From Dinoroseobacter sp. (GTDB lineage Bacteria; Pseudomonadota; Alphaproteobacteria; Rhodobacterales; Rhodobacteraceae), in assembly GCA_030066795.1 (NCBI GenBank), contig JASJAW010000019.1:1-64000 (forward strand): a stretch of 64,000 nt of DNA, read 5' to 3'. The number at the start of each line of letters is the position of its first letter. The stretch's first letter is position 1. The notes under the pieces are model-generated. The model made no database searches and was not told where the DNA came from. It worked only from the letters and a program-made list of their open reading frames with translations. A program made the position numbers and the translations under genes. Below are positions 1-64,000 of the stretch, piece after piece.

Positions 1-631
1 CGGGCGTCTGCTGCGTGTCTGTGACGTCCCCATTGATGTTGTAGGTACGTTTCAAATGGAAACGCTGCACCGTGTAGGCAGGGTCCAAGGTCAGCAGGAG
101 GTGTTGTTCGATGCCTTCGTCTTCAAGGTCCTCGTTGTCTTCGTGCAAGCGGAGCATTGTGAGGCGTTGCTGCCCGTCCACGAGTTGTTCGCGGTAATCC
201 AGAATGTGCTCGGCATCGAAGGTCGAAATGAAAGGGGCGGACGCGGGCGATTGTGCCTCTTGGGGATAATCCAGAAGCATCGCATAGCGCCCGATTGACA
301 AGACTTCGCGCAGACAATCGTCGAGCAACACGGTCATGCTGTTGCCTTCGAAAGTCGCATTCTCGCGCATGGGTTCGAGTCGGGGCGGCAGTTCAAGAAC
401 AGGTTCATTCCGGGTCACCGCCCCGACCATGCCTCGCAGCGTCCGCTCTGCTGTGGCATAGAACGACGCGCCCCAGAGGTAGCGCGTGTATTGCTGTTGG
501 CTTTGCCCTTCGGGTTTCGGGAGGTACAAGGTTGCTTGCTCGTGCAGTCGATCCTCGCCGTCCAGAACGTCGCGAATTTTGTCATACTGCCGACGCAGCC
601 GTTGATAGGTGCGGTGATAGATTTTCGCCAT
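1..631 (-). CDS. Phage portal-like protein (DUF4055), 3' end cut by window edge
   Basis: I translated this frame by hand because it runs off the left edge and is missing from the ORF track. It starts MAKIYHRTYQRLRRQYDKIR and stays open for about 210 codons. The segment YLPKPEGQSQQQYTRYL followed by FYATAERTLRGMVGAVTR matches the pattern I know from DUF4055 proteins (phage portal-like, DNA packaging or head assembly), as does the later REQLVDGQQRLTMLRLHE. The ATG overlaps the stop of the upstream gene by one base (TAATG), so the two are probably translationally coupled. The C-terminal half is outside the window. It supports the reading that the left end is prophage-derived. The assignment is from remembered family sequence, not a search. 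Confidence 0.72.
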   Translation of the reverse strand, partial: MAKIYHRTYQRLRRQYDKIRDVLDGEDRLHEQATLYLPKPEGQSQQQYTRYLWGASFYATAERTLRGMVGAVTRNEPVLELPPRLEPMRENATFEGNSMTVLLDDCLREVLSIGRYAMLLDYPQEAQSPASAPFISTFDAEHILDYREQLVDGQQRLTMLRLHEDNEDLEDEGIEQHLLLTLDPAYTVQRFHLKRTYNINGDVTDTQQTP

Positions 632-906
632 TATTCGAAAAGCCTTTTGCAGATTGAACGCCAAGGCAGGTCAAACCATCCGCGATTGTGCTCGATGCGC
701 ACACCGTCCGCTCGCTGGGTTGCGTGGACGTCGCCGACAGAGACGCGGGGGCTGACTTCAGGAGCACGTGCCGCCGCTCGGATCATCTCGGTGAGTGTTT
801 CAGGGTCGATTAGGAACTGCATCTCCGTGCAGGGACGGTCGTTCATGTCGAGGCCGATGACCATTGAGCCGTCGGCGTGTTCTTTGATCTGGAAGTCTTT
901 CAGCAT
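631..906 (-). CDS. Hypothetical phage-island protein, 91 aa
   Basis: The ORF track starts this frame at 1017, but the protein-like part begins at the ATG at 906 (MLKDFQIKEHADGSM), which has an AAAGG about 10 bases upstream. The product is a small acidic soluble protein with no membrane segment or motif that I recognise. Its stop codon overlaps the start of the DUF4055 portal-like gene by one base, so it belongs to the same phage operon. Position just upstream of a portal gene often holds small packaging or head-associated proteins, but I cannot assign a function here. Coding status is supported by the coupling and start context more than by homology. Confidence 0.6.
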   Translation of the reverse strand: MLKDFQIKEHADGSMVIGLDMNDRPCTEMQFLIDPETLTEMIRAAARAPEVSPRVSVGDVHATQRADGVRIEHNRGWFDLPWRSICKRLFE

Positions 907-1681
907 GTGAGGCGTGCCTTTGGTTGTTGTCCGCAGGCTGCGAGCAAGGGAAAGTACCACCATTACCTGCTCGGCGCGGTCAACCTGCGGACGGAGATAA
1001 TGCGCGCGCGAGAACAATACGTGAACGCGCAGGGCAATGAGACAAGAGAATGAGGTCTTTTGATCGAAAACACGTTGGCCGCACGGACGGTGCGGTCATG
1101 GGTCGATGGCGACGCGGTCAGAGCGCGGCACAGCTCGACGCTGACTCGGTTTGTTCGGTTGTTTGGTATGCTTGCAGGGGGATGGCATTGAACCGCCTTA
1201 GACGGGCGTTTTGTGCGGGGCGTGAGATTTTGGGAAATAGTATCTTCCAAATCTGCCCGGGGGCGCGTTCGCGCGTGTCAGAAAGGGGGGTGTCGAGGCA
1301 TTGCAAGGCATATTGCAAGGGCGTGCGTCACCATTGGTCAATGATTGCAATGCGTTAGGCGCTTAGAGCAGGTGATTGATCATGATTGCTCGCGGAAGAG
1401 GACGGAATTCTGCGGGGAGACAGGCCCAGAACACTGCGCAACTACGTGTACACGCGCGCGTGCATAAAAATATTATTGTGTTCAGAATGCCGGAACCAAA
1501 CATAATAATTTTTTTGTGCACACGCGTGCGCGCGCGAATATGTGCATGGCGGCAAACGAACCTGCCACCTATCAGCCAGTTATGGCCACCTGATTAAGCA
1601 ATCGGATACTGACTCCTCGCTGTGCTAAACAATTCCGCACGCGTTGCATTGCAACGACTGAGCAATAACGGAGATCCGACC
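907..1681. other. 775-base intergenic stretch with no convincing gene
   Basis: Several ORFs of 60-100 codons cross this interval on both strands, but none has a good ribosome binding site or a protein-like composition. The interval holds the leader of the phage operon on the left and, at 1455-1526, a large imperfect inverted repeat in unusual alternating-CG sequence flanking AT-rich runs (listed separately). The base composition swings sharply from GC-rich to AT-rich within about 100 bases. It may be a regulatory or replication region of the island. Confidence 0.5.
1455..1526. repeat. Imperfect 28-bp inverted repeat with CG-alternating ends
   Basis: The left arm (1455-1482) begins cgcgcgtgca and runs into taaaaatattattgtgtt. 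The right arm (1499-1526) is its reverse complement with 24 of 28 positions matching. The spacer is 16 bases. Each arm has an alternating purine-pyrimidine outer part and an AT-rich inner part, and the CG-rich character continues outside both arms. There is no T-run placed to make it a simple intrinsic terminator. It could be an operator, an iteron-like or replication-related site, or a recombination-associated structure of the island. Only the symmetry is directly seen. Confidence 0.7.
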
Positions 1682-1855
1682 ATGCCCTTCGACATGATGC
1701 CCGAACCAATGACCACAAAAGCAATCGCCCGCGCTCGCGATATGCGCGCCTCTGACGTGCCTTACTCGGTCATCAACGTATCACTGCGCCAGATGCGCCT
1801 TGACCAACGTCAGCGACGCGCTGTGCTGGATTATGTCGCCCGTGAAGAACGTTAG
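1682..1855 (+). CDS. Small hypothetical protein, 57 aa
   Basis: The ORF track opens at 1622, but the ATG at 1682 (MPFDMMPEPMTTKAIARARD) has GGAG eight bases upstream and is the better start. The product is a short, highly charged protein with predicted helices and no membrane segment. It reads on the plus strand, toward and overlapping by four bases the end of the minus-strand gene at 1852. Nothing in it is recognisable. Its good ribosome binding site makes it a plausible small island gene, such as a regulator or accessory factor, but that role is a guess. Confidence 0.5.
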   Translation: MPFDMMPEPMTTKAIARARDMRASDVPYSVINVSLRQMRLDQRQRRAVLDYVAREER

Positions 1856-3054
1856 TAGTCGTTGATTGCCCTACGCAGTTCAGCATCACGCTCAGCGACC
1901 TTTTCCTCAAGACCGTCAACCTTGCGTTCGTCCCACCCTTCATCTTCAAGTGCATTCTGCGCGGCCCTCAACGCCTGTTCAGCCCTGTCGACCTCACGGG
2001 TGTACTCGTTATCCGTAGACTTAAACGCATCGAGCGCGCGGATGTAGTCGTCAAACCCGCTATTCCACCCCTCGCGTTCGCGTTCAGTAGGTTCGCGCCA
2101 CTCCTGACCGTCAGACACAGCGACAACCTCGCGAGTGTGATCCACCCGCCTTGCGCGTGCGTTCCAGAAGTACGTCGTGACCTCGCGATAGTGCAAACGA
2201 TACAGCTCGCGGTTCACGTCAACAGGCCCCTCCTCTGACCGACGATCTGGCCACTGTGCCTCGCGCATTTCGGGTTCTGGTATATTAGGCACCTCCTTGG
2301 ACACGGCGTAACAGAAGTCACGTTCGACAAGCCGCGCAAGTAAACGGTCCGCGTAGTGGTAATCTGGTTCGAATGGCTGCACGTCAAACGAGGGATTGTT
2401 GAGGTCGATCATTTGCGGTGTGTTCGCCCACATGAACCCGAGTTCTTGGGCCAGCGGTTCACGCATGTCCTCAACTGAACAATCCAGGTCTTTGCAGAAC
2501 GTGTCCCACGTTTCAATCGCCCGGAGGTCGCGGTCATAGAGGTGATTGCCAACCTCGTACCTGTCTCGCGTCTCCGCCATCGAAACACGTTCCGCAATGC
2601 CAACCGCCTCTTGCAGCCTGTCCCACCACGCTTCGACCTGTTCACGAACATCTGGCCGCTCGCGTTTGCCTCGTCCTGAGAACCACGCGTTCAGTGTGCT
2701 CTGCGTCATGTCGAGATCGAGCACGTCATACCAGAACGTTGCCTTTCCGATCTGCGACATCCACGCGACCAAATCCTCCCTTGGACCCTCGTCGGGTAGG
2801 AAGTCGGACGGGCGAGCGATCTGACTATCTCGCAGGCCGGTCAATTCGTCCACAATCGCCTTGTAGGTTTCGAACCCGTCCAACGCGCGATGGAATGACG
2901 AGTACGCTTTTACGCCTTCAAGCGGGTCGTCTTCAAAGACCTCGTTGACGAGATCGACGATGCGCTTTTTGGTCAGGTTGAACTTAAGGAGGTCGTCCTT
3001 CACACTACTTGGCAATGTGTCGAGTTCGGCGTTTGCATTGCGTGTTTTAACCAT
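1852..3054 (-). CDS. Unknown 400-aa island protein coupled to an AlpA-type gene
   Basis: The track start at 3195 is upstream of the likely ATG at 3054 (MVKTRNANAELDTLPSSVKD), which overlaps the end of the AlpA-like gene by eight bases and so suggests coupled translation. The protein is hydrophilic and acidic with no membrane segment. Its middle contains a Trp- and charge-rich stretch (FSGRGKRERPDVREQVEAWW), and the last 60 or so residues look like a coiled coil rich in Glu, Arg and Ala. I do not recognise a family. Genes in this place on small integrated islands are often replication or primase-like proteins or accessory cargo, but no such motif is visible. Confidence 0.6.
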   Translation of the reverse strand: MVKTRNANAELDTLPSSVKDDLLKFNLTKKRIVDLVNEVFEDDPLEGVKAYSSFHRALDGFETYKAIVDELTGLRDSQIARPSDFLPDEGPREDLVAWMSQIGKATFWYDVLDLDMTQSTLNAWFSGRGKRERPDVREQVEAWWDRLQEAVGIAERVSMAETRDRYEVGNHLYDRDLRAIETWDTFCKDLDCSVEDMREPLAQELGFMWANTPQMIDLNNPSFDVQPFEPDYHYADRLLARLVERDFCYAVSKEVPNIPEPEMREAQWPDRRSEEGPVDVNRELYRLHYREVTTYFWNARARRVDHTREVVAVSDGQEWREPTEREREGWNSGFDDYIRALDAFKSTDNEYTREVDRAEQALRAAQNALEDEGWDERKVDGLEEKVAERDAELRRAINDY

Positions 3055-3286
3055 TTTGATGCTCCCGCAGCCAATCAATGACGTCTGATCGCAGGTAGCG
3101 AACGATGCGAGAATTCGGCTGGGAATAGGGAGGGCCAAATCCATCCTTACGCCAGCGGACGAGCGTTTCGTCTGACACATCCATGAACGCCGCACACTCG
3201 CGGCTCGTCATGATTTCGGGTGGATTGGAACGCACCAAATCTTGGCGCAAAGCGGAGATAGAGTCGTGAATTTGGTCAAGGGTCAT
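3047..3286 (-). CDS. AlpA/excisionase-type helix-turn-helix protein, 79 aa
   Basis: The 79-residue protein carries a MerR-like winged helix of the helix_turn_helix_17 kind. TSRECAAFMDVSDETLVRWRKDG is followed by a basic wing and RYLRSDVIDWLREH, the usual end of AlpA or Xis-type proteins. These bind near attachment sites or island promoters and help excision or activate the integrase gene. An AGGAA lies seven bases before the ATG. It is downstream of the integrase on the same strand and overlaps the unknown gene that follows, which fits an int-xis-cargo layout. Whether it acts as an excisionase or only as a regulator cannot be seen. Confidence 0.75.
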   Translation of the reverse strand: MTLDQIHDSISALRQDLVRSNPPEIMTSRECAAFMDVSDETLVRWRKDGFGPPYSQPNSRIVRYLRSDVIDWLREHQNG

Positions 3287-3425
3287 GTCTGGTTCCTGTG
3301 ATGAAACCTATGACCGCGCCGCTACCTGTTCCCTGATCGATCGGTTGCCCGTCGTCGTCTGCGCACGCAGCCTACTGCACCAGCCAGGTCGTTACGCGCT
3401 GGTGAGGAGGCAAGTGATAGTTAGA

Positions 3426-4628
3426 TTAGGCACTCGTTCGGTGTAATTCAATAACCCTTTGAGATCCTGTCCCCATTTCCGTGTTCAAGCGCGCGGCAAT
3501 CGCGTTCGCAGCGCGTCGCTGTTCCTCAACCGTCGGTTCGCCGTAATGCCCGAGCATGCGCAGGTCGGATGCCGTCAACGACTGCTGACCAAGCCACCTG
3601 TGAACGTGCAAAGGGGCGACCTCACGTGCGGCTGTCATCCAGTAATGCCTCAAATCGCCAATCGACGTCTTTGCCAATCTGTCCGGATGATCAATGTGCC
3701 CGACCTCTTTGACGCGTGACGGGAACACATGCTCGGTCGATTGATCGAGTGACGCGATCAGGCGTCGTGCGTCGTCGCCCAATGCGATTTTGCGCCCCTT
3801 GCTTTGCTTTTTCAGCTTGGTGAAGTCGATCACGCCCTCGTCCATGTCGATCTCGTCCCACGTCAACGACCTGAACCCGACGCCACGGAAGCCCGTGTAA
3901 AGCGTCAGCATCCAGAACGTGCGGATTACGTCGTTCTGAATACACATGATCTCAGGCAGGCGGTCGGCGAGCGAAACCGACATATCGAGTTTGCCCGTCT
4001 CGACGCGCGACCGCATCTTGGTTGACTCTATCAGTTTGGGGATGGGCAGCATTTCCATATAAAGGGCGTTGACGTGCTTCAACGTGACGCCGACGCAGAC
4101 GGACGCCTGATGCGCGGCGTGCGGCTTCGTGCTTTGCAAAGTGTTCAGGTAGACGTTCATCTGCTTGAACGGAAGTTGGTCGCAGGGAATGTGTCCCCAT
4201 TGCGCGAGATGGTTTTTGAAAGAGTTGCGATAGTCGAGCGCTGTCTTCTCGGTCATGGGTTCGCGGCGTGATGCGCGCTGCGACGTGCGGTGCGTGATCA
4301 ACATCTCAAACGCATCCCCGAAAGTCGGCAGGTCGCCCGACAATTCCTGCTCTGCTTTCGTCTTCACGTCACCCGCAACGATGTCTGCGGCTTTCGATCC
4401 TGCCTGCGTCCGCGCCCATCGCGTGTGATACTTCTTGTCTGCGAACGGGCCGAGTTTCACGCGCCGCGTCTTCTGGGCGGTTGGGTCCCATTTGTTCACG
4501 TACCAAGTTTTGACCCCGTTGGCCGTGACGCAGAGTTGCAGTCCTTTTGCGTCCGTGTCGCTATACCAAGTCGTCTTGTCGACCGACTTCGACTTGATCC
4601 AGCCGTCTGTTAGTTTTTGCTTGGGCAT
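3426..4628 (-). CDS. Tyrosine-recombinase-type island integrase with degenerate active site
   Basis: The start at 4628 (MPKQKLTDGWIKSKSVDKT) follows AAGGA at a six-base spacing and is preferred to the track start at 4667. The N-terminal 100 residues resemble the arm-binding domain of P4-type integrases (DTDAKGLQLCVTANGVKTWY). The catalytic domain shows box I as LYTGFRGVGFRSLTWDEID and a KGRKIALGD beta-hairpin lysine. Box II reads GDLRHYW, with the usual histidine position occupied by glycine. The LGH motif is present, but no tyrosine follows at the normal distance (about nine residues); the sequence runs GHYGEPTVEEQRRAA. The gene lies next to a tRNA-Thr fragment that is probably attR. The family call is firm, but catalytic competence is doubtful. 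Confidence 0.82.
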   Translation of the reverse strand: MPKQKLTDGWIKSKSVDKTTWYSDTDAKGLQLCVTANGVKTWYVNKWDPTAQKTRRVKLGPFADKKYHTRWARTQAGSKAADIVAGDVKTKAEQELSGDLPTFGDAFEMLITHRTSQRASRREPMTEKTALDYRNSFKNHLAQWGHIPCDQLPFKQMNVYLNTLQSTKPHAAHQASVCVGVTLKHVNALYMEMLPIPKLIESTKMRSRVETGKLDMSVSLADRLPEIMCIQNDVIRTFWMLTLYTGFRGVGFRSLTWDEIDMDEGVIDFTKLKKQSKGRKIALGDDARRLIASLDQSTEHVFPSRVKEVGHIDHPDRLAKTSIGDLRHYWMTAAREVAPLHVHRWLGQQSLTASDLRMLGHYGEPTVEEQRRAANAIAARLNTEMGTGSQRVIELHRTSA

Positions 4629-4767
4629 GTCGTTTCCTTGCAATGGCGGTTTTGTTGCAAGGTTCACGTTACGTTCTAACGCCGGTCAAACCCAACCGAG
4701 AAACGTGTAAGCACCTAATTTTATTGAGTTTTTACGCTGAAACACCACCGAGGATCATGTCGTTCCA

Positions 4768-4816
4768 GTCATTTGTAATCAGTAGGTCCGCGGTTCGAGT
4801 CCGTGTGGGGGCACCA
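4768..4816 (+). other. tRNA-Thr(TGT) 3' fragment, probable attR of the island
   Basis: The sequence ttgtaatcag...ggttcgagtcc...gtgggggcacca contains the anticodon loop with TGT, the variable region, the T arm and the acceptor 3' strand ending in CCA. The bases before it do not give a D arm or a 5' acceptor strand complementary to gggggc, and the 5' half of the anticodon stem does not pair. It is therefore a truncated copy rather than a working tRNA. It lies about 140 bases from the integrase start. Because it is on the plus strand at the right of the island, the intact tRNA-Thr should lie to the left, outside the window. Confidence 0.8.
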
Positions 4817-5259
4817 TCAGAACCTATCAGTGATCGCATCCATGGTCGCATAGATAGGTGGGCGCTGAGCTGGGTTATCATCCACGGCAAAAGGCAACGA
4901 TGAAGTCCCGCTGCCGCCGCCTTACTCACGAAAGCCCCTATGGCTATAAGCTTCCCGCCCCGCTCGGTACAAGTCTCCCCGCGGAAGGCTTCGAACTGCT
5001 TTGTGGTGCTCCTTGGAACAGACATCCGGTCGTTTTCGTCAGCTGACAGCGTTGGGCAAAACCCGCACTTCAGTCCGCGCACGGAACATCGTAGTTCAAC
5101 AAGCAATCGCAACGAGGCAGAAACAGCCTTCCTCCCGCTCCATCGGAACAGGCGAGGCCCTTTGCTCCCTGAGGGTTTGGGATCACTCAGAAACGAGTTG
5201 CCAGCGCGCCCATAAGACGGCAACCTGTTTGAAAAATCCCCTCACATGGGAGGCTCCTC
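4817..5259. other. Gene-free junction between island and core
   Basis: No ORF here has a convincing start or protein-like composition. The 163-codon minus-strand ORF 4732-5223 contains GAPTRTRTADLLITN, the familiar spurious translation of tRNA antisense, and is rejected. The interval is probably degraded flanking sequence plus the promoter of the lipoprotein gene at 5260. Confidence 0.5.
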
Positions 5260-5574
5260 TTGAAAAAATCTGTTGCTGTCATGGCGATTTCAGCTGGACT
5301 GTTTCTCGCTGGATGTGAAGCGCCAACCGCTAACGGAACCAATGCCGGCACGGAACAGTTGCGGTCCGTACTGACGCCTTCGATGCGTAGGGCGGGCTTA
5401 TCGGAAGAGTGCATTCAAAGCCTGTCGCCTTCAGCGTTGGCGTCGGTCAAGAGCGCGGCGAATGCCGGTCCAAGGCCGCGTGTCACAGCGGGGAACGTTG
5501 GTTTGGGCAATCCGAGACGTCGAGAAGAGGGGCGTATCCAGGCGATCGCTCGTCGGGAGTGCCCAGATTTCTGA
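5260..5574 (+). CDS. Small lipoprotein, 104 aa
   Basis: The start is a TTG at 5260, supported by a strong GGGAGG six bases upstream. The first residues MKKSVAVMAISAGLFLAGC form a short signal peptide with the lipobox LAGC, so the mature protein should begin at the cysteine near residue 19 and be lipid-anchored to the outer membrane. The rest is a small basic, low-complexity domain with no recognised family. It is monocistronic in the window and lies just outside the island. The function is unknown. Confidence 0.72.
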   Translation: MKKSVAVMAISAGLFLAGCEAPTANGTNAGTEQLRSVLTPSMRRAGLSEECIQSLSPSALASVKSAANAGPRPRVTAGNVGLGNPRRREEGRIQAIARRECPDF

Positions 5575-5798
5575 TACGGGGAAAGCTCGCTTTGCGGCGA
5601 TTGCGATGCGCATAAGGGCCTCCCAATCCGCCCGTTTCTCTATTAATACACTTGGGCGTTCGCTGGCAGTTTGTGAAACCGCTCGTTATGTCTTTCAGAT
5701 GAGAGCCTTAATGTCGGTAATGATGTCCCACGGTAGATGTTCGTTGGACGTACGAACTGCCTGAACGTCCTTTTTCGCGAGCGGGGTCGATTTTCACG

Positions 5799-6710
5799 TC
5801 AGGCATTCTTGCCGGAGCGCAAAGCAGTGCGGATTTCCGCTACGCGGGCCAATTCCCCGCCCGCAGCTTCTATTTGTCTCCGCGCCTCACTGACCCAAGC
5901 GTGGTTCGACGAGGTGCTGCCAAAGGGTGCATCTTCGAGGCCGACGCGTACGTGGCCACCAGCCGCTACCGTTGCCGGAATCAGATTTTTAATGTCCACA
6001 TGTAAGCCTGCAATCATCCAAGGGGCTTGTGGTGCAAAGTCGTTGAGAAGTTGCACATAGGCTTCCAAAGCGTAGGGCCTCGGAGGGAACCCGAAGGTAA
6101 ACCCGTCCGAGAACATCAAGCGGTAAATCGGATCAGGGAGACCGGGCCGTTCTTCAGCCAGTGCTGCCCCCAGACGTAAAAAGCCCGGCTCGTAGATAGC
6201 GTAACTTGGGTGAACGCCGAAGGTCGCAGCGACGTCGAGGCCATGCTGAATGTGCTCTTGCGGATTTAAGTAGGTAAATCCAGTTATTTGCGAGGCAATT
6301 TGGTCATACCGCGTGAGCTGCGCAGAGCCGGGATCGACCACCGCCCATTCGATGAGCCCGGCGCGGGCGAGTGCTTCCATTGTTGCGAACCGTTCCGTGG
6401 GCGACATCGCGCCCGGCGCATCCGGGCTGCCTGAAAGCGGAAGGGTCGGGTAGACAATCACATCCTCGACCGCTCGAATGCCCTCAATAACAGCGCGGTA
6501 TGCCTCGAAGTTCTCGTACTGGCGGCCGGTTTCGGGGTCATAGACGTGCAGGTGGATCACAGCGGCGCCTTCGCGGGCGCACGCAATCCCATCAGAGATC
6601 AGTTCGTCGACAGTGATCGGCATATTGGGCTGCAGATCGCGAGACCATGGGCCGTTGAGAGCTACCTCGAGAATTGTCCCGTCCAAGCCTGTTCCTTTGA
6701 GTTTGTACAT
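5799..6710 (-). CDS. BKACE-family beta-keto acid cleavage enzyme (DUF849)
   Basis: This soluble TIM-barrel enzyme belongs to the family of 3-keto-5-aminohexanoate cleavage enzyme. Members use a divalent metal to cleave a beta-keto acid with acetyl-CoA. The metal-binding HxH is seen in AAVIHLHVYDPETG, and the late acidic motif VRVGLEDAPFG is present. The length of 303 residues is typical. I took the ATG at 6710 (MYKLKGTGLDGTILEVALNG) because the barrel begins directly after it, though no good ribosome binding site precedes it and 6752 remains possible. It is transcribed away from sitA across a shared regulatory region. The substrate cannot be read from sequence. Confidence 0.85.
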   Translation of the reverse strand: MYKLKGTGLDGTILEVALNGPWSRDLQPNMPITVDELISDGIACAREGAAVIHLHVYDPETGRQYENFEAYRAVIEGIRAVEDVIVYPTLPLSGSPDAPGAMSPTERFATMEALARAGLIEWAVVDPGSAQLTRYDQIASQITGFTYLNPQEHIQHGLDVAATFGVHPSYAIYEPGFLRLGAALAEERPGLPDPIYRLMFSDGFTFGFPPRPYALEAYVQLLNDFAPQAPWMIAGLHVDIKNLIPATVAAGGHVRVGLEDAPFGSTSSNHAWVSEARRQIEAAGGELARVAEIRTALRSGKNA

Positions 6711-6779
6711 TTTGAAGCACGTTTCATCGCCGACTTTCGCATTCTGTAGCAAAACCGGGCAGGGCGGGAAAACAGACCT

Positions 6780-6833
6780 TTTTGCGAACCATTCGCAAAA
6801 TTCTGCTTTACTTTTTGCGAACGGTTCTCATAT
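6780..6833. promoter_or_regulatory. Two Mur/Fur-type palindromes in the kce-like/sitA divergent promoter
   Basis: TTTTGCGAA-CCA-TTCGCAAAA at 6780-6800 is a perfect 9-3-9 palindrome. A second, imperfect copy lies at about 6813-6833 (tttttgcgaacggttctcat), with its centre about 33 bases away, near three helical turns. The half-site TTGC-AA resembles operators of the alphaproteobacterial Mur branch of the Fur family, which represses manganese import genes. That link is from memory of the family and from the sitABCD operon downstream. Confidence 0.68.
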
Positions 6834-6877
6834 CGAGCGATAGACGCAACTGGCCCCGTTCTGGAGACTGAACTGAG

Positions 6878-7771
6878 ATGCTCAAGACGCTGTTTGCTGC
6901 AACTGCTTTGACCGGTCTGATGACCACGACTGCGCTTGCCGATGACAAGTTTACTGCTGCGACCACCTTCACGGTGATCGCCGACATGGCGCAGAACGTG
7001 GCGGGGGACGCCGCTGATGTGGTGTCGATTACCAAGCCGGGCGCGGAAATTCATGGCTACCAGCCCACGCCGCGCGATCTGTTGCGCGCGCAGGACGCCG
7101 ATCTGATCCTCTGGAACGGGCTGAACCTGGAACTGTGGTTTGAGCAGTTCTTCGGGAACCTGCGGGACGTCCCCGCCGCAATCCTGACAGACGGGATTGA
7201 TCCGTTGCCGATTGCGACCGGCAGCTATGAAGGCAAGCCGAACCCGCACGCGTGGATGTCGCTCGATAATGCGCTTGTTTACGTCGACAACATCCGCGAT
7301 GCGTTTGTTGAACATGACCCGGACAACGCGGAAACCTATCGCGCGAATGCGGAGGCCTACAAATCCGAGATTACCGCGGCGATTGCCCCGCTGCGCGCCC
7401 GTGTGCAGGAAGTGCCTGCCGCGCAGCGATGGCTTGTGAGCTGCGAAGGCGCTTTCAGCTATCTCGCACGCGATTTCGGAATGCAGGAGCTGTATCTCTG
7501 GCCGATGAACGCCGACGAAACCGGCACGCCGCAGCAGGTGCGCAAGGTGATCGACGGTGTTCGGGAAAACAACATTCCGGCCGTCTTCTGCGAAAGCACG
7601 GTAAACAACGACCCGGCCTATCAGGTGGCGCGGGAGACCGAGGCGGAATTTGGCGGCGTACTCTATGTCGACAGCCTGACCGAAGCGGACGGGCCGGTGC
7701 CAACCTATCTCGACCTTTTGCGCGTGACCTCTGAAACGCTGGCAACAGGACTGACCCCAACGGTGAACTGA
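6878..7771 (+). CDS. sitA: Manganese/iron ABC transporter periplasmic binding protein SitA
   Basis: The product is a cluster A-I metal-binding protein with a signal peptide (MLKTLFAATALTGLMTTTALA) and about 297 residues. Putative metal ligands are the His in GAEIHGYQPTPRD, the His in KPNPHAWMS, the Glu in VSCEGAFSYLARDFG and the Asp in LYVDSL. A glutamate at the third position is what Mn/Fe proteins such as SitA, MntC and PsaA carry, where ZnuA has histidine. It leads a four-gene operon with one ATPase and two different permeases, the Sit layout rather than Znu. The upstream palindromes suggest metal-dependent repression. Confidence 0.88.
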   Translation: MLKTLFAATALTGLMTTTALADDKFTAATTFTVIADMAQNVAGDAADVVSITKPGAEIHGYQPTPRDLLRAQDADLILWNGLNLELWFEQFFGNLRDVPAAILTDGIDPLPIATGSYEGKPNPHAWMSLDNALVYVDNIRDAFVEHDPDNAETYRANAEAYKSEITAAIAPLRARVQEVPAAQRWLVSCEGAFSYLARDFGMQELYLWPMNADETGTPQQVRKVIDGVRENNIPAVFCESTVNNDPAYQVARETEAEFGGVLYVDSLTEADGPVPTYLDLLRVTSETLATGLTPTVN

Positions 7772-7773
7772 CG

Positions 7774-8688
7774 ATGCGTGATCTGGCCCCGGACACCTTT
7801 CCCCAAGACGCAGGGCTTTTCGCCCAGAACGTGACCGTTACCTACAAGAACGGTCTGACGGCTTTGACCGATGCGAGCTTTGATGTCCCGCGCGGGTCCA
7901 TCACGGCGCTTGTGGGGGTCAACGGGGCCGGGAAATCCACGCTGTTCAAGGCGATTATGGGGTTTGTGCCCGTGGCGCGTGGCCAGATCGAAGTCATGGG
8001 CATGACCGTGCAACAGGCGCTGCGCAAGAACCTTGTCGCCTACGTGCCGCAGGCCGAGGAAGTCGACTGGGCCTTTCCGGTGCTGGTCGAAGACGTGGTG
8101 ATGATGGGGCGGTATGGGCATATGGGCCTGCTACGCCGTCCGAAGGCCGCTGACCACGCCGCTGTGGCCGACGCGCTGGAGCGGGTCGGTATGTCCGCCT
8201 ATCGGACGCGTCAGATAGGCGAGCTTTCGGGCGGCCAGCGCAAGCGCGTGTTCCTTGCCCGTGCGCTGGCGCAGGAAGGTCAGGTCATTCTGCTGGACGA
8301 GCCCTTCACCGGCGTTGATGTCCAGACCGAGGAAGCGATCATCGCGCTTCTGCGCGAGTTGCGGGAGGAGGGGCGCGTGATGCTCGTTTCCACCCACAAC
8401 CTCGGCTCTGTGCCGGAGTTCTGCGACCGCACGATCCTCGTGAAGGGCACGGTGCTGGGCTACGGGCCGACCGAAACGACCTTCACGCAGGACAATCTGG
8501 AACGTGCCTTCGGGGGTGTGCTGCGCCACTTCGTTCTGGAAGGCTCCGACTTGCACGATGACGACGACGCGCGGAAGGTCGTCATCTTCACCGACGATGA
8601 GCGTCCGCTCGTGACCTATGACGAGGTCACGCAGACCACGTCGCCCACGCCTGATCAGCAGGCCAAGAAACCCGGAGAGGACGGATGA
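7774..8688 (+). CDS. sitB: Manganese/iron ABC transporter ATPase SitB
   Basis: This ABC ATPase powers the SitC/SitD permease. Walker A is GVNGAGKST near residue 49, the signature is LSGGQRKR and Walker B is VILLDEP. The D-loop and H-loop (STHNLG) follow in normal order. The gene begins two bases after the sitA stop and overlaps sitC by ATGA. At 304 residues it is somewhat longer than most relatives. The extra C-terminal part, after VLRHFVLEGSDL, is acidic (HDDDDARKVV) and could be a regulatory or metal-sensing tail, which is inference only. Confidence 0.88.
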   Translation: MRDLAPDTFPQDAGLFAQNVTVTYKNGLTALTDASFDVPRGSITALVGVNGAGKSTLFKAIMGFVPVARGQIEVMGMTVQQALRKNLVAYVPQAEEVDWAFPVLVEDVVMMGRYGHMGLLRRPKAADHAAVADALERVGMSAYRTRQIGELSGGQRKRVFLARALAQEGQVILLDEPFTGVDVQTEEAIIALLRELREEGRVMLVSTHNLGSVPEFCDRTILVKGTVLGYGPTETTFTQDNLERAFGGVLRHFVLEGSDLHDDDDARKVVIFTDDERPLVTYDEVTQTTSPTPDQQAKKPGEDG

Positions 8689-9545
8689 GCGTCCTGCTGG
8701 AGCCCTTCACCTATGGCTATATGACCAACGCCATCTGGGTCAGTGCGCTTGTCGGGGCGGTCTGCGCGTTTCTGTCGGCGTATTTAATGCTGAAGGGCTG
8801 GTCGCTTATTGGTGACGCGTTGAGCCACGCGATCGTGCCGGGCGTGGCGGGCGCCTATATGCTCGGGCTGCCGTTTGCGCTTGGCGCGTTTCTGGCCGGC
8901 GGGCTCGCTGCGGGCACGATGCTGTTTCTGAACCAACGCTCTGGGCTTAAGGAAGACGCGATCATCGGATTGATTTTCACGGCGTTCTTCGGGCTGGGGC
9001 TTTTCATGGTTTCGGTCAGTCCGGTGCAGATTGATGTGCAGACAATCCTTCTCGGGAACATTCTGGCGATCAGCCCGACCGACACGCTGCAACTGGTGAT
9101 CATTGGTGTGGTGTCGATGGGGGTGCTGCTGGTCCTTTGGAAGGATCTGATGGTGGCGTTCTTCGACGAGAACCATGCACGGTCCATCGGGTTGCGGCCC
9201 GGTTTGCTGAAGTTCGTGTTCTTCGTTTTGCTGGCAGCCTGCACCGTGGCCGCGTTGCAGACGGTGGGGGCATTTCTGGTGATCGCGATGGTGGTGACGC
9301 CGGGCGCGACCGCCTATCTGCTGACCGACCGCTTTCCGCGTCTGCTGGCGATCTCCGTGGCGATCGGCGCAGGGACGGCGGCGGTGGGCGCGTATCTCAG
9401 CTATTTCCTCGATGGCGCGACGGGCGGGGTGATCATCACACTGCAGACGGCCTTGTTCCTGCTCGCGTTCTTTTTTGCGCCCAAGCATGGAAAACTGGCG
9501 GCGAACCGCCGGGCGGCTGAGGCGCTGCGGAAGGAGGTGGCGTAA
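8685..9545 (+). CDS. sitC: Manganese/iron ABC transporter permease SitC
   Basis: This is an ABC-3 family integral membrane protein of 286 residues with about eight or nine hydrophobic segments. The region MLKGWSLIGDALSHAIVPG is the hallmark N-terminal segment of metal ABC permeases of this family. It overlaps sitB at the start (ATGA) and sitD at the end (TAATG). It presumably pairs with SitD to form a heterodimeric channel in the inner membrane that receives Mn2+ or Fe2+ from SitA. Confidence 0.88.
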   Translation: MSVLLEPFTYGYMTNAIWVSALVGAVCAFLSAYLMLKGWSLIGDALSHAIVPGVAGAYMLGLPFALGAFLAGGLAAGTMLFLNQRSGLKEDAIIGLIFTAFFGLGLFMVSVSPVQIDVQTILLGNILAISPTDTLQLVIIGVVSMGVLLVLWKDLMVAFFDENHARSIGLRPGLLKFVFFVLLAACTVAALQTVGAFLVIAMVVTPGATAYLLTDRFPRLLAISVAIGAGTAAVGAYLSYFLDGATGGVIITLQTALFLLAFFFAPKHGKLAANRRAAEALRKEVA

Positions 9546-10411
9546 TGGATATGCTGCTTGCACCCTTCCTGTTTCCCTTCATGCAGAATGCGTTTCTGAT
9601 CTCGGTTCTGATTGGCATTCCTTGTGCGATCCTGAGCTGTTTCGTGGTGCTGAAGGGCTGGAGCCTGATGGGCGACGCTATCAGCCATGCGGTGTTGCCG
9701 GGGATCGTGCTGGCCTATGTCATGGGCATTCCGCTGGTGATTGGGGCATTTGCCGCGGGCATGTTCTGCGCGTTGGCGGTGGGCTATCTGGGCGCGAACA
9801 GCCGGGTGAAGCAGGACACCGTGATGGGTGTGGTGTTTTCGGGCATGTTTGGTGTGGGGCTTGTGATCTACACCAAGATCGAAACCTCGATCCATCTGGA
9901 TCATATCCTTCTGGGCAACATGCTGGGTGTGGGGACATCGGACCTCTGGACCGCTGGGATCATTGGCGGGATCGTGTGTCTGGTGATGGCCGTGAAATGG
10001 CGGGACTTTCTGCTGCACGCGTTTGACCCGGCGCAAGCGCACGCGATGGGGCTGCGGACAAGCTGGCTGCATTACGGGATGCTGGCGATGATCTCGCTGA
10101 CGGTGGTCGCAGTGCTGAAGGCCGTCGGGATCGTTCTGGCCATCGGTCTGTTGATCGCGCCGGGGGCGATAGCATTCCTGATCACCAAGCGGTTCGAACG
10201 GATGCTGGTCTGGGCTGTGGGGTTAACGGTGCTTGCGGGGATTGCCGGGGTCTATGCGAGCTTCTGGCTCGACAGCGCGCCCGCGCCAACGATGATCCTG
10301 ATCCTGACGGTTATGTTTGTTGTGGCGTTTGTGCGCCGTCTCTGGCTCAACCACCGGACCGAGCGGACTGAAGCCGCGTCGTCTCAGGCAGTGGAACTAC
10401 CGGCCCCTTGA
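9545..10411 (+). CDS. sitD: Manganese/iron ABC transporter permease SitD
   Basis: This second ABC-3 family permease has 288 residues and is clearly paralogous to SitC: VLKGWSLMGDAISHAVLPG matches the SitC motif. Two distinct permeases in one operon distinguish SitABCD from single-permease Znu systems. The start codon overlaps the sitC stop by one base. The 3' end overlaps the oppositely directed glk gene by 28 bases, so convergent transcripts meet there. No terminator hairpin is evident between them. Confidence 0.87.
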   Translation: MDMLLAPFLFPFMQNAFLISVLIGIPCAILSCFVVLKGWSLMGDAISHAVLPGIVLAYVMGIPLVIGAFAAGMFCALAVGYLGANSRVKQDTVMGVVFSGMFGVGLVIYTKIETSIHLDHILLGNMLGVGTSDLWTAGIIGGIVCLVMAVKWRDFLLHAFDPAQAHAMGLRTSWLHYGMLAMISLTVVAVLKAVGIVLAIGLLIAPGAIAFLITKRFERMLVWAVGLTVLAGIAGVYASFWLDSAPAPTMILILTVMFVVAFVRRLWLNHRTERTEAASSQAVELPAP

Positions 10412-11373
10412 TCTGAGCCCTGAGCGAGATAGGCCGCGCAGCCAGTCAGCGCGGCGAAGTCATCTTCCAGAAGCCACACCGGGAACTGTCGCATGAAATC
10501 GGCGAACCGGCCTTTGTTGGCGAATGCTTCGGCAAATCCGTGTGCGGTAAGGTAAGGGCCCATCGCCCGGGCCACGCCGCCGACAAAATAAACGCCACCG
10601 AAGGGCAGGTGAATCAGGGACAGATTGCCAGCCACCGTGCCCATCAGGCCGATGAACAGCTCTAACGTATCCAGGGCATGACGGTCGCCGTTTTTTGCAG
10701 CTTCCATGATTTGCGCCGCATGAGGTCGTTGGCTGCGGTCGGGATTTGAATCCAGGAAGGCATGAACCCGCTCCAACCCGCGCCCTGACAACACGTCTTC
10801 GATGGCAGGGAAACCGTGGGCGGTTTCGACGAAGCGGCACAGACGCAGTTCCCGTTCGGTGCGCACCGGCAGGTTTGCGTGGCCGGCTTCCGACGGCATG
10901 ACCATCAACCCGCTCGCGGTCGTGTGTACGGCGGCCGCGTTGAACCCGGTTCCGATCCCGATCATCAGCCGGGTTTCACCGGGGCGCGGTTCGGGGCGTG
11001 AAACGACGGAGGTCAGATCGCGCGCAGCCACGTTGTTCAAAGCGTAACCTTGGGCCACCAGATCGTTAAGCAGCGCCACATGATTGGCGCCCGTCGCCTC
11101 GCGCAGCAGTGCCTCGTCCATCCGCCAGTCGAGGTTGGTTAGTCCCCCCACGCCGTTGCGCGTCGGACCCGCGAGCGCCACACAAGCGCCGGTGACCTGA
11201 ATGGATTTTTCATCAAGATAAGTTCGTAACACCCTGTCAAGGCTTGGGTATTCGGCATTTCGATACTTCGTGACTGTTTCTTGTCGAACCGCGACGCCGT
11301 CGGCCAGCGCGACACGCGTATTTGTACCGCCGATATCGGCAACAAGAACGGGCGCTGTCTCAGGATGTGGCAT
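10384..11373 (-). CDS. glk: Glucokinase
   Basis: The product phosphorylates glucose with ATP to glucose 6-phosphate in the cytoplasm. It belongs to the Glk (E. coli-type) hexokinase family. The phosphate-binding motif VADIGGTNTRVAL lies at the N terminus, LLNDLVAQGYAL contains the conserved catalytic Asp region, and GIGTGFNAAAV is the second glycine-rich motif. The SEAGHANLP segment is a sugar-binding motif. GGAG lies five bases before the ATG. It is the last gene of aglR-bgl-glk, so it probably handles glucose released by the beta- and alpha-glucosidases. Its 329 residues are normal for the family. Confidence 0.9.
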   Translation of the reverse strand: MPHPETAPVLVADIGGTNTRVALADGVAVRQETVTKYRNAEYPSLDRVLRTYLDEKSIQVTGACVALAGPTRNGVGGLTNLDWRMDEALLREATGANHVALLNDLVAQGYALNNVAARDLTSVVSRPEPRPGETRLMIGIGTGFNAAAVHTTASGLMVMPSEAGHANLPVRTERELRLCRFVETAHGFPAIEDVLSGRGLERVHAFLDSNPDRSQRPHAAQIMEAAKNGDRHALDTLELFIGLMGTVAGNLSLIHLPFGGVYFVGGVARAMGPYLTAHGFAEAFANKGRFADFMRQFPVWLLEDDFAALTGCAAYLAQGSDQGAGSSTA

Positions 11374-11403
11374 GAAGGCTCCGAAGAATCGGGGGTGTTT
11401 GCG

Positions 11404-12717
11404 CTAACGGTGTAACGCCTTTGCAAGCGCGTCGAAAGAGGCTTTGGGGCGACGTTCCAGTGTTTCAAAGTCCACTTCCACCAGACCAAAGCGTTTTCCG
11501 TAGCCCAGTGCCCATTCGAAATTGTCCAGAAGCGACCACACGAAGTACCCCGCCAGGGGGACGCCGTCCGCCAGAGCGGCACAGGCTGCGTCCAGATGCT
11601 GAGCGAGATAGGCGATACGATCGGCGTCCTCAGTTCCGCTGCGAGACGCCATCCCGTTTTCGGTCACGTAGAGCGGTAAATTGCCGGTGAACTCGGACGC
11701 GACCCATGTCAGGAAATGGCGCAATCCGTCTGGATAAACCTCCCAGCCCATATCCGTTTTCGGCAGCGGACCGTCCACCTCCCGAAGAGCAGGCCACGGC
11801 CCGGGCGCGGCGGCGATCCGTTTGCAGGTGTAATAGTTGAGACCCAGCCAATCGAGCGGGGCGGAAATCACATCCATATCCGCCTCCCACCCCGCGGGCA
11901 GATGGGCGCCGAGGCCTTCCAGCGCTTCTTCGGGGTAGCTGCCTTTGGTCAGCCCCTGAAGGTAGAAGCGGTTATAGAAGGCCTCATACCGCTCCGCAGC
12001 GAGGCGGTCATTGAGCTTGTCCGTGGCCGGGTGGGCAAATTCCAAATTGCAGACCGCGCCAAGGTTCTGCTGTCCACGTGCACGCATCGCGGCGGTGGCC
12101 GTACCATGGGCCAGCAGGATGTGATGCATGGCGCGGGCGGTTGCACGGATATCGCGCAGGCCCGGTGCGTGGTCACCGGTGAAATGCCCCAGCCAACCGA
12201 CGCAGAATGGCTCGTTGATCGGCGCAACGGACCAGATGCGATCGCCGATCCTGTCGAGCAGAACTTCGGTGTAATCCGCAAACCACCCGGCAATGTCGCG
12301 GTTCCGCCAGCCACCAAGATCGGCAAGCGCCGATGGCAATTCCCAATGATAGAGTGTCAGCGCGGGCTTGATCCCGCGGGCCACGAGGCCGTCCACAAGA
12401 CGGTCGTAAAAATCCAGCCCGGTTTCGTTGGCTGCGCCGCGCCCTTCTGGCAGGACCCGCGCCCAGGAGGTCGAAAAGCGGTAAACGTCCACACCCAGTT
12501 GGCCCAACAGGTCCAGGTCTTCGTCCATCCGGTTCAAGTGGTCACATGCCACAGCACCGTCTTCTGCATTGACCACATTGCCAGGCGTGGCTGCGAAGTC
12601 GTCCCAGTGGGTGCGCCCGGCGCCGCCTTGTGCATGGCCTTCGATTTGATAGGCGGAGGTTGCGGCGCCGAAAAGGAAGCCGTCGGGGAAAGCGGCGCGC
12701 TGCGGAAGATCGGTCAT
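11404..12717 (-). CDS. Family 1 glycosidase (beta-glucosidase)
   Basis: This GH1 enzyme of 437 residues hydrolyses terminal beta-glucosides. It shows the N-terminal GAATSAYQIEG motif, the acid/base motif APINEPFCVGW and the nucleophile motif LYVTENGM, with the late WSLLDNFEWALGY segment that binds the sugar. There is no signal peptide, so it acts in the cytoplasm. The ATG at 12717 (MTDLPQRAAFPDGF) is preferred over the track start at 12768, which lies inside aglR. It starts seven bases after aglR and is followed by glk. Its place opposite an alpha-glucoside operon suggests that AglR controls both alpha- and beta-glucoside use. Confidence 0.9.
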   Translation of the reverse strand: MTDLPQRAAFPDGFLFGAATSAYQIEGHAQGGAGRTHWDDFAATPGNVVNAEDGAVACDHLNRMDEDLDLLGQLGVDVYRFSTSWARVLPEGRGAANETGLDFYDRLVDGLVARGIKPALTLYHWELPSALADLGGWRNRDIAGWFADYTEVLLDRIGDRIWSVAPINEPFCVGWLGHFTGDHAPGLRDIRATARAMHHILLAHGTATAAMRARGQQNLGAVCNLEFAHPATDKLNDRLAAERYEAFYNRFYLQGLTKGSYPEEALEGLGAHLPAGWEADMDVISAPLDWLGLNYYTCKRIAAAPGPWPALREVDGPLPKTDMGWEVYPDGLRHFLTWVASEFTGNLPLYVTENGMASRSGTEDADRIAYLAQHLDAACAALADGVPLAGYFVWSLLDNFEWALGYGKRFGLVEVDFETLERRPKASFDALAKALHR

Positions 12718-12724
12718 GGCAATA

Positions 12725-13762
12725 TCAGGTTCGAGCGAGTTCGGTGGCCGGGCCGGTCGACGCGCCAAGGGTCAGGTCGCATTCCCATAACTCCTGTACG
12801 GTATCGGCCATCGGGTCAGCGATCTGCCCCAGCAGCAATTCCGCGGTGCGCCGACCGGCTTCGCGGACCGAGGACCGCGTGGCCGTGAAAACCGGCTCGG
12901 TATCGCCATTCTTGAGGTAGCTGATCTCGTCATCATGGGTGACGACAGAGACTTCCCGGCCCATACGCAGCCCCTTGGCGGCAATCGCCCTTCGCGCCCC
13001 GATTGCCATTATGATCGACGAGACAAGAAATGCTGTGGGTGGCTCTGGCAAATCCAGCATCCGGCTGGCAGTTTCGAACCCAAATGACTCAGTCATTTCG
13101 CCCGCGGCAAGCCAGTCGGGCCGGATGTCTTGTCCGGCGGCCTCCATCGCGTTCACGAACCCTCGGCGCCTGCGCAGGGCAAAGTCCATTGTCTCGTCGC
13201 CATTGATGAGCGCGATATTGCGATGGCCGAGATCACACAGCAGTTTGGTCGCGCGTTCAAAAGCGCGGGTATTGTTGATGTCGAGCCAGCTGTAGCTTTT
13301 GTCCTCGATCGGTGCGCGGCCATGAAAAACGAAGGGCAACTCCAGCTCGCGCAACAAGTCGACCCGCGGGTCGTTGAGGCGAGGTGCGTGCACGATTACC
13401 CCATCCACCGCGCATCGTGCGGCAAGGTCGCGATACGCGTGCAGTTCGTTTTCACGGTGCACCGTAGACAGCATCATGTCGTATCCGGCCGCGGCATAGG
13501 TTTCGCCGGCGCCTGCAATGAAATCCCCGAAAATCGGGTTCACCATTTCCGTCGCGCCCGAGGTCGGGATTACATGGCCGATGGTCATCGAGCGCCCGGT
13601 TGCAAGCGATTTGGCCCGCGCCGAGGGAGAGTAATTGTATTCCTTTGCTGCGGCGAGAATCCGCATGCGGGTGGTCTCGGACACCTCTGGATACCCGTTA
13701 ATTGCCCGACTCACCGTGGTTGGGGAAAGCCCGAGTTTTTCCGAAAGCTGCTTAAGGTTCAT
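12725..13762 (-). CDS. aglR: LacI-family regulator of the alpha-glucoside locus
   Basis: The N terminus MNLKQLSEKLGLSPTTVSRAINGYPEVSETTR is a typical LacI helix-turn-helix with hinge helix (YSPSARAKSLATGRS), followed by a periplasmic-binding-type sensor domain to a total of 345 residues. It is divergent from aglE and upstream of bgl and glk, the arrangement known for AglR of rhizobia and Rhodobacterales. It probably represses the divergent operons in the absence of a glucoside inducer, through the CAAAGCGCTTTG palindrome between them. The inducer is not visible from sequence. Confidence 0.85.
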   Translation of the reverse strand: MNLKQLSEKLGLSPTTVSRAINGYPEVSETTRMRILAAAKEYNYSPSARAKSLATGRSMTIGHVIPTSGATEMVNPIFGDFIAGAGETYAAAGYDMMLSTVHRENELHAYRDLAARCAVDGVIVHAPRLNDPRVDLLRELELPFVFHGRAPIEDKSYSWLDINNTRAFERATKLLCDLGHRNIALINGDETMDFALRRRRGFVNAMEAAGQDIRPDWLAAGEMTESFGFETASRMLDLPEPPTAFLVSSIIMAIGARRAIAAKGLRMGREVSVVTHDDEISYLKNGDTEPVFTATRSSVREAGRRTAELLLGQIADPMADTVQELWECDLTLGASTGPATELART

Positions 13763-13941
13763 TGGATTCTAAAGCGGTTAGGAGCGCATTTAGGCACCTT
13801 AGGACGTCAGGGAGCGGTTCGTCAAAAGCATAAAATGCAGGCACGGGACGACTTTGGGGCCTCAAAGCCGCAAAAGAACTAGGCAGGCTTTGGTTTTGTA
13901 TGATTGACTTGTGAAGTGGCTTCGAGGAACCTACAGGCATC

Positions 13942-13953
13942 CAAAGCGCTTTG
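13942..13953. promoter_or_regulatory. Probable AglR operator
   Basis: CAAAGCGCTTTG is a perfect 12-base palindrome with the central CG typical of LacI-family operators. It lies in the 261-base region between aglR and aglE, about 70 bases before the aglE start. Its assignment to AglR rests on position and family preference. Confidence 0.72.
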
Positions 13954-14023
13954 AATCCAGCTGGGGCCTCTGAGCGCGTAGTGAAAGCCGGCGTGACTTC
14001 ATGCGCCGCGAGGGAGGATACAA

Positions 14024-15382
14024 ATGAAAAATTCGCTTCTGGCGGGGGCTGCGGCGCTCGCCCTGACTGCACCATTTGCGCAGGCCGGGGGGCATTTGCC
14101 CTTTGCCGAGGGGGAGGGCGCGTTTGATTGGGACAGCTACAAGGCCTATGGCGACGCCACCGACCTTGCGGGTCAGGATCTGGCGATCTTTGGCCCGTGG
14201 CTGGCGGGAGAGGCCGACGCGTTCAGCGCGCTTGTGAACTATTTCAACGAGGCCACGGGCGCGAACGCCACCTACGTCGGCTCTGACAGTCTGGAGCAAC
14301 AGATCGTTATCGACGCCGAAGCGGGCTCCGCGCCTGACCTGACCGTGTTTCCGCAGCCCGGACTGGCGGCGACGATGGCCAATCGTGGGTTCCTGACGCC
14401 GCTGCCGGATGGCATGGGTGACTGGATTGGCGAAAACTATGCCGCAGGGCAGTCCTGGATTGATCTGGGCACCTACGCGGACGGATCCGGCGCCGATCAG
14501 CTCTATGGTTTCTTCTTCAACGTGAACGTTAAGTCACTGGTCTGGTACATTCCGGAGAATTTCGAGGATTTCGAGTATGAAATTCCGGAAACTATGGAAG
14601 AGTTCAAGGCGCTTATGGACCAGATGGTTGCCGACGGGCAGACGCCGCTTTGCGTGGGTCTCGGATCCGGTGGCGCCACTGGCTGGCCCGCGACAGACTG
14701 GGTCGAGGATCTGATGCTGCGCACACAGCCGCCCGAGGTCTATGACGACTGGGTCAGCAACGACATGCCCTTTGACGATCCGCGCGTCGTTGCCACGATC
14801 GAGGAGTATGGCAGCTTCACCCGGAACGATGCCTATGTCGTGGGGGCGGCCAACGACACTGCGGCCATCGACTTCCGCGACAGTCCGAAGGGGCTGTTCG
14901 ATGCGCCACCGGCTTGCATGATGCACCGTCAGGCCAGCTTCATACCGGCCTATTTCCCGGAAGGAACGGAGCTTGGAGAAGATGCCGACTTCTTCTATTT
15001 CCCGGCCTTTTCCGAAAAGGATCTGGGGCGCCCGGTGCTGGGCGCGGGGACGCTTTTTGCGATCACGAATGACAACCCGGCCGCCGGGGCGTTTCTGGAA
15101 TTCCTGAAAACGCCTTTCGCGCATGAAGTGATGATGGCGCAGGGGGGGTTCCTGACCCCGCATAAGACGGCTGATCTTGAAACTTACGCCTCGGACACCG
15201 CGCGCAAGCAGGGCGAGATCTTGCTGAATGCCACGACGTTCCGGTTCGACGGGTCTGACCTGATGCCGGGCGGCGTCGGGGCTGGCACGTTCTGGACGGG
15301 CATGGTGGATTACTCGTCCGGTGCGAAAACGGCTGCCGAGGTGGCAGCGGAAATTCAATCCTCCTGGGATGCGCTGAAATAA
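14024..15382 (+). CDS. aglE: Alpha-glucoside ABC transporter binding protein
   Basis: The product is a periplasmic sugar-binding protein of 452 residues (extracellular solute-binding family 1) with a signal peptide ending around FAQAGG. The sequence has the typical late region in which a flexible loop precedes QGGFLTPHK. GGGAGG stands before the ATG. It is the first gene of aglEFGAK and delivers maltose, trehalose, sucrose or similar alpha-glucosides to AglF/AglG. The exact sugar cannot be read from sequence. Gene order and family agree with the rhizobial agl system. Confidence 0.88.
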   Translation: MKNSLLAGAAALALTAPFAQAGGHLPFAEGEGAFDWDSYKAYGDATDLAGQDLAIFGPWLAGEADAFSALVNYFNEATGANATYVGSDSLEQQIVIDAEAGSAPDLTVFPQPGLAATMANRGFLTPLPDGMGDWIGENYAAGQSWIDLGTYADGSGADQLYGFFFNVNVKSLVWYIPENFEDFEYEIPETMEEFKALMDQMVADGQTPLCVGLGSGGATGWPATDWVEDLMLRTQPPEVYDDWVSNDMPFDDPRVVATIEEYGSFTRNDAYVVGAANDTAAIDFRDSPKGLFDAPPACMMHRQASFIPAYFPEGTELGEDADFFYFPAFSEKDLGRPVLGAGTLFAITNDNPAAGAFLEFLKTPFAHEVMMAQGGFLTPHKTADLETYASDTARKQGEILLNATTFRFDGSDLMPGGVGAGTFWTGMVDYSSGAKTAAEVAAEIQSSWDALK

Positions 15383-15452
15383 GCGCGCCTATGCGCCGCC
15401 CGGGCGGATCCGGGCGGCGCACACCCCAGTCCAACACGCGGGGAGAGGGACA

Positions 15453-16457
15453 ATGCATCCGGCCATTCAGGGCATCCTAACCATCGTGATCGGCGTCGGC
15501 GCCTGCGTGGGGTATTTCTACTTCGCGAACCAGTTTCTGGACAAAGTGCTGTTCCCGGCCAAAGGGCCCAATGCAGGGCGCAACATCAATCGCGCGAACC
15601 AGATCCGGCCCTGGATTTTCCTGTTTCCGGCACTGTTCGTGTTGTTCCTCTATCTCGGCTATCCGGTGGTCGAAACGCTTCGCCTTTCCCTGACGGAACG
15701 TGTCCCGGGCGGCGGGTACGACTTTGTTGGGTTTGAGAACTACGCGCAGATGGCCTCGGAGCCCAAATTTTGGGAAGCCATGCGCAACAACATGTTTTGG
15801 CTGATCGTGGTGCCTGCGATGTCCACGGCCTTCGGGTTGCTGGCGGCGCAACTGACCGACCGTATCAAATGGGGCAATGTCGCGAAGTCGATCATCTTTA
15901 TGCCCATGGCGATCAGCTTCGTCGGCGCATCTGTGATCTGGAAACTGGTCTATGACGGGCGCCCCATTGAGCAGGAGCAGATCGGCATCCTGAACGCGAT
16001 CATCGTGGCCTTGGGCGGGGACCCGGTCACGTTCCTGACGATCCCGTTCTGGAACAACTTCTTCCTGATGATCGTGCTGGTCTGGGTGCAAACGGGGTTT
16101 GCCATGGTCATCCTGTCCGCCGCGCTGCGTGGCATTCCGGAGGAAACCGTGGAAGCGGCGATTATCGATGGCGCGTCTCCGTGGCAGATCTTCTTCAAGA
16201 TCAAGGTGCCGCAGATCATGCCAACGGTGGTGGTGGTCTGGACGACGATCACCCTCGTTGTGCTGAAAGTTTTCGACATCGTCTTCGCCATGACCAACGG
16301 GCAGTGGGAGACGCAGGTGCTGGCCAATTACATGTTCGACAAGCTGTTCCGCGCGAACGACTGGGGTGTCGGTTCGGCCTCGGCGATGGTCATCATGCTC
16401 CTCGTCACGCCCATCCTGATCTGGAACATCCGCTCCGCGCGGAAAGAAATGCGCTGA
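15453..16457 (+). CDS. aglF: Alpha-glucoside ABC transporter permease AglF
   Basis: This is a MalF-type binding-protein-dependent permease of 334 residues. It has an N-terminal hydrophobic segment, a second one after NRANQIRPWIFLFPALFVLF, and the EAA-loop motif (EETVEAAIIDGASPWQIFFKI) that contacts the ATPase. GGGGAGAGG precedes the start. It is expected to form a heterodimer with AglG in the inner membrane and to use AglK as ATPase. The gap to aglE is 70 bases and the GC-rich bases there could fold, perhaps to lower downstream expression relative to the binding protein. Confidence 0.88.
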   Translation: MHPAIQGILTIVIGVGACVGYFYFANQFLDKVLFPAKGPNAGRNINRANQIRPWIFLFPALFVLFLYLGYPVVETLRLSLTERVPGGGYDFVGFENYAQMASEPKFWEAMRNNMFWLIVVPAMSTAFGLLAAQLTDRIKWGNVAKSIIFMPMAISFVGASVIWKLVYDGRPIEQEQIGILNAIIVALGGDPVTFLTIPFWNNFFLMIVLVWVQTGFAMVILSAALRGIPEETVEAAIIDGASPWQIFFKIKVPQIMPTVVVVWTTITLVVLKVFDIVFAMTNGQWETQVLANYMFDKLFRANDWGVGSASAMVIMLLVTPILIWNIRSARKEMR

Positions 16458-16469
16458 GGAGGAAGAGAC

Positions 16470-17627
16470 ATGGACAATATCGCAGGCTCAAAATCCTCGC
16501 TCACATGGGCAGTGCATATCTCGGTCATTGCACTGGTCGTGCTCTGGCTGCTGCCGACGCTGGGTCTTTTTGTGTCGTCGTTCCGGACCGTGGAACAGAT
16601 CTCCGCCTCGGGCTGGTGGAAGGCGATGGTGGCCTCGGAACAGAACATCACTATGCGTGCGGCGGACCCTGACGACTTCCGTGTCGCGCAGGGCGATCTC
16701 TTCGTGGTGGACGGCAATCTGTTCGAGGAGGCCGGCATCAGCGGCGCGGATATTTCCGTTTGGGGCACGTCCAGTAGAAGTATCTCTGCCTACACCGCTG
16801 GGGACACAGCAGATCTCGGCGACGGAGAAACGATAACGGTTCAGGCAGATGGGTCCTATGTCTGGTCTGGGAATGACGAGCAAATGAGCGGACGTGGACA
16901 ACGCGTCTTCGTGACGGCGACGACGCCACCCGAGTTCACCCTCGACAATTACCGGAATATGCTCTTCGATCCCTCGAATTCCGAAGGCATGGCCAAGGCG
17001 TTTTTCAACACGCTGACGGTGACGATCCCTGCAACTATCATCCCGATCCTTGTTGCGGCCTTTGCCGCTTACGCGCTGGCTTGGATGGAGTTTCCGGGGC
17101 GTGCGCTGCTGATCGCCGCCATCGTCGGTTTGCTGGTGGTGCCGCTTCAATTGGCGCTGATCCCGCTTCTGAAACTGCACAACGATATCGGGATCGGGAA
17201 AGGATATCTGGGGGTCTGGCTGGCCCATACAGGCTTTGGAATGCCGCTCGCGATCTACCTGCTTCGAAATTACATGGTTGGGTTGCCGCGAGATATCATT
17301 GAGAACGCCAAAGTCGACGGGGCGACGGACTTCCAGATCTTCACCAAGATCATTCTGCCGCTGAGTTTCCCGGCACTGGCCTCCTTCGCGATCTTCCAGT
17401 TCTTGTGGACGTGGAACGATCTGCTGGTCGCCAAGGTGTTCCTGATTGACGCGACGGGGCAGACCACGGTGATGACAAATCACATTGTCGAACTGCTCGG
17501 CACCCGTGGCGGCAATTGGGAAATCCTCGCCACAGCGGCCTTCGTCTCGATCGCGGTTCCGCTCTTGGTGTTTTTCGCAATGCAACGCTATCTGGTGCGC
17601 GGCCTGCTGGCCGGCTCCGTCAAATAA
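16470..17627 (+). CDS. aglG: Alpha-glucoside ABC transporter permease AglG
   Basis: This is a MalG-type permease of 385 residues. After the first membrane helix there is a long hydrophilic stretch (about residues 35-155, acidic, with GDTADLGDGETITVQADGS) before the remaining five helices. That is longer than the periplasmic loop of MalG and agrees with what I recall of AglG from rhizobia. The EAA loop is ENAKVDGATDFQIFTKIILP. It follows aglF by 12 bases with GGAGGAAGAG as ribosome binding site and is followed closely by aglA. Confidence 0.88.
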   Translation: MDNIAGSKSSLTWAVHISVIALVVLWLLPTLGLFVSSFRTVEQISASGWWKAMVASEQNITMRAADPDDFRVAQGDLFVVDGNLFEEAGISGADISVWGTSSRSISAYTAGDTADLGDGETITVQADGSYVWSGNDEQMSGRGQRVFVTATTPPEFTLDNYRNMLFDPSNSEGMAKAFFNTLTVTIPATIIPILVAAFAAYALAWMEFPGRALLIAAIVGLLVVPLQLALIPLLKLHNDIGIGKGYLGVWLAHTGFGMPLAIYLLRNYMVGLPRDIIENAKVDGATDFQIFTKIILPLSFPALASFAIFQFLWTWNDLLVAKVFLIDATGQTTVMTNHIVELLGTRGGNWEILATAAFVSIAVPLLVFFAMQRYLVRGLLAGSVK

Positions 17628-17631
17628 GGAC

Positions 17632-19296
17632 ATGACCTCCGTGAATGCAGTGGCTGACATGCGGCAGGGCAAAGGGCTTGCCTCGGACCCCGACTGGTGG
17701 CGGGGTGCGGTGATCTATCAGATCTATCCGCGCAGTTTTCAGGATGCCAATGGCGATGGGATCGGCGATCTTCTGGGGATTGTCGAGCGGATGCCGTATA
17801 TCGCCTCGCTTGGGGTAGACGCGATCTGGATCAGCCCTTTCTTCACCTCACCCATGAAGGATTTCGGGTACGATGTCAGCGATTATTGCGATGTCGATCC
17901 GATGTTCGGGACGCTTGCCGATTTCGATGTGCTGATCGACACAGCGCACCGTTTCGGGCTGCGGGTGATGATCGATCTGGTACTCAGCCATACCTCGGAC
18001 CAGCATCCCTGGTTTGAGCAGAGCCGCGCAAGTCGCACAAACGATAAGGCGGACTGGTATGTCTGGGCCGACCCGAAGCCCGACGGCACCGTTCCGAACA
18101 ACTGGCTGTCGGTGTTTGGCGGCTCGGCCTGGCACTGGGATGCCCGCCGCGAGCAGTACTACCTGCACAATTTTCTGATCTCGCAGCCGGATCTGAACTT
18201 CCACAACCCGGATGTGCAGGACGCGCTCTGCGATGTGGCACGCTTCTGGTTGGATCGGGGGGTCGATGGGTTCCGCCTCGATACGATCAACTTCTACGTC
18301 CATGACGCACAATTGCGGGATAACCCGGCCTTGCCGCCCGAGGACCGGAACGAAAGCATCGCGCCGCGGGTGAACCCCTATAACCACCAACTGCACCTCT
18401 ATTCTAAAAACCAGCCGGACAACCTGGCCTTCCTTGCGAAGTTCCGCGCGGTCATGGAGCAATACGACAGCATCGCAGCGGTCGGCGAGGTGGGAGATGC
18501 ACAGCTGGGGCTGGAAATTCTTGGGCAGTACACGCGGGGCGACGCGGGCGTGCACATGTGCTACGCGTTCGAATTTCTCGCCAAGGAGAAGCTGACCGCC
18601 GCGCGCGTGGGCGAAGTGCTGAGCAAGGTCGACGAGGTTGCTGCCGAGGGCTGGGCCTGCTGGGCATTCTCCAACCATGACGTCATGCGCCATGTTACGC
18701 GCTGGGGGCTGACGCCTGCCGCACAGCGCGCGGTAGTAACACTGATCATGTGCCTGCGCGGCTCGGTCTGCCTTTATCAGGGCGAGGAACTTGGTCTGGC
18801 CGAGGCCGATGTGGACTTCGAGGACTTGCAGGATCCATACGGCATCGAATTCTGGCCCGAATTCAAAGGTCGTGATGGGTGCCGTACGCCCATGGTCTGG
18901 CAGAGCGATAACCTGAACGGCGGGTTCTCTAACGCGCGGCCCTGGTTGCCGGTCTCGACCGACCATCTGCACCACAGTGTCGAGGCGCAGGAGCACGCGC
19001 CCGAAGCGCTGCTGCATCATTACCGCCGCGCAATTGCCTTCCGGGAAACGCACAAAGCCTTGGCCAAGGGCGCGCTGGAAGGTCTGCGTGTGAACGGGGA
19101 TGTCGTCAGTTTCCGTCGTGTTCAGGAAGGCCAGGAGATTTTCTTTGCGCTGAACATGAGCGAGGCGCCCGGCGTCGCAGACTGGCCGGATGGGAGCTGG
19201 GTGCAGATCGGCGCGGAACTGAACTCTGCCGGTCCTGGTCTGGACGGGCATGTGCATTTGGGGCCGTGGCAGCCCGCGATTGCGCTGAAAACATAA
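17632..19296 (+). CDS. aglA: Alpha-glucosidase, GH13 family
   Basis: The track start at 17485 lies within aglG, so the likely start is the ATG at 17632 (MTSVNAVADMRQGKG). AAGGA is very close to it, and the GTG at 17641 or ATG at 17659 are alternatives. The GH13 core shows WWRGAVIYQIYPRSFQD, the nucleophile region VDGFRLDTINF, the acid/base region AVGEVGD and the late FSNHDVMRH. No signal peptide is present, so the enzyme hydrolyses imported alpha-glucosides in the cytoplasm, giving glucose for Glk. At about 554 residues it is normal for oligo-1,6- or alpha-1,4-glucosidases. Confidence 0.9.
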   Translation: MTSVNAVADMRQGKGLASDPDWWRGAVIYQIYPRSFQDANGDGIGDLLGIVERMPYIASLGVDAIWISPFFTSPMKDFGYDVSDYCDVDPMFGTLADFDVLIDTAHRFGLRVMIDLVLSHTSDQHPWFEQSRASRTNDKADWYVWADPKPDGTVPNNWLSVFGGSAWHWDARREQYYLHNFLISQPDLNFHNPDVQDALCDVARFWLDRGVDGFRLDTINFYVHDAQLRDNPALPPEDRNESIAPRVNPYNHQLHLYSKNQPDNLAFLAKFRAVMEQYDSIAAVGEVGDAQLGLEILGQYTRGDAGVHMCYAFEFLAKEKLTAARVGEVLSKVDEVAAEGWACWAFSNHDVMRHVTRWGLTPAAQRAVVTLIMCLRGSVCLYQGEELGLAEADVDFEDLQDPYGIEFWPEFKGRDGCRTPMVWQSDNLNGGFSNARPWLPVSTDHLHHSVEAQEHAPEALLHHYRRAIAFRETHKALAKGALEGLRVNGDVVSFRRVQEGQEIFFALNMSEAPGVADWPDGSWVQIGAELNSAGPGLDGHVHLGPWQPAIALKT

Positions 19297-19320
19297 AACG
19301 GGACGGGGGAGGACGCACCG

Positions 19321-20442
19321 GTGGCAAGTCTAAAGCTCAGGGATGTGGAGAAGGCCTATGGGGATGTCAGTGTCCTGTCCAACATCAACCTCGACATAGA
19401 GACAGGGGAGCTGATCGTTTTCGTCGGGCCGTCGGGGTGCGGAAAGTCTACGCTTTTACGAATGATCGCAGGGCTAGAGAGGATTACCGGAGGGACGCTG
19501 GAGATCGACGATGTGGTCGTGAACGATGTGCCTCCGGCCCAGCGTGGGATCGCGATGGTGTTCCAGTCCTACGCGCTCTATCCGCATATGACAGTGCGCG
19601 AAAACATGTCATTCGCTTTGAAAATCGCCAAAATGTCCCAGGCCGAGATCGACAAGGCGGTGGAGGCAGCGGCAGAGAAGCTGCAGCTTGGACAGTATCT
19701 TGACCGGCTGCCGAAGGCGCTGTCGGGCGGGCAGCGGCAGCGTGTGGCGATTGGCCGGTCGATCGTGCGGGATCCGAAGGTCTATCTGTTCGACGAGCCG
19801 CTCTCGAACCTCGATGCTGCGCTGCGTGTGGCGACCCGGCTGGAGATTGCCCAGCTGAAAGAGGCGATGCCGGAGTCGACGATGATCTACGTGACCCACG
19901 ACCAGGTCGAGGCGATGACGCTCGCAAGCCGGATCGTCGTCCTTGCGGGGGGCGGCGTGGCGCAGGTCGGGAGCCCGCTGGAGCTCTACGAAAAGCCGGA
20001 GAACGAATTCGTCGCGCAGTTCATCGGATCGCCGAAAATGAACTTGTTGCCGGGGACAATCGTCGGAACCGGAGAGGCGACGACAGTCGAGATGGCGGGA
20101 GGCGGGCAGGTGGTCTCGCACTATCCGTCCGACGCCGGTTTGATGGGCGCGCAGGTCAATGTAGGCGTGCGGCCGGAGGATATGGTCGCTGTCCCGGAGG
20201 GCGGGGCCTTTCTATATGAGGGCAAAGTCGGGATCACCGAAGCGCTTGGTGAGGTTACATTGCTGTACTTCGATGCGGCGCCGGGCGCGGAGCCGGTGAT
20301 TGCCAAACTACCGGGCATTCATAAGGAGTTGAAAGGGCAGGTGACCCGGCTGAGGGCGGAGCCTGAGAAAGTGCACGTGTTTAAGGATGGCGTGTCGCTG
20401 CTCTATCCCGAAGGCAAGCAGGTGACCTTCGAACCGCATTAA
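19321..20442 (+). CDS. aglK: Alpha-glucoside ABC transporter ATPase
   Basis: This is a MalK/UgpC-type ATPase of 373 residues. Walker A is GPSGCGKST, the signature is LSGGQRQR and Walker B is VYLFDEP, followed by the C-terminal TOBE/OB regulatory domain from about residue 235. It starts with GTG at 19321, with GGGGGAGG eight bases before. It energises AglF/AglG and may also serve other sugar permeases. Its stop codon sits in a TTAA shared with the stop of the convergent dctM gene. Confidence 0.9.
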   Translation: MASLKLRDVEKAYGDVSVLSNINLDIETGELIVFVGPSGCGKSTLLRMIAGLERITGGTLEIDDVVVNDVPPAQRGIAMVFQSYALYPHMTVRENMSFALKIAKMSQAEIDKAVEAAAEKLQLGQYLDRLPKALSGGQRQRVAIGRSIVRDPKVYLFDEPLSNLDAALRVATRLEIAQLKEAMPESTMIYVTHDQVEAMTLASRIVVLAGGGVAQVGSPLELYEKPENEFVAQFIGSPKMNLLPGTIVGTGEATTVEMAGGGQVVSHYPSDAGLMGAQVNVGVRPEDMVAVPEGGAFLYEGKVGITEALGEVTLLYFDAAPGAEPVIAKLPGIHKELKGQVTRLRAEPEKVHVFKDGVSLLYPEGKQVTFEPH

Positions 20443-21863
20443 CCGATCAGGCCCGGCAGGAAGAGAACGATGCCGGGGAACGCGATCAGGACTGCGACCG
20501 TGGCGACATCCGCGACAAAGAAAGGCGAAGCACCACGGAAGACATCCTGCACGGTGATGGGCATCTTGCTGTCCTGTGCCACACCGGCGACGACGAAACA
20601 GTTGAGGCCGATGGGCGGCGTGATGAGACACAGCTCGGCCATCTTCACCACGATGATGCCGAACCAGATTGCCACCTCCTCGGACGTCATGCCGAACGCG
20701 GCGGCCTCGCGGGTGACATCCGGTCCGCCATTCAGGGCGACCACGGCGGGGAAGGCCACCGGCAAGGTGAGGATCAGCATCCCGATGGCGTCCATGAACA
20801 TGCCAAGGATCACGTAGACACCCAGGATCAGGAGCAGGATCAGGTAGGGCGAATACTCCAGCCCGCCGATCCAGCCCGCGAAGGTTTCGGGCAGTTTCGC
20901 AAAGCCCAGGAAACGCACATAGATCAGCACGCCCCAGATCATCGTGAAGATCATGACCGACAGCTTCGCGGCCTCCATCAAAGCGCCCTTGAGCTGGCCC
21001 CAGCGCATCCCTTGCCAGAGCGCCATGATCAGAACCACGAAAGCGCCGAGTGCCCCGGCCTCGGTGGGCGTGGCCCAGCCGAAATAGATCGAATAGACAA
21101 TGATGAAGACGACAAACAAAATCGGCAGCGCTCCCGGGAGCGACTGAAACCGCTCGCTCCAGCTGTATCCCTTCACCGGGGGGCCGAGATCCTTGCGGTA
21201 TTTTGCAAGGCCGATCACGAGGCCCGCGTAGATTAACGCAGACACCAGTCCGGGCAGGAAGCCCGCGAGCAACAGTTTGCCCACCGATTGCTCGACGATG
21301 ATGGCGTAGATCACGAGGATCGCAGAAGGCGGGATCAGCGAGGCGAGCGTGCCGCCTGCGGCGACCACACCGGCGGCGAAGCGTTTGTCGTAGCCGACCT
21401 TCAGCATCTCGGGGATTGCGATGCGCGCAAAGACGGCGGAGGTCGCCACGGAGGCGCCAGAGACCGCCGCGAACCCAGCGGTCGCAAACACTGTCGCTAC
21501 GCCGAGGCCCCCGGGGAGCCAGCCCACCCATCTCTTTGCCGCTTCAAACAGGTAGCGGGTGAGGCCCGCGTAATACGCGAGATATCCGATCAGGATGAAA
21601 GTTGGGATGAGCGACAGGCTGTAGGTTGTTGATTTCGAATGCGGAACCTGGCCCGCGAGTTTCATTGCCGTGACCAGCCCACGATCGAAGCCCTGCTTTT
21701 CCATGAAGAAGATGCACAGGCCCAGAAACCCGATGAATGCGGTGGCGAAGGCGACGCGCACGCCAATCAGTACGAGGATGACCAGCAGCCCTGATAGCCA
21801 TAGCGACACGTTAAAGATGTCGATGCCGTCGAGCAGCGCCTTCATGTCGATCAGGTTATCCAT
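20439..21863 (-). CDS. TRAP transporter 1, large permease subunit (DctM)
   Basis: This DctM-family integral membrane protein of 474 residues has about 12 hydrophobic segments. The GASVATSAVFARIAIPEMLKVGYDKRFAAGVVAAGGTL region and ITPPIGLNCFVVAGV are family landmarks. It couples uptake to a sodium gradient, with DctQ and the periplasmic DctP. The gene overlaps dctQ by eight bases and meets aglK at a shared TTAA of stop codons. The large size (474 against about 430) suggests a member of the larger DctM subgroup for carboxylates or related compounds. Confidence 0.88.
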   Translation of the reverse strand: MDNLIDMKALLDGIDIFNVSLWLSGLLVILVLIGVRVAFATAFIGFLGLCIFFMEKQGFDRGLVTAMKLAGQVPHSKSTTYSLSLIPTFILIGYLAYYAGLTRYLFEAAKRWVGWLPGGLGVATVFATAGFAAVSGASVATSAVFARIAIPEMLKVGYDKRFAAGVVAAGGTLASLIPPSAILVIYAIIVEQSVGKLLLAGFLPGLVSALIYAGLVIGLAKYRKDLGPPVKGYSWSERFQSLPGALPILFVVFIIVYSIYFGWATPTEAGALGAFVVLIMALWQGMRWGQLKGALMEAAKLSVMIFTMIWGVLIYVRFLGFAKLPETFAGWIGGLEYSPYLILLLILGVYVILGMFMDAIGMLILTLPVAFPAVVALNGGPDVTREAAAFGMTSEEVAIWFGIIVVKMAELCLITPPIGLNCFVVAGVAQDSKMPITVQDVFRGASPFFVADVATVAVLIAFPGIVLFLPGLIG

Positions 21864-22476
21864 CGACGGTCTGTGCTTCCTTGTTGGCCTGAGTGGCCGC
21901 GTCTTCGATCAGTGGCACCGCGACAGGGGCCGTCTGATTGCGCCGAAATGCGCGCCCATATCCCCAGATCTGCAAGGCCAGCCGGACCCAGAGCACGGCG
22001 AGCGAGACCGGCACTATCAGTTTCGCTGGCCAGAGCGGCAGGGCGATGTCGATAGAGCTGTCGGTAGACCAGAGCGGCGCATTCCAGTCGAAGCTGCGTT
22101 CGAAATGAAACCACGTGCCATAGATCAGCGCTGTGGTCAGCAGAAGCATGAACACGCAGGAGATCCATTCCGCCGCCCAGAGCATCCGGCCGCGAAACTG
22201 TCCAACCAGGATGTCCATGCGGATATGGCCGCCCTCCCGCTGGCAGAACGCGAGGCCAAGAAAGGCAAAGGTGGCCATGAATTGTTCGGTCCAGTCGACA
22301 TAGCCAGGCACTGGCGCGTTAAAGAGCTTACGTCCGACCACGTTATAGACGGCCAGAAGAACCAGCGCGAAGATCACCACGCCTGCGATGAGGTTCATCG
22401 CGGCTTCAAGCTTCAGAAAGGTCCTATCCGCCCGAGACAGCGAACTGTCGTCGGCCAGAACCGAAGAAGTCGACAT
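21856..22476 (-). CDS. TRAP transporter 1, small permease subunit (DctQ)
   Basis: This is a four-helix DctQ-type membrane protein of 206 residues, longer than the usual 160-180. The family motif FLGLAFCQREGGHIRMDILVG is clear. GAGGGGA lies about five bases before the ATG. It follows dctP by 54 bases and overlaps dctM. It forms the membrane complex with DctM in the inner membrane. Confidence 0.86.
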   Translation of the reverse strand: MSTSSVLADDSSLSRADRTFLKLEAAMNLIAGVVIFALVLLAVYNVVGRKLFNAPVPGYVDWTEQFMATFAFLGLAFCQREGGHIRMDILVGQFRGRMLWAAEWISCVFMLLLTTALIYGTWFHFERSFDWNAPLWSTDSSIDIALPLWPAKLIVPVSLAVLWVRLALQIWGYGRAFRRNQTAPVAVPLIEDAATQANKEAQTVDG

Positions 22477-22530
22477 GGGTCCCCTCGCACGTGATCGGGC
22501 CCCAGAAATGAGGCCCGATACACTTTCTTA

Positions 22531-23544
22531 TCAGTTACCTGCGCGCGTTTCTTCCAGCGTCGCCTGAACAAGATCGTAGAGTTCCTGACCTGGCAGACCC
22601 TGCGAGGTCATGGTCTCGATCCACTCCTGATGCAGCGGCAGCGCCACCTCGCGGAACTTCGCGATTTCCTCTTCCGGCACGCTGACCTTCGCGACCTCTT
22701 TCTCGGCCAGTGTGGTTTCCCACTTGTCGAGCAGTTCGCCGTAGTTCGCGAGATAGTAATCCACCGCTTCCGGCACGCTTTCGTCGAAGATGGCGCGGTG
22801 CGCATCGCTCAGATCGTTATAGGCGTCGATATTCACCACGACCGGGCAGTTCACTGTTCCGGGGTTGAGGTTCTCGGTCCACCAGTCCGCGATGTCGATG
22901 GTGCGGAACGCCAGATGCGCGTGCTGGGCAAACGCAACCGTATCCACAACGCCGGATTCCATCGCGTTGTAGGCTTCGGACGAGGTCACGGACGTTGGCA
23001 CGCCGCCGACTTTCTCGAAGGCCTGACCAAGGCCACCTGTGGCCCGCACGCGCATCCCGTCGAAGGCGTCCAGCGTCGTGCGTGGGTCGCCGGTTCCGAC
23101 CAGATTGTACTGCGGCATCGGCGAGGTCATCACCAGCTTCGCGTTCCACTGGGCCATTTCCTCGGCCACCGCGGGGTGATCGTACACAGCATGCGAGACA
23201 GCAACCTCTTCGTCGAGGTTGGCAACCCCAAGGAACGGGAGCTCCAGCACGGTGATCGCGCGGTTCTTGTCGCGGTGGTATCCGGCGCAGAACTGGGCCA
23301 TCTCGAACGCGCCGATGGAGATGCCATCGAGGTTTTCGCGGTTCTTCGACAGGCCACCGTAAGAGATATTCATGGTGAACTCGCCACCGGATTTCTCGGC
23401 CACAAGGTCGGCCAGCTGGTGGATATGCTCAGTGAAGGCGCGGCGCACGCCCCAGACAGAAACGTTCCACTCAGTTGCGAGCGCTTCGCCCACAAACGTC
23501 AGCGACAGCACCGATGCAACGGTACCCTTCAGCAGTGTCTTCAT
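22531..23544 (-). CDS. TRAP transporter 1, periplasmic binding protein (DctP)
   Basis: The product is a DctP-family solute-binding protein of 337 residues with a signal peptide (MKTLLKGTVASVLSLTFVGEALA). The family arginine region DGMRVRATGGLGQAFEKVGG would contact a carboxylate. It heads the dctPQM operon and is preceded by GGGAGG. It is divergent from an HpcH/HpaI aldolase gene across about 100 bases. The ligand could be an organic acid whose breakdown yields a 4-hydroxy-2-oxo acid, but this is a neighbourhood inference. Confidence 0.87.
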   Translation of the reverse strand: MKTLLKGTVASVLSLTFVGEALATEWNVSVWGVRRAFTEHIHQLADLVAEKSGGEFTMNISYGGLSKNRENLDGISIGAFEMAQFCAGYHRDKNRAITVLELPFLGVANLDEEVAVSHAVYDHPAVAEEMAQWNAKLVMTSPMPQYNLVGTGDPRTTLDAFDGMRVRATGGLGQAFEKVGGVPTSVTSSEAYNAMESGVVDTVAFAQHAHLAFRTIDIADWWTENLNPGTVNCPVVVNIDAYNDLSDAHRAIFDESVPEAVDYYLANYGELLDKWETTLAEKEVAKVSVPEEEIAKFREVALPLHQEWIETMTSQGLPGQELYDLVQATLEETRAGN

Positions 23545-23643
23545 GTTTTATAGTCCTCCCAGACATGCAAATTCTGTGATCTGCTGCACGCGACCCTAGC
23601 CGGTATGGCGGCGAGGTCCAGAGCAAAAACGGAGGAGGTCGAC

Positions 23644-24423
23644 TTGGCGGCACCGGAAAACGAGTTGAAACAGGAACTTGCCAAAGGTGAGGTCCAGATG
23701 GGGATTTGGCTGGCCTTTGGTTCGGATGCTGTCGCAGAGCAGGCCAGCGCCTGCGGATTCGACTGGTGTCTTGTAGACAGCGAGCACAGTCCAAACGATC
23801 CGGCGCAGGTGCTCGGACAATTGCGCGCGCTCGGCGGTCGGACAAATGCAGTGATGCGCGTGCCCATCGGGGAAGACTGGGTGATCAAGCGCGCCCTCGA
23901 TCTGGGTGTGCAGTCGATCATGGTGCCCATGGTGGAAACGGTGGCACAGGCGGAGGCAGCGGTGCGCGCGATGCGATACCCGCCAGACGGTGTGCGTGGC
24001 ATGGGACCGACACAGGCACGGGCCACGCGCTATGGCACGATCTCAGATTATGTTGGTACCGCCAACGCGCAGATCTGCTGCATCTTGCAGGTCGAATCCG
24101 CTGCTGCCCTTGCCGCGGCGCCCGAGATTGCAGCCGTGGACGGTGTGGATTGCGTTTTCATCGGGCCTGCGGACTTGTCCGCGGATATGGGATTTCCGGG
24201 CCAGGCGGATCATCCGGAGGTCGAGGCGGCGATTGCCACGGCGCTGCCAGCCATCGCGGCAGCGGGCGCAGCGCCCGGCATACTCGCCTTCAATGAAGAG
24301 GCTGCAGCGCGCTATCTGTCCTACGGCGCTCAGTTTCTTGGGGTCGGAGCGGATGTAAGCAGCCTGCGCGGCGCGCTTTTAAGGCTGGCGGCAAACTCAC
24401 GTGCAATGATCGCGGGGTCTTGA
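23644..24423 (+). CDS. HpcH/HpaI-family class II aldolase
   Basis: The product belongs to the metal-dependent aldolases that cleave 4-hydroxy-2-oxo acids to pyruvate and an aldehyde. The conserved Arg is in NAVMRVPIGED, a metal Glu is in LQVESAAAL and a metal Asp is in FIGPADLSADMG. The track start (23605) is upstream. I prefer TTG at 23644, because GGAGGAGG stands just before it and LAAPENELKQELAKGEVQMGIW aligns with the normal N terminus. At 259 residues it is typical. It is divergent from TRAP transporter 1, so the two may share a regulator and pathway. Confidence 0.86.
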   Translation: MAAPENELKQELAKGEVQMGIWLAFGSDAVAEQASACGFDWCLVDSEHSPNDPAQVLGQLRALGGRTNAVMRVPIGEDWVIKRALDLGVQSIMVPMVETVAQAEAAVRAMRYPPDGVRGMGPTQARATRYGTISDYVGTANAQICCILQVESAAALAAAPEIAAVDGVDCVFIGPADLSADMGFPGQADHPEVEAAIATALPAIAAAGAAPGILAFNEEAAARYLSYGAQFLGVGADVSSLRGALLRLAANSRAMIAGS

Positions 24424-25953
<1,530 letters not shown>

Positions 25954-25959
25954 CGCGAG

Positions 25960-27114
25960 ATGACACCCGCTGCGCGGGTGCAGGCCGCAATAGAGATCCT
26001 TGACCGGATCCGCGACGGGGAGCCCGCAGAACGCGCTCTGACCCGCTGGGCGCGTGCAAGTCGATTTGCCGGGTCTAAGGACCGCGCTGCGGTCCGCGAT
26101 CATGTCTTTGATGCGTTGCGACGCCGTGAAAGTTACGCATGGGTCGGAGGCGCGAATACCGGGCGAGGGCTTATGATCGGGGCCGCGCGCTCGGGCGAAT
26201 TCGATCTGGCTGAGGTGTTTTCTGGCAGTGCCTACGGGCCGGCCTCGTTGACTGATGCCGAGCTTGCGGCGGGCTCGCCTCTCAGTGCTGCACCAGAAGA
26301 AGTGCAACTGGACTTTCCAAAGTGGCTCGCGCCCCATTTTTGTGACGGGTCCCGCGAGTTTCTGGAAGCATCTCGTGAGCGCGCGCCCTTAGATCTTCGC
26401 GTGAACCTGCTGAAGGCGGATCTCGCCTCGGCCGCTGCGGCGCTTGCCACGGAGGGAATCCTAACGCAGCCGGTTCCCGAGGTTTCAACGGCGCTGCGGG
26501 TGATCGAGGGTGCGCGCAAGGTGGCGCGCGCAAGCGCATATCTCGACGGGTTGGTGGAAATCCAGGATGCCTCCAGTCAGGCTGCGGTAGTGACAGCCGC
26601 GCCTGAACAGGGGGACACGGTGCTGGACTTCTGTGCCGGCGGCGGCGGCAAGGCGCTGGCGCTTGCCGCACTGACTGCCGCGCCCGTCTACGTTCATGAC
26701 GTCGACCCGGCACGAATGAAGGATATCGCCCCGAGAGCCGTACGCGCCGGAGCGCAATGCCCGGTTTGGGACGGCAGCGGGAGGTTCGATCTGGTCTTCG
26801 TAGACGCGCCATGTTCGGGCAGCGGCACGTGGCGGCGCGCGCCCGAAGCCAAATGGCGCCTCACACCGGAGCGTCTGGAGGAACTGTGCCGCGTGCAGGC
26901 GCAGGTCCTGCGTAGCGCGGCGGCGCATGTTGCACCGAATGGGCGTCTGGTCTACGCGACCTGCTCGGTTCTGGAGTGCGAGAACGGCGATCAGGTTCGC
27001 GCCTTCGTGGCAGAGACATCCGACTGGCAGATCCGTGAGATGGACCGATTTGATCCGAAAACGGCTGGAGATGGCTTCTTTTTCGCGATTTTGGAACGTT
27101 CGCGCGCGCGTTAA
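25960..27114 (+). CDS. RsmB-like SAM-dependent cytosine-C5 methyltransferase
   Basis: The 384-residue protein has an N-terminal NusB-like helical region and a C-terminal Rossmann methyltransferase. Motif I reads LDFCAGGGGK, motif IV is VDAPCSGSGTWRR with the nucleophile-releasing Cys, and motif VI is YATCSVLECEN with the second, catalytic Cys. This is the Fmu/RsmB/NOL1 pattern, so it probably methylates a cytosine of 16S rRNA, though tRNA substrates occur in the family. It is probably co-transcribed with guaB. The N-terminal part is shorter than in RsmB of E. coli, so I do not give the symbol. Confidence 0.85.
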   Translation: MTPAARVQAAIEILDRIRDGEPAERALTRWARASRFAGSKDRAAVRDHVFDALRRRESYAWVGGANTGRGLMIGAARSGEFDLAEVFSGSAYGPASLTDAELAAGSPLSAAPEEVQLDFPKWLAPHFCDGSREFLEASRERAPLDLRVNLLKADLASAAAALATEGILTQPVPEVSTALRVIEGARKVARASAYLDGLVEIQDASSQAAVVTAAPEQGDTVLDFCAGGGGKALALAALTAAPVYVHDVDPARMKDIAPRAVRAGAQCPVWDGSGRFDLVFVDAPCSGSGTWRRAPEAKWRLTPERLEELCRVQAQVLRSAAAHVAPNGRLVYATCSVLECENGDQVRAFVAETSDWQIREMDRFDPKTAGDGFFFAILERSRAR

Positions 27115-27182
27115 CAACTTACAGTTGAAATTCATCGCATGTTAATCCACGATTAAGTGGAACGCGGTTTTGTGTAGGTAGG

Positions 27183-29555
27183 TTGAGTGCGGAGTGCGCA
27201 TTGGCACGCTGGAATCAAAAAAAAAGAGCTGAAGCGATTTTGGGGCTGTTGCAGCAGCATCCGATCGTTTCCCTGTGCACTGGCGCTGTGCTCTTGGCCG
27301 GCTTGTCTACAGTCGTGCTGTCGGGGTTCGCCGAAGTCGCGACGCTTTCCGCGTGTCTGTCGGTCCTGGCTGCGGTTGCCCTGAAATGCGCAATCGATTG
27401 GGGAAAAGGTCGAAGCCGCGATCCATCACTTGATGCGGTGATGGACTTCTTGTCCGACGATCCTGTGCCGGCCATGTGCTTCGATCCCGACGGGTTTGTC
27501 ATTTGGGCCAACCCGGCGGCGGAGGCGGCTTATCCGGGTCTTCAGGCAGACGGACCGGCGCGTGCTATGGCAGCGCTGAGCAAGGAAATCGCACCACTAC
27601 TGCGTCGCCTCAAACGTACCAGCCTAGATGGACACACCGCGAGCGAGATCCTGTCGACGCGACTGGGACATGTCCGGCTGAGTATGCGCGGATTTGCCAG
27701 GGGGCGGTTTCTTTTGCGCGTTGAACCGGTCCCGACGCGCGATGACGGCGCAATGGCACACGGCCCTGTTCCGATGCTCTGTGTCAGTCGCACCGGAACT
27801 GTTCTTGCCATGAACGAGGCGTTGCGACGTGAGCTGGGAGGGCGGGCGCGCCGGGTCGAGGATGTATTCGTAAGCCCCCCGGATGCGCAGCAACTCTCTG
27901 CCGTTTTGCGTGCTGATGCGGGGGACGTTCCGGTGCTTGTGCATCAGCGCAACCTGAGTGCCGGACGCCGCGAGATTTCGCTGATCCCGATACCGCCCCA
28001 AGGCGTCGAGGTGTCCGCGCAGGGGCTGGAGACCTTACCGGTAGCGGTGGTGCAGCTTTCAAAGGAGGGGAGGATCGTCGACAGCAATCGTGCGGCACGC
28101 CAGCTTCTTGATATTGCACCGGGGACAGATGTCGTGAATTTCACCGATTGTGTCACCGGGCTGGGTCGGTCCGTGTCCGGCTGGCTAAAGGATGCATACC
28201 AGGCCCATCAGCCGCTTCAGCCCGAAGTGATGCGGCTCCGCAATGCAGATCGGGAAAGCTTTCTTCAGGTAACACTCAGCCGCACCGACGGCGCTTTGGG
28301 TGGTGGGTTAATGGCGGTTCTGCAAGACGCCACAGAGCTCAAGACCCTTGAAGCCCAATTCGTTCAAAGCCAGAAGATGCAGGCAATTGGCCAGCTTGCC
28401 GGCGGCGTGGCGCATGATTTCAATAATTTGCTGACGGCGATTTCCGGGCACTGCGATTTGCTCCTGCTGCGCCACGATCAGGGGGATCAGGACTACAGCG
28501 ACCTGCTGCAGATCAATCAAAACGCCAACCGCGCGGCGAGCCTTGTCGGCCAGCTTCTGGCCTATTCACGCAAACAGACTTTGCAACCGGAAGTGTTGGA
28601 TATCCGGGATACGCTGTCGGAATTGACACATCTTCTGAACCGGCTGGTGGGCGAAAAAGTACAGCTGACCTTACTCAATGATCCCGATCTTGCGCATCTG
28701 CGCGCTGACAAGCGGCAGTTGGAACAGGTTTTGATGAACCTTGTCGTGAATGCGCGCGATGCAATGCCCGACGGCGGGGAGATCGTCGTCGAGACAAAGT
28801 CTGTTCATCTTGACGCGCCACTTGTGCGCGGACGGGTCACGCTACCTTTGGGTGACTATATCTGTGTGACGGTTACCGATCAGGGCGTAGGCATCCCGAA
28901 GGACAAGATCGGTAAGATTTTCGAACCCTTCTTTACAACCAAGCGGACCGGAGAAGGAACCGGGTTGGGCCTGTCCACAGCCTACGGGATCGTCAAACAG
29001 TCCGGCGGCTTCATCTTCGCCGAAAGCGTTCTCGGTAAGGGCACGGCATTTGATCTGTATTTTCCCGCCCATCATCCGGTGGTGCGCGAGGTACCCGCGC
29101 CTCAGTCGGCGGACGAGGTCAAGCCCACAGAAACCGGCGAGGGTGTCATCCTGTTGGTGGAAGATGAAGCGCCCGTTCGGGCTTTTGCCGCGCGTGCTTT
29201 GCGGCTCAACGGCTTTACCGTTCTGGAAGCAGAAAACGGCGAGGTGGCACTCAGTCTGCTCGAGAACCCCAGCCTCGTCGTCGATCTTTTTGTCACAGAT
29301 GTGGTCATGCCCGGGCTCGACGGTCCCACCTGGGTACAGCAGGCACTAGAGTATCGCGCCGGAACGCCCGTGGTGTTCATGTCTGGTTATGCTGAGGACC
29401 TGCTGCTTGGCTCAGAGTCAGCCATGCCTTGCGCGTCTTTCCTCCAGAAACCATTCTCGCTCAAGCAGCTTACGGCGGCGGTTCACACCCGGCTGGCAAC
29501 GGCGCAAGTCGTCCCGCAAGAGCCGGAGCCGCCGCGTCCGTCCGTAGTGGCCTGA
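27183..29555 (+). CDS. cckA: CckA-like hybrid sensor histidine kinase
   Basis: The product is a 790-residue membrane-bound hybrid kinase. Two membrane helices lie at about residues 30-80 and are followed by PAS-like domains to about 380. A HisKA domain carries GVAHDFNNLLTAISGHCDLL, with the histidine near 411. The ATPase domain has DQGVGIPKD and GTGLGLSTAYG, and a C-terminal receiver has the phospho-acceptor Asp in FVTDVVMPG near 706. HDFNNLLTAI and this domain order are typical of CckA, which via ChpT controls CtrA. The start appears to be TTG at 27183 with a weak binding site. The neighbour is recA. Confidence 0.87.
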   Translation: MSAECALARWNQKKRAEAILGLLQQHPIVSLCTGAVLLAGLSTVVLSGFAEVATLSACLSVLAAVALKCAIDWGKGRSRDPSLDAVMDFLSDDPVPAMCFDPDGFVIWANPAAEAAYPGLQADGPARAMAALSKEIAPLLRRLKRTSLDGHTASEILSTRLGHVRLSMRGFARGRFLLRVEPVPTRDDGAMAHGPVPMLCVSRTGTVLAMNEALRRELGGRARRVEDVFVSPPDAQQLSAVLRADAGDVPVLVHQRNLSAGRREISLIPIPPQGVEVSAQGLETLPVAVVQLSKEGRIVDSNRAARQLLDIAPGTDVVNFTDCVTGLGRSVSGWLKDAYQAHQPLQPEVMRLRNADRESFLQVTLSRTDGALGGGLMAVLQDATELKTLEAQFVQSQKMQAIGQLAGGVAHDFNNLLTAISGHCDLLLLRHDQGDQDYSDLLQINQNANRAASLVGQLLAYSRKQTLQPEVLDIRDTLSELTHLLNRLVGEKVQLTLLNDPDLAHLRADKRQLEQVLMNLVVNARDAMPDGGEIVVETKSVHLDAPLVRGRVTLPLGDYICVTVTDQGVGIPKDKIGKIFEPFFTTKRTGEGTGLGLSTAYGIVKQSGGFIFAESVLGKGTAFDLYFPAHHPVVREVPAPQSADEVKPTETGEGVILLVEDEAPVRAFAARALRLNGFTVLEAENGEVALSLLENPSLVVDLFVTDVVMPGLDGPTWVQQALEYRAGTPVVFMSGYAEDLLLGSESAMPCASFLQKPFSLKQLTAAVHTRLATAQVVPQEPEPPRPSVVA

Positions 29556-29685
29556 GTTGGTCACGGTACAGGCTGCTGCGCACTAACGTCCTGTTAATCA
29601 AGGCTTGCAACTGTCACAGGGGCCGCCCGAAAGGATCGGGTGGACTTAACTCTTGCAATGTTCTTGTTTTGATCTCATAAAGCGA

Positions 29686-29700
29686 GAACAAGGCAAGAAC
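29686..29700 (-). promoter_or_regulatory. LexA (SOS) box upstream of recA
   Basis: GAACAAGGCAAGAAC reads on the minus strand as GTTC-N7-GTTC, exactly the alphaproteobacterial LexA operator. It lies about 50 bases before the recA start. A second partial match (GTTC-N7-GATC) lies just upstream on the plus strand at 29660-29674. Confidence 0.88.
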
Positions 29701-29748
29701 AAAGCAGCATTTGCCGGGCGTATCCGGACGTGAAATAAGGGGCTGGAC

Positions 29749-30831
29749 ATGGCTATAGCGAGTCTTCTCGACGTGACTGACAAACGCAATTCCGACAAGC
29801 AGAAAGCGCTGGACAGCGCTTTGGCGCAGATCGAACGGCAGTTCGGCAAGGGCTCCATTATGAAGCTTGGCGCCGACAGCCCTGTGGCTGAGATTGAGGC
29901 CACATCCACCGGCTCGCTCGGGCTTGATATCGCGCTTGGGATCGGGGGACTGCCGAAAGGACGGATAGTCGAAATCTACGGACCGGAAAGCTCCGGCAAA
30001 ACCACCTTAACGCTGCATTGCGTGGCGGAAGAGCAGAAGAAGGGCGGCGTGTGCGCTTTCGTGGACGCCGAACACGCGCTGGATCCGCAATACGCACGCA
30101 AACTGGGCGTCGATCTGGACGAGTTGCTGATCTCCCAGCCTGACACGGGGGAACAGGCCCTGGAGATTACAGATACGCTGGTGCGTTCCGGTGCCGTAAG
30201 CATGGTGGTCGTGGACTCGGTCGCCGCCCTTACGCCGAAGTCAGAACTGGAAGGCGATATGGGGGACGCGCAGGTGGGCGCGCAGGCGCGCCTGATGAGC
30301 CAGGCCATGCGCAAGCTCACGGGCTCCATCGCGCGCTCGAACTGCATGGTCATTTTCATCAACCAGATCAGGATGAAAATCGGCGTCATGTTCGGTTCGC
30401 CGGAAACCACGACGGGGGGCAACGCCCTGAAATTCTATTCTTCCGTGCGGCTCGACATCCGCCGGATCGGAGCGATCAAGGACCGTGACGAGGTTGTCGG
30501 CAACACCACGCGCGTCAAGGTCGTGAAGAACAAGGTTGCGCCCCCGTTCAAACAAATCGAATTCGACATCATGTATGGCGAAGGCATCTCTAAGATGGGC
30601 GAACTGATCGACCTCGGGGTCAAGGCCGGGATCGTCGAGAAATCCGGATCGTGGTTTTCTTACGGCGACGAACGGATCGGGCAGGGACGCAACAACGCCA
30701 AGGATTTCCTGCGCGAGAACACAGCTGTCGCGTTGGAGATCGAGGACAAGATCCGCGCCGCTCACGGGCTCGATTTCTCCATGCCCGAAAGCGCTGCGGA
30801 GGACGATGACGACGGATTGGTCGACGTTTAA
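29749..30831 (+). CDS. recA: Recombinase RecA
   Basis: The product is the DNA-dependent ATPase for homologous recombination and for induction of LexA cleavage. Walker A is GPESSGKTT, the Walker B region [10 protein letters not shown] follows, and the L2 loop ([22 protein letters not shown]) is intact. It has 360 residues and an acidic C-terminal tail ([10 protein letters not shown]) like other RecA proteins. AAGGGGC precedes the ATG. A LexA box lies upstream and an intrinsic terminator downstream, so it is probably its own SOS-regulated transcription unit. Confidence 0.97.
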
Positions 30832-30858
30832 CAGCGCAATTTCGACTTTCAGGATAAC

Positions 30859-30891
30859 GGGCGCACCGCAGGCCGCGGCGCGCCCTTTTTT
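30859..30891 (+). terminator. Intrinsic terminator of recA
   Basis: GGGCGC at 30859-30864 pairs with GCGCCC at 30880-30885, and an inner CCGC/GCGG stem extends the hairpin. Six T residues follow directly. The position is 27 bases after the recA stop. Confidence 0.88.
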
Positions 30892-30965
30892 CGTCTGCTC
30901 TGGCGGTGGACAGCGATTTGAAGCAGGGCTACACCGGGTCAACCCAAGACAGCCCGGATAGCCCG

Positions 30966-33632
30966 ATGCCCAGCCTGAACGACATTCGCACCACGTTTCT
31001 TGAATATTTCCGCAGCAACGATCACGCGGTGATCGACAGCTCGCCACTGGTTCCGCGTAACGATCCGACGCTGATGTTCACGAATGCCGGCATGGTTCAG
31101 TTCAAGAACGTTTTCACCGGCTTGGAAAAACGCGACTACACCCGTGCCTCGACCAGCCAGAAATGCGTCCGCGCGGGCGGTAAACACAACGATCTGGACA
31201 ATGTCGGATATACCGCACGGCATCACACCTTCTTCGAGATGCTGGGGAATTTCAGCTTCGGGGATTACTTCAAGGAAGACGCGATCCCTTACGCATGGGA
31301 CCTGATCACCAAGGAGTTCGGGATCAACAAGGACCGCTTGCTGGTCACTGTCTATCACACCGATGACGAGGCCGCCGAGATCTGGAAGAAACACGCGGGC
31401 CTGCCGGATGACCGGATCATCCGCATTCCCACGAATGACAATTTCTGGATGATGGGTCCGACCGGGCCCTGCGGGCCCTGCACCGAGATCTTCTATGATC
31501 ATGGCGATCACATCTGGGGCGGACCACCGGGCAGCCCGGAGGAGGACGGCGACCGGTTTATCGAGATCTGGAACCTCGTCTTCATGCAGTTTGAGCAATT
31601 CGAGGACGGCTCCCGGCAGGGCCTTCCCAAACCCTCCATCGACACAGGCATGGGCCTGGAACGGATCGCGGCGCTGCTGCAGGGCAGTCATGACAATTAC
31701 GACACCGACCTGTTCAAGTCGCTGATCGAAGCATCGGCTCATGCCACGTCGGTCGACCCCTATGGTGACAAGAATGTTCATCACCGCGTGATTGCGGACC
31801 ATCTGCGATCCACCTCGTTCCTGATCGCGGACGGGGTGATGCCCTCGAACGAAGGTCGTGGTTATGTTCTGCGTCGGATCATGCGGCGGGCGATGCGCCA
31901 TGCCCATCTGCTGGGCGCGAAAGACCCGCTGATGCACCGGCTCGTGCCCGCGCTGGTGGGGCAAATGGGACAGGCCTACCCGGAACTGGGGCGGGCGCAG
32001 GCGCTTATTGAAGAAACGCTTCTGCTGGAAGAAACGCGGTTCCGCCAGACCCTCGATCGCGGGTTGAAGCTGCTTGACGAAGAACTTGCGCAGCTCCCCG
32101 GAGAGGCGGCTTTGCCGGGCGAGACAGCGTTCAAGCTCTATGACACGTACGGGTTCCCCCTTGATCTGACGCAGGATGCCCTGCGCGAGAAGGGGCGCGG
32201 CGTCGACACAGACGGGTTCGACGCCGCGATGGAGGAGCAAAAGGCCAAAGCGCGCGCAGCCTGGGCCGGGTCGGGCGAGGCGGCGGATGCAACCGTATGG
32301 TTCGACATCCAGGACGCGCATGGACCCACCGAGTTTTTGGGTTACGACACAGAGGTCGCCGAAGGGCAAATCCTGACATTGGTGAAGGACGGCGCGGAGG
32401 TGCCTGCCCTGGCAGCGGGCGAAGAGGGGTGGGTGGTGTTGAACCAGACGCCTTTCTACGCCGAAAGCGGCGGTCAGGTGGGCGACAGCGGCAGTTACCT
32501 GACGACTGAAGACAGCGGCGCAATCGCGGACACGCTGAAAATGGGGGGCGGTGTGTTCGCCCATAAAGTGATCCCTGGCGAAAAGGGTCTCAGCAACGGC
32601 GACGTTTTGGAGTTGCGCGTGGACCACGACCGCCGCGCCACTATTCGCGCCAACCACTCGGCGACGCATTTGCTGCACGAGGCGCTGCGTCAGACGCTGG
32701 GCGATCATGTGGCACAGCGCGGCTCGCTTAATGCGCCGGACCGGTTGCGGTTCGATTTCAGCCATTCCAAGGCGCTGTCGCTGGAAGAACTGGCGCAGGT
32801 TGAGGCGGATGTGAATGCGTTTATCCGTCAGAACGCGCCGGTTGAGACCCGGATCATGACCCCGGACGATGCGCGCGAACTCGGCGCGCAGGCACTGTTT
32901 GGCGAGAAATACGGGGATGAAGTGCGTGTGGTGTCCATGGGCCGGCAGGCCAATTCAGGCAAAGGCGTCGGAGGCGATACCTATTCACTGGAGCTTTGCG
33001 GCGGTACCCATGTCAATCAGACCGGTGATATCGGCGTTTTCGTCTCCCTGGGCGACAGCGCATCGTCCTCAGGCGTCCGCCGGATCGAAGCACTGACAGG
33101 GGCAGCGGCGTTTGACTATCTCAGCAAGCAGGACGACCGGCTTGCGCAAACAGCTCTGGCGCTGAAGGCGCAGGCGGCGGATGTCCCGGAACGGGTGAAG
33201 TCTCTGCTGGACGAACGCAAGGCGTTGCAGAACGAGGTCGCACAATTGCGCCGCGAACTGGCGATGGCGGGCGGCGCGCAAGGAGCGGCCGGCCCAGAGG
33301 CAGAGGAGGTCGCAGGTGTGCCGTTCCTGGCTCAGGCTTTGTCTGGCGTATCTGGCAAGGACTTGCCGTCCCTGATCGACGAGCACAAGGCGCGGATGGG
33401 GTCCGGTGCGATTTTGCTGATTGCAGATACCGGCGGAAAGGCCGCCGTGGCCGCTGGCGTGACCGATGATCTGACCGGCTCGGTCAATGCCGTCGATCTG
33501 GTGCGTGCGGCGGTTGCGGCCGTTGGCGGCAAGGGCGGTGGGGGTCGCCCGGATATGGCTCAGGGCGGCGGCAAGGATGCAAGTCAGGCCGACGCTGCGA
33601 TTGCAGCGGCCAAGGCTGTGATTGGAGGATAG
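30966..33632 (+). CDS. alaS: Alanyl-tRNA synthetase
   Basis: The product charges tRNA-Ala in the cytoplasm. The canonical N terminus [20 protein letters not shown] sits at the ATG at 30966, so I prefer it to the GTG at 30906. The class II catalytic domain includes [17 protein letters not shown] and [16 protein letters not shown]. The editing domain shows the zinc-binding sets [11 protein letters not shown] and [15 protein letters not shown]-Ala domain with coiled coil ends the protein. The 888 residues are normal. No strong ribosome binding site precedes the ATG. Confidence 0.96.
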
Positions 33633-33636
33633 ACGC

Positions 33637-33924
33637 ATGGGCGCCCTTTGGATTTCCCACGTTCACGTCACCGATCCTGAGCAATATGGCGAGTATGCCA
33701 AGCGGGCGACGACAGCCATAGCTGCTCATGGCGGGGTCTTTCTGGCCCGCGGTGGGACCTTCAGCCAGATGGAAGGCCCGGAACGTGAACGCAATGTTGT
33801 GGTGCGTTTCGACAGTCTTGCGCAAGCAGAAAAGTGTTACAAATCAGAAATCTACCAGGAGGCGCTTGGCTTTGCGCGAAACGCCTCCGTCCGCGAACTC
33901 GTCATCGTCGAAGAGCTGGATTAG
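33637..33924 (+). CDS. DUF1330 family protein
   Basis: This 95-residue protein of the dimeric ferredoxin-like alpha-beta barrel type (DUF1330) has GALWISHVHVTDPEQYGEYAKR at its start and FDSLAQAEKCYKSEIYQEAL typical of the family. GGAGG precedes the ATG at 33637 by eight bases; the track start (33622) is upstream. It follows alaS by four bases, so it is probably co-transcribed. The catalytic function of the family is not known. Its 3' end overlaps the convergent lipoprotein gene by four bases. Confidence 0.8.
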   Translation: MGALWISHVHVTDPEQYGEYAKRATTAIAAHGGVFLARGGTFSQMEGPERERNVVVRFDSLAQAEKCYKSEIYQEALGFARNASVRELVIVEELD

Positions 33925-34247
33925 CGCAGCCGCCCGCCACCTCCGGGTCGCGCGGGGCGCGACGGCTTATGCGTCGGTGGGCGCACCGTTGGTGGCTTAG
34001 CAACCGGTGGTTTCACAGACGGTGGCCGGTCCGGGCGATCCGGCCGGTCGGGTCTGTCTGGCCGATCGGGTCGGTCAGGCACACTCACGTCAATATCAAT
34101 ATCGCGGCGGTAGTAGTAATCGTTCCAATAGAAGGGGTCGTTATAGCCATAGCTGACGCCGACCCCGACGCTTGAGACGTCGCACCCCGCAACAGAGATG
34201 CCAAGTATAAGCGCGCAGCCGAGGCGCAGGGTGGTCTTGCATCTCAT
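33921..34247 (-). CDS. Lipoprotein with Asp-Arg-Pro repeats
   Basis: The signal peptide ends in a lipobox (ILGISVAGC), so the mature protein is probably anchored at cysteine 22. Behind it are a Tyr-rich segment (YGYNDPFYWNDYYYRR) and about six exact DRP triplets, followed by proline-rich repeats of the PPVAKPPTVRPP type. The 108-residue protein looks like an extended, charged stalk, perhaps spanning the periplasm. It starts by overlapping the end of the upstream 180-residue gene (ATGA). The function is unknown. Confidence 0.65.
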   Translation of the reverse strand: MRCKTTLRLGCALILGISVAGCDVSSVGVGVSYGYNDPFYWNDYYYRRDIDIDVSVPDRPDRPDRPDRPDRPDRPPSVKPPVAKPPTVRPPTHKPSRPARPGGGGRLR

Positions 34248-34786
34248 TGGCCCGCCCTCATGCTTGCAAAGATCTCGTTGACCTGTCCGACAAGTGCCGG
34301 GTCCGCGCCGATTTCGACCACAGCCGCCGCGATCGCGATGCGCCCACCCGGCAGGTCGACAACAGCGATGGTAAACACCAGGTCGCGTCCGTCGCGCTCT
34401 CCTGTGCCCTTGATGAGCTGAGCTGGGAGCCCTGCAACGCGTCCGGGGGCGTTTGAAGAGATTTCGGGTGTCGTTGTCAGAAACTGGCCGATCTCCGTCA
34501 GGTATGCTTGTCCCTCGGAAAGTGTTGCGACACCGCGCGGCGAGAAAAACCCCATCCAGACATCTGGCTCAACACTGGGACGGATCGCCACCACCTGCGG
34601 CACCGGACGGGCGATGTCTTCATCCGGTGGGGTGAGCAGGCGTTCACCTCCCGAAGTCAGCGTCCAGAAATCCGGCACATCGAAGGAAAACAGAGTGCGT
34701 CCGTCTTGCATGTAGCTTGCGCGGACATCGGCGAATGCGGGGCTTGCGGCCAGCACGACCGCAACGGTAGCAAATGTCTTGAACAT
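34244..34786 (-). CDS. Exported hypothetical protein, 180 aa
   Basis: The first 19 residues MFKTFATVAVVLAASPAFA form a signal peptide with an AxA cleavage site. The rest, with ASYMQDGRTLFSFDVPDFWTLTSGGERLL, resembles small secreted proteins of Rhodobacteraceae with a beta-rich fold that I cannot name. It has no metal-binding or catalytic motif. It overlaps the lipoprotein gene by four bases, so the two probably form an envelope-related pair. Coding status is good, but the function is unknown. Confidence 0.65.
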   Translation of the reverse strand: MFKTFATVAVVLAASPAFADVRASYMQDGRTLFSFDVPDFWTLTSGGERLLTPPDEDIARPVPQVVAIRPSVEPDVWMGFFSPRGVATLSEGQAYLTEIGQFLTTTPEISSNAPGRVAGLPAQLIKGTGERDGRDLVFTIAVVDLPGGRIAIAAAVVEIGADPALVGQVNEIFASMRAGQ

Positions 34787-34841
34787 GTCCGCGACTGTCG
34801 ATGCATCGGCGGCGTGGCGTCAAGGATTCCTTTGTGTGCTG

Positions 34842-35171
34842 TCAATGGGTTGCGCTCTTGGAAAACAGATGGATCACCACCACTCCTGCGATGATCAGGC
34901 CAATGCCCAACAAGGCGGCGAAGTCCAGTTTCTGGCCGAACACCACCCAACCTACGGCCGTGATAAGCACGATGCCAAGTCCGGCCCAAAGCGCATAAAC
35001 GAGGCCAAGCGGCATGACTTTCAACGTCAGGGCGAGGAAATAAAACGCGATCCCGTAGCCAAGGAAGACAATGGCCGAGGGCAGGGGACGGGTGAATTGC
35101 TGGCTGGCTTGCAGCGCGGAAGTGCCGACCACTTCGGAAAGGATAGCCAGCGCGAGATAGAGGTAGTGCAT
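34842..35171 (-). CDS. Small multidrug resistance (SMR/EmrE-type) exporter
   Basis: This 109-residue inner-membrane protein has four helices. The essential glutamate is in ALAILSEVVGTSAL, the EmrE Glu14 position, and LGLVYALWAGLGIVLI is the SMR signature of the second and third helices. It exports quaternary ammonium compounds or other cations in exchange for protons, as a dimer. GGAG stands eight bases before the ATG. The exact substrate (EmrE-, QacE- or Gdx-like) cannot be settled from sequence. Confidence 0.85.
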   Translation of the reverse strand: MHYLYLALAILSEVVGTSALQASQQFTRPLPSAIVFLGYGIAFYFLALTLKVMPLGLVYALWAGLGIVLITAVGWVVFGQKLDFAALLGIGLIIAGVVVIHLFSKSATH

Positions 35172-35232
35172 GAGGAAACTCCAAGAGAGGTTCGTTTCCC
35201 CTTAGCGCTATAATCAGGCCTCCGCCAACCCG

Positions 35233-35469
35233 TCAGTCCGGCGTGGTTTCCGATAGTTCAGTTCCAGAAAGCTGCGTCTCCAGAAACTTGCGGGCCCGTT
35301 GTTCAGCGAGCCTGATGCGGATCGAGGTCAGGTAGGCTTCCTGCATGGTCGAAGAAGACGCGCCAAGCTGGTCGCCGACCTGACGAATGATCGCTTCATC
35401 GCCGAGCTCGTCTGCTGCCGCGATTGCATCGCGGGCCAGCGCATCTGCAAGGTCGTCGAGAACTGCCAT
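35233..35469 (-). CDS. Hypothetical protein, 78 aa
   Basis: This small acidic protein, rich in alpha-helix-forming residues (DDLADALARDAIAAADELGDEA), starts seven bases after the stop of the hydrolase gene, so it is likely co-transcribed. There is no signal peptide or membrane segment. I recognise no domain. Composition and operon position support a real gene. Confidence 0.55.
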   Translation of the reverse strand: MAVLDDLADALARDAIAAADELGDEAIIRQVGDQLGASSSTMQEAYLTSIRIRLAEQRARKFLETQLSGTELSETTPD

Positions 35470-35476
35470 ACGACGT

Positions 35477-36130
35477 TCACCGCGAGGTTTCTGTCAATCG
35501 CCGGCGAACATATTCGTCCACCGATCCGATCAGCGTTTCCATATGCGGATCGCCAAAGAAATGATCCGCGCCTTCCACTTCCTGATGGGTAATGGTGATC
35601 CCCTTTTGCTCATGCAGCTTGCGCACGAGACTTTGCGTGTCACTGGGCGGTGCGACGCGGTCAGAGGTGCCATTGATAATCAGCCCGGAGGACGGGCAGG
35701 GCGCCAGGAATGAAAAGTCGTACATGTTTGCCGGCGGGCTGACCGAAATGAACCCCGTTATTTCCGGACGGCGCATCAATAGTTGCATGCCAATCCAGGC
35801 CCCGAAACTGAAGCCCGCAACCCAGCAATGCTTTGAGTTCGGGTTCAACGACTGCAGGTAATCCAGTGCCGAGGCCGCGTCGGACAACTCGCCGACGCCC
35901 TGGTCATATTCGCCCTGGCTTCGGCCAACGCCCCGGAAATTGAACCGCAGGACTGTGAAGCCCATATTGTAGAACGCGTAATGCAGATTATAGACCACGC
36001 GATTGTTCATCGTCCCGCCGAACTGTGGGTGCGGATGGAGGATAATCGCGATCGGTGCGTCTTTCTCTTTTTGCGGATGGTAACGCCCTTCGAGCCGGCC
36101 TTCCGGCCCCGGAAAAATCACTTCGGGCAT
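35477..36130 (-). CDS. Alpha/beta-hydrolase, COG2945 type
   Basis: This is a small alpha/beta-hydrolase of 217 residues. The oxyanion-hole region is LHPHPQFGGTMNN, the nucleophile elbow is VAGFSFGAWIG (Ser), the Asp is in LIINGTSDRVAPP and the His is in EGADHFFGDP. This catalytic set and the short length fit COG2945 proteins, which often act as esterases or in lipid breakdown. GGAG precedes the ATG. It is divergent from iscR, with a 176-base region between them. Confidence 0.82.
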   Translation of the reverse strand: MPEVIFPGPEGRLEGRYHPQKEKDAPIAIILHPHPQFGGTMNNRVVYNLHYAFYNMGFTVLRFNFRGVGRSQGEYDQGVGELSDAASALDYLQSLNPNSKHCWVAGFSFGAWIGMQLLMRRPEITGFISVSPPANMYDFSFLAPCPSSGLIINGTSDRVAPPSDTQSLVRKLHEQKGITITHQEVEGADHFFGDPHMETLIGSVDEYVRRRLTETSR

Positions 36131-36193
36131 ATCGTCTCCGTCCCCTTTGAGTGTGGCTGCACCGGCATTCTTGACGAAGATGCTCGGACAATC

Positions 36194-36206
36194 TAGAACC
36201 GTTCTA
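36194..36206. promoter_or_regulatory. Palindrome in the iscR promoter (possible iron-responsive operator)
   Basis: TAGAAC-C-GTTCTA is a perfect palindrome with a one-base centre, about 100 bases upstream of iscR. In Rhodobacteraceae a palindromic Iron-Rhodo-box bound by IscR is known for iron-sulfur genes. This sequence has the right place and symmetry, but I cannot confirm the exact consensus from memory. Confidence 0.55.
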
Positions 36207-36306
36207 AATACAGCGAAACGCGTTTGGTGCCAACGAAGTAAGGAACTGGACGCGCGACGTCAATGCGAGGCGTGAGTTTGAGCGCGAGGAGCACCGGGGG
36301 AGGCGC

Positions 36307-36765
36307 ATGAAACTCAGTACCAAAGGGCGCTATGCCATGGTCGCTATGGCTGATCTGGCGTTTAACTCCACCGATCGGTTGGTTGCGCTTGCTGAAATTG
36401 CCGAGCGCCAGAATATTTCTCAGAATTACCTTGAGCAGTTGTTTGTGAAACTGCGCCGCGCCGATTTGGTCGAAGCCGTTCGTGGTCCGGGTGGCGGGTA
36501 CAAGCTTGCGCGATCCCCGGATGCGATCCGGGTTTCAGAGATCTTCGAGGCAGTTGACGAAAGCATGAGCGCGCTGGAAACCGGAGCAGGGGCCTCGGGA
36601 GGTAAGTCTGGGTCACGTGCGCAATCGATGACAAACCGGCTGTGGGAGACACTCAGCGCAAATGTCTATGTCTTTCTGCACCAGACGCGCCTGTCCGATG
36701 TGATCTCTAACCAGTTGGCGCCCTGTCCGGCGGTGCCCAACCTTTTCTCTATGACTGACGACTAG
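36307..36765 (+). CDS. iscR: Rrf2-family iron-sulfur regulator IscR, single-cysteine type
   Basis: This 152-residue Rrf2 protein has a winged helix (KLSTKGRYAMVAMADLA, NISQNYLEQLFVKLRRADLV and VRGPGGGYKLARS). In the standard IscR three cysteines lie after the dimerisation helix. Here that segment is GAGASGGKSGSRAQS with none of them. The only cysteine is in QLAPCPAVPN near residue 142. The same loss is known for IscR of Rhodobacter sphaeroides, which still represses iron-sulfur genes. It heads the suf operon, with GGGGGAGG before its ATG. Cluster ligation must differ from E. coli. Confidence 0.9.
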   Translation: MKLSTKGRYAMVAMADLAFNSTDRLVALAEIAERQNISQNYLEQLFVKLRRADLVEAVRGPGGGYKLARSPDAIRVSEIFEAVDESMSALETGAGASGGKSGSRAQSMTNRLWETLSANVYVFLHQTRLSDVISNQLAPCPAVPNLFSMTDD

Positions 36766-37812
36766 ATGCGCGCACGCACGTATCTCGACTGGAACGCCAC
36801 GGCTCCGCTTCGCCCGGAGGCGCGGGCTGCGATGCGGGAGGCCATGGATCTTGTTGGCAATCCTTCTTCGGTTCATGCAGAGGGACGCGCGGCGAAGGCC
36901 GCCATGGAGAAAGCGCGCGCTCAGGTTTTGTCGGCCTTCGGGGCGGATGACTGTGATCTGGTCTTTGTCTCGGGGGCAACGGAGGGGGCCGCGCTGGCGT
37001 GTGCCGGCCGTGATCTGCACTGTGCACGGATCGAGCATGACGCCGTTTTGAGCTGGTGCACACCGGATCTGCCTGTGGACAGCGCAGGTCGGGTTACAGT
37101 GACGGCGCCGGTGCAGTCTGCTTTGCAGGCGGCGAACTCCGAAACCGGTATCCTGCAGACCATCCCCAACGACACCGCGCTGGTCGATTTTACCCAGGCC
37201 TTTGGCAAGATTCCGGTCGCTTTTTCGTGGTCAGGCGCGCAGATCGGGTTGATCTCGGCCCACAAAATTGGCGGTCCCAAAGGTATTGGCGCCGTTGTGT
37301 TCCGTCGCGGACTTGATCTGGCGGCACAGATCAAGGGTGGCGGGCAGGAAATGGGGTGGCGCTCTGGAACCGAAAACCTGATTGGAATCATGGGCTTTTC
37401 GGCCGCAGCTGAAGCTTCGCAAAAAGAGCTTTCGGAGGGGGCCTGGGATCGGGTAGCTGAAATTAGAAAAATTCTAGAATTGGCCCTTCACTCTGGCGCC
37501 CACCAGACTATTTTTGTCGGGAAAGGCTCAGACCGTTTGCCGAACACCACTAACATCGTCTCTCCGGGGTGGAAGGGAGAGACACAGGTGATGCAGATGG
37601 ATCTGGCCGGATTTGCGGTGAGTGCGGGTTCTGCCTGCTCCAGCGGAAAGGTTCGGTCTAGCCGGGTTCTCTCGGCGATGGGGTTCGATGATGTGGCTGC
37701 AGCTTCGGCGCTGCGGATCTCTCTCGGACCGGACGTGACAGAGGAAGATGTGCTGCGTTTTGCCGAGGCGTGGTGCAAGGCCCGGGATCGGTATGCGGCG
37801 CGCGCCGCTTGA
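36766..37812 (+). CDS. IscS/NifS-like cysteine desulfurase, short form
   Basis: The product is a pyridoxal-phosphate enzyme that moves sulfur from cysteine to Fe-S assembly. The PLP lysine is in SAHKIGGPKG and the active cysteine in SAGSACSSGKVRSS. It begins YLDWNATAPLRPEARAAM. At 348 residues it is shorter than IscS (about 400) and has lost parts of the middle. It starts directly after the iscR stop. A second desulfurase, sufS, ends the operon. This one may be specialised or a less active paralogue. Confidence 0.85.
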   Translation: MRARTYLDWNATAPLRPEARAAMREAMDLVGNPSSVHAEGRAAKAAMEKARAQVLSAFGADDCDLVFVSGATEGAALACAGRDLHCARIEHDAVLSWCTPDLPVDSAGRVTVTAPVQSALQAANSETGILQTIPNDTALVDFTQAFGKIPVAFSWSGAQIGLISAHKIGGPKGIGAVVFRRGLDLAAQIKGGGQEMGWRSGTENLIGIMGFSAAAEASQKELSEGAWDRVAEIRKILELALHSGAHQTIFVGKGSDRLPNTTNIVSPGWKGETQVMQMDLAGFAVSAGSACSSGKVRSSRVLSAMGFDDVAAASALRISLGPDVTEEDVLRFAEAWCKARDRYAARAA

Positions 37813-37875
37813 TAGAACACCCTGTATGGGTATCGCAAAACATAGCCTGATCAGGCTGGATAAAAGGGTTGAGCC

Positions 37876-39387
37876 ATGAACGCACTGAACGAAGTGGAAG
37901 TCCGCGAGGGTGTAGATCGCGAGACAGTCGAAGCGGTTCAGAATGTCGGGGCGTCTTACAAATACGGTTGGGAAACTGAGATCGAGATGGAGTACGCGCC
38001 GAAGGGCGTGAACCCGGATATCGTCCGGCTGATCTCGGAAAAGAACGAAGAGCCCGAGTGGATGACCGAATGGCGTCTGCAGGCGTTCGAGCGTTGGACC
38101 CAGATGAACGAGCCGAAATGGGCCATGGTCAACTATCCTGAGATCGATTTTCAGGACCAATACTATTATGCGCGTCCCAAGAGCATGATCGAGAAGCCGA
38201 AGTCGCTGGACGAGGTCGATCCCAAGCTGCTGGAGACCTACAACAAGCTGGGCATTCCGCTGAAGGAGCAGGCGCTGCTCGCAGGTGTTGAAGCCCCGGA
38301 AGAAGAGCGCAAAGTGGCTGTCGACGCGGTGTTTGACTCCGTTTCCGTCGGCACGACCTTCCAGGAAGAACTGAAGAAAGCAGGTGTGATCTTCTGTTCC
38401 ATCTCCGAGGCGATCAAAGAGCATCCGGAGCTGGTCAAGAAGTACCTCGGCTCGGTCGTTCCGGTCTCTGACAACTTCTACGCAACGCTGAACTCGGCGG
38501 TCTTCTCCGACGGCTCCTTCGTTTACGTGCCACCGGGCGTGAAATGCCCGATGGAGCTGAGCACGTACTTCCGCATCAACGCAGAAAACACGGGCCAGTT
38601 CGAGCGCACGCTGATCATCGCGGACAAGGGCTCCTACGTGTCCTACCTCGAAGGCTGCACCGCACCTCAGCGTGACGTGGCGCAGCTTCATGCGGCCGTG
38701 GTGGAGATCATTGTCGAGGAAGATGCTGAGGTGAAGTACTCCACCGTTCAGAACTGGTATCCCGGTGATGAGAACGGCGTTGGCGGTATCTATAACTTCG
38801 TGACCAAGCGCGCCGATTGCCGGGGTGACCGGGCAAAGGTGATGTGGACGCAGGTCGAAACCGGTTCTGCCGTGACCTGGAAATACCCGTCCTGCATCCT
38901 GCGCGGCGATGACAGCCAGGGCGAGTTCTACTCGATCGCGATTGCCAACAACCACCAGCAGGCCGACACCGGCACGAAGATGGTGCATCTGGGCAAGAAC
39001 ACCAAGTCGCGGATTGTCTCCAAAGGCATCAGCGCGGGCGTAGCGCAGAACACCTATCGCGGGCTTGTCTCGATGCACCCCAAGGCCAAGAACGGGCGTA
39101 ACTACACCCAGTGCGACAGCCTTCTGATTGGCGACAAATGCGGGGCGCACACCGTTCCGTATATCGAGGTGAAGAACAACTCTTCCCGCGTCGAGCACGA
39201 GGCAACCACGTCCAAGGTGGATGACGACCAGCTCTTCTACTGCCGCCAGCGCGGTATGGACGAGGAAGAGGCGGTCGCATTAGTCGTCAACGGCTTCTGC
39301 AAAGAAGTGCTTCAGGCGCTGCCGATGGAGTTCGCCATGGAAGCCCAGCAGCTTGTAGCGATCAGTTTGGAGGGCAGCGTTGGTTGA
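37876..39387 (+). CDS. sufB: Fe-S cluster assembly scaffold protein SufB
   Basis: This core component of the SufBCD scaffold has 503 residues. The C-terminal beta-helix with cysteine [19 protein letters not shown] and the motif [21 protein letters not shown] is well conserved. AAGGG precedes the ATG. It stands between the desulfurase gene and a run of small genes that precede sufC. It is the most conserved protein of the operon and is expected to receive sulfur and bind the nascent cluster. Confidence 0.95.
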
Positions 39388-39773
39388 GCGATCGACCGTA
39401 CCAGATCCCAATCACGAAACCGTACAGAGAGCTCCCTTTTGAGCATCCTTTGCGAGTTCGTCGGCGGAAGCTAACGGAACGGAAAACGACGCATGACCCA
39501 GACTACAACAGCCATCTACTTGGAGTTATCTGGTGTCGCGCACTGTTACCTTACGCGATCTTTGCCTTTGCGATCTGGTCGGTACTCGACTCTCAGGAGT
39601 TAGCCGATGACACGCATGTTTTTTCTGTCTTTGTCGCTATTTGGGTTTTCGTGGACATAGGTGTTCGCCTGTCGCAACGGCGACTACGAAAGACCAAGAG
39701 AGAGTTAGTCGAAATAGACCACCTCATCGCAGCTGAGTTGGAAAAGATGGAAACAGAGAAAGGAGGGGCCTGA
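39384..39773 (+). CDS. Hypothetical membrane protein, atypical codon use
   Basis: A TTG start overlaps the sufB stop (TTGA), with GGAGGG upstream. The 129-residue product has a basic N terminus ([16 protein letters not shown]), two hydrophobic segments and a charged C-terminal helix. It is visibly different in composition: many AGA, TTA and ATA codons and lower GC than its neighbours. No family is recognised. It interrupts sufB-sufC and could be a later insertion. Confidence 0.55.
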
Positions 39774-39854
39774 CATGAATAACACATGGGTTTGTGCAGA
39801 TTCTGCTTTTTCTGCCCGGTCTGGTCGTGTCGCGCTAGGGAAACGAGGGCGTTA

Positions 39855-40064
39855 ATGACTGACAGTAACCAGAATACGGCTTCAGGACAGGGCGGTCGGC
39901 CCAAGTGGTTCTTCCTCGCAGCGCTAGCGATGGCGTTCTCGCTGTCGTTTCTGGTCGGTGAACTGATGGGGCCTGTGGGCGCGATGCTCGGGCTTGGTCT
40001 CGGTGCGGTGGTGGCCTGGGCCGCGGCGAAGTGGATGTATCCGGTGAAAGGAGCAGAAGAATGA
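39855..40064 (+). CDS. Small membrane protein, 69 aa
   Basis: The ATG at 39855 (MTDSNQNTASGQGG) has GAGGG five bases upstream. The ORF track opens at 39786, which lacks such support. After a short hydrophilic head there are two hydrophobic stretches (WFFLAALAMAFSLSFLVGE and AMLGLGLGAVVAWAAAKW) and a short tail. Its stop overlaps the next start by ATGA. It is the first of three small overlapping membrane genes in the suf operon. The function is unknown. Confidence 0.6.
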   Translation: MTDSNQNTASGQGGRPKWFFLAALAMAFSLSFLVGELMGPVGAMLGLGLGAVVAWAAAKWMYPVKGAEE

Positions 40065-40234
40065 AAACCATTCTGACTGCCGCGTGTATCGCGGGTCTGT
40101 TCTGTGCCGCTTTCGCTGTCGTGGTCGATGTCGTTTCGAACCATCTGACCATGCTCCAGACCATCGCAATTGCGGCTTTGTCCGGCTTCCTTGGAGCTTT
40201 GGTTGGGCAACTGACTGTGAGCCGTAAGAGATGA
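40061..40234 (+). CDS. Small membrane protein, 57 aa
   Basis: It begins at the ATG at 40061 (MKTILTAACIAGLFCAAFAVV), overlapping the preceding stop, and ends by overlapping the next start (ATGA). Two hydrophobic helices are separated by a short loop (VSNHLTMLQ) and a basic end SRKR. The length and tight packing suggest coordinated expression as a small complex with its neighbours. No motif is recognised. Confidence 0.55.
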   Translation: MKTILTAACIAGLFCAAFAVVVDVVSNHLTMLQTIAIAALSGFLGALVGQLTVSRKR

Positions 40235-40431
40235 ATATCCGCTGGCTCATAACCCCGGGTGAACCGCGCGGGCCCTGGGCGATCATGACCGCGCTCATGA
40301 CGTTTGGCCTGATGACCGTGACATCGCCGTTTTGGCAGGCTGGAGGGCCTTTGGTGGCCGCAGTTGCTGCTGTTTTTGCCGTCGGACTGTCGTCTGTTCT
40401 GACAAAAATCGTTCTGGAGTCGCGCAAGTGA
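40231..40431 (+). CDS. Small membrane protein, 66 aa
   Basis: The ATG at 40231 overlaps the stop of the gene before (ATGA). The product MNIRWLITPGEPRGPWAIMTALM has two hydrophobic stretches and a short basic end. It is the third of the run of small coupled membrane genes. A short GTG frame follows it without convincing evidence. The function is unknown. Confidence 0.55.
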   Translation: MNIRWLITPGEPRGPWAIMTALMTFGLMTVTSPFWQAGGPLVAAVAAVFAVGLSSVLTKIVLESRK

Positions 40432-40546
40432 TCGGCTTTGGACACCACCGCATCCGGACATGCCCCGGACGGCTGCGGTTCACCGGCGCGGTCGCGCCAT
40501 CACAGCACTGGCGCGGTGCGCGCCATAAGGGAGAAGGAGACCCCTC

Positions 40547-40747
40547 ATGAGCTGGCTTTACCGGGGCGGATATATCGCGGCGATTGCCGCAGTGGCGCTT
40601 GTATGCATCGTTGCGCCGCAACTCTTCGGCGTGTCGCCCGAGAACTTCGGGCCGCTGAAGAAATTCATCTGGTCGGGCGGCCTGATTGGCATCGTCTGGT
40701 TCGGGCATGAGATGCACTACGCCGGCAAGAAGGACCGTTCTGCGTGA
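40547..40747 (+). CDS. Small membrane protein, 66 aa
   Basis: GGGAGAAGGAGA stands just before the ATG. The protein has a first helix ([17 protein letters not shown]) and a second ([14 protein letters not shown]), with Gly and Trp content and a charged tail GKKDRS. It overlaps the start of the YbjQ-like gene by four bases (GTGA). I recognise no family. It is part of the membrane-gene insert of the suf operon. Confidence 0.58.
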
Positions 40748-41058
40748 TTGTCACCACCACACCTGCAATCGAAGGCCATCGTATCAACGCCTACCATGGC
40801 GTGGTGGTCGGCGAGGCGATCATGGGCGCAAATATCGTCCGTGATCTCTTTGCGTCAGTACGGGACGTGGTGGGCGGACGCGCAGGGTCCTACGAGGCCA
40901 AGTTGCAGGACGCACGCGAGATCGCGTTCGCGGAGCTAGAAGACCGCGCACGTACAGCCGGGGGCAATGCGGTGGTCGGCGTCGATCTGGATTACGAAGT
41001 TGTGGGCGATACGATGCTGATGGTTTCAGTGTCCGGGACCGCCGTCACCATAGACTAA
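40744..41058 (+). CDS. YbjQ/UPF0145-family protein
   Basis: This 104-residue protein with GTG start resembles the YbjQ family of small pentameric proteins. [45 protein letters not shown] and the [13 protein letters not shown] strand are typical. The family is annotated as heavy-metal-binding but its cellular role is poorly known. It is co-transcribed with the membrane genes before and with sufC after. Confidence 0.78.
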
Positions 41059-41072
41059 GGAAGGTGGGAAAT

Positions 41073-41827
<755 letters not shown>

Positions 41828-41828
<1 letters not shown>

Positions 41829-43111
41829 TGGCGCTGCCGGAAATCAAGCAATCTGTCACCGAGGCGCGACTGGCCGAGCTTTCGCTGCCCGACGGCGGTG
41901 CGTGGGCGACCGATGCCCGCAAATCCGCGTTGTCTCGGGTGCAGACTATGGGCCTGCCCGGACGGCGGGATGAATACTGGAAGTACACTGACCCGACGCG
42001 CTTGACCGCGGCGGTGGCCAAACCCGCGTCACTTTTTGATCCGCAGGAAAGCCCTGTGTTCGGGGAAGTCGACCGCCTGAAGGTTGTCTTTGTGGATGGC
42101 GTGTTTGATGCGGAAGCCTCGGATGCTCTGGCGATGGAGAATGTCGAGATTGAGCGCCTGGCTGACGCCAGTGCGATGGACATTCACTGGGCCAAGGACG
42201 TCTACGGCGTGCTCGAAGCGCGCGGCCAAGACCCGGTTGAACGCCCACTGGCGGCGCTGAACACCGCGTTTGCCAGTGATGGTCTCGTCATCCGCGTGAC
42301 CGGCAAAGCGCCAAAGCCGATTTCGTTCATTTACCTGCACCGCGAAGAAGTCTCCGACGCGATCCTGCACCACGTGGTGAAAGTCGAGGCCGGGGCCGAG
42401 CTGACGATCCTTGAGAACGGACCTGCGGCTGCACGGTTCAACAAGTGCATGGAGATCGAGATCGCCGATGGTGGCGCGCTGCACCACGTTCGGGCGCAAG
42501 GTCGCGACCATGAGCGTCAGGCGGTGACCGCTATGTTTGCGCGCCTTGGCGCGGAGTCGGTATTTAAGTCCTTCACCCTGACCGTGAACGGCGTTCTGAC
42601 CCGCAACGAGATGGTGGTGGAGCTGACCGGTGACGAAGGCGTCGCGCATGTGGCCGGCGCCTGCATGGGCGATGGCGACTTCCACCATGACGACACGGTT
42701 TTCGTCACCCATGACGCGCTGAACTGTGAAAGCCGTCAGGTGTTCAAGAAAGTGCTGCGCAATGGGGCGACCGGCGTGTTTCAGGGCAAGATCCTTGTGA
42801 AGGAAGGCGCGCAGAAAACCGACGGCTATCAGATCAGCCAGTCTCTTCTGCTAGATGATGACAGCCAGTTCCTCGCCAAGCCTGAGCTGGAGATTTATGC
42901 CGACGATGTGGCGTGTTCGCACGGCTCCACCTCCGGGGCGATCGATGAAGAAGGGTTGTTCTATCTCCGGTCCCGCGGGGTTCCGGAAGACGTGGCGACC
43001 GACCTGATGGTGATCGCGTTCATCGCAGAAGCCATTGACGAGATCGAAGATGAGACCTTGGCAGAGGAAATCGTCGATCGTATCTCCAACTGGCTGAACC
43101 GCCGTCACTGA
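41828..43111 (+). CDS. sufD: Fe-S cluster assembly protein SufD
   Basis: The product is the SufB paralogue in the SufBC2D scaffold, with 427 residues. The C-terminal conserved segment YADDVACSHGSTSGAIDEEGLFYLRSRG, including the histidine thought to serve in cluster assembly, is intact. The N-terminal domain GLPGRRDEYWKYTDPTRL is typical of SufD. It overlaps sufC at its start and the YIP1-like gene at its end by one base each. Confidence 0.93.
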
Positions 43112-43608
43112 TGGCGGTCACGACCGAGATATTCCGCGCGTGGAAATCCCCACGCGCGGCAATCCGGCGCCAACTGGCCGGCGGCGAGAATGAAGCCCGC
43201 GCGCTTATCTATCTTATGGTGTCGTGTCTTCTGTTCTTCGTGGCGCAATGGCCACGTTTGAGGCGTGAGGCGTTCTTCGAGCCGGAAAAGCCGCTCGAAG
43301 TTCTCATCGGTGGGGCGTTGATGGGGTGGATATTCATTGCCCCGCTTCTGTTCTACGGGCTCGCGGCGCTGTCGCATCTGATTTCGCGACTGGCCGGCGG
43401 GCAGGGGAGTTACTTCGGAGCCCGGCTCGCGTTGTTCTGGAGTCTGCTGGTAATCTCACCGATCGTGTTGTTTTTAGGCCTAGTCGCCGGGTTTATCGGC
43501 GCTGGTCCTGCGGCAAACGCAACCAGTCTGTTGCTTCTGCTGGCTTTCCTCTACATCTGGGGCAGTAGTTTGATGGAAGCCGAACGCCCGGTGCCGGAAC
43601 CGGGCTGA
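43111..43608 (+). CDS. YIP1-like membrane protein, 165 aa
   Basis: This is an inner-membrane protein with about four or five hydrophobic helices. The N-terminal region EIFRAWKSPRAAIRRQLAGG is amphipathic and basic. It resembles the bacterial YIP1 family, whose role is not known. Its start overlaps the sufD stop by one base. A paralogous gene follows 20 bases later. Co-location with suf genes is common in Rhodobacteraceae, as I recall, but no link is established by sequence. Confidence 0.68.
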   Translation: MAVTTEIFRAWKSPRAAIRRQLAGGENEARALIYLMVSCLLFFVAQWPRLRREAFFEPEKPLEVLIGGALMGWIFIAPLLFYGLAALSHLISRLAGGQGSYFGARLALFWSLLVISPIVLFLGLVAGFIGAGPAANATSLLLLLAFLYIWGSSLMEAERPVPEPG

Positions 43609-43628
43609 GGCGCCGCACAGGACACGAC

Positions 43629-44228
43629 ATGACGTTTTCGTTGAACACTTTGCTGAGCCTCGTCTTGGAATCGATCCGCAACCCTCGGGAAGCCGCGGCA
43701 ACGATCCTGAATTTCGCCCCGTCCCGCGATGTGCTGTTGCAGCTATTGGCGCTGGTGGTGGTGCTGAGCGTGTTGTTCGGACAGGTGGGGGTCGTCCTTC
43801 TGGGCGGAGGTTTGTCGGACGGGGCGTTGACCGGCCCGATCGTCCTGAGTCCCCTGACCGCAGCCTTCGTGCAGTTCGGGCTTCTGGTGATGCTGGTCAT
43901 CTCGATACATTCGATCGGGCGCGCCTTTGGCGGTACAGGCTCATTCGAAGAAACCCTGCTTCTTGTAACCTGGCTTCAGTTCATTCTGCTGTGCCTGCAG
44001 ATAATCCAGTTGGCCGCGCTGGTTCTCGTTCCGCCACTTGGTGGGCTGATCGGTTTGCTCAGTGTTGGGCTTTTCCTGTGGCTCCTGGTGAACTTCGTAG
44101 CCGTTATCCATAACTTCCGCTCGCTTGGTCTTGTCTTCGCGGGCGTGCTGATCTCGGCTTTCGCGATTATCTTCGCGCTGAGCCTCATTCTGTCCATGCT
44201 GGGCCTCGCTGTCCCTGGGAGCACCTGA
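43629..44228 (+). CDS. YIP1-like membrane protein, 199 aa
   Basis: This is a second YIP1-type membrane protein with about five helices. LVLESIRNPREAAATILNFAPSRDVLLQ is the family-like start. Its stop precedes the sufS start with no gap. It lies between sufD and sufS and is probably expressed with them. The pair may form a heteromer, but this is a guess. Confidence 0.7.
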   Translation: MTFSLNTLLSLVLESIRNPREAAATILNFAPSRDVLLQLLALVVVLSVLFGQVGVVLLGGGLSDGALTGPIVLSPLTAAFVQFGLLVMLVISIHSIGRAFGGTGSFEETLLLVTWLQFILLCLQIIQLAALVLVPPLGGLIGLLSVGLFLWLLVNFVAVIHNFRSLGLVFAGVLISAFAIIFALSLILSMLGLAVPGST

Positions 44229-45449
44229 ATGTATGATGTCGACGCGATCCGTAAGGACTTCCCTATCCTGTCACGTGAGGTTAACGGCAAGCCGCTGGTT
44301 TATCTGGACAATGGCGCCTCTGCGCAAAAGCCGCAGGCTGTGATTGACGCTGTCGCAAAGGCCTATGCGGAGGAGTATTCCAATGTTCACCGCGGCCTGC
44401 ATTATCTGAGCAACCTCGCCACAGAGAAGTACGAAGGCGTGCGCGGGATCATTGCACGCTTTCTGGGCGTCGCGGATGAGGATCAGATTGTCCTGAACTC
44501 GGGAACGACCGAAGGGATCAACACCGTGGCCTATGGCTGGGCTATGCCGCGCATGGAAGCGGGCGATGAGATTGTCCTGAGCGTCATGGAACATCACGCC
44601 AATATCGTGCCGTGGCATTTCCTGCGGGAGCGTCAGGGCGTGGCGCTGAAGTGGGTGGATGTAGATGCGACCGGCGCGCTGGACACCCAGCGGGTTATCG
44701 ATGCGATCGGGCCGAAGACCAAGCTGGTGGCCATCACCCATCTTTCTAACGTGCTCGGGACCGTTGTTGATGTGAAAGCGATCACCGAGGCGGCCCACGC
44801 CAAGGGGGTGCCGGTATTGGTCGACGGCTCTCAGGCCGCAGTACACATGCCCGTAAATGTCGACGAAATCGGATGCGATTTTTATGCGGTCACGGGGCAC
44901 AAGCTTTATGGTCCGTCCGGGTCTGGCGCGATTTTTATGCGCAAGGACCGAATGGAGGAGATGCGCCCATTCATGGGCGGTGGCGACATGATCCGTGATG
45001 TGACGCGCGACGTGATCACCTACAACGATCCGCCGATGATGTTTGAAGCGGGCACGCCCGGGATCGTGCAGACAATCGGATTGGGCGTCGCGTTGGAGTA
45101 TATGATGGGGCTCGGGATGGATAATATCGCCGCCCACGAAGCCCGGTTGCGCGACTATGCCCGAACCAGACTGGATGGTCTGAACTGGTTGAATGTCCAG
45201 GGTCAAATGCCTGACAAGGCGGCAATATTCTCGTTCACGCTGGATGGTGCCGCACATGCGCACGACATCTCGACGGTTCTGGACAAAAAGGGGGTCGCTG
45301 TCCGCGCGGGACACCATTGTGCGCAGCCTCTGATGGAGCATATGGGCGTGCCCGCGACCTGTCGGGCGTCATTTGGGCTCTATAACACCGAAGCTGAAGT
45401 GGACGTGCTCGTCGATGCGTTGGAGCTGTGTCACGAGCTTTTTGCCTGA
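44229..45449 (+). CDS. sufS: Cysteine desulfurase SufS
   Basis: This class V aminotransferase-type PLP enzyme of 406 residues provides sulfur to the SufBC2D scaffold. The PLP lysine is in AVTGHKLYGPSGSG, and the active cysteine is in GVPATCRASFGLYNT. The motif EHHANIVPWHFL is conserved. It is the last gene of the suf operon. No sufE or sufU partner is seen in the window, so the sulfur relay protein must be elsewhere or absent. GGGAG is nine bases upstream. Confidence 0.94.
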   Translation: MYDVDAIRKDFPILSREVNGKPLVYLDNGASAQKPQAVIDAVAKAYAEEYSNVHRGLHYLSNLATEKYEGVRGIIARFLGVADEDQIVLNSGTTEGINTVAYGWAMPRMEAGDEIVLSVMEHHANIVPWHFLRERQGVALKWVDVDATGALDTQRVIDAIGPKTKLVAITHLSNVLGTVVDVKAITEAAHAKGVPVLVDGSQAAVHMPVNVDEIGCDFYAVTGHKLYGPSGSGAIFMRKDRMEEMRPFMGGGDMIRDVTRDVITYNDPPMMFEAGTPGIVQTIGLGVALEYMMGLGMDNIAAHEARLRDYARTRLDGLNWLNVQGQMPDKAAIFSFTLDGAAHAHDISTVLDKKGVAVRAGHHCAQPLMEHMGVPATCRASFGLYNTEAEVDVLVDALELCHELFA

Positions 45450-45454
45450 CCGGG

Positions 45455-46510
45455 TCAGCCGAAAAAACTGCGCCAAAGCGTCAGAACAATCAGGATGTGA
45501 ATTGCAGGGAAACCCCAGTATGTAACGTGCCAGTCGATCCTTTTGGCACGCTCTTCGTGGTGCTCGACCGCCATGCGCCGCAGCATGACGTTGTAGGCGA
45601 CTGTTACCGCGGCTGAGGCAAACATCGCCAGCATAAGCGCATCGAGGAAGGTCACATAGCCTAGCCGGGGCAGATCTCCCGATACTGCGAAATTGAACGC
45701 GATGAAGGCCAGCAGGTTCGCACCGGCAATGTCGATCCTGCGCCGGTACTCTTCGAGGAACAGGTTGGCCCAGGACACGGTGACCAGCAGCAGCAGCGGG
45801 ACGAAGATGCGTGTCCAGTAGTAGATCAGGTGACGGTCAGCGGTGAAAACGAGGGACAGGCGTGAGCTTTCCAAACCTGTCACACCACGGCTGGTGTCAA
45901 TTTCAGTCCAGACATCGCGAACGATCCACTCTTCCTCGCCAAGAGTAGAACCCATTCCGCTGTACTCTGGCAAGTCTTCGAAAACAAAGAAACTTTTCGG
46001 GTTGGCCATTAGCAGCCTGACATAGAATGTCTGGGTGTCAAAAGGGTACTGCCGAAAGTCAAAGTCAGGAGCCTGTAGGGTGGCCACAGTTTCTGCGACG
46101 TGGATGACATTACCTTCGCTGCTCCAGAAAACGCTACTGAGCTTGTCAAAGCTACGTCTTTGCAGGTTCTGAAACGTTCCTACCGGGGATGGAATCGAAC
46201 TTTCTCGGGCGAAAGAGACAAAATCGCTTGTGCTCAGAGAGCGGATCGCAGCGCCCACTTCTTCCGCATCGAAGGTAAGTTTGGGCTCGCTCCATTCGTA
46301 TCGCACGTCTACGACGATCGTGAAGTTTTCTTCCTTCTGGTTCACGTCGGTAATCTGGGTCACGTACAGCCCGGCGCGCACTGGAATGGGGGTTTCGGGC
46401 TTCACGGTTTCGGAGAGGCTTTCGAGGCTAAAGGTCGCCTCGTTCTGTGCGGATGCAGCGCAGGCAAACATGCAGAGCGAAATGAAAAGAAAAATGAACC
46501 GCACTTGCAA
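45455..46510 (-). CDS. Prokaryotic pentameric ligand-gated ion channel homologue
   Basis: This 351-residue protein has a signal peptide (ending near CAASAQ), an extracellular beta-sandwich and four membrane helices. [13 protein letters not shown] is the prokaryotic counterpart of the Cys-loop, with the conserved YPFD core and, as in GLIC and ELIC, no flanking cysteines. M1 starts [17 protein letters not shown], and M2 ([19 protein letters not shown]), M3 and M4 follow. It probably forms a pentameric channel of the inner membrane. It starts with TTG at 46510 (AAGG seven bases before) or GTG at 46504. The ligand is unknown. Confidence 0.82.
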
Positions 46511-46619
46511 ACCCGAACCTTGTTGCCCACGAGGCTAACACAGCTTTGGCATCACACAAGCCTGCCCTTCGACAAAGCCAGTTGCGAGCCCTTGCCAAAC
46601 TGCGTATACGGCGGCTCAG

Positions 46620-46696
<77 letters not shown>

Positions 46697-46791
46697 ATTT
46701 TTAATTTAAAACAATAACCTACAGGGTGGCTTGCCGCCTTTTGTACAAGTCGGCGTTTTTGGGGCTCCCCTAATCCTTTGCCCTGCGCCTC

Positions 46792-47040
46792 TCACTTGTA
46801 TTTGTGCAGTCTGAACGCTTTCCCGTCGGCAAGGGATAGTTCGAACCTTTCTCCGTTTTTTCGTGTGTCTGCAACGCCGCGGTGCCAGCAGGCCTCGATA
46901 CCAGGTGGTTCATCGGTTCGTGTGTTGTGAACCAGATCGACTCTGTCTGGGAGTGAAACCCTGATTTGCTTTACGCGTTTCCCCAGTTCGTCGCGACGAC
47001 CAGACTTGTAGTAGCCACCAGAGCGAAGAAGGTTGATTGG
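46792..47040 (-). pseudogene. 3' remnant of a GIY-YIG/T5orf172-type nuclease-domain gene
   Basis: On the minus strand one frame reads INLLRSGGYYKSGRRDELGK, later LVHNTRTDEPPGIEACWHR and finally RKNGERFELSLADGKAFR before a stop. This matches the C-terminal part of T5orf172/Mug113-type (GIY-YIG-like) proteins of Rhizobiales and Rhodobacterales. There is no good start codon in frame, and a stop lies upstream, so the N-terminal two thirds are gone. It lies about 100 bases downstream of tRNA-Arg, a classic integration site, which suggests an old deletion or decayed island. Confidence 0.68.
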
Positions 47041-47191
47041 TGCATGTTGCTTCCAGGATGCCGTAACTAATCCGCGCTTTCAGGCTACAGGCGGCTCTGG
47101 CCGCGTGCTGCAGATCAGCGGCATTCTCGCAGTCGACGTCGAGCAGTTCTGGTCCAAATGGTCCCTGAACCAAGACCGGCCATTGTGGCCG

Positions 47192-47947
47192 CTAGTGCTC
47201 TTCGAAAATCCGCCCGCGCCCGCTGAGCTTGTCCTGGATGCCGGCCGCGCGCAGGGCGGCCCAGGCGCTCACAGTGTTGATTGCAAGAGCGGGTTTGTTC
47301 ATCCAGCGCTCTGCCTCGGCGCACACAGCTGCCCCTGCGAGATTGGTGCCAACCTGAACAAACGCTTCCACGTCAGGGCTGTCCATCGCCTGCAATTCTG
47401 CACGGATACGGCTTTCCGGCACTTGTGCGATCGCGCGCGGGCTGGGGCACTCCAGACCTTTTAGGGCAACCACGTCGAAGCCCGCTTCAGAGAGCCAGTT
47501 GCGCACTTGCTCATCGCCTTTTGGCATATGCGGGGTCAGCACCGCGATGCGGCTGACGCCAAACGCCCGCAGACCGGAGGCCACCGCGTCTGATCCGAGG
47601 ATCACCGGCACCCCCGCATGATCCGAGAGCTTCGTCTTGAGGTCTTCAGAGCCGTCCAGTCCGCCCCAGAAGGCTTCCAGTGCCACTCCCATTATCAGGC
47701 TGTCTACTCCGGCCGTCATAACCTGATCTGCGGCGACCTCGATCCCCGCGCGCATCGCCGCGACATGGTCGAGAAAATTGTCGGTCGAGATCTTCTTGTT
47801 GGAGATCGGAATGCGGCCAAGGTGAAAAGTGACACCCGGCACCCGCACTGCATCCGTTTCCGGTTGCACGATCGTGTTTGTCGAGGGGACTACAACTCCG
47901 ATTTTCTGCCGCGCACCAAGGGCATCGGGAGGTGTGTCACGCGTCAT
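47192..47947 (-). CDS. Asp/Glu racemase-superfamily enzyme, maleate isomerase/AMDase-like
   Basis: The ATG at 47947 (MTRDTPPDALGARQKIG) has AGGAA before it. The 251-residue protein begins KIGVVVPSTNTIVQPE, typical of the maleate isomerase and arylmalonate decarboxylase branch. The first catalytic Cys region is replaced by SLIMGVALEAFWGG without cysteine. In the second half CAEAERWMNKPALAINT holds a cysteine, but somewhat off the usual site. It overlaps the monooxygenase gene (ATGA). I infer a decarboxylase or cis-trans isomerase role, not a racemase, from its neighbours. Confidence 0.7.
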   Translation of the reverse strand: MTRDTPPDALGARQKIGVVVPSTNTIVQPETDAVRVPGVTFHLGRIPISNKKISTDNFLDHVAAMRAGIEVAADQVMTAGVDSLIMGVALEAFWGGLDGSEDLKTKLSDHAGVPVILGSDAVASGLRAFGVSRIAVLTPHMPKGDEQVRNWLSEAGFDVVALKGLECPSPRAIAQVPESRIRAELQAMDSPDVEAFVQVGTNLAGAAVCAEAERWMNKPALAINTVSAWAALRAAGIQDKLSGRGRIFEEH

Positions 47948-49161
47948 GATGCTTTCCTTTGCGTTTCTTCCAGTTTCCTCAGTCCGGTCAGAAGCGAGGC
48001 GTTCATAACCCACGCTTTATGCCGTGCCGGGTCGTCGCAGGTACCTTGCAATTCGGCTTTCGCCGCAGCCCTTTGCTCGGGCGTTTTCGCCTCAAGGCGT
48101 TTCTTGTTCTGAATGGTCTGCGCCTGAACGTAGTCCTTTGCGATCTGCCGGCGTTCGGCATCATAGGCGTCGAACAGGGCGTCCGCCTGGTGTGGCTCCG
48201 CCGTGGACTGAACGAGTTTTGCGGCCAGGTTCACGGCGTCATGGATACCGGAGTTCATGCCCAGCCCCCCGAGCGGATTGTTCACATGCGCCGCGTCGCC
48301 CGCAAGAAAGACCCGTCCTTTGCGGAACGCCGCGGCGACCCGCTGGTTCACGGCGTAAATGTTGCGATGTGATATGTCGGCGAGACCGAGGGTCGGCTCG
48401 AGCCCTGCCAGTTGCTCGGACACGTACTTGTCCGAAAGTGCGTCGATGCCCCTGTCGGATGCAGGCGCAGGGAAGACTGTGCGCCAAAGGCCCGGCGGCC
48501 CGTCATGTGGCACCTTGAAAAGCGCGCACCACTGGCTTGGGTCCAGCACATAGTTTCGCACCTGAAACCCACGCTGAAAGAAATCGTAGGGTGTTGTCAG
48601 GACCAGAAAGCGTTCTTCGTAGGTGAAGCCTTCGAAGGCGACACCAAGGCCCTTTCGGGTCGCACTGCGGCCTCCGTCGCAGCCCACCAGATAGTCTGCA
48701 TGCAGACTGCCTTCCCCTTCTGGCCCTCTGTACTGCAAGTTGACGCCTGTTGCGTCTTGCGTGAACCCGGTGACTTCCGTTGCCAAGCGCAAGGTGCCTG
48801 GGCGGAGCGCCTCGATGGCCTGCGCATTGGTATCCGCAACCTTGAATTGCTCGCATTGCAACGCAAAAGGGTGCGGGGTTTCTCCTTGCAAGCGCCCGTA
48901 GTCGAATTCGGCAATTACGCTGTCCGTTGCTCGATCTCGAAACTGAAAGACGGCCGCTTTCAGGCCCTTCGCAATGATTTCACGACCTGTTCCCAGTCCG
49001 TCCAGCATTTCCAGCGTCGGTGGCTGAAGCGTTGCAGCTCGCGGGTCTGCCGGGAGGCTGTCTGCCTGTTCGAATAAGGTTACGTCGATGCCGGCCTTGA
49101 CCAAGGCAAGCGCCACCGAGGTTCCAACCGGACCCGCGCCCGTGACAGCGACATGTGTCAT
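47944..49161 (-). CDS. FAD-dependent aromatic-ring hydroxylase (class A monooxygenase)
   Basis: This group A flavoprotein monooxygenase of the PHBH/MhpA type has 405 residues. The N-terminal VTGAGPVGTSVALAL binds FAD, LVGCDGGRSATRKGLG is the DG motif and FLAGDAAHVNNPLGGLGMN is the GD motif. It uses NAD(P)H and oxygen to hydroxylate an aromatic or heteroaromatic ring in the cytoplasm. The ATG at 49161 has AGGAGG five bases before it; the track start (49266) lies in the preceding gene. It sits between the molybdenum hydroxylase and the racemase-like gene, all overlapping by four bases. Confidence 0.85.
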   Translation of the reverse strand: MTHVAVTGAGPVGTSVALALVKAGIDVTLFEQADSLPADPRAATLQPPTLEMLDGLGTGREIIAKGLKAAVFQFRDRATDSVIAEFDYGRLQGETPHPFALQCEQFKVADTNAQAIEALRPGTLRLATEVTGFTQDATGVNLQYRGPEGEGSLHADYLVGCDGGRSATRKGLGVAFEGFTYEERFLVLTTPYDFFQRGFQVRNYVLDPSQWCALFKVPHDGPPGLWRTVFPAPASDRGIDALSDKYVSEQLAGLEPTLGLADISHRNIYAVNQRVAAAFRKGRVFLAGDAAHVNNPLGGLGMNSGIHDAVNLAAKLVQSTAEPHQADALFDAYDAERRQIAKDYVQAQTIQNKKRLEAKTPEQRAAAKAELQGTCDDPARHKAWVMNASLLTGLRKLEETQRKAS

Positions 49162-51464
49162 CCTGCCTCCTGTATGTTGTTTATGGCTTGCAGTGCAGAC
49201 CAGACGCGGTGCGGGCTCGCGGGCATCTGCAAATGCCGTGCGGCCTTCGGGCCAATGGCATTGCAAACCGCGTTCATGCAGGCCGGCAGCGCGCCAACTG
49301 TGCCACTTTCCCCTGCGCCCTTAACGCCAAGCGGGTTCGCGTCGGTCGGGGTCGGGCAGTGCAGGACCTCAATAGAACACAGGTCGCTTGCGCGTGGCAT
49401 TGCATAGTCCATCAATGATCCGGATAGCAGCGCGCCGTGGTCATCATAGACGATCCGCTCCATGAGGGCTTGCCCGAGCCCTTGGGCGACGCCGCCATGA
49501 ACCTGCCCTTCCACCAAAAGCGGGTTAATCACGGTCCCCACATCGTCGGCGACGGTATAGGCCAGCAGGCGGACCGCGCCAGTTTCCGGGTCAACTTCGA
49601 CTTCCGCAATATGGGCCCCATTCGGGAAAGTGCCTGCATCGGTCGGTACAAACGCCTCCGCGACATAGGTTTTTCCCGTGCGGCGTGAGATGTCTTCGAG
49701 CGTGATCGTCAGGTCGGTTCCGGCAATTCGATACACGCCCCGGTCGCAGGTGACGTCAGCCTGGTCCACTTCGAGAAGGTCGGCCGCGTCCTCATGCGCT
49801 TGAGCCAGTACGTCACGGCTCGCCACATTCATCGCTGCGCCGATCGCCCCCATGGTGCGGGAGCCGAACGTCCCAACGCCTTTGGCAACCTCTGCGGTGT
49901 CGCCTGCAACAACCGTGACCGTGCCCTGCCAACCCAGATAGTGATCCGCAACTTGTGACAGAGCGGTTGCGTGTCCCTGACCCGCGTCTCCGGACCCCAC
50001 GCGCAATTCCAATCCCTCGGGCGCCACAGTGATTTTGGCAAACTCCGGCAACTGCGCTCCTTTGGGGCCGCCACCCGCAGGTTCGATCGCGCAGGCAATC
50101 CCGAACCCGCGCAGCATGCCACGCGCCGCAGAAGCCTGCTTTCGATCTTCAAAACTGTTGACGTTTGCTGCTTTCAGCGCGGCGCGCAGAGCGGCGGGGA
50201 AGTCACCGCTGTCGTAAGTGAAGCCAAGCGGCGTGTCCCAGGGCAGCCTCTCGGGAGGGATCATGTTGCGCAGTCGGAGTTCGATCCTGTCACGTCCCAG
50301 GGTGTCTGCGGCAAGGTCGACCATCCGCTCCATAACGTAGATCGCTTCGGGCCGCCCGGCGCCGCGATAGGGCGCCATATGAACGCTGTTCACGTGGACG
50401 CCGCGCATAATTGCGTGGATCACAGGCGTGCGATAGACGCCGACCAGCCCCGGCAGGTTCGAGGTCATCGGGTGGCTGGCCATCTGGCCAAACTGAGCTC
50501 CGATCGGTGCGTAGCCGTCCACCTGTAGTGCCAAAAAGATCCCGTCTTTATCGAGTGCCAACGCGACATCGACTGACTGCTCGCGCGAAGCCGTATCTGA
50601 CAGGAACGCATCGCTCCGCGTGGCTTGCCAGCGAACAGCGCGCCCTGTCGCCCGTGCAGCCAGAAGTGCCAGCGCATCTTCGGGGAAAGCCCCGTTGCGC
50701 ATGCCGAAAGAGCCGCCCGTGTTGGTTTTGCGAACTCTGATCCCATCGGGCTCCACGCCCAGAACCTGAGCCAGTTCGGTCTGTACCCGATGTGGCGCTT
50801 GCGTGCCGGTGTAAAGCGTCATCTGGCCGTCCGGATCGCAGATTGCCATGCCACCTCTTGGCTCCAAGGTGACGGCCGCGACCCGGCTGATCTCTATCCG
50901 CGTGCGAATGAGGTGATCCGCCTGTGACGCGATAGCATCAAAGCCCTCGCGGGACCCAAGCTCGTAGGAAAACGAGACGTTGCTTTCGTGATCAGGCCAG
51001 ACCCTCGGAGATCCTTCTTCTGCACCTTTCCGGGCATCGGTGACGACAGAGCTTTCCTCAACCTCCAGCCACACGGCTTCTGCCGCATCGAGAGCTTGTT
51101 CTTTGGTCTCGGCCACAACGATCGCCACGGGTTCGCCGACCCAGGTCACGCGGTCCTTTGCCATTGGGAAGAACGGCGTTGCCTGAACCTCGCATCCCTT
51201 CGGAACATAACGCACGGGAAATGGGTGCAGGTTCTGCTGATCCTGACCACCCAAAACATGAACAACGCCCGCCATGCCGCGCGCTGTGTGAAAATCAAGC
51301 GTAGTGATACGACCCGCCGGGTAGGGGCTGCGCACGACTTCCATCCAAAGTGAATTTGCGACAGCTACGTCTGCGATGAACTGCCCGTGTCCGCGTACCA
51401 AGCGTCCGTCTTCATCCCGGATTTGGGCGCTTCCAAACCGCGATTTATTTCGCTCCATGCGCAT
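49158..51464 (-). CDS. Xanthine-dehydrogenase-family molybdopterin large subunit
   Basis: This 768-residue large subunit of a molybdenum hydroxylase (CoxL/XdhB type) shows YTGTQAPHRVQTELAQVLG and TGGSFGMRNGAF, with the active-site Glu in VKGAGESGTVGALP. The loop PYRGAGRPEA equals the form II signature (AYRGAGR) rather than that of true CO dehydrogenase (AYRCSFR). It hydroxylates a heterocycle or aldehyde. Its iron-sulfur and FAD-binding partner subunits are not next to it or anywhere in the window. The TRAP transporter precedes it by two bases and the monooxygenase follows with overlap. Confidence 0.82.
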   Translation of the reverse strand: MRMERNKSRFGSAQIRDEDGRLVRGHGQFIADVAVANSLWMEVVRSPYPAGRITTLDFHTARGMAGVVHVLGGQDQQNLHPFPVRYVPKGCEVQATPFFPMAKDRVTWVGEPVAIVVAETKEQALDAAEAVWLEVEESSVVTDARKGAEEGSPRVWPDHESNVSFSYELGSREGFDAIASQADHLIRTRIEISRVAAVTLEPRGGMAICDPDGQMTLYTGTQAPHRVQTELAQVLGVEPDGIRVRKTNTGGSFGMRNGAFPEDALALLAARATGRAVRWQATRSDAFLSDTASREQSVDVALALDKDGIFLALQVDGYAPIGAQFGQMASHPMTSNLPGLVGVYRTPVIHAIMRGVHVNSVHMAPYRGAGRPEAIYVMERMVDLAADTLGRDRIELRLRNMIPPERLPWDTPLGFTYDSGDFPAALRAALKAANVNSFEDRKQASAARGMLRGFGIACAIEPAGGGPKGAQLPEFAKITVAPEGLELRVGSGDAGQGHATALSQVADHYLGWQGTVTVVAGDTAEVAKGVGTFGSRTMGAIGAAMNVASRDVLAQAHEDAADLLEVDQADVTCDRGVYRIAGTDLTITLEDISRRTGKTYVAEAFVPTDAGTFPNGAHIAEVEVDPETGAVRLLAYTVADDVGTVINPLLVEGQVHGGVAQGLGQALMERIVYDDHGALLSGSLMDYAMPRASDLCSIEVLHCPTPTDANPLGVKGAGESGTVGALPACMNAVCNAIGPKAARHLQMPASPHRVWSALQAINNIQEAG

Positions 51465-51466
51465 CT

Positions 51467-52786
51467 CTAAAGCCTCAGTTCCGGCAACCAGAGCGCCAGT
51501 GCAGGGACCGCAATGAGTGCCATCAGCAGAATAAGGTCACAGATCAGATAGGGCGCAGCCGCGCGGACGATGGTCCAATACGTCGTTCCCCTCGGGGCCA
51601 CGCCCTGCATGACGAATAGGAGCAGGCCGAAGGGGGGTGTCGTTCCGCTCATTTCAATCGCCAAAAGCATAACGAGCCCAAACCAGATAGGATCAAATCC
51701 GATGGCTTGCGCGATGGGGAAGAAGATCGGGATCGTGAGCAACATCATCGAGATCGCGTCCACGAACATGCCAAGGATCAGCAGCACGACAAACATGATC
51801 AGGAGCATCGTGATGGGTTCAAAATCATAGGACGTCGCCCAACGGATCATGCCCGAGGTCGCGCCTGAGAAGGCCAAAACCTGACTGAAGGTTTTCGACG
51901 CGATGATGATGAAGAACACCATGACGGTGACGCGCAAAGTGCCCTCGAGCGATTTTGCGACCATGTCCCAGCTGAACCGTCCGTAGAGGATCGACAAGAC
52001 AAGAACCGAAAGCACACCGAATGCGGCTGCTTCCGACGGGGTCGTGATGCCAAGAAGGATCAGACCCACAACGCAGAAGACCACCAGTGACATCGGTAGA
52101 ATATAGGTACAAATCAGTCGGATCTTTTCCCCGAAAGGGGCGGTTTCGACGTCATAGGCCGGTGCTGCATCGGGGTTGCGCTTGAGCTGCAACCAGATGG
52201 TTGCGGTGTAGAGCAGCGCCAGAACAAGGCCGGGCAGGACCCCTGCGAGCAAAAGGTCCGCAATGCTGATCTGGGCGATGGAACCGAGCAATACTGCCAA
52301 GGTCGACGGGGGGATTAACAATGCCAGTCCGCCGGATCCGATGATCGGGCCGATCGACATGTGGCGCTGGTAGTTGCGCTCCTCCATCTGCGGAAGCAGC
52401 AGACCGCCCATCATCGCAGTATTGGCCATATTGGACCCGGACAGCGCGGCAAAAATCGTTCCGCAGAGAACGGAGATATAACTCAGGCGCCCGGTCGACT
52501 TGCCCATGGATCGGTCGAGTGTCTCGATGATCTTCAAGGCGATCCCGGAATGGAAAAAAAGGTTCCCCATTAGGACAAACATCGGAACGGTCACCAATAC
52601 GAAGCTCGAAACAGCTTCGCCGGTATTGGCGACCAGTTGCTCCACGCCGACCAGCCCGCCCATGAAGATAAACGCGCCAATGAGGTTCGCGATGAGAAAG
52701 GCAAAGGCGACAGGCACGCACAACGCCATGAGCCCGATCACCATGCCCAGCATAAGAAGGGCCGCTTCCCACCATTCCATCAGCAT
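51467..52786 (-). CDS. TRAP transporter 2, large permease subunit (DctM)
   Basis: This DctM-type permease has 439 residues and about 12 helices. The N-terminal MLGMVIGLMALCVPVAFAFLIANLIG and the motif ALSGSNMANTAMMGGLLLPQMEERNY are typical of the family. It follows dctQ by three bases and precedes the molybdenum hydroxylase gene by two bases, so the two are co-transcribed. It imports the substrate of the module, presumably a carboxylate, in symport with sodium. Confidence 0.88.
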   Translation of the reverse strand: MLMEWWEAALLMLGMVIGLMALCVPVAFAFLIANLIGAFIFMGGLVGVEQLVANTGEAVSSFVLVTVPMFVLMGNLFFHSGIALKIIETLDRSMGKSTGRLSYISVLCGTIFAALSGSNMANTAMMGGLLLPQMEERNYQRHMSIGPIIGSGGLALLIPPSTLAVLLGSIAQISIADLLLAGVLPGLVLALLYTATIWLQLKRNPDAAPAYDVETAPFGEKIRLICTYILPMSLVVFCVVGLILLGITTPSEAAAFGVLSVLVLSILYGRFSWDMVAKSLEGTLRVTVMVFFIIIASKTFSQVLAFSGATSGMIRWATSYDFEPITMLLIMFVVLLILGMFVDAISMMLLTIPIFFPIAQAIGFDPIWFGLVMLLAIEMSGTTPPFGLLLFVMQGVAPRGTTYWTIVRAAAPYLICDLILLMALIAVPALALWLPELRL

Positions 52787-52789
52787 GGG

Positions 52790-53296
52790 TCAGAGGCTCT
52801 CCTGGTCGGAGGTGATGCCCTTGTAGAGACTGTCACCGGTGATCAGGACGCGGGTGAACTGTACTGTGCAAAGCGCAAAGCAGATCACCACCGGGACGAA
52901 TAGAAGCCACCGGTCGAGGAAATTCGCCCGCATGTCGCCAACGCCGATATTCTGAATGGTGATGGGAACCGCGAATACCGTGACGATCGCGCAGGCCACG
53001 GCGCACAGGAAAACAACGATCTTCTCGATAGGGCCACTTATGCTTTGCGGCACAAGCGTGCGCAGCGCCTCCATCGAGACGTGGCCTTTCTCTCGCAGCA
53101 ACCACGGCGCCGCCAGCGCCGTGGAATACAGCAGCGCGTATTCGGTGATGGCTACCACCCAGTTGACTTGAAAGACCCGCAGAGTGCGCGTCGTGACATC
53201 GTAAACGATAGACACGAACATGAACGGGATGATCAGCGCTGCGAGTATCGCAAGCGTGTTCAGAAGCCGGTCGAAACCGTGCCAGAACCTGTCCAT
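52790..53296 (-). CDS. TRAP transporter 2, small permease subunit (DctQ)
   Basis: This four-helix DctQ protein has 168 residues. It starts MDRFWHGFDRLLNTLAILAA and has the family segment ALAAPWLLREKGHVSMEAL. The gap to the binding-protein gene is 29 bases and to dctM three bases. It is expected to form the membrane complex of TRAP transporter 2. Confidence 0.85.
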   Translation of the reverse strand: MDRFWHGFDRLLNTLAILAALIIPFMFVSIVYDVTTRTLRVFQVNWVVAITEYALLYSTALAAPWLLREKGHVSMEALRTLVPQSISGPIEKIVVFLCAVACAIVTVFAVPITIQNIGVGDMRANFLDRWLLFVPVVICFALCTVQFTRVLITGDSLYKGITSDQESL

Positions 53297-53325
53297 CCTA
53301 CGGGCCTTTCGGTCTTCTTGCCTGT

Positions 53326-54321
53326 TTAGCTGCCGTTCGCCTTGTCGACGATTGCGCGATACTCGGCGGCCTTGTCCTCGCCAAGGTTGGAGGCCACGTT
53401 GACCCAGAAGGTGTCCTGGAACGCCGCGGTGATCTCTGCCTCGCCCGCACCCGTCAGCACGACATCCTGTACGCCAGCCGCCGCGAGCGCTTCGGTGTTT
53501 TCTGCCTCCAAGGCTTTGGCGGCATCGTAGGCCAGCATCTCGTGCTTCTCGATCATTTCCATCAGGTAGCTGCGCTGTTCTTCGGTCAGGCCGTCAAACT
53601 TCGCTGCATTCGCCGCGATGATCGTATTGCCCTGACGCCAAGTGGGAAAAATCCGGTACTTGAGGAAGTCTTGCCAACCCGCAGAACTTACACCAATTGT
53701 TGTGAATCCGATCCCTTCGACAAGGCCGCGCTCAAGCGCCGTGTAAATGTCGCCCGCCGGTACATCGACACGTGCGATGCCAAGAGCTTGATACATGGGA
53801 TCGTAAGATGCACCACCGCGGATCTTGAGATCCGTCATGTCCATGGTGCCGTCGTCGTCAATTTTGGGCTCGGTGATGGTGTAGAACTGGAAGTTGTACC
53901 CCGTGCCCATCGCCCCAAGGAATGCAACGCCTGCACGCTCACGCGTTCCAGCATCGATGGCTTCGTGCAGGCCGGCAGCGCGCAGCTTGTCAGCCGGAAC
54001 AGACGCCGCATCAAGCGGGGTCAGTTCGGGGATCTGGCGCTGATAATACCCTGCGGGTCCGAAATAAAGGTCGATGATCCCGCGCGAGACCGCGTTCATC
54101 TGTTCGTTTCGCGGTAACGCTTCGGTGCCGCCCCGCAGGTCGATCTGAAGAATGCCAGCTCCATTTGCATTCACATCGTCCACGAATGCGAAATAGCTCT
54201 GCATCAGATCGTTTGTCGCTGGCAGTGAATACACCGCGCTCAGGCGAGCTTCTTCCGCAAGGGATGGTGTCGCGACAATAATTGCCGTCGCTGCGGCCAA
54301 GAACTTGGCATGCATAGTCAT
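53326..54321 (-). CDS. TRAP transporter 2, periplasmic binding protein (DctP)
   Basis: This solute-binding protein has 331 residues with a signal peptide (FLAAATAIIVATPSLA). The usual DctP features are present: SRGIIDLYFGPAGYY, the ligand-binding arginine region TDLKIRGGASYDPM and ALERGLVEG. The start could be the ATG at 54321 or 54315. It heads the operon of six genes that ends at 47192. The ligand is not deducible, but the downstream enzymes point to an aromatic or N-heteroaromatic carboxylate. Confidence 0.85.
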   Translation of the reverse strand: MTMHAKFLAAATAIIVATPSLAEEARLSAVYSLPATNDLMQSYFAFVDDVNANGAGILQIDLRGGTEALPRNEQMNAVSRGIIDLYFGPAGYYQRQIPELTPLDAASVPADKLRAAGLHEAIDAGTRERAGVAFLGAMGTGYNFQFYTITEPKIDDDGTMDMTDLKIRGGASYDPMYQALGIARVDVPAGDIYTALERGLVEGIGFTTIGVSSAGWQDFLKYRIFPTWRQGNTIIAANAAKFDGLTEEQRSYLMEMIEKHEMLAYDAAKALEAENTEALAAAGVQDVVLTGAGEAEITAAFQDTFWVNVASNLGEDKAAEYRAIVDKANGS

Positions 54322-54793
54322 TGGTCTTCGTTCTCCCGTGTTGATTGCACCCGCCTTGCCCGGGTTTGTCCCGGGTTCTGGGTCAGTTGGGTGTCAGGTG
54401 ATGTGAAATGGGCAAACCGCTCGGAAGGCGGCTGTGCGCCTCGCGCAGCTATCAGGCTCTTCTCCCCAATTGCCCCAAGTGCGACAAAATGTACTTCAAC
54501 CACCGCGCAGGGCAAGTAAATGTATACAAAAAATTCGAGAAAAGGCGTTGAAATTTTGATTTCCTGAAAAAAGTTCAATAAATGCAAGGCAAAATGGGTG
54601 GGGGCGAACCTGTCTGGCGCCCTGAGATAGTGTTGTGGTGCACATTTTGCATGCAGAAAGCGCACGGTATGCACGATTATTCAGAGCTTCGCGAATGCTG
54701 GATTGCTTGCTGTTCTTGCGTAACACCGACGGGACCTCGTCTCCGCGTTGTCTGCCTGGCGGACGTTTCTTGCGGCTGACCTTAAAGAGGGTC
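54322..54793. other. 472-base intergenic region upstream of TRAP transporter 2
   Basis: No gene is visible. The region is AT-rich around 54510-54600 and contains the palindrome TGTATACA at 54521-54528, the usual core of FadR-type GntR operators. It must carry the promoter for the 54321-47192 operon and the 3' end of the pxpC transcript. No strong terminator hairpin was recognised. Confidence 0.55.
54521..54528. promoter_or_regulatory. GntR-like operator palindrome
   Basis: TGTATACA inside aaatgtatacaaaa matches the TTGTATACAA-type operator of FadR/FCD GntR regulators, which often control TRAP-linked catabolic operons. No GntR gene lies in the window, so the regulator would be elsewhere. An eight-base palindrome alone is weak evidence. 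Confidence 0.4.
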
Positions 54794-55798
54794 TTACTCT
54801 CCGCTGACAGCGCCGCTTATGAGCTGATAAGCCAACAAATCACGCATATTGCGAGGATCGCGCAACAGTGGCATCAACGATTTTGGCAAGGCCTCTCGCG
54901 CTTGAGTGGCCCGGGTCTCTATCGCAATAGCCGTCTCCAGCGTGACAAACTTGAACCTTAACGGCGCCGAAGCGGTCGCTTGCGCGACCCGTGGCAGGTC
55001 AGATGGCAAGACCGAACCGATCCTGGGATACCCGCCAACTGTTTGACATTCCGACATCAGGACAAACGGGGTGCCGTCTCCGGTGATCTGGATATCACCT
55101 GGCACAATAACTTCTGAGAGGATGGTGAGCCCCGCCTCACTGGCAAAGCCGTGTCCATCGAATGTTAACTTCGCGCCCATCCGGTTCGACCGAACGTCTC
55201 TTCTGAATTCGGTCGCCTCAAAGCGTGCGATCTCGACTGACTCAAACAAATCGGTCTGCAGACTGGGGACCACCCGCACGACACCGCCTTCGAAACGTGG
55301 CGCCGGGTCCAGCGTCATCCCCACTTGGCTGCGCGGGTCTGGGCCAATGGGGAGCGCGGTGCCTGTCTCTATTGCGCCGCTGATCCCAGCTGCGATATGT
55401 GCGCTCTGCGCCCCCATGATTTCCGGCAGTAGAAGCCCGCCGCCGAGGGACAGGTAGCCGAAATTGCCAGCTTTGGCAGATCCAATTGTGAGCGTGGCAC
55501 CGGCCGGCAACAGGTGGCTTGCATTCCACCGAAGTCTCTCGCCATCCACCGCGCACTGCATGGGGGCCCCGGTCAACGCGATGCGCAAGTCCTCGGTGGC
55601 CTCGAAAACCCCACCAACCGATGCCATTTCAATCGCGGCGCTGTCTGGTTCCTGTCCAAGCAGTGCTGCCCCCTCTGCCAGCGCCAGCGGGTCCGCCGCG
55701 CCCCCCTGTGAAACACCATAGCTCAGATAGCCACGTCGCCCGAGATCCTGCACAGTCAACCCGGGTGCCGAACGTTTGACGCACAGGGACCGGCTCAT
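54794..55798 (-). CDS. pxpC: 5-oxoprolinase subunit C-like (PxpC/KipA)
   Basis: This 334-residue protein of the biotin-dependent carboxyltransferase-like (KipA/PxpC) family is the ATP-dependent partner that, with PxpB and PxpA, opens 5-oxoproline to glutamate. The N-terminal PGLTVQDLGRRGYLSYGVSQGGAADPLAL and the core SECQTVGGYPRIGSVLPSDLPRVAQ are family landmarks. It overlaps pxpB by four bases. PxpA (LamB/YcsF) is not in the window, so the enzyme may need a distant PxpA or may do another reaction. Confidence 0.85.
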   Translation of the reverse strand: MSRSLCVKRSAPGLTVQDLGRRGYLSYGVSQGGAADPLALAEGAALLGQEPDSAAIEMASVGGVFEATEDLRIALTGAPMQCAVDGERLRWNASHLLPAGATLTIGSAKAGNFGYLSLGGGLLLPEIMGAQSAHIAAGISGAIETGTALPIGPDPRSQVGMTLDPAPRFEGGVVRVVPSLQTDLFESVEIARFEATEFRRDVRSNRMGAKLTFDGHGFASEAGLTILSEVIVPGDIQITGDGTPFVLMSECQTVGGYPRIGSVLPSDLPRVAQATASAPLRFKFVTLETAIAIETRATQAREALPKSLMPLLRDPRNMRDLLAYQLISGAVSGE

Positions 55799-56520
55799 GG
55801 CAGCGCCTCTTGCACAGCTCCGCCCTTCGGATTGTCTGCGAGTGCTGCCAGTTCCGCGGTGGACACGGGGTCGAAAATCACTTCGTCGCCCGGTTTCAGA
55901 AGGAAGGGCATGTCCGCGTCAGGTTGAAAGAGGCGTACACGGGTCTGAGCAATATGGCGCCAGCCTGTAGGGGTTCGATTGGGAAAAAGAACAAGCTGCC
56001 GGATCGCAACGCACAGCCCGCCCTGCGGGACCTCCGCGGTCAGCTTGGATTGGCGGGGAATGTCCCAATTCTCGGGTAATTCTCCGAGGTACGGCATCCC
56101 GGGAGCGAAGCCGATTGTCTGTACGCGCACAGGCTGATGGGTTAGTGCCGCGATGGCTTCGGTTTCGGTCATTCCGGCCAATGCCGATGCCTCGGCGAGT
56201 TGCGGACCCAGCTCTCCGCCGAACACTGCAGGTATCCGCCAGAGATTGCGCCCTTCCGGGGGCGGCGCGGCATACCAATCGCGGGTGGCCAGTATGGTGG
56301 ACAGCGCTTTTTTCATCTGTGCGTGCGGCACGACAAGTGGGTCGAACCTGACATAGGCGGAGACAAGAGAGGTCGACGCTTCCGTCACGCCATCGAGCTG
56401 CGCGTCGCTGACCGCCTTGTGAAAGGCCAGTGCGGCTCGGTTCGCAGCGTCGTTCAGAGTGTCTCCGAAGGTCACAAGCATTCCGTCGTAACCCAGGTTT
56501 CTGATGACGGGCGTGTCCAT
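55795..56520 (-). CDS. pxpB: 5-oxoprolinase subunit B-like (PxpB/KipI)
   Basis: This 241-residue protein of the KipI/PxpB type is the usual partner of PxpC. GFAPGMPYLGELPENWDIPRQSK is the conserved region. The later VPQGGLCVAIRQLVLFPNRTPTGW differs from the common VPAGSVGIAGAQTGIYP form, which hints at a different subgroup. It follows the DUF2848 gene by nine bases and overlaps pxpC. Confidence 0.83.
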   Translation of the reverse strand: MDTPVIRNLGYDGMLVTFGDTLNDAANRAALAFHKAVSDAQLDGVTEASTSLVSAYVRFDPLVVPHAQMKKALSTILATRDWYAAPPPEGRNLWRIPAVFGGELGPQLAEASALAGMTETEAIAALTHQPVRVQTIGFAPGMPYLGELPENWDIPRQSKLTAEVPQGGLCVAIRQLVLFPNRTPTGWRHIAQTRVRLFQPDADMPFLLKPGDEVIFDPVSTAELAALADNPKGGAVQEALP

Positions 56521-56529
56521 CGATCGGCC

Positions 56530-57183
56530 TCAGGCAATCACCGGTAGAACGCGGACAGAGTAGCCGAGCGATATGGTGCGGTTCAGTATGGGATCGATCA
56601 GCGACATTCTGTAGGTGGTTGCCGGGCGCACACCGCCAATGGCACCAAGGGTTCCGCACAGCATCGCGCCGCCGTCGGCCAAGCCCGAGCGGTCAATGAG
56701 CTCGGCCAGGGGCCGGATACTGGCCAGCGTACCGTCTTGATAGCGCACGGTCTTGCCGTCCTCATCAACATCGCATCGCAGAACCAGTTGATCGAGATGG
56801 TCTTCAATTTCGACCCAGGGCCATAGCATTCTCGAAACAGGTTTCGGGCAGACTTGCTTAGAGGCGGCGACCGAGACCGTCTCCAGTGCGCGGTCAGTGT
56901 GGTCTGAGCCGAGCCCGAGCCATAGTTGCCCGCCACTTCGGATCACAAGTGGCTCGACTTCACCCGATGTCTCCGTGCCGACCACCTGTATCGCCGTATC
57001 GTGGCAAAGAAGACCGCTGGACACTCGATAAAAGAGCGGAACGGTCGATGGTGGGGCGACCCCAAGTGCGGCCAACTCCTCGATATGGTGGTCGACCGCG
57101 GCACGATCGCGGCCGGTCCAACCAGCCACGATCACATCCGTGATTTCTTGCAAAAGGGGTCCGTTCGGGGTGTTGAAGTGCAT
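56530..57183 (-). CDS. DUF2848 family protein
   Basis: This 217-residue protein has GPLLQEITDVIVAGWTGRDRAAVDHHIEELAALGVAPPSTVPLFYR, which I recognise as DUF2848. That family is of unknown function and is related in fold to fumarylacetoacetate hydrolase-type proteins. It often lies near TRAP transporters and amide or acid catabolism genes. Here it is between dctM and pxpB, with three and nine bases between genes, so it is co-transcribed. No catalytic role is established. Confidence 0.72.
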   Translation of the reverse strand: MHFNTPNGPLLQEITDVIVAGWTGRDRAAVDHHIEELAALGVAPPSTVPLFYRVSSGLLCHDTAIQVVGTETSGEVEPLVIRSGGQLWLGLGSDHTDRALETVSVAASKQVCPKPVSRMLWPWVEIEDHLDQLVLRCDVDEDGKTVRYQDGTLASIRPLAELIDRSGLADGGAMLCGTLGAIGGVRPATTYRMSLIDPILNRTISLGYSVRVLPVIA

Positions 57184-57186
57184 GCT

Positions 57187-58476
57187 TCAAGGCTCGCTGA
57201 GCACCGAGGGGAGATACAGTGCGATTGAGGGGAACGCGATCAAAAGAGCAACCATGATCAGCATCGCGACCACATAGGGAATTGCACCAACCATCACCTC
57301 GCTCATCTTGCCGGATTTGCGCGCGCCCTGAACAACATACAGATTCAGTCCGACAGGCGGCGTGATAAGCGCCATTTCGATCAGCACAATCATCAGGATG
57401 CCGAACCAGATCGGATCGAACCCTTGTGCCACCACCAGCGGCACGATGATCGGGATGGTTACCACCATCAGCGACAGCGTCTCGATGAAGAACCCCAGCA
57501 CGATGTAAATCAGAACCACCACGAATATCAGCCCCATGGGCGACAGGCCCAACCCGTCAAGAAGGTTTTGCAACTCCTGTCCCAACCCAGCCGAGGCAAG
57601 CGTAAAATTTAAGAACGATGCACCGATGACCACCAGCATGATCATGGACGTGATTTTGACGGTTCCGAGAATACTTTCCGCAAACATGCGAACGCTGACC
57701 CCACCGAACACAGCGGCAATTGCGACCGCGCCGGCAACCCCAACGGCAGCGGCTTCGGTCGGTGTGGCCCATCCTTTGTAAATCGTGCCGATAATGATCC
57801 CGAACAGGAGCACGATCGGGACCAGTTGGACCAGAGCGCGCATCATCTCGGAAATCGTGAAGATGCGGCGTGTCCCGCCCAGTTCCGGACGAAGCAGGCA
57901 GATAACGACCGTGATGGCCATGAAGCCCAAGGCGAGGGCGATGCCCGGAATGAGGCCAGCCAGAAAGAGTTGCGGGATCGAGGTCTGGGTAAGAAATCCG
58001 TAGACGATCAGGTTGATTGAGGGCGGGATCATGATGCCAAGCGTGCCACCGGCGGCGATGGCTCCGGAAAAAAGCCTTGGATCGTATCCAAGCTTTTCGG
58101 CCTGCGGCATGGCAACGGTCGCAACGGTTGCCGCCGTGGCTACAGACGATCCCGATGTCGCGGAGAACATCGTCGCGGTTGCGACATTCGCATGCACAAG
58201 GCCGCCCGGTAGCCAACTTACCCATCGATCAAGCGCCGCGTATGTCCGTGCAGCAATTCCTGAGCGCACCAGGATCTCGCCGAGCAGAACAAAAAATGGA
58301 ATGGCGATCAGGGTGGCGTTGTTGGAGGTTGACCAGACAAGATTTCCGAGCCCTTTGATTAACGGAAACGGGCTGAAAAAGGTATCTACACCGAAGCCCA
58401 GAAGGAACAAAACGATCCCGACCGGAATTGACAGCGCGAGGAGCCCCAACAGGCCAGTGGCAATGGCCCAGATCAT
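57187..58476 (-). CDS. TRAP transporter 3, large permease subunit (DctM)
   Basis: The start is at 58476 (MIWAIATGLLGLLALSIPVG), overlapping dctQ by four bases; the track start at 58626 is inside dctQ. The 429-residue protein has about 12 helices with the family features ATSGSSVATAATVATVAMPQAEKLGYDPRL and ITPPVGLNLYVVQGA. It forms the membrane channel of the transporter with DctQ. Confidence 0.88.
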   Translation of the reverse strand: MIWAIATGLLGLLALSIPVGIVLFLLGFGVDTFFSPFPLIKGLGNLVWSTSNNATLIAIPFFVLLGEILVRSGIAARTYAALDRWVSWLPGGLVHANVATATMFSATSGSSVATAATVATVAMPQAEKLGYDPRLFSGAIAAGGTLGIMIPPSINLIVYGFLTQTSIPQLFLAGLIPGIALALGFMAITVVICLLRPELGGTRRIFTISEMMRALVQLVPIVLLFGIIIGTIYKGWATPTEAAAVGVAGAVAIAAVFGGVSVRMFAESILGTVKITSMIMLVVIGASFLNFTLASAGLGQELQNLLDGLGLSPMGLIFVVVLIYIVLGFFIETLSLMVVTIPIIVPLVVAQGFDPIWFGILMIVLIEMALITPPVGLNLYVVQGARKSGKMSEVMVGAIPYVVAMLIMVALLIAFPSIALYLPSVLSEP

Positions 58477-59021
58477 TTGACGAGGTCCTCTTCCCCAAAG
58501 CAGCCAACCGCCTCTTCTGCCTTGTCGAAACGGCCTTTGAGCACCATCGTCGCGGCTGCGATGAATGTCAGCCATGCCATGAGCGCGAACCAGATCCATC
58601 CAGCAAACCAAGGGGCCTGAACCCATGCAAGCGGTGTCTCAAGCGGTGTGTTCGCGCGTGAAGAGTTGGCCAGCGAACGTTCAAGCACAGGCCAGCATTT
58701 GTAGGCGATGAGCGTGACGGTGCCGGTAAGCACCAGCATCGAGAAAAGATCGAAAAAGGCGCGCCCGCGCTGACCTGCACGCCCCCTGAGGATATCGATC
58801 CGGACATGGCCCAGTTCGAGCAGCGTGAAGGCCATGCCCCATGACGTGGCAATGGCCATCACGTAACCCGAGATCTCATCCGTCCCGCCGAAAGAAGACC
58901 CCACCTGACGCAACAGGATATCGATCAGCACGATCAATGCACATCCCAGCAACAGCACACCCGTCAAGAGTGCAATACCGTGGTTCAGGCGGCGCAGGTG
59001 GTGAAGCAGGCGGTCTTCCAT
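58473..59021 (-). CDS. TRAP transporter 3, small permease subunit (DctQ)
   Basis: This 182-residue, four-helix DctQ protein has the motif TLLELGHVRIDILRGRAGQRG. It starts 23 bases after the binding-protein gene and overlaps dctM by ATGA. It is part of the same operon as pxpB and pxpC. Confidence 0.86.
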   Translation of the reverse strand: MEDRLLHHLRRLNHGIALLTGVLLLGCALIVLIDILLRQVGSSFGGTDEISGYVMAIATSWGMAFTLLELGHVRIDILRGRAGQRGRAFFDLFSMLVLTGTVTLIAYKCWPVLERSLANSSRANTPLETPLAWVQAPWFAGWIWFALMAWLTFIAAATMVLKGRFDKAEEAVGCFGEEDLVK

Positions 59022-59044
59022 GGGTCTTCTTTTCGCACCGGGCG

Positions 59045-60079
59045 TTAGCTGCCGATCTGGACGCCGACAACCTCGCCGACACTGGCATTCCAGCGCTCGG
59101 CCCAGTCACCACCAGCGCGCTCTGCCCAATCTGGCAGGACCTGACCGACAAGTACGCTGCGTGCTTTCTCGAAATCAGCATCCGACACTTCGACAAGGGT
59201 CATGTTGCGCGCGTCGCCCGCCGGGCAGTCGCCATTTCCGGTCAGGCAAGCGATATCGTTGACCAGTGCATCCTGTGCGCTGGCCCAGGCCGGGGCTTCG
59301 AACTCGGCCGCGACCTGCGCGGTGATCAGTTCCTGGGTTGCGGCATCAAGACTGTTCCACTTGTCCATGTTCATCGCTGTGACCACACTGTCCCAGCCCC
59401 CAAGCGGGATGGGCATCAGGTGAGTTGATACTTCCCACCAGCCCGCGGAATAACCCGAACCCGCGCCTGTAACAGCGCAATCGACCACGCCTTTCTGAAG
59501 CGCACCCGGCACTTCCGAAAAGCCGACATTCACACCCTCAGCGCCCAGAGCTTCGAGGAATTTCGCAGTCATACGGCCCGATGCGCGAACCTTCAGGCCT
59601 TCGAGATCAGCAAGTTCAGATACCTCCGCGTTGCAGAAGACGACCTGCGGCGGGTAGGGCGCGATGGCTAGCACCTTGCTGTTGAAGCGCGCCGCGTAGA
59701 TATCCTCGACCATCGGACGAGCGGCATCCACCATTGCCCGTGCCTCGTCGGCGGTCAGGGCCAGAAGCGGCACATCAAGGCCCTCCAGCTCCGGGGCGTC
59801 GGCCACGGCGTAATCGGCCACGGTCATGGCGACGTCATAGACGCCATCGCCCAGCAGGCGGAAGACATCGCCCACACCAAGGTTCATCTGGTTGTGGGTT
59901 GTCAGCGAGACACTGATATTCCCGCCAGATGCCGCTGGCAGTGTCTCGCCCCAGAAAGGTGCCTCATACTGCTTGTGAAGCGGCAGGCCGGACCAGCTGC
60001 CTACAACGGACAGGTCCTCGGCCAGCGCAGGTGTGGCCAAGGCAGTGCTGGCGATCAGAATGCTCAGAGCATATTTCAT
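59045..60079 (-). CDS. TRAP transporter 3, periplasmic binding protein (DctP)
   Basis: This 344-residue binding protein has a signal peptide (MKYALSILIASTALATPALA) and the ligand-arginine region DLEGLKVRASGRMTAKFLEALG. AAGGAG precedes the ATG at a good distance. It lies 10 bases after the DUF1445 gene. Two cysteines (CLTGNGDC) near the C-terminal part may form a disulfide. Its ligand may be 5-oxoproline, D-glutamate or a related amide acid, suggested only by the operon. Confidence 0.85.
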   Translation of the reverse strand: MKYALSILIASTALATPALAEDLSVVGSWSGLPLHKQYEAPFWGETLPAASGGNISVSLTTHNQMNLGVGDVFRLLGDGVYDVAMTVADYAVADAPELEGLDVPLLALTADEARAMVDAARPMVEDIYAARFNSKVLAIAPYPPQVVFCNAEVSELADLEGLKVRASGRMTAKFLEALGAEGVNVGFSEVPGALQKGVVDCAVTGAGSGYSAGWWEVSTHLMPIPLGGWDSVVTAMNMDKWNSLDAATQELITAQVAAEFEAPAWASAQDALVNDIACLTGNGDCPAGDARNMTLVEVSDADFEKARSVLVGQVLPDWAERAGGDWAERWNASVGEVVGVQIGS

Positions 60080-60089
60080 GGAAATCTCC

Positions 60090-60920
60090 TTATGGGACTT
60101 TTGTCAGGTTCTCAGTTTTCGGGGATAACACCGGAACTTCGGCGTCCTCTGCGACGTCGGTGATCAGCATGTGCCCGGGTTTATGGGTGATGCAAATCGG
60201 CATTTGTGCAGCTTCAAGGGCAACTTGCGGAGTAACCCCGCAGGCCCAGAACACGGGTACATGATCATCCGGAACGGGCGCAGCATCGCCCCAATCGGGA
60301 CGCGTGACATCATGAATGCCGATTTCCTTCGGCTCGCCCCAGTGTACTGGGCCGCCATGCGCAAGTGGATAGCACTTCGAAATCTCGGCCGCTTCTGCGA
60401 CCCGATGTTTCGGAACGGCGCGCATAGAGACCACCATTTTCCCTCGGAACGGCCCGGCCGGTACCGTCTCGATACTGGAACGGAACATCGGTACGGTCTT
60501 ATCGTTGTCGATATGCCAGAGGCTGATGCCAGCTTCTTGAAGGGCATGCTCGAAAGTGAACGAACATCCCAGCGCGAACACGACAAAATCGTCCCGCCAG
60601 ATATCGCTGATGTCGTCGACCGTCTCCGTGAGGTGCCCGTCGCGATACACGTTATAGGCCGGAACATCCGTGCGGATGTCGATGTCGTGTCCCATGGTGA
60701 ACATGAACGGGTTTCCGGTGTCAGAAACACCCGTCAGCGGACAGGGCTTGGGGTTGCGCTGACAGTATCGCATGAAGTCGAGTGCGTACGCTTCTGGCAT
60801 AATCGCCAAGTTCGCCTGAAGATGTCCACGCCCGAGCCCGGCTGTGTGAGAGCGATAGGTCCCTGTGCGGATCGCGGTACGAACATCCGCCAGACGACTG
60901 TTCTTCAGTGCCTCGTACAC
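60090..60920 (-). CDS. DUF1445/D-glutamate cyclase-like hydro-lyase
   Basis: The product is a 276-residue protein of the UPF0317/DUF1445 family, related to D-glutamate cyclase, which makes 5-oxo-D-proline from D-glutamate. VFALGCSFTFEHALQEAG and VPVFWACGVTPQVAL are conserved. The GTG at 60920 is the likely start, preceded by AGGGGGA. It is the first gene behind the LysR gene and the first of an operon with TRAP transporter 3 and PxpB/PxpC. A role in producing or using 5-oxoproline is attractive but not shown. Confidence 0.83.
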   Translation of the reverse strand: MYEALKNSRLADVRTAIRTGTYRSHTAGLGRGHLQANLAIMPEAYALDFMRYCQRNPKPCPLTGVSDTGNPFMFTMGHDIDIRTDVPAYNVYRDGHLTETVDDISDIWRDDFVVFALGCSFTFEHALQEAGISLWHIDNDKTVPMFRSSIETVPAGPFRGKMVVSMRAVPKHRVAEAAEISKCYPLAHGGPVHWGEPKEIGIHDVTRPDWGDAAPVPDDHVPVFWACGVTPQVALEAAQMPICITHKPGHMLITDVAEDAEVPVLSPKTENLTKVP

Positions 60921-61008
60921 AACCGTTGTCCCCCTGTTTCGCCGAAGGGTGTGCGAATAAACCTATAAAATCAAATCGAATAAATTTAGCAAAACCTATA
61001 GAGAAATT

Positions 61009-61908
61009 TTATACCAAGTCAGACTCGGCATATCTTTTTGCAACCTCGAGCGCGAGTGCCGCCGCGGTTTCGTTGAGATGGCTTTTGGGTTCTCGCAAAA
61101 AGGATGCGGTGAACTGCAGTGGGCTTGGAACCCAGCCGGGGTCAAACTCTATAATACGACCGGCGCGCACATATTCCCGGCCAAGAGCACGAGGCAAAGC
61201 GGCCACGCCCATATCCGCTTCGACAAGCCGGAAACATGCGGATAGCGACGTAGATGGAAAAAGCGCGGCATCAGGGCCTAACCGTTCGAACAACTCCTCT
61301 TTCAACTCGCGAAAAGGGCGTGTGTTTCGCGCGTAGCTTAGGACAGGTCGCTGTAGTAGTTCGATCGCTGACAGTGAGGGGTTCCTCTTGGCGGAGGTAT
61401 ACCAGGCAAGGTCGAAACCCGGTAGAACGATGTTGTCCGTAGAGTATTCAGAGATGGGACCCAGCAGAATCGCAAGGTCTATTTCTCGGCTGAGCAGCGC
61501 TTCGCGCAGATCGAGCGATACGTCCACTTTCAGCTCGATCTCGATCCGAGGATAGGCCGTGTGGAGCTGTGACACCAGCTCGGGTAACCAGCATTGGGCC
61601 ACCGTTTCCGAAGCACCAATGCGCAACCGGCCTTCTACGCCGCTTGGATCGACGACATCGCGCTGCACCAGTTCTACGAGGTGCTCGAACTTTTCTGCAT
61701 GGGCAAGCAGCAGTTCACCCCGTTTCGTCAGTTTCATCCCACCCGATGTTCGTTCGAACAGCTCACAGGCGAGGGCGCGTTCAAGGTTCTTGATCCGCGC
61801 GGTAATTGCGGGTTGGGTCAGCCCTAATGCGACAGAAGCACGGTGCAGGCCGCCCAGTCGTACAACGGTCAGAAAGGTTCGCATCTGGTCAAGTGTGAAT
61901 CGCGACAT
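61009..61908 (-). CDS. LysR-type transcriptional regulator
   Basis: This 299-residue regulator has an N-terminal winged helix (MSRFTLDQMRTFLTVVRLGGLHRASVALGLTQPAITARIKNLERAL) and a C-terminal effector-binding domain of the substrate-binding protein type. It lies 88 bases upstream of the DUF1445 gene and reads in the same direction. It is the obvious candidate regulator of the 60920-54794 operon. Which inducer it senses is not visible. Confidence 0.87.
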   Translation of the reverse strand: MSRFTLDQMRTFLTVVRLGGLHRASVALGLTQPAITARIKNLERALACELFERTSGGMKLTKRGELLLAHAEKFEHLVELVQRDVVDPSGVEGRLRIGASETVAQCWLPELVSQLHTAYPRIEIELKVDVSLDLREALLSREIDLAILLGPISEYSTDNIVLPGFDLAWYTSAKRNPSLSAIELLQRPVLSYARNTRPFRELKEELFERLGPDAALFPSTSLSACFRLVEADMGVAALPRALGREYVRAGRIIEFDPGWVPSPLQFTASFLREPKSHLNETAAALALEVAKRYAESDLV

Positions 61909-62215
61909 GCTTTTCTCGTCGCATGTAAATGGCTTGCATTGATAGTTTAACTTGATTTTTTCTTGTGTTTTGGCTCTGGCTCAAAGCCACTGCAGTGCTG
62001 CTGGAGATGTGCTCGAAGAGTTGGCCTTGCCGCACAGGAGCGGCCGGTTCGACTGTAAGACGTTCGGCCGGCCACCAAGGCGATCTCGCCCGCTCTTCGA
62101 AATGAAATAAGGCCACACGGAAGGGCTATGGGGCTTTGACCCTGATGCGCACGGTCGTGACCCTCAACATGATTTGCTCCGGTTTGACAGTCACCACCCG
62201 TCCTGAATGCCGTCA
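61909..62215. other. 307-base intergenic region without a supported gene
   Basis: ORFs on the minus strand (61947-62216 and 61889-62116) run through it but have a repetitive Arg- and Ser-rich composition and no ribosome binding site. A GGCCGG...CCGGCC pair about 20 bases apart is present near 62042-62077. It probably holds the promoter of lysR and perhaps gene remnants. Confidence 0.45.
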
Positions 62216-62680
62216 CTAGACGTCGCGCAGTTTTCCCCGCCAGAGCAGGGACTGTCGGTTGAGTGCTGTGAGATCTGCTGATCCGTCAAGAATGGCTTCG
62301 CACAGGGTTACAGCCTTAGAGGCCTGTGCATATGTCAGGTTCTTGTAGGCTGGTCGCTGGATATGATCGTACCAAACGCCTTCACACACGGCATCAAGCA
62401 CTATCCGTTGAAAGCAGTGGTCGTTTACGACGGGCCACTTCCTCGACCGGTCCAGCGCGAGTTCAGGCATCACGATGCCGGTCAAATGGCGATACCGAGC
62501 GATCATCGCCTCTGTTTGCTCTGCCGTTGCGATCTTTGTCACGGCGTCATCTCCAAATCTCTGGTAGTGCGACAAAGATAGTCTGCGCTCACTCTGTCCA
62601 AGCTCTTTTTTCGCGCCATATCTCTCCGGGCAGTATCCCTGTCGGGGTTGTCTACTCAATCGTTTTGGAAGAAAGCGCAT
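62216..62680 (-). CDS. Conserved-looking unknown protein, 154 aa
   Basis: The likely start is 62680 (MRFLPKRLSRQPRQGYCP), with 62716 as alternative. The first part is basic and probably flexible. The last 100 residues (TEAMIARYRHLTGIVMPELALDRSRKWPVVNDHCFQRIVLDAVC and AYKNLTYAQASKAVTLCEAILDG) look folded and protein-like. I cannot name the family. Its start codon overlaps that of the divergent small gene at 62679 by two bases, which is unusual. Confidence 0.5.
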   Translation of the reverse strand: MRFLPKRLSRQPRQGYCPERYGAKKELGQSERRLSLSHYQRFGDDAVTKIATAEQTEAMIARYRHLTGIVMPELALDRSRKWPVVNDHCFQRIVLDAVCEGVWYDHIQRPAYKNLTYAQASKAVTLCEAILDGSADLTALNRQSLLWRGKLRDV

Positions 62681-62873
62681 GCCGAAGCGAACATCTCCGA
62701 GGTCCGCAAAGGACATCGTGGATGCTGATGACCTTGAAAGCCTGGTTCAGGATAAGCGAGAGGGCTGGCGTGCCACGAGTTCCAAGGCAAGGCGCCGTCA
62801 GCGTCGCTATAAAAAGCTCTTGATTTCAAAGCTGCCGTTGGTCGCTGACGATGATCCTTACGACCTCGGATGA
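62679..62873 (+). CDS. Small basic hypothetical protein, 64 aa
   Basis: The ATG at 62679 has GGAAG at a normal distance. The product has an acidic segment (KDIVDADDLESLVQDKREGW) followed by a strongly basic stretch (SKARRRQRRYKKLL) and an acidic end. It may bind nucleic acid or a ribosomal component. It precedes folB by 33 bases, so the two are probably co-transcribed. The start overlaps the divergent gene on the other strand by two bases. Confidence 0.55.
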   Translation: MPKRTSPRSAKDIVDADDLESLVQDKREGWRATSSKARRRQRRYKKLLISKLPLVADDDPYDLG

Positions 62874-62906
62874 GGCATACGCGGCTAAGAAACTAAGGAC
62901 GAAAAG

Positions 62907-63296
62907 ATGCCAACTCACAGCAGGGTTGAATTACGAGACCTGAAGATCCTCACCGATATCGGAACCTACGGCCCTGATGATGTTGTGCCTGAGGCGCATA
63001 TCCTGGATCTCGTTTTGACAATAGATCCGAGCTTGGTGCTCATTGACCAAGACGGCATGGATCGGGTCTTTGACTACGATCCGCTGATCTCCGAGATCGA
63101 CCGGTTGGCGCAGGATGTCCATTACGAGACTCAAGAACGGCTGATGACCCGCATAGTGGAAGCCTGTGCAACGTACGCGTCGATTGACGCTGTTGAGGTG
63201 ACATTGACGAAAACACCCGTGCTGCACGGGACAGGGCGGCTTGGTGTTCACTTGGTTGTTGACGCGGATGCCCTGGCTGCGATGCGTCCAAGCTAA
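62907..63296 (+). CDS. folB: Dihydroneopterin aldolase FolB-like
   Basis: This 129-residue protein of the FolB/FolX fold has RDLKILTDIGTYGPDDVVPEAHILDLVL at the start and VEACATYASIDAVEVTLTKTPVLHG at the end, with the lysine of TLTKTP as the likely catalytic residue. It cleaves 7,8-dihydroneopterin in folate synthesis. AAGGA precedes the ATG. No other folate gene is present. The N-terminal region is slightly unusual, so epimerase or other FolB-type activity is possible. Confidence 0.8.
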   Translation: MPTHSRVELRDLKILTDIGTYGPDDVVPEAHILDLVLTIDPSLVLIDQDGMDRVFDYDPLISEIDRLAQDVHYETQERLMTRIVEACATYASIDAVEVTLTKTPVLHGTGRLGVHLVVDADALAAMRPS

Positions 63297-63504
63297 GAGC
63301 CGAGACTTTTCCACGAGAACGAACCTGTCTGGTAAAGGACGTTCTGCCAGGTCACGCAGAGAATGCGGACCGTTCATTCTGCCGGACGAGCGTTGGAGCG
63401 ATGGACTTGTGGAAAATCTACGGACGGTCCCTGCTGAAAAAGTTAGCTAGCCGCAATAAATATCTGTCTATAAACAACTTTGCGAACTCATCAGTCGGGC
63501 GCAT

Positions 63505-64000
63505 CTAGGCTCGTGACTTTCCAAACCACATTCGTGCAAAGACCCCATCTTTTAGGACCAAGGCGTGGAAAATGGCTGCAGACAGATGCAGCGCCACCAC
63601 TGCTGATATCGCGATAGCGCCAACAAAATGCGCGAACTTCGCGGTGTTGGCTAAGTCATCGGACCGCGGAACGATCACGGGGACGCCCCAAGCATCCAGA
63701 CTTTCGATTGGAAAACCTCCTGCTTTCACCCGTATGTAGCCCAAAACGGGCATGGCGAACATGAGCACGTAAAGCAGAGCGTGGGAGGCTGCGGCGGCTT
63801 TTTGCTGCACCGGGCTTACCGTATCCGGTAGTGGAGGCGGCGTGAAAACCAATCGAAGGATTAGCCTTAATAACACCAGTGAAAACGCTAAAATCCCTGT
63901 ATTTTTGTGGAAAATGAATAAAGTGTTCCGAACGGATTGGGGCAGTTCTTCCTGCACCATTGCGAACCCGGTTGCGATCATCGCGAGTATCAAAAGGGCC
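63505..64000 (-). CDS. Cytochrome b561-type membrane protein, 5' end outside window
   Basis: The ORF track starts at 63993 (TTG), but the frame is open to the right edge and reads ALLILAMIATGFAM, so the true start lies outside. A di-heme b561 fold is suggested by FHKNTGILAF, SHALLYVLMFAMPVLGY and HFVGAIAISAVVALHLSAAIFHALV, with histidines on the membrane helices. The product probably transfers electrons in the inner membrane. It is convergent with folB across about 200 bases. Confidence 0.82.
   Translation of the reverse strand, partial: ALLILAMIATGFAMVQEELPQSVRNTLFIFHKNTGILAFSLVLLRLILRLVFTPPPLPDTVSPVQQKAAAASHALLYVLMFAMPVLGYIRVKAGGFPIESLDAWGVPVIVPRSDDLANTAKFAHFVGAIAISAVVALHLSAAIFHALVLKDGVFARMWFGKSRA

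Follow-up and report, generated by a model that had tools for sequence, protein, structure and literature searches.

A candidate operon for uptake and degradation of a small carboxylated lactam in Dinoroseobacter, with pxpA detached from pxpB and pxpC

Gene content of the locus

Within the window (the whole stretch of DNA that was analysed, 64,000 nucleotides of a Dinoroseobacter contig), the region at positions 54794-60920, together with a regulatory gene immediately upstream, forms a single minus-strand operon in the order lysR, DUF1445, dctPQM, DUF2848, pxpB and pxpC. Its assignment as one operon follows from the spacing of its genes, which are separated by gaps of 3-23 bp or joined by 4-bp overlaps.

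61009..61908, minus strand: LysR-type regulator, adjoining the cassette on its upstream side (Pfam HTH_1 and LysR_substrate; same position in most related cassettes)
60090..60920, minus strand: DUF1445 / UPF0317 'putative hydro-lyase', now Pfam D-Glu_cyclase (PF07286, E 1.7e-61; NCBIfam PRK05463, 397 bits against a cut-off of 324)
59045..60079, minus strand: DctP, TRAP solute receptor (PF03480, E 3e-19)
58473..59021, minus strand: DctQ, TRAP small membrane subunit (PF04290, E 2e-19)
57187..58476, minus strand: DctM, TRAP large membrane subunit (PF06808, E 1.4e-81; start at 58476 from coding score)
56530..57183, minus strand: DUF2848, predicted FAH-superfamily metal-dependent enzyme (PF11010, E 3e-75)
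55795..56520, minus strand: PxpB, 5-oxoprolinase subunit, CT_C_D (PF02682, E 5e-51)
54794..55798, minus strand: PxpC, 5-oxoprolinase subunit, CT_A_B (PF02626, E 2e-62)

A first-pass annotation had described a TRAP transporter, a D-glutamate cyclase-like protein, DUF2848 and PxpBC in one operon, and all of the genes that it named were found in place, with Pfam matches scoring well over the cut-offs. The lysR gene, which was missing from that list, lies on the same strand, 88 bp upstream of DUF1445, and belongs with the operon. The adjacent downstream operon resembles an aromatic or heteroaromatic acid module.

PxpB, PxpC and a detached pxpA

The operon had also been described as lacking PxpA, and this holds for the window as a whole: a tblastn search of its 64 kb with two PxpA sequences returned only chance-level matches (best E 0.67), on which a decayed pxpA behind pxpC was also rejected. 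Elsewhere in the genome there is a single orphan pxpA, on another contig (C55:1870-2583, E 2e-93). Its product scores over the NCBIfam PxpA subfamily cut-off (340 versus 226 bits), retains every family-invariant position except for one conservative change, and is placed within the PxpA clade that is encoded beside the same type of PxpBC (SH-aLRT 96). In the window proteins, all of the invariant residues of the compared set are intact (8 of 8 for PxpB and 19 of 19 for PxpC). Both subunits score under their NCBIfam equivalog cut-offs (106 versus 145 bits and 153 versus 500 bits, respectively). The window PxpC is 65% identical to that of a Tropicimonas locus, L097, where the cassette is organised as PxpB-PxpC-PxpA; that PxpC, with pxpA adjacent, likewise falls under the cut-off (165 versus 500 bits), and the low scores therefore indicate a divergent subgroup rather than a different enzyme. 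The data are most simply read as an ordinary PxpABC 5-oxoprolinase with its genes split, and a pxpBC pair without a neighbouring pxpA need not signify a PxpA-free enzyme. A second, distant pxpBC pair in the same genome could use the same PxpA, and was counted against the best explanation.

In a sample of 385 genomes of the class, PxpA and PxpC were found together in 79, neither was found in 298, and one alone was found in 4 each way; among 14 related genomes, 12 contain both and 2 contain neither. PxpA is also carried by 23 of the 24 genomes in the larger sample that combine DUF2848 with PxpC; the lone exception is a fragmented, contaminated assembly. At two related loci (L099 and L130) pxpA is detached from the cassette in the same arrangement as in the window, and the gene is located elsewhere in those genomes, as well as in the genomes of two Salipiger loci.

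DUF2848 and DUF1445

When an AlphaFold2 model of DUF2848 (pLDDT 96) was compared to the PDB using Foldseek, all 22 matches at E<=1e-3 belonged to the fumarylacetoacetate-hydrolase (FAH) superfamily (best E 8.5e-9); as modelled, the protein has the fold of that superfamily. Residues H33, E36, E75, E77, D94 and K109 are invariant across 56 homologues, and sequence alignment places the E-x-E, D and K residues and the lid HxxE at the corresponding FAH positions, such that the protein likely retains the presumptive metal and catalytic residues of FAH enzymes and is probably a metal-dependent enzyme. An hhalign comparison with FAH gave 71% (E 3.8e-5) using a diverse alignment and 2% using a narrow one, a profile search of the PDB produced a single match, to the FAH member HpcE at a weak E of 0.71, and the Pfam FAA_hydrolase model did not recognise DUF2848 in the search of the window proteins. 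Enzymes of the FAH superfamily act on 2-oxo acids. A literature search found no paper naming DUF2848, nor was any recorded function found for it. Some other DUF2848 genes adjoin HpaB-type monooxygenases.

The relationship of DUF1445 to D-glutamate cyclase, as previously annotated, is upheld at the level of the domain match (PF07286), but the name of that activity derives from a two-domain animal protein that was assayed whole. DUF1445 corresponds to one domain of the animal enzyme (PMC5339696), the cyclase activity was measured on the entire protein, and the metal site described so far resides in the other domain, DUF4392 (PMC5132392). A search for DUF4392 gave no match in 14 genomes, and no control genome gave a match either. 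Solved relatives of DUF1445 (2pif and 3db9) carry no assigned function, and no function on record was found for the bacterial protein. Across the 385 genomes, DUF1445 is associated with PxpA and PxpC (odds ratio about 5), and also with DUF2848 (37 of 48 genomes).

A conserved cassette with an exchangeable terminal gene

Comparison of related neighbourhoods, for which genes in GC-rich genomes were called by codon scoring (longest-ORF calling was wrong there), established two points that are new to this analysis: (i) that lysR-DUF1445-dctPQM-DUF2848 is a conserved proteobacterial cassette, which recurs across many marine and soil proteobacteria; and (ii) that its terminal gene is exchangeable, and may encode PxpABC, an OPLAH/hydantoinase-type ATP-dependent lactamase, an amidase, or an amidase plus PxpBC. 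DUF1445, DctM, DUF2848, PxpB, PxpC and PxpA occur together in six related neighbourhoods, and at L136 this complete set is joined by an amidase. A hydantoinase A/B-type enzyme fills the PxpABC slot of the same cassette at L087 and L127, and an OPLAH/hydantoinase A-B type gene follows DUF2848 at L153. The commonest terminal gene encodes an amidase, and DUF1445, DctM and an amidase are found without Pxp genes in 28 of 116 neighbourhoods. Despite this exchange, the main-clade receptors of related cassettes are 58-87% identical to the window DctP.

The swap of PxpABC for an unrelated hydantoinase A/B-type enzyme suggests that what these cassettes have in common is the ATP-dependent opening of a lactam. 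The amidase-only cassettes count against a 5-oxoprolinase reading, because an ATP-free amidase would be a poor substitute for that enzyme, and two close relatives of the window cassette with no adjacent hydrolase (L085 and L086) were also counted against the best explanation.

Ligand of the TRAP receptor

A single-sequence search with DctP favoured 2pfz and 2pfy, while a profile search ranked the aromatic-acid receptors 5i5p and 5iga best, with pyroglutamate receptors behind them, a ranking that was counted against the best explanation given below. In a structure search, pyroglutamate receptors ranked first and fourth, leading by a small margin over receptors for lactate, ferulate and ectoine that score almost equally. 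A firm ligand call from DctP was set aside, since the searches do not agree.

Proposed pathway and alternatives

The results computed here (the set of genes, the conservation of the cassette, the swapping of its hydrolase, the pxpA on another contig, the modelled fold and the conserved residues) suggest, with a probability slightly better than even (about 0.55), that the operon serves to take up and degrade a small carboxylated lactam, employing an ordinary PxpABC with PxpA supplied from the orphan gene elsewhere in the genome. From them the substrate, assembly of the complex in trans, the sequence of steps and what DUF2848 and DUF1445 do can be inferred as follows. LysR would sense the compound or one of its products, and DctPQM would import the lactam, with 5-oxoproline or one of its close derivatives as the likeliest identity; PxpB and PxpC would join PxpA from the orphan gene to create an ordinary ATP-dependent 5-oxoprolinase, which would activate the lactam with ATP and open its ring to produce glutamate or a substituted glutamate. 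DUF2848 (with its FAH-type fold) and DUF1445 (a putative lyase) would probably prepare the substrate or handle side reactions, for example by inverting a stereocentre, tautomerising the compound or altering its ring. For the substrate, 5-oxoproline or a similar lactam is the probable candidate. The earlier suggestion of a route for D-glutamate, 5-oxoproline or another lactam survives in part: uptake and degradation of such a compound fits the hydrolase slot (PxpABC or OPLAH-type), but the attached idea of PxpA replacement finds no support.

That idea, in which DUF2848 or DUF1445 stands in for PxpA to generate a new PxpBC-based lactamase, would accord with an operon that lacks pxpA yet holds both genes, and with the like arrangement of L099 and L130. 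It was rejected on the basis of co-occurrence and of operons holding all of these genes, and is now highly improbable: the genome itself carries a pxpA, as do those of L099 and L130 and of the two Salipiger loci; DUF2848 and DUF1445 adjoin a complete PxpABC in other cassettes and an amidase without any Pxp in still others; and the FAH fold predicted for DUF2848 differs from that of PxpA. A substrate that has no relation to 5-oxoproline, such as an aromatic acid or another acid bearing an amide, with PxpBC recruited for another carboxyltransferase-like reaction, is rather unlikely. It would agree with the aromatic-acid binding of the best PDB matches to the receptor profile, with the character of the next operon downstream, and with the HpaB-type monooxygenases beside some other DUF2848 genes, but several lineages link the cassette to complete PxpABC and OPLAH-type enzymes, and the structural search placed pyroglutamate receptors first and fourth.

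A pathway starting from D-glutamate or 5-oxo-D-proline, in which DUF1445 would cyclise the D form or open its ring, DUF2848 would bring about its inversion or isomerisation, and PxpABC would yield L-glutamate, draws on the domain shared with the animal cyclase (PMC5339696) and on the co-occurrence of DUF1445 with PxpA, PxpC and DUF2848. It holds only a minor share of the probability, because cyclase activity belongs to a two-domain protein with its described metal site in DUF4392 (PMC5132392), which had no match in the 14 genomes (nor in any control), because the amidase-only cassettes are left unexplained, and because no racemases are known among FAH enzymes. A slimmer chance is assigned to a 2-oxo amide found largely in its lactam form, for example 2-oxoglutaramate / 2-hydroxy-5-oxoproline, whose equilibrium favours the lactam (PMC9806585); PxpABC or an OPLAH-type enzyme would open the ring, an amidase would cut the open form, and DUF2848 would act on the 2-oxo acid. 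Such a compound would account jointly for the FAH fold and for the exchange of lactamase and amidase behind a nearly unchanged receptor, but ring opening of 2-hydroxy-5-oxoproline has no known requirement for ATP, and DUF1445 has no clear place.

One further point was counted against the favoured reading, of a lactam opened by PxpABC with a detached PxpA. Since PxpABC and a transporter are enough for growth of Corynebacterium glutamicum on 5-oxo-L-proline (PMC13274462), DUF1445 and DUF2848 would have no obvious job if that were the substrate. It is tentatively proposed, at somewhat short of an even chance, that the cassette represents an undescribed pathway for a different lactam (for example, 5-oxo-D-proline or 2-hydroxy-5-oxoproline), that DUF2848 performs an activity new to the FAH superfamily, and that PxpABC, OPLAH-type enzymes and amidases are interchangeable last steps. 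The FAH-type character of DUF2848, together with a hydrolase position that can be filled by an amidase or by either of two ATP-dependent lactamase types with no relation to each other, limits the chemistry to a few compounds that can be tested.

Comparison with known systems

The window DctP is of the same TRAP type as the pyroglutamate receptors DctP6 and DctP7 of Bordetella pertussis (2pfz and 2pfy) and 6wgm, with DctP7 as its top structural match, at about 20% identity. The animal D-glutamate cyclase (DGLUCY, C14orf159) shares its DUF1445 domain with the window protein, but also has DUF4392, none of which was seen here in a search where no control genome matched. DUF2848 has in common with FAH-superfamily enzymes (Cg1458, 2-keto-3-deoxyarabinonate dehydratase and maleylpyruvate hydrolase) the modelled fold and the aligned E-x-E, D, K and HxxE, while being only 12-18% identical to them. 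OPLAH/hydantoinase A-B lactamases (5-oxoprolinase and caprolactamase) occupy the same cassette slot at L087 and L127, but are unrelated in sequence to PxpABC and absent from the window operon.

The closest parallel is PxpABC itself (Niehaus et al. 2017), including pxpTABC of C. glutamicum: PxpB and PxpC are again encoded alongside a transporter and a regulator in one operon, their conserved residues are intact, and a PxpA is present in the genome. While pxpA, pxpB and pxpC are usually (though not essentially) clustered, pxpA is detached here; the C. glutamicum system employs an NRAMP-like transporter (PxpT) and a GntR regulator (PMC13274462) where the window has TRAP and LysR; and, relative to known PxpABC systems, the window operon adds DUF1445 and DUF2848.

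The operon and its neighbours

The eight genes of the operon, all of which lie far above the Pfam cut-offs in a profile search of the window, are separated by gaps of 3-23 bp or joined by 4-bp overlaps, with 88 bp following lysR; a gap of 472 bp then divides pxpC from the next downstream genes, which form another TRAP module. Neither pxpA nor a pxpA remnant was found within the 64-kb window, so that the first-pass description of an operon combining a TRAP transporter, DUF1445, DUF2848 and PxpBC without PxpA was borne out.

Features of the window
61908 down to 54794, minus strand: LysR, DUF1445, DctP, DctQ, DctM, DUF2848, PxpB and PxpC
47192-54321, minus strand: second DctPQM, xanthine-dehydrogenase-family molybdenum subunit, FAD monooxygenase and arylmalonate-decarboxylase/EutA-like protein
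45455-46510, minus strand: protein bearing the ligand-binding domain of pentameric ligand-gated ion channels (PF02931, E 2e-10)

The second of these resembles a module for aromatic or heteroaromatic acids, and no obvious FAD or Fe-S subunits of a hydroxylase lie beside its molybdenum subunit.

A separately encoded PxpA

The genome (a 3.93-Mb draft of 57 contigs, approximately 95% complete) encodes a single PxpA, on contig C55, a single DUF2848 protein and two PxpBC pairs. Like the PxpA whose gene adjoins pxpBC in Tropicimonas (L097), the C55 protein passes the NCBIfam cut-off for the PxpA subfamily, and in the PxpA tree it falls inside the clade of proteins encoded with PxpBC of the window's type (SH-aLRT 96). 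The nearest relative of the window's PxpC is that of the same Tropicimonas locus (65%); its group in the tree also takes in the L201 PxpC of Silicimonas and PxpBCA copies from Salipiger, and the genome's second PxpC forms a remote long branch. The trees used here come from quick searches in which some branches are unsettled. The second pair (L009:10503-13260 and L043:1-258, on contigs C19 and C4) is very divergent; a contig break interrupts it, and the acetate kinase gene ackA comes next. The orphan pxpA on C55 is convergent with a gene for a two-domain fumarylacetoacetase homologue (L006:472-2625); its orphan counterpart in two Silicimonas genomes instead adjoins a CLC chloride channel gene.

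One Silicimonas genome (G392) looks like a second case of this split arrangement: the contig bearing its cassette stops within pxpB (L103), its sole PxpC begins approximately 110 bp in from the end of a different contig (L201), a gap across which we infer the join, and its sole pxpA is an orphan (L183).

Among 14 cassette-bearing genomes, PxpA and PxpC are both present in 12 and both missing from two, of which one has an OPLAH-type enzyme (L087) and the other an amidase (L115). Across 385 genomes of the class, with urea-carboxylase fusions left out of the count, 79 have both proteins, 4 PxpA alone, 4 PxpC alone and 298 neither. PxpA is present in 23 of the 24 genomes having DUF2848 and PxpC, the exception (G007) being an assembly of 810 contigs with 7% contamination. 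These co-occurrence counts take no account of phylogeny, and because the genomes are drafts a missing gene says little, above all at split loci.

A cassette with an exchangeable hydrolase

DUF2848 neighbourhoods were compared at 40 places in class genomes and on 80 named contigs, the latter an uneven sample of the matches nearest to the window, with genes called by a simple codon score and annotated by profile searches. Cassettes ordered LysR-DUF1445-DctP-DctQ-DctM-DUF2848 were found repeatedly, among Rhodobacteraceae, Roseibium/Labrenzia, Thalassospira, Paracoccus and others. Rhizobium, Bordetella, Castellaniella and Psychromonas show a variant that lacks DUF1445 at the front; in Marinomonas DUF1445 is divergent. 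The gene adjoining DctM or DUF2848 differs among cassettes, an amidase (PF01425) being the commonest.

Other occupants of the terminal hydrolase position, and associated genes
PxpBC and PxpA: L045, L077, L093, L094, L095, L097, L112
PxpBCA immediately upstream of lysR: L135
Amidase and PxpBC: L129-131
Amidase and PxpBCA: L136
1,200-residue Hydantoinase A/B fusion: L087, L127, L153
Accompanying creatinase-like M24 protein, in some cassettes: L052, L090, L096

The occupant of this position switches at least seven times across the DctP tree, and within the clade of ten receptors containing the window's DctP (SH-aLRT 95) it is PxpABC, PxpBC, an OPLAH-type enzyme (twice) or an amidase. Main-clade receptors are 58-87% identical to the window's DctP, and the combination of a near-constant receptor with an exchanged hydrolase argues that these hydrolases serve the same role on the same compound; the exchange of PxpABC for OPLAH points to an ATP-dependent opening of a lactam. 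A different type of Pxp locus, in which genes for a biotin carrier and a biotin carboxylase lie between pxpA and pxpB-pxpC (L187:2942-7192 and L193:2887-7157), was seen in Allgaiera and, by gene order, in Pseudodonghicola, and suggests a biotin-dependent variant of the Pxp proteins.

DUF2848 and DUF1445

The first-pass annotation had further proposed that DUF2848 or DUF1445 replaces PxpA. DUF2848 is no PxpA look-alike: an AlphaFold2 model built from 56 homologues (pLDDT 96, pTM 0.91) matched 22 PDB entries at E <=1e-3, all 22 of them enzymes of the fumarylacetoacetate-hydrolase (FAH) superfamily, with Cg1458 the best (8.5e-9). Alignment by hhalign of diverse DUF2848 sequences with FAH proteins of the same genome (E 3.8e-5) paired G-E75-V-E77, S-D94-H-T-D-R, H33-I-E-E36 and K109 with the FAH motifs E-x-E, N-D, H-x-x-E and K, and H33, E36, E75, E77, D94 and K109 are all invariant across DUF2848. 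Since FAH enzymes act on 2-oxo acids via a metal-bound enolate, the probable role of DUF2848 is that of a metal-dependent enzyme (hydrolase, hydratase, decarboxylase or isomerase) acting on a 2-oxo acid or the tautomer of such an acid. Further DUF2848 genes adjoin HpaB-type flavin monooxygenases (L084:7388-9347, with a cupin also, and L072:6958-8427), hinting at a second role of the family in aromatic degradation.

The window's DUF1445 protein passes the NCBIfam putative hydro-lyase model, and two relatives have been solved, both without an assigned function. Of the 48 genomes with DUF2848, 37 also have DUF1445 (Fisher p 3e-20, a value that ignores kinship), and the two genes lie within 12 kb of each other in 15 of the sampled genomes. 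The Pfam name D-Glu_cyclase derives from an animal protein composed of DUF1445 and DUF4392 (PMC5339696), and because that protein was assayed whole the name is a putative one for DUF1445 alone; DUF4392 by itself has an acidic Mn site (PMC5132392).

The probable substrate

We infer every function ascribed here. In favour of 5-oxoproline, the cassette is linked to two unrelated enzymes of the 5-oxoprolinase type, and a fold search with the window's DctP model placed the pyroglutamate receptor DctP7 (2pfy) narrowly first and the pyroglutamate-specific 6wgm fourth; in Bordetella genomosp. 1 (L141) a DUF2848-amidase operon, with an OPLAH-type gene near, adjoins a TRAP set whose receptor is an orthologue of the pyroglutamate-binding DctP6 (2pfz, E 3e-178). 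Against it, the best match to a profile of the cassette receptors is to aromatic-acid receptors, and plain 5-oxoproline use requires only PxpABC and a transporter (PMC13274462). For these two reasons a relative of 5-oxoproline requiring extra steps is at least as likely a substrate as 5-oxo-L-proline itself, the foremost candidates being 5-oxo-D-proline/D-glutamate and 2-hydroxy-5-oxoproline, which is 2-oxoglutaramate in its cyclic form (PMC9806585).
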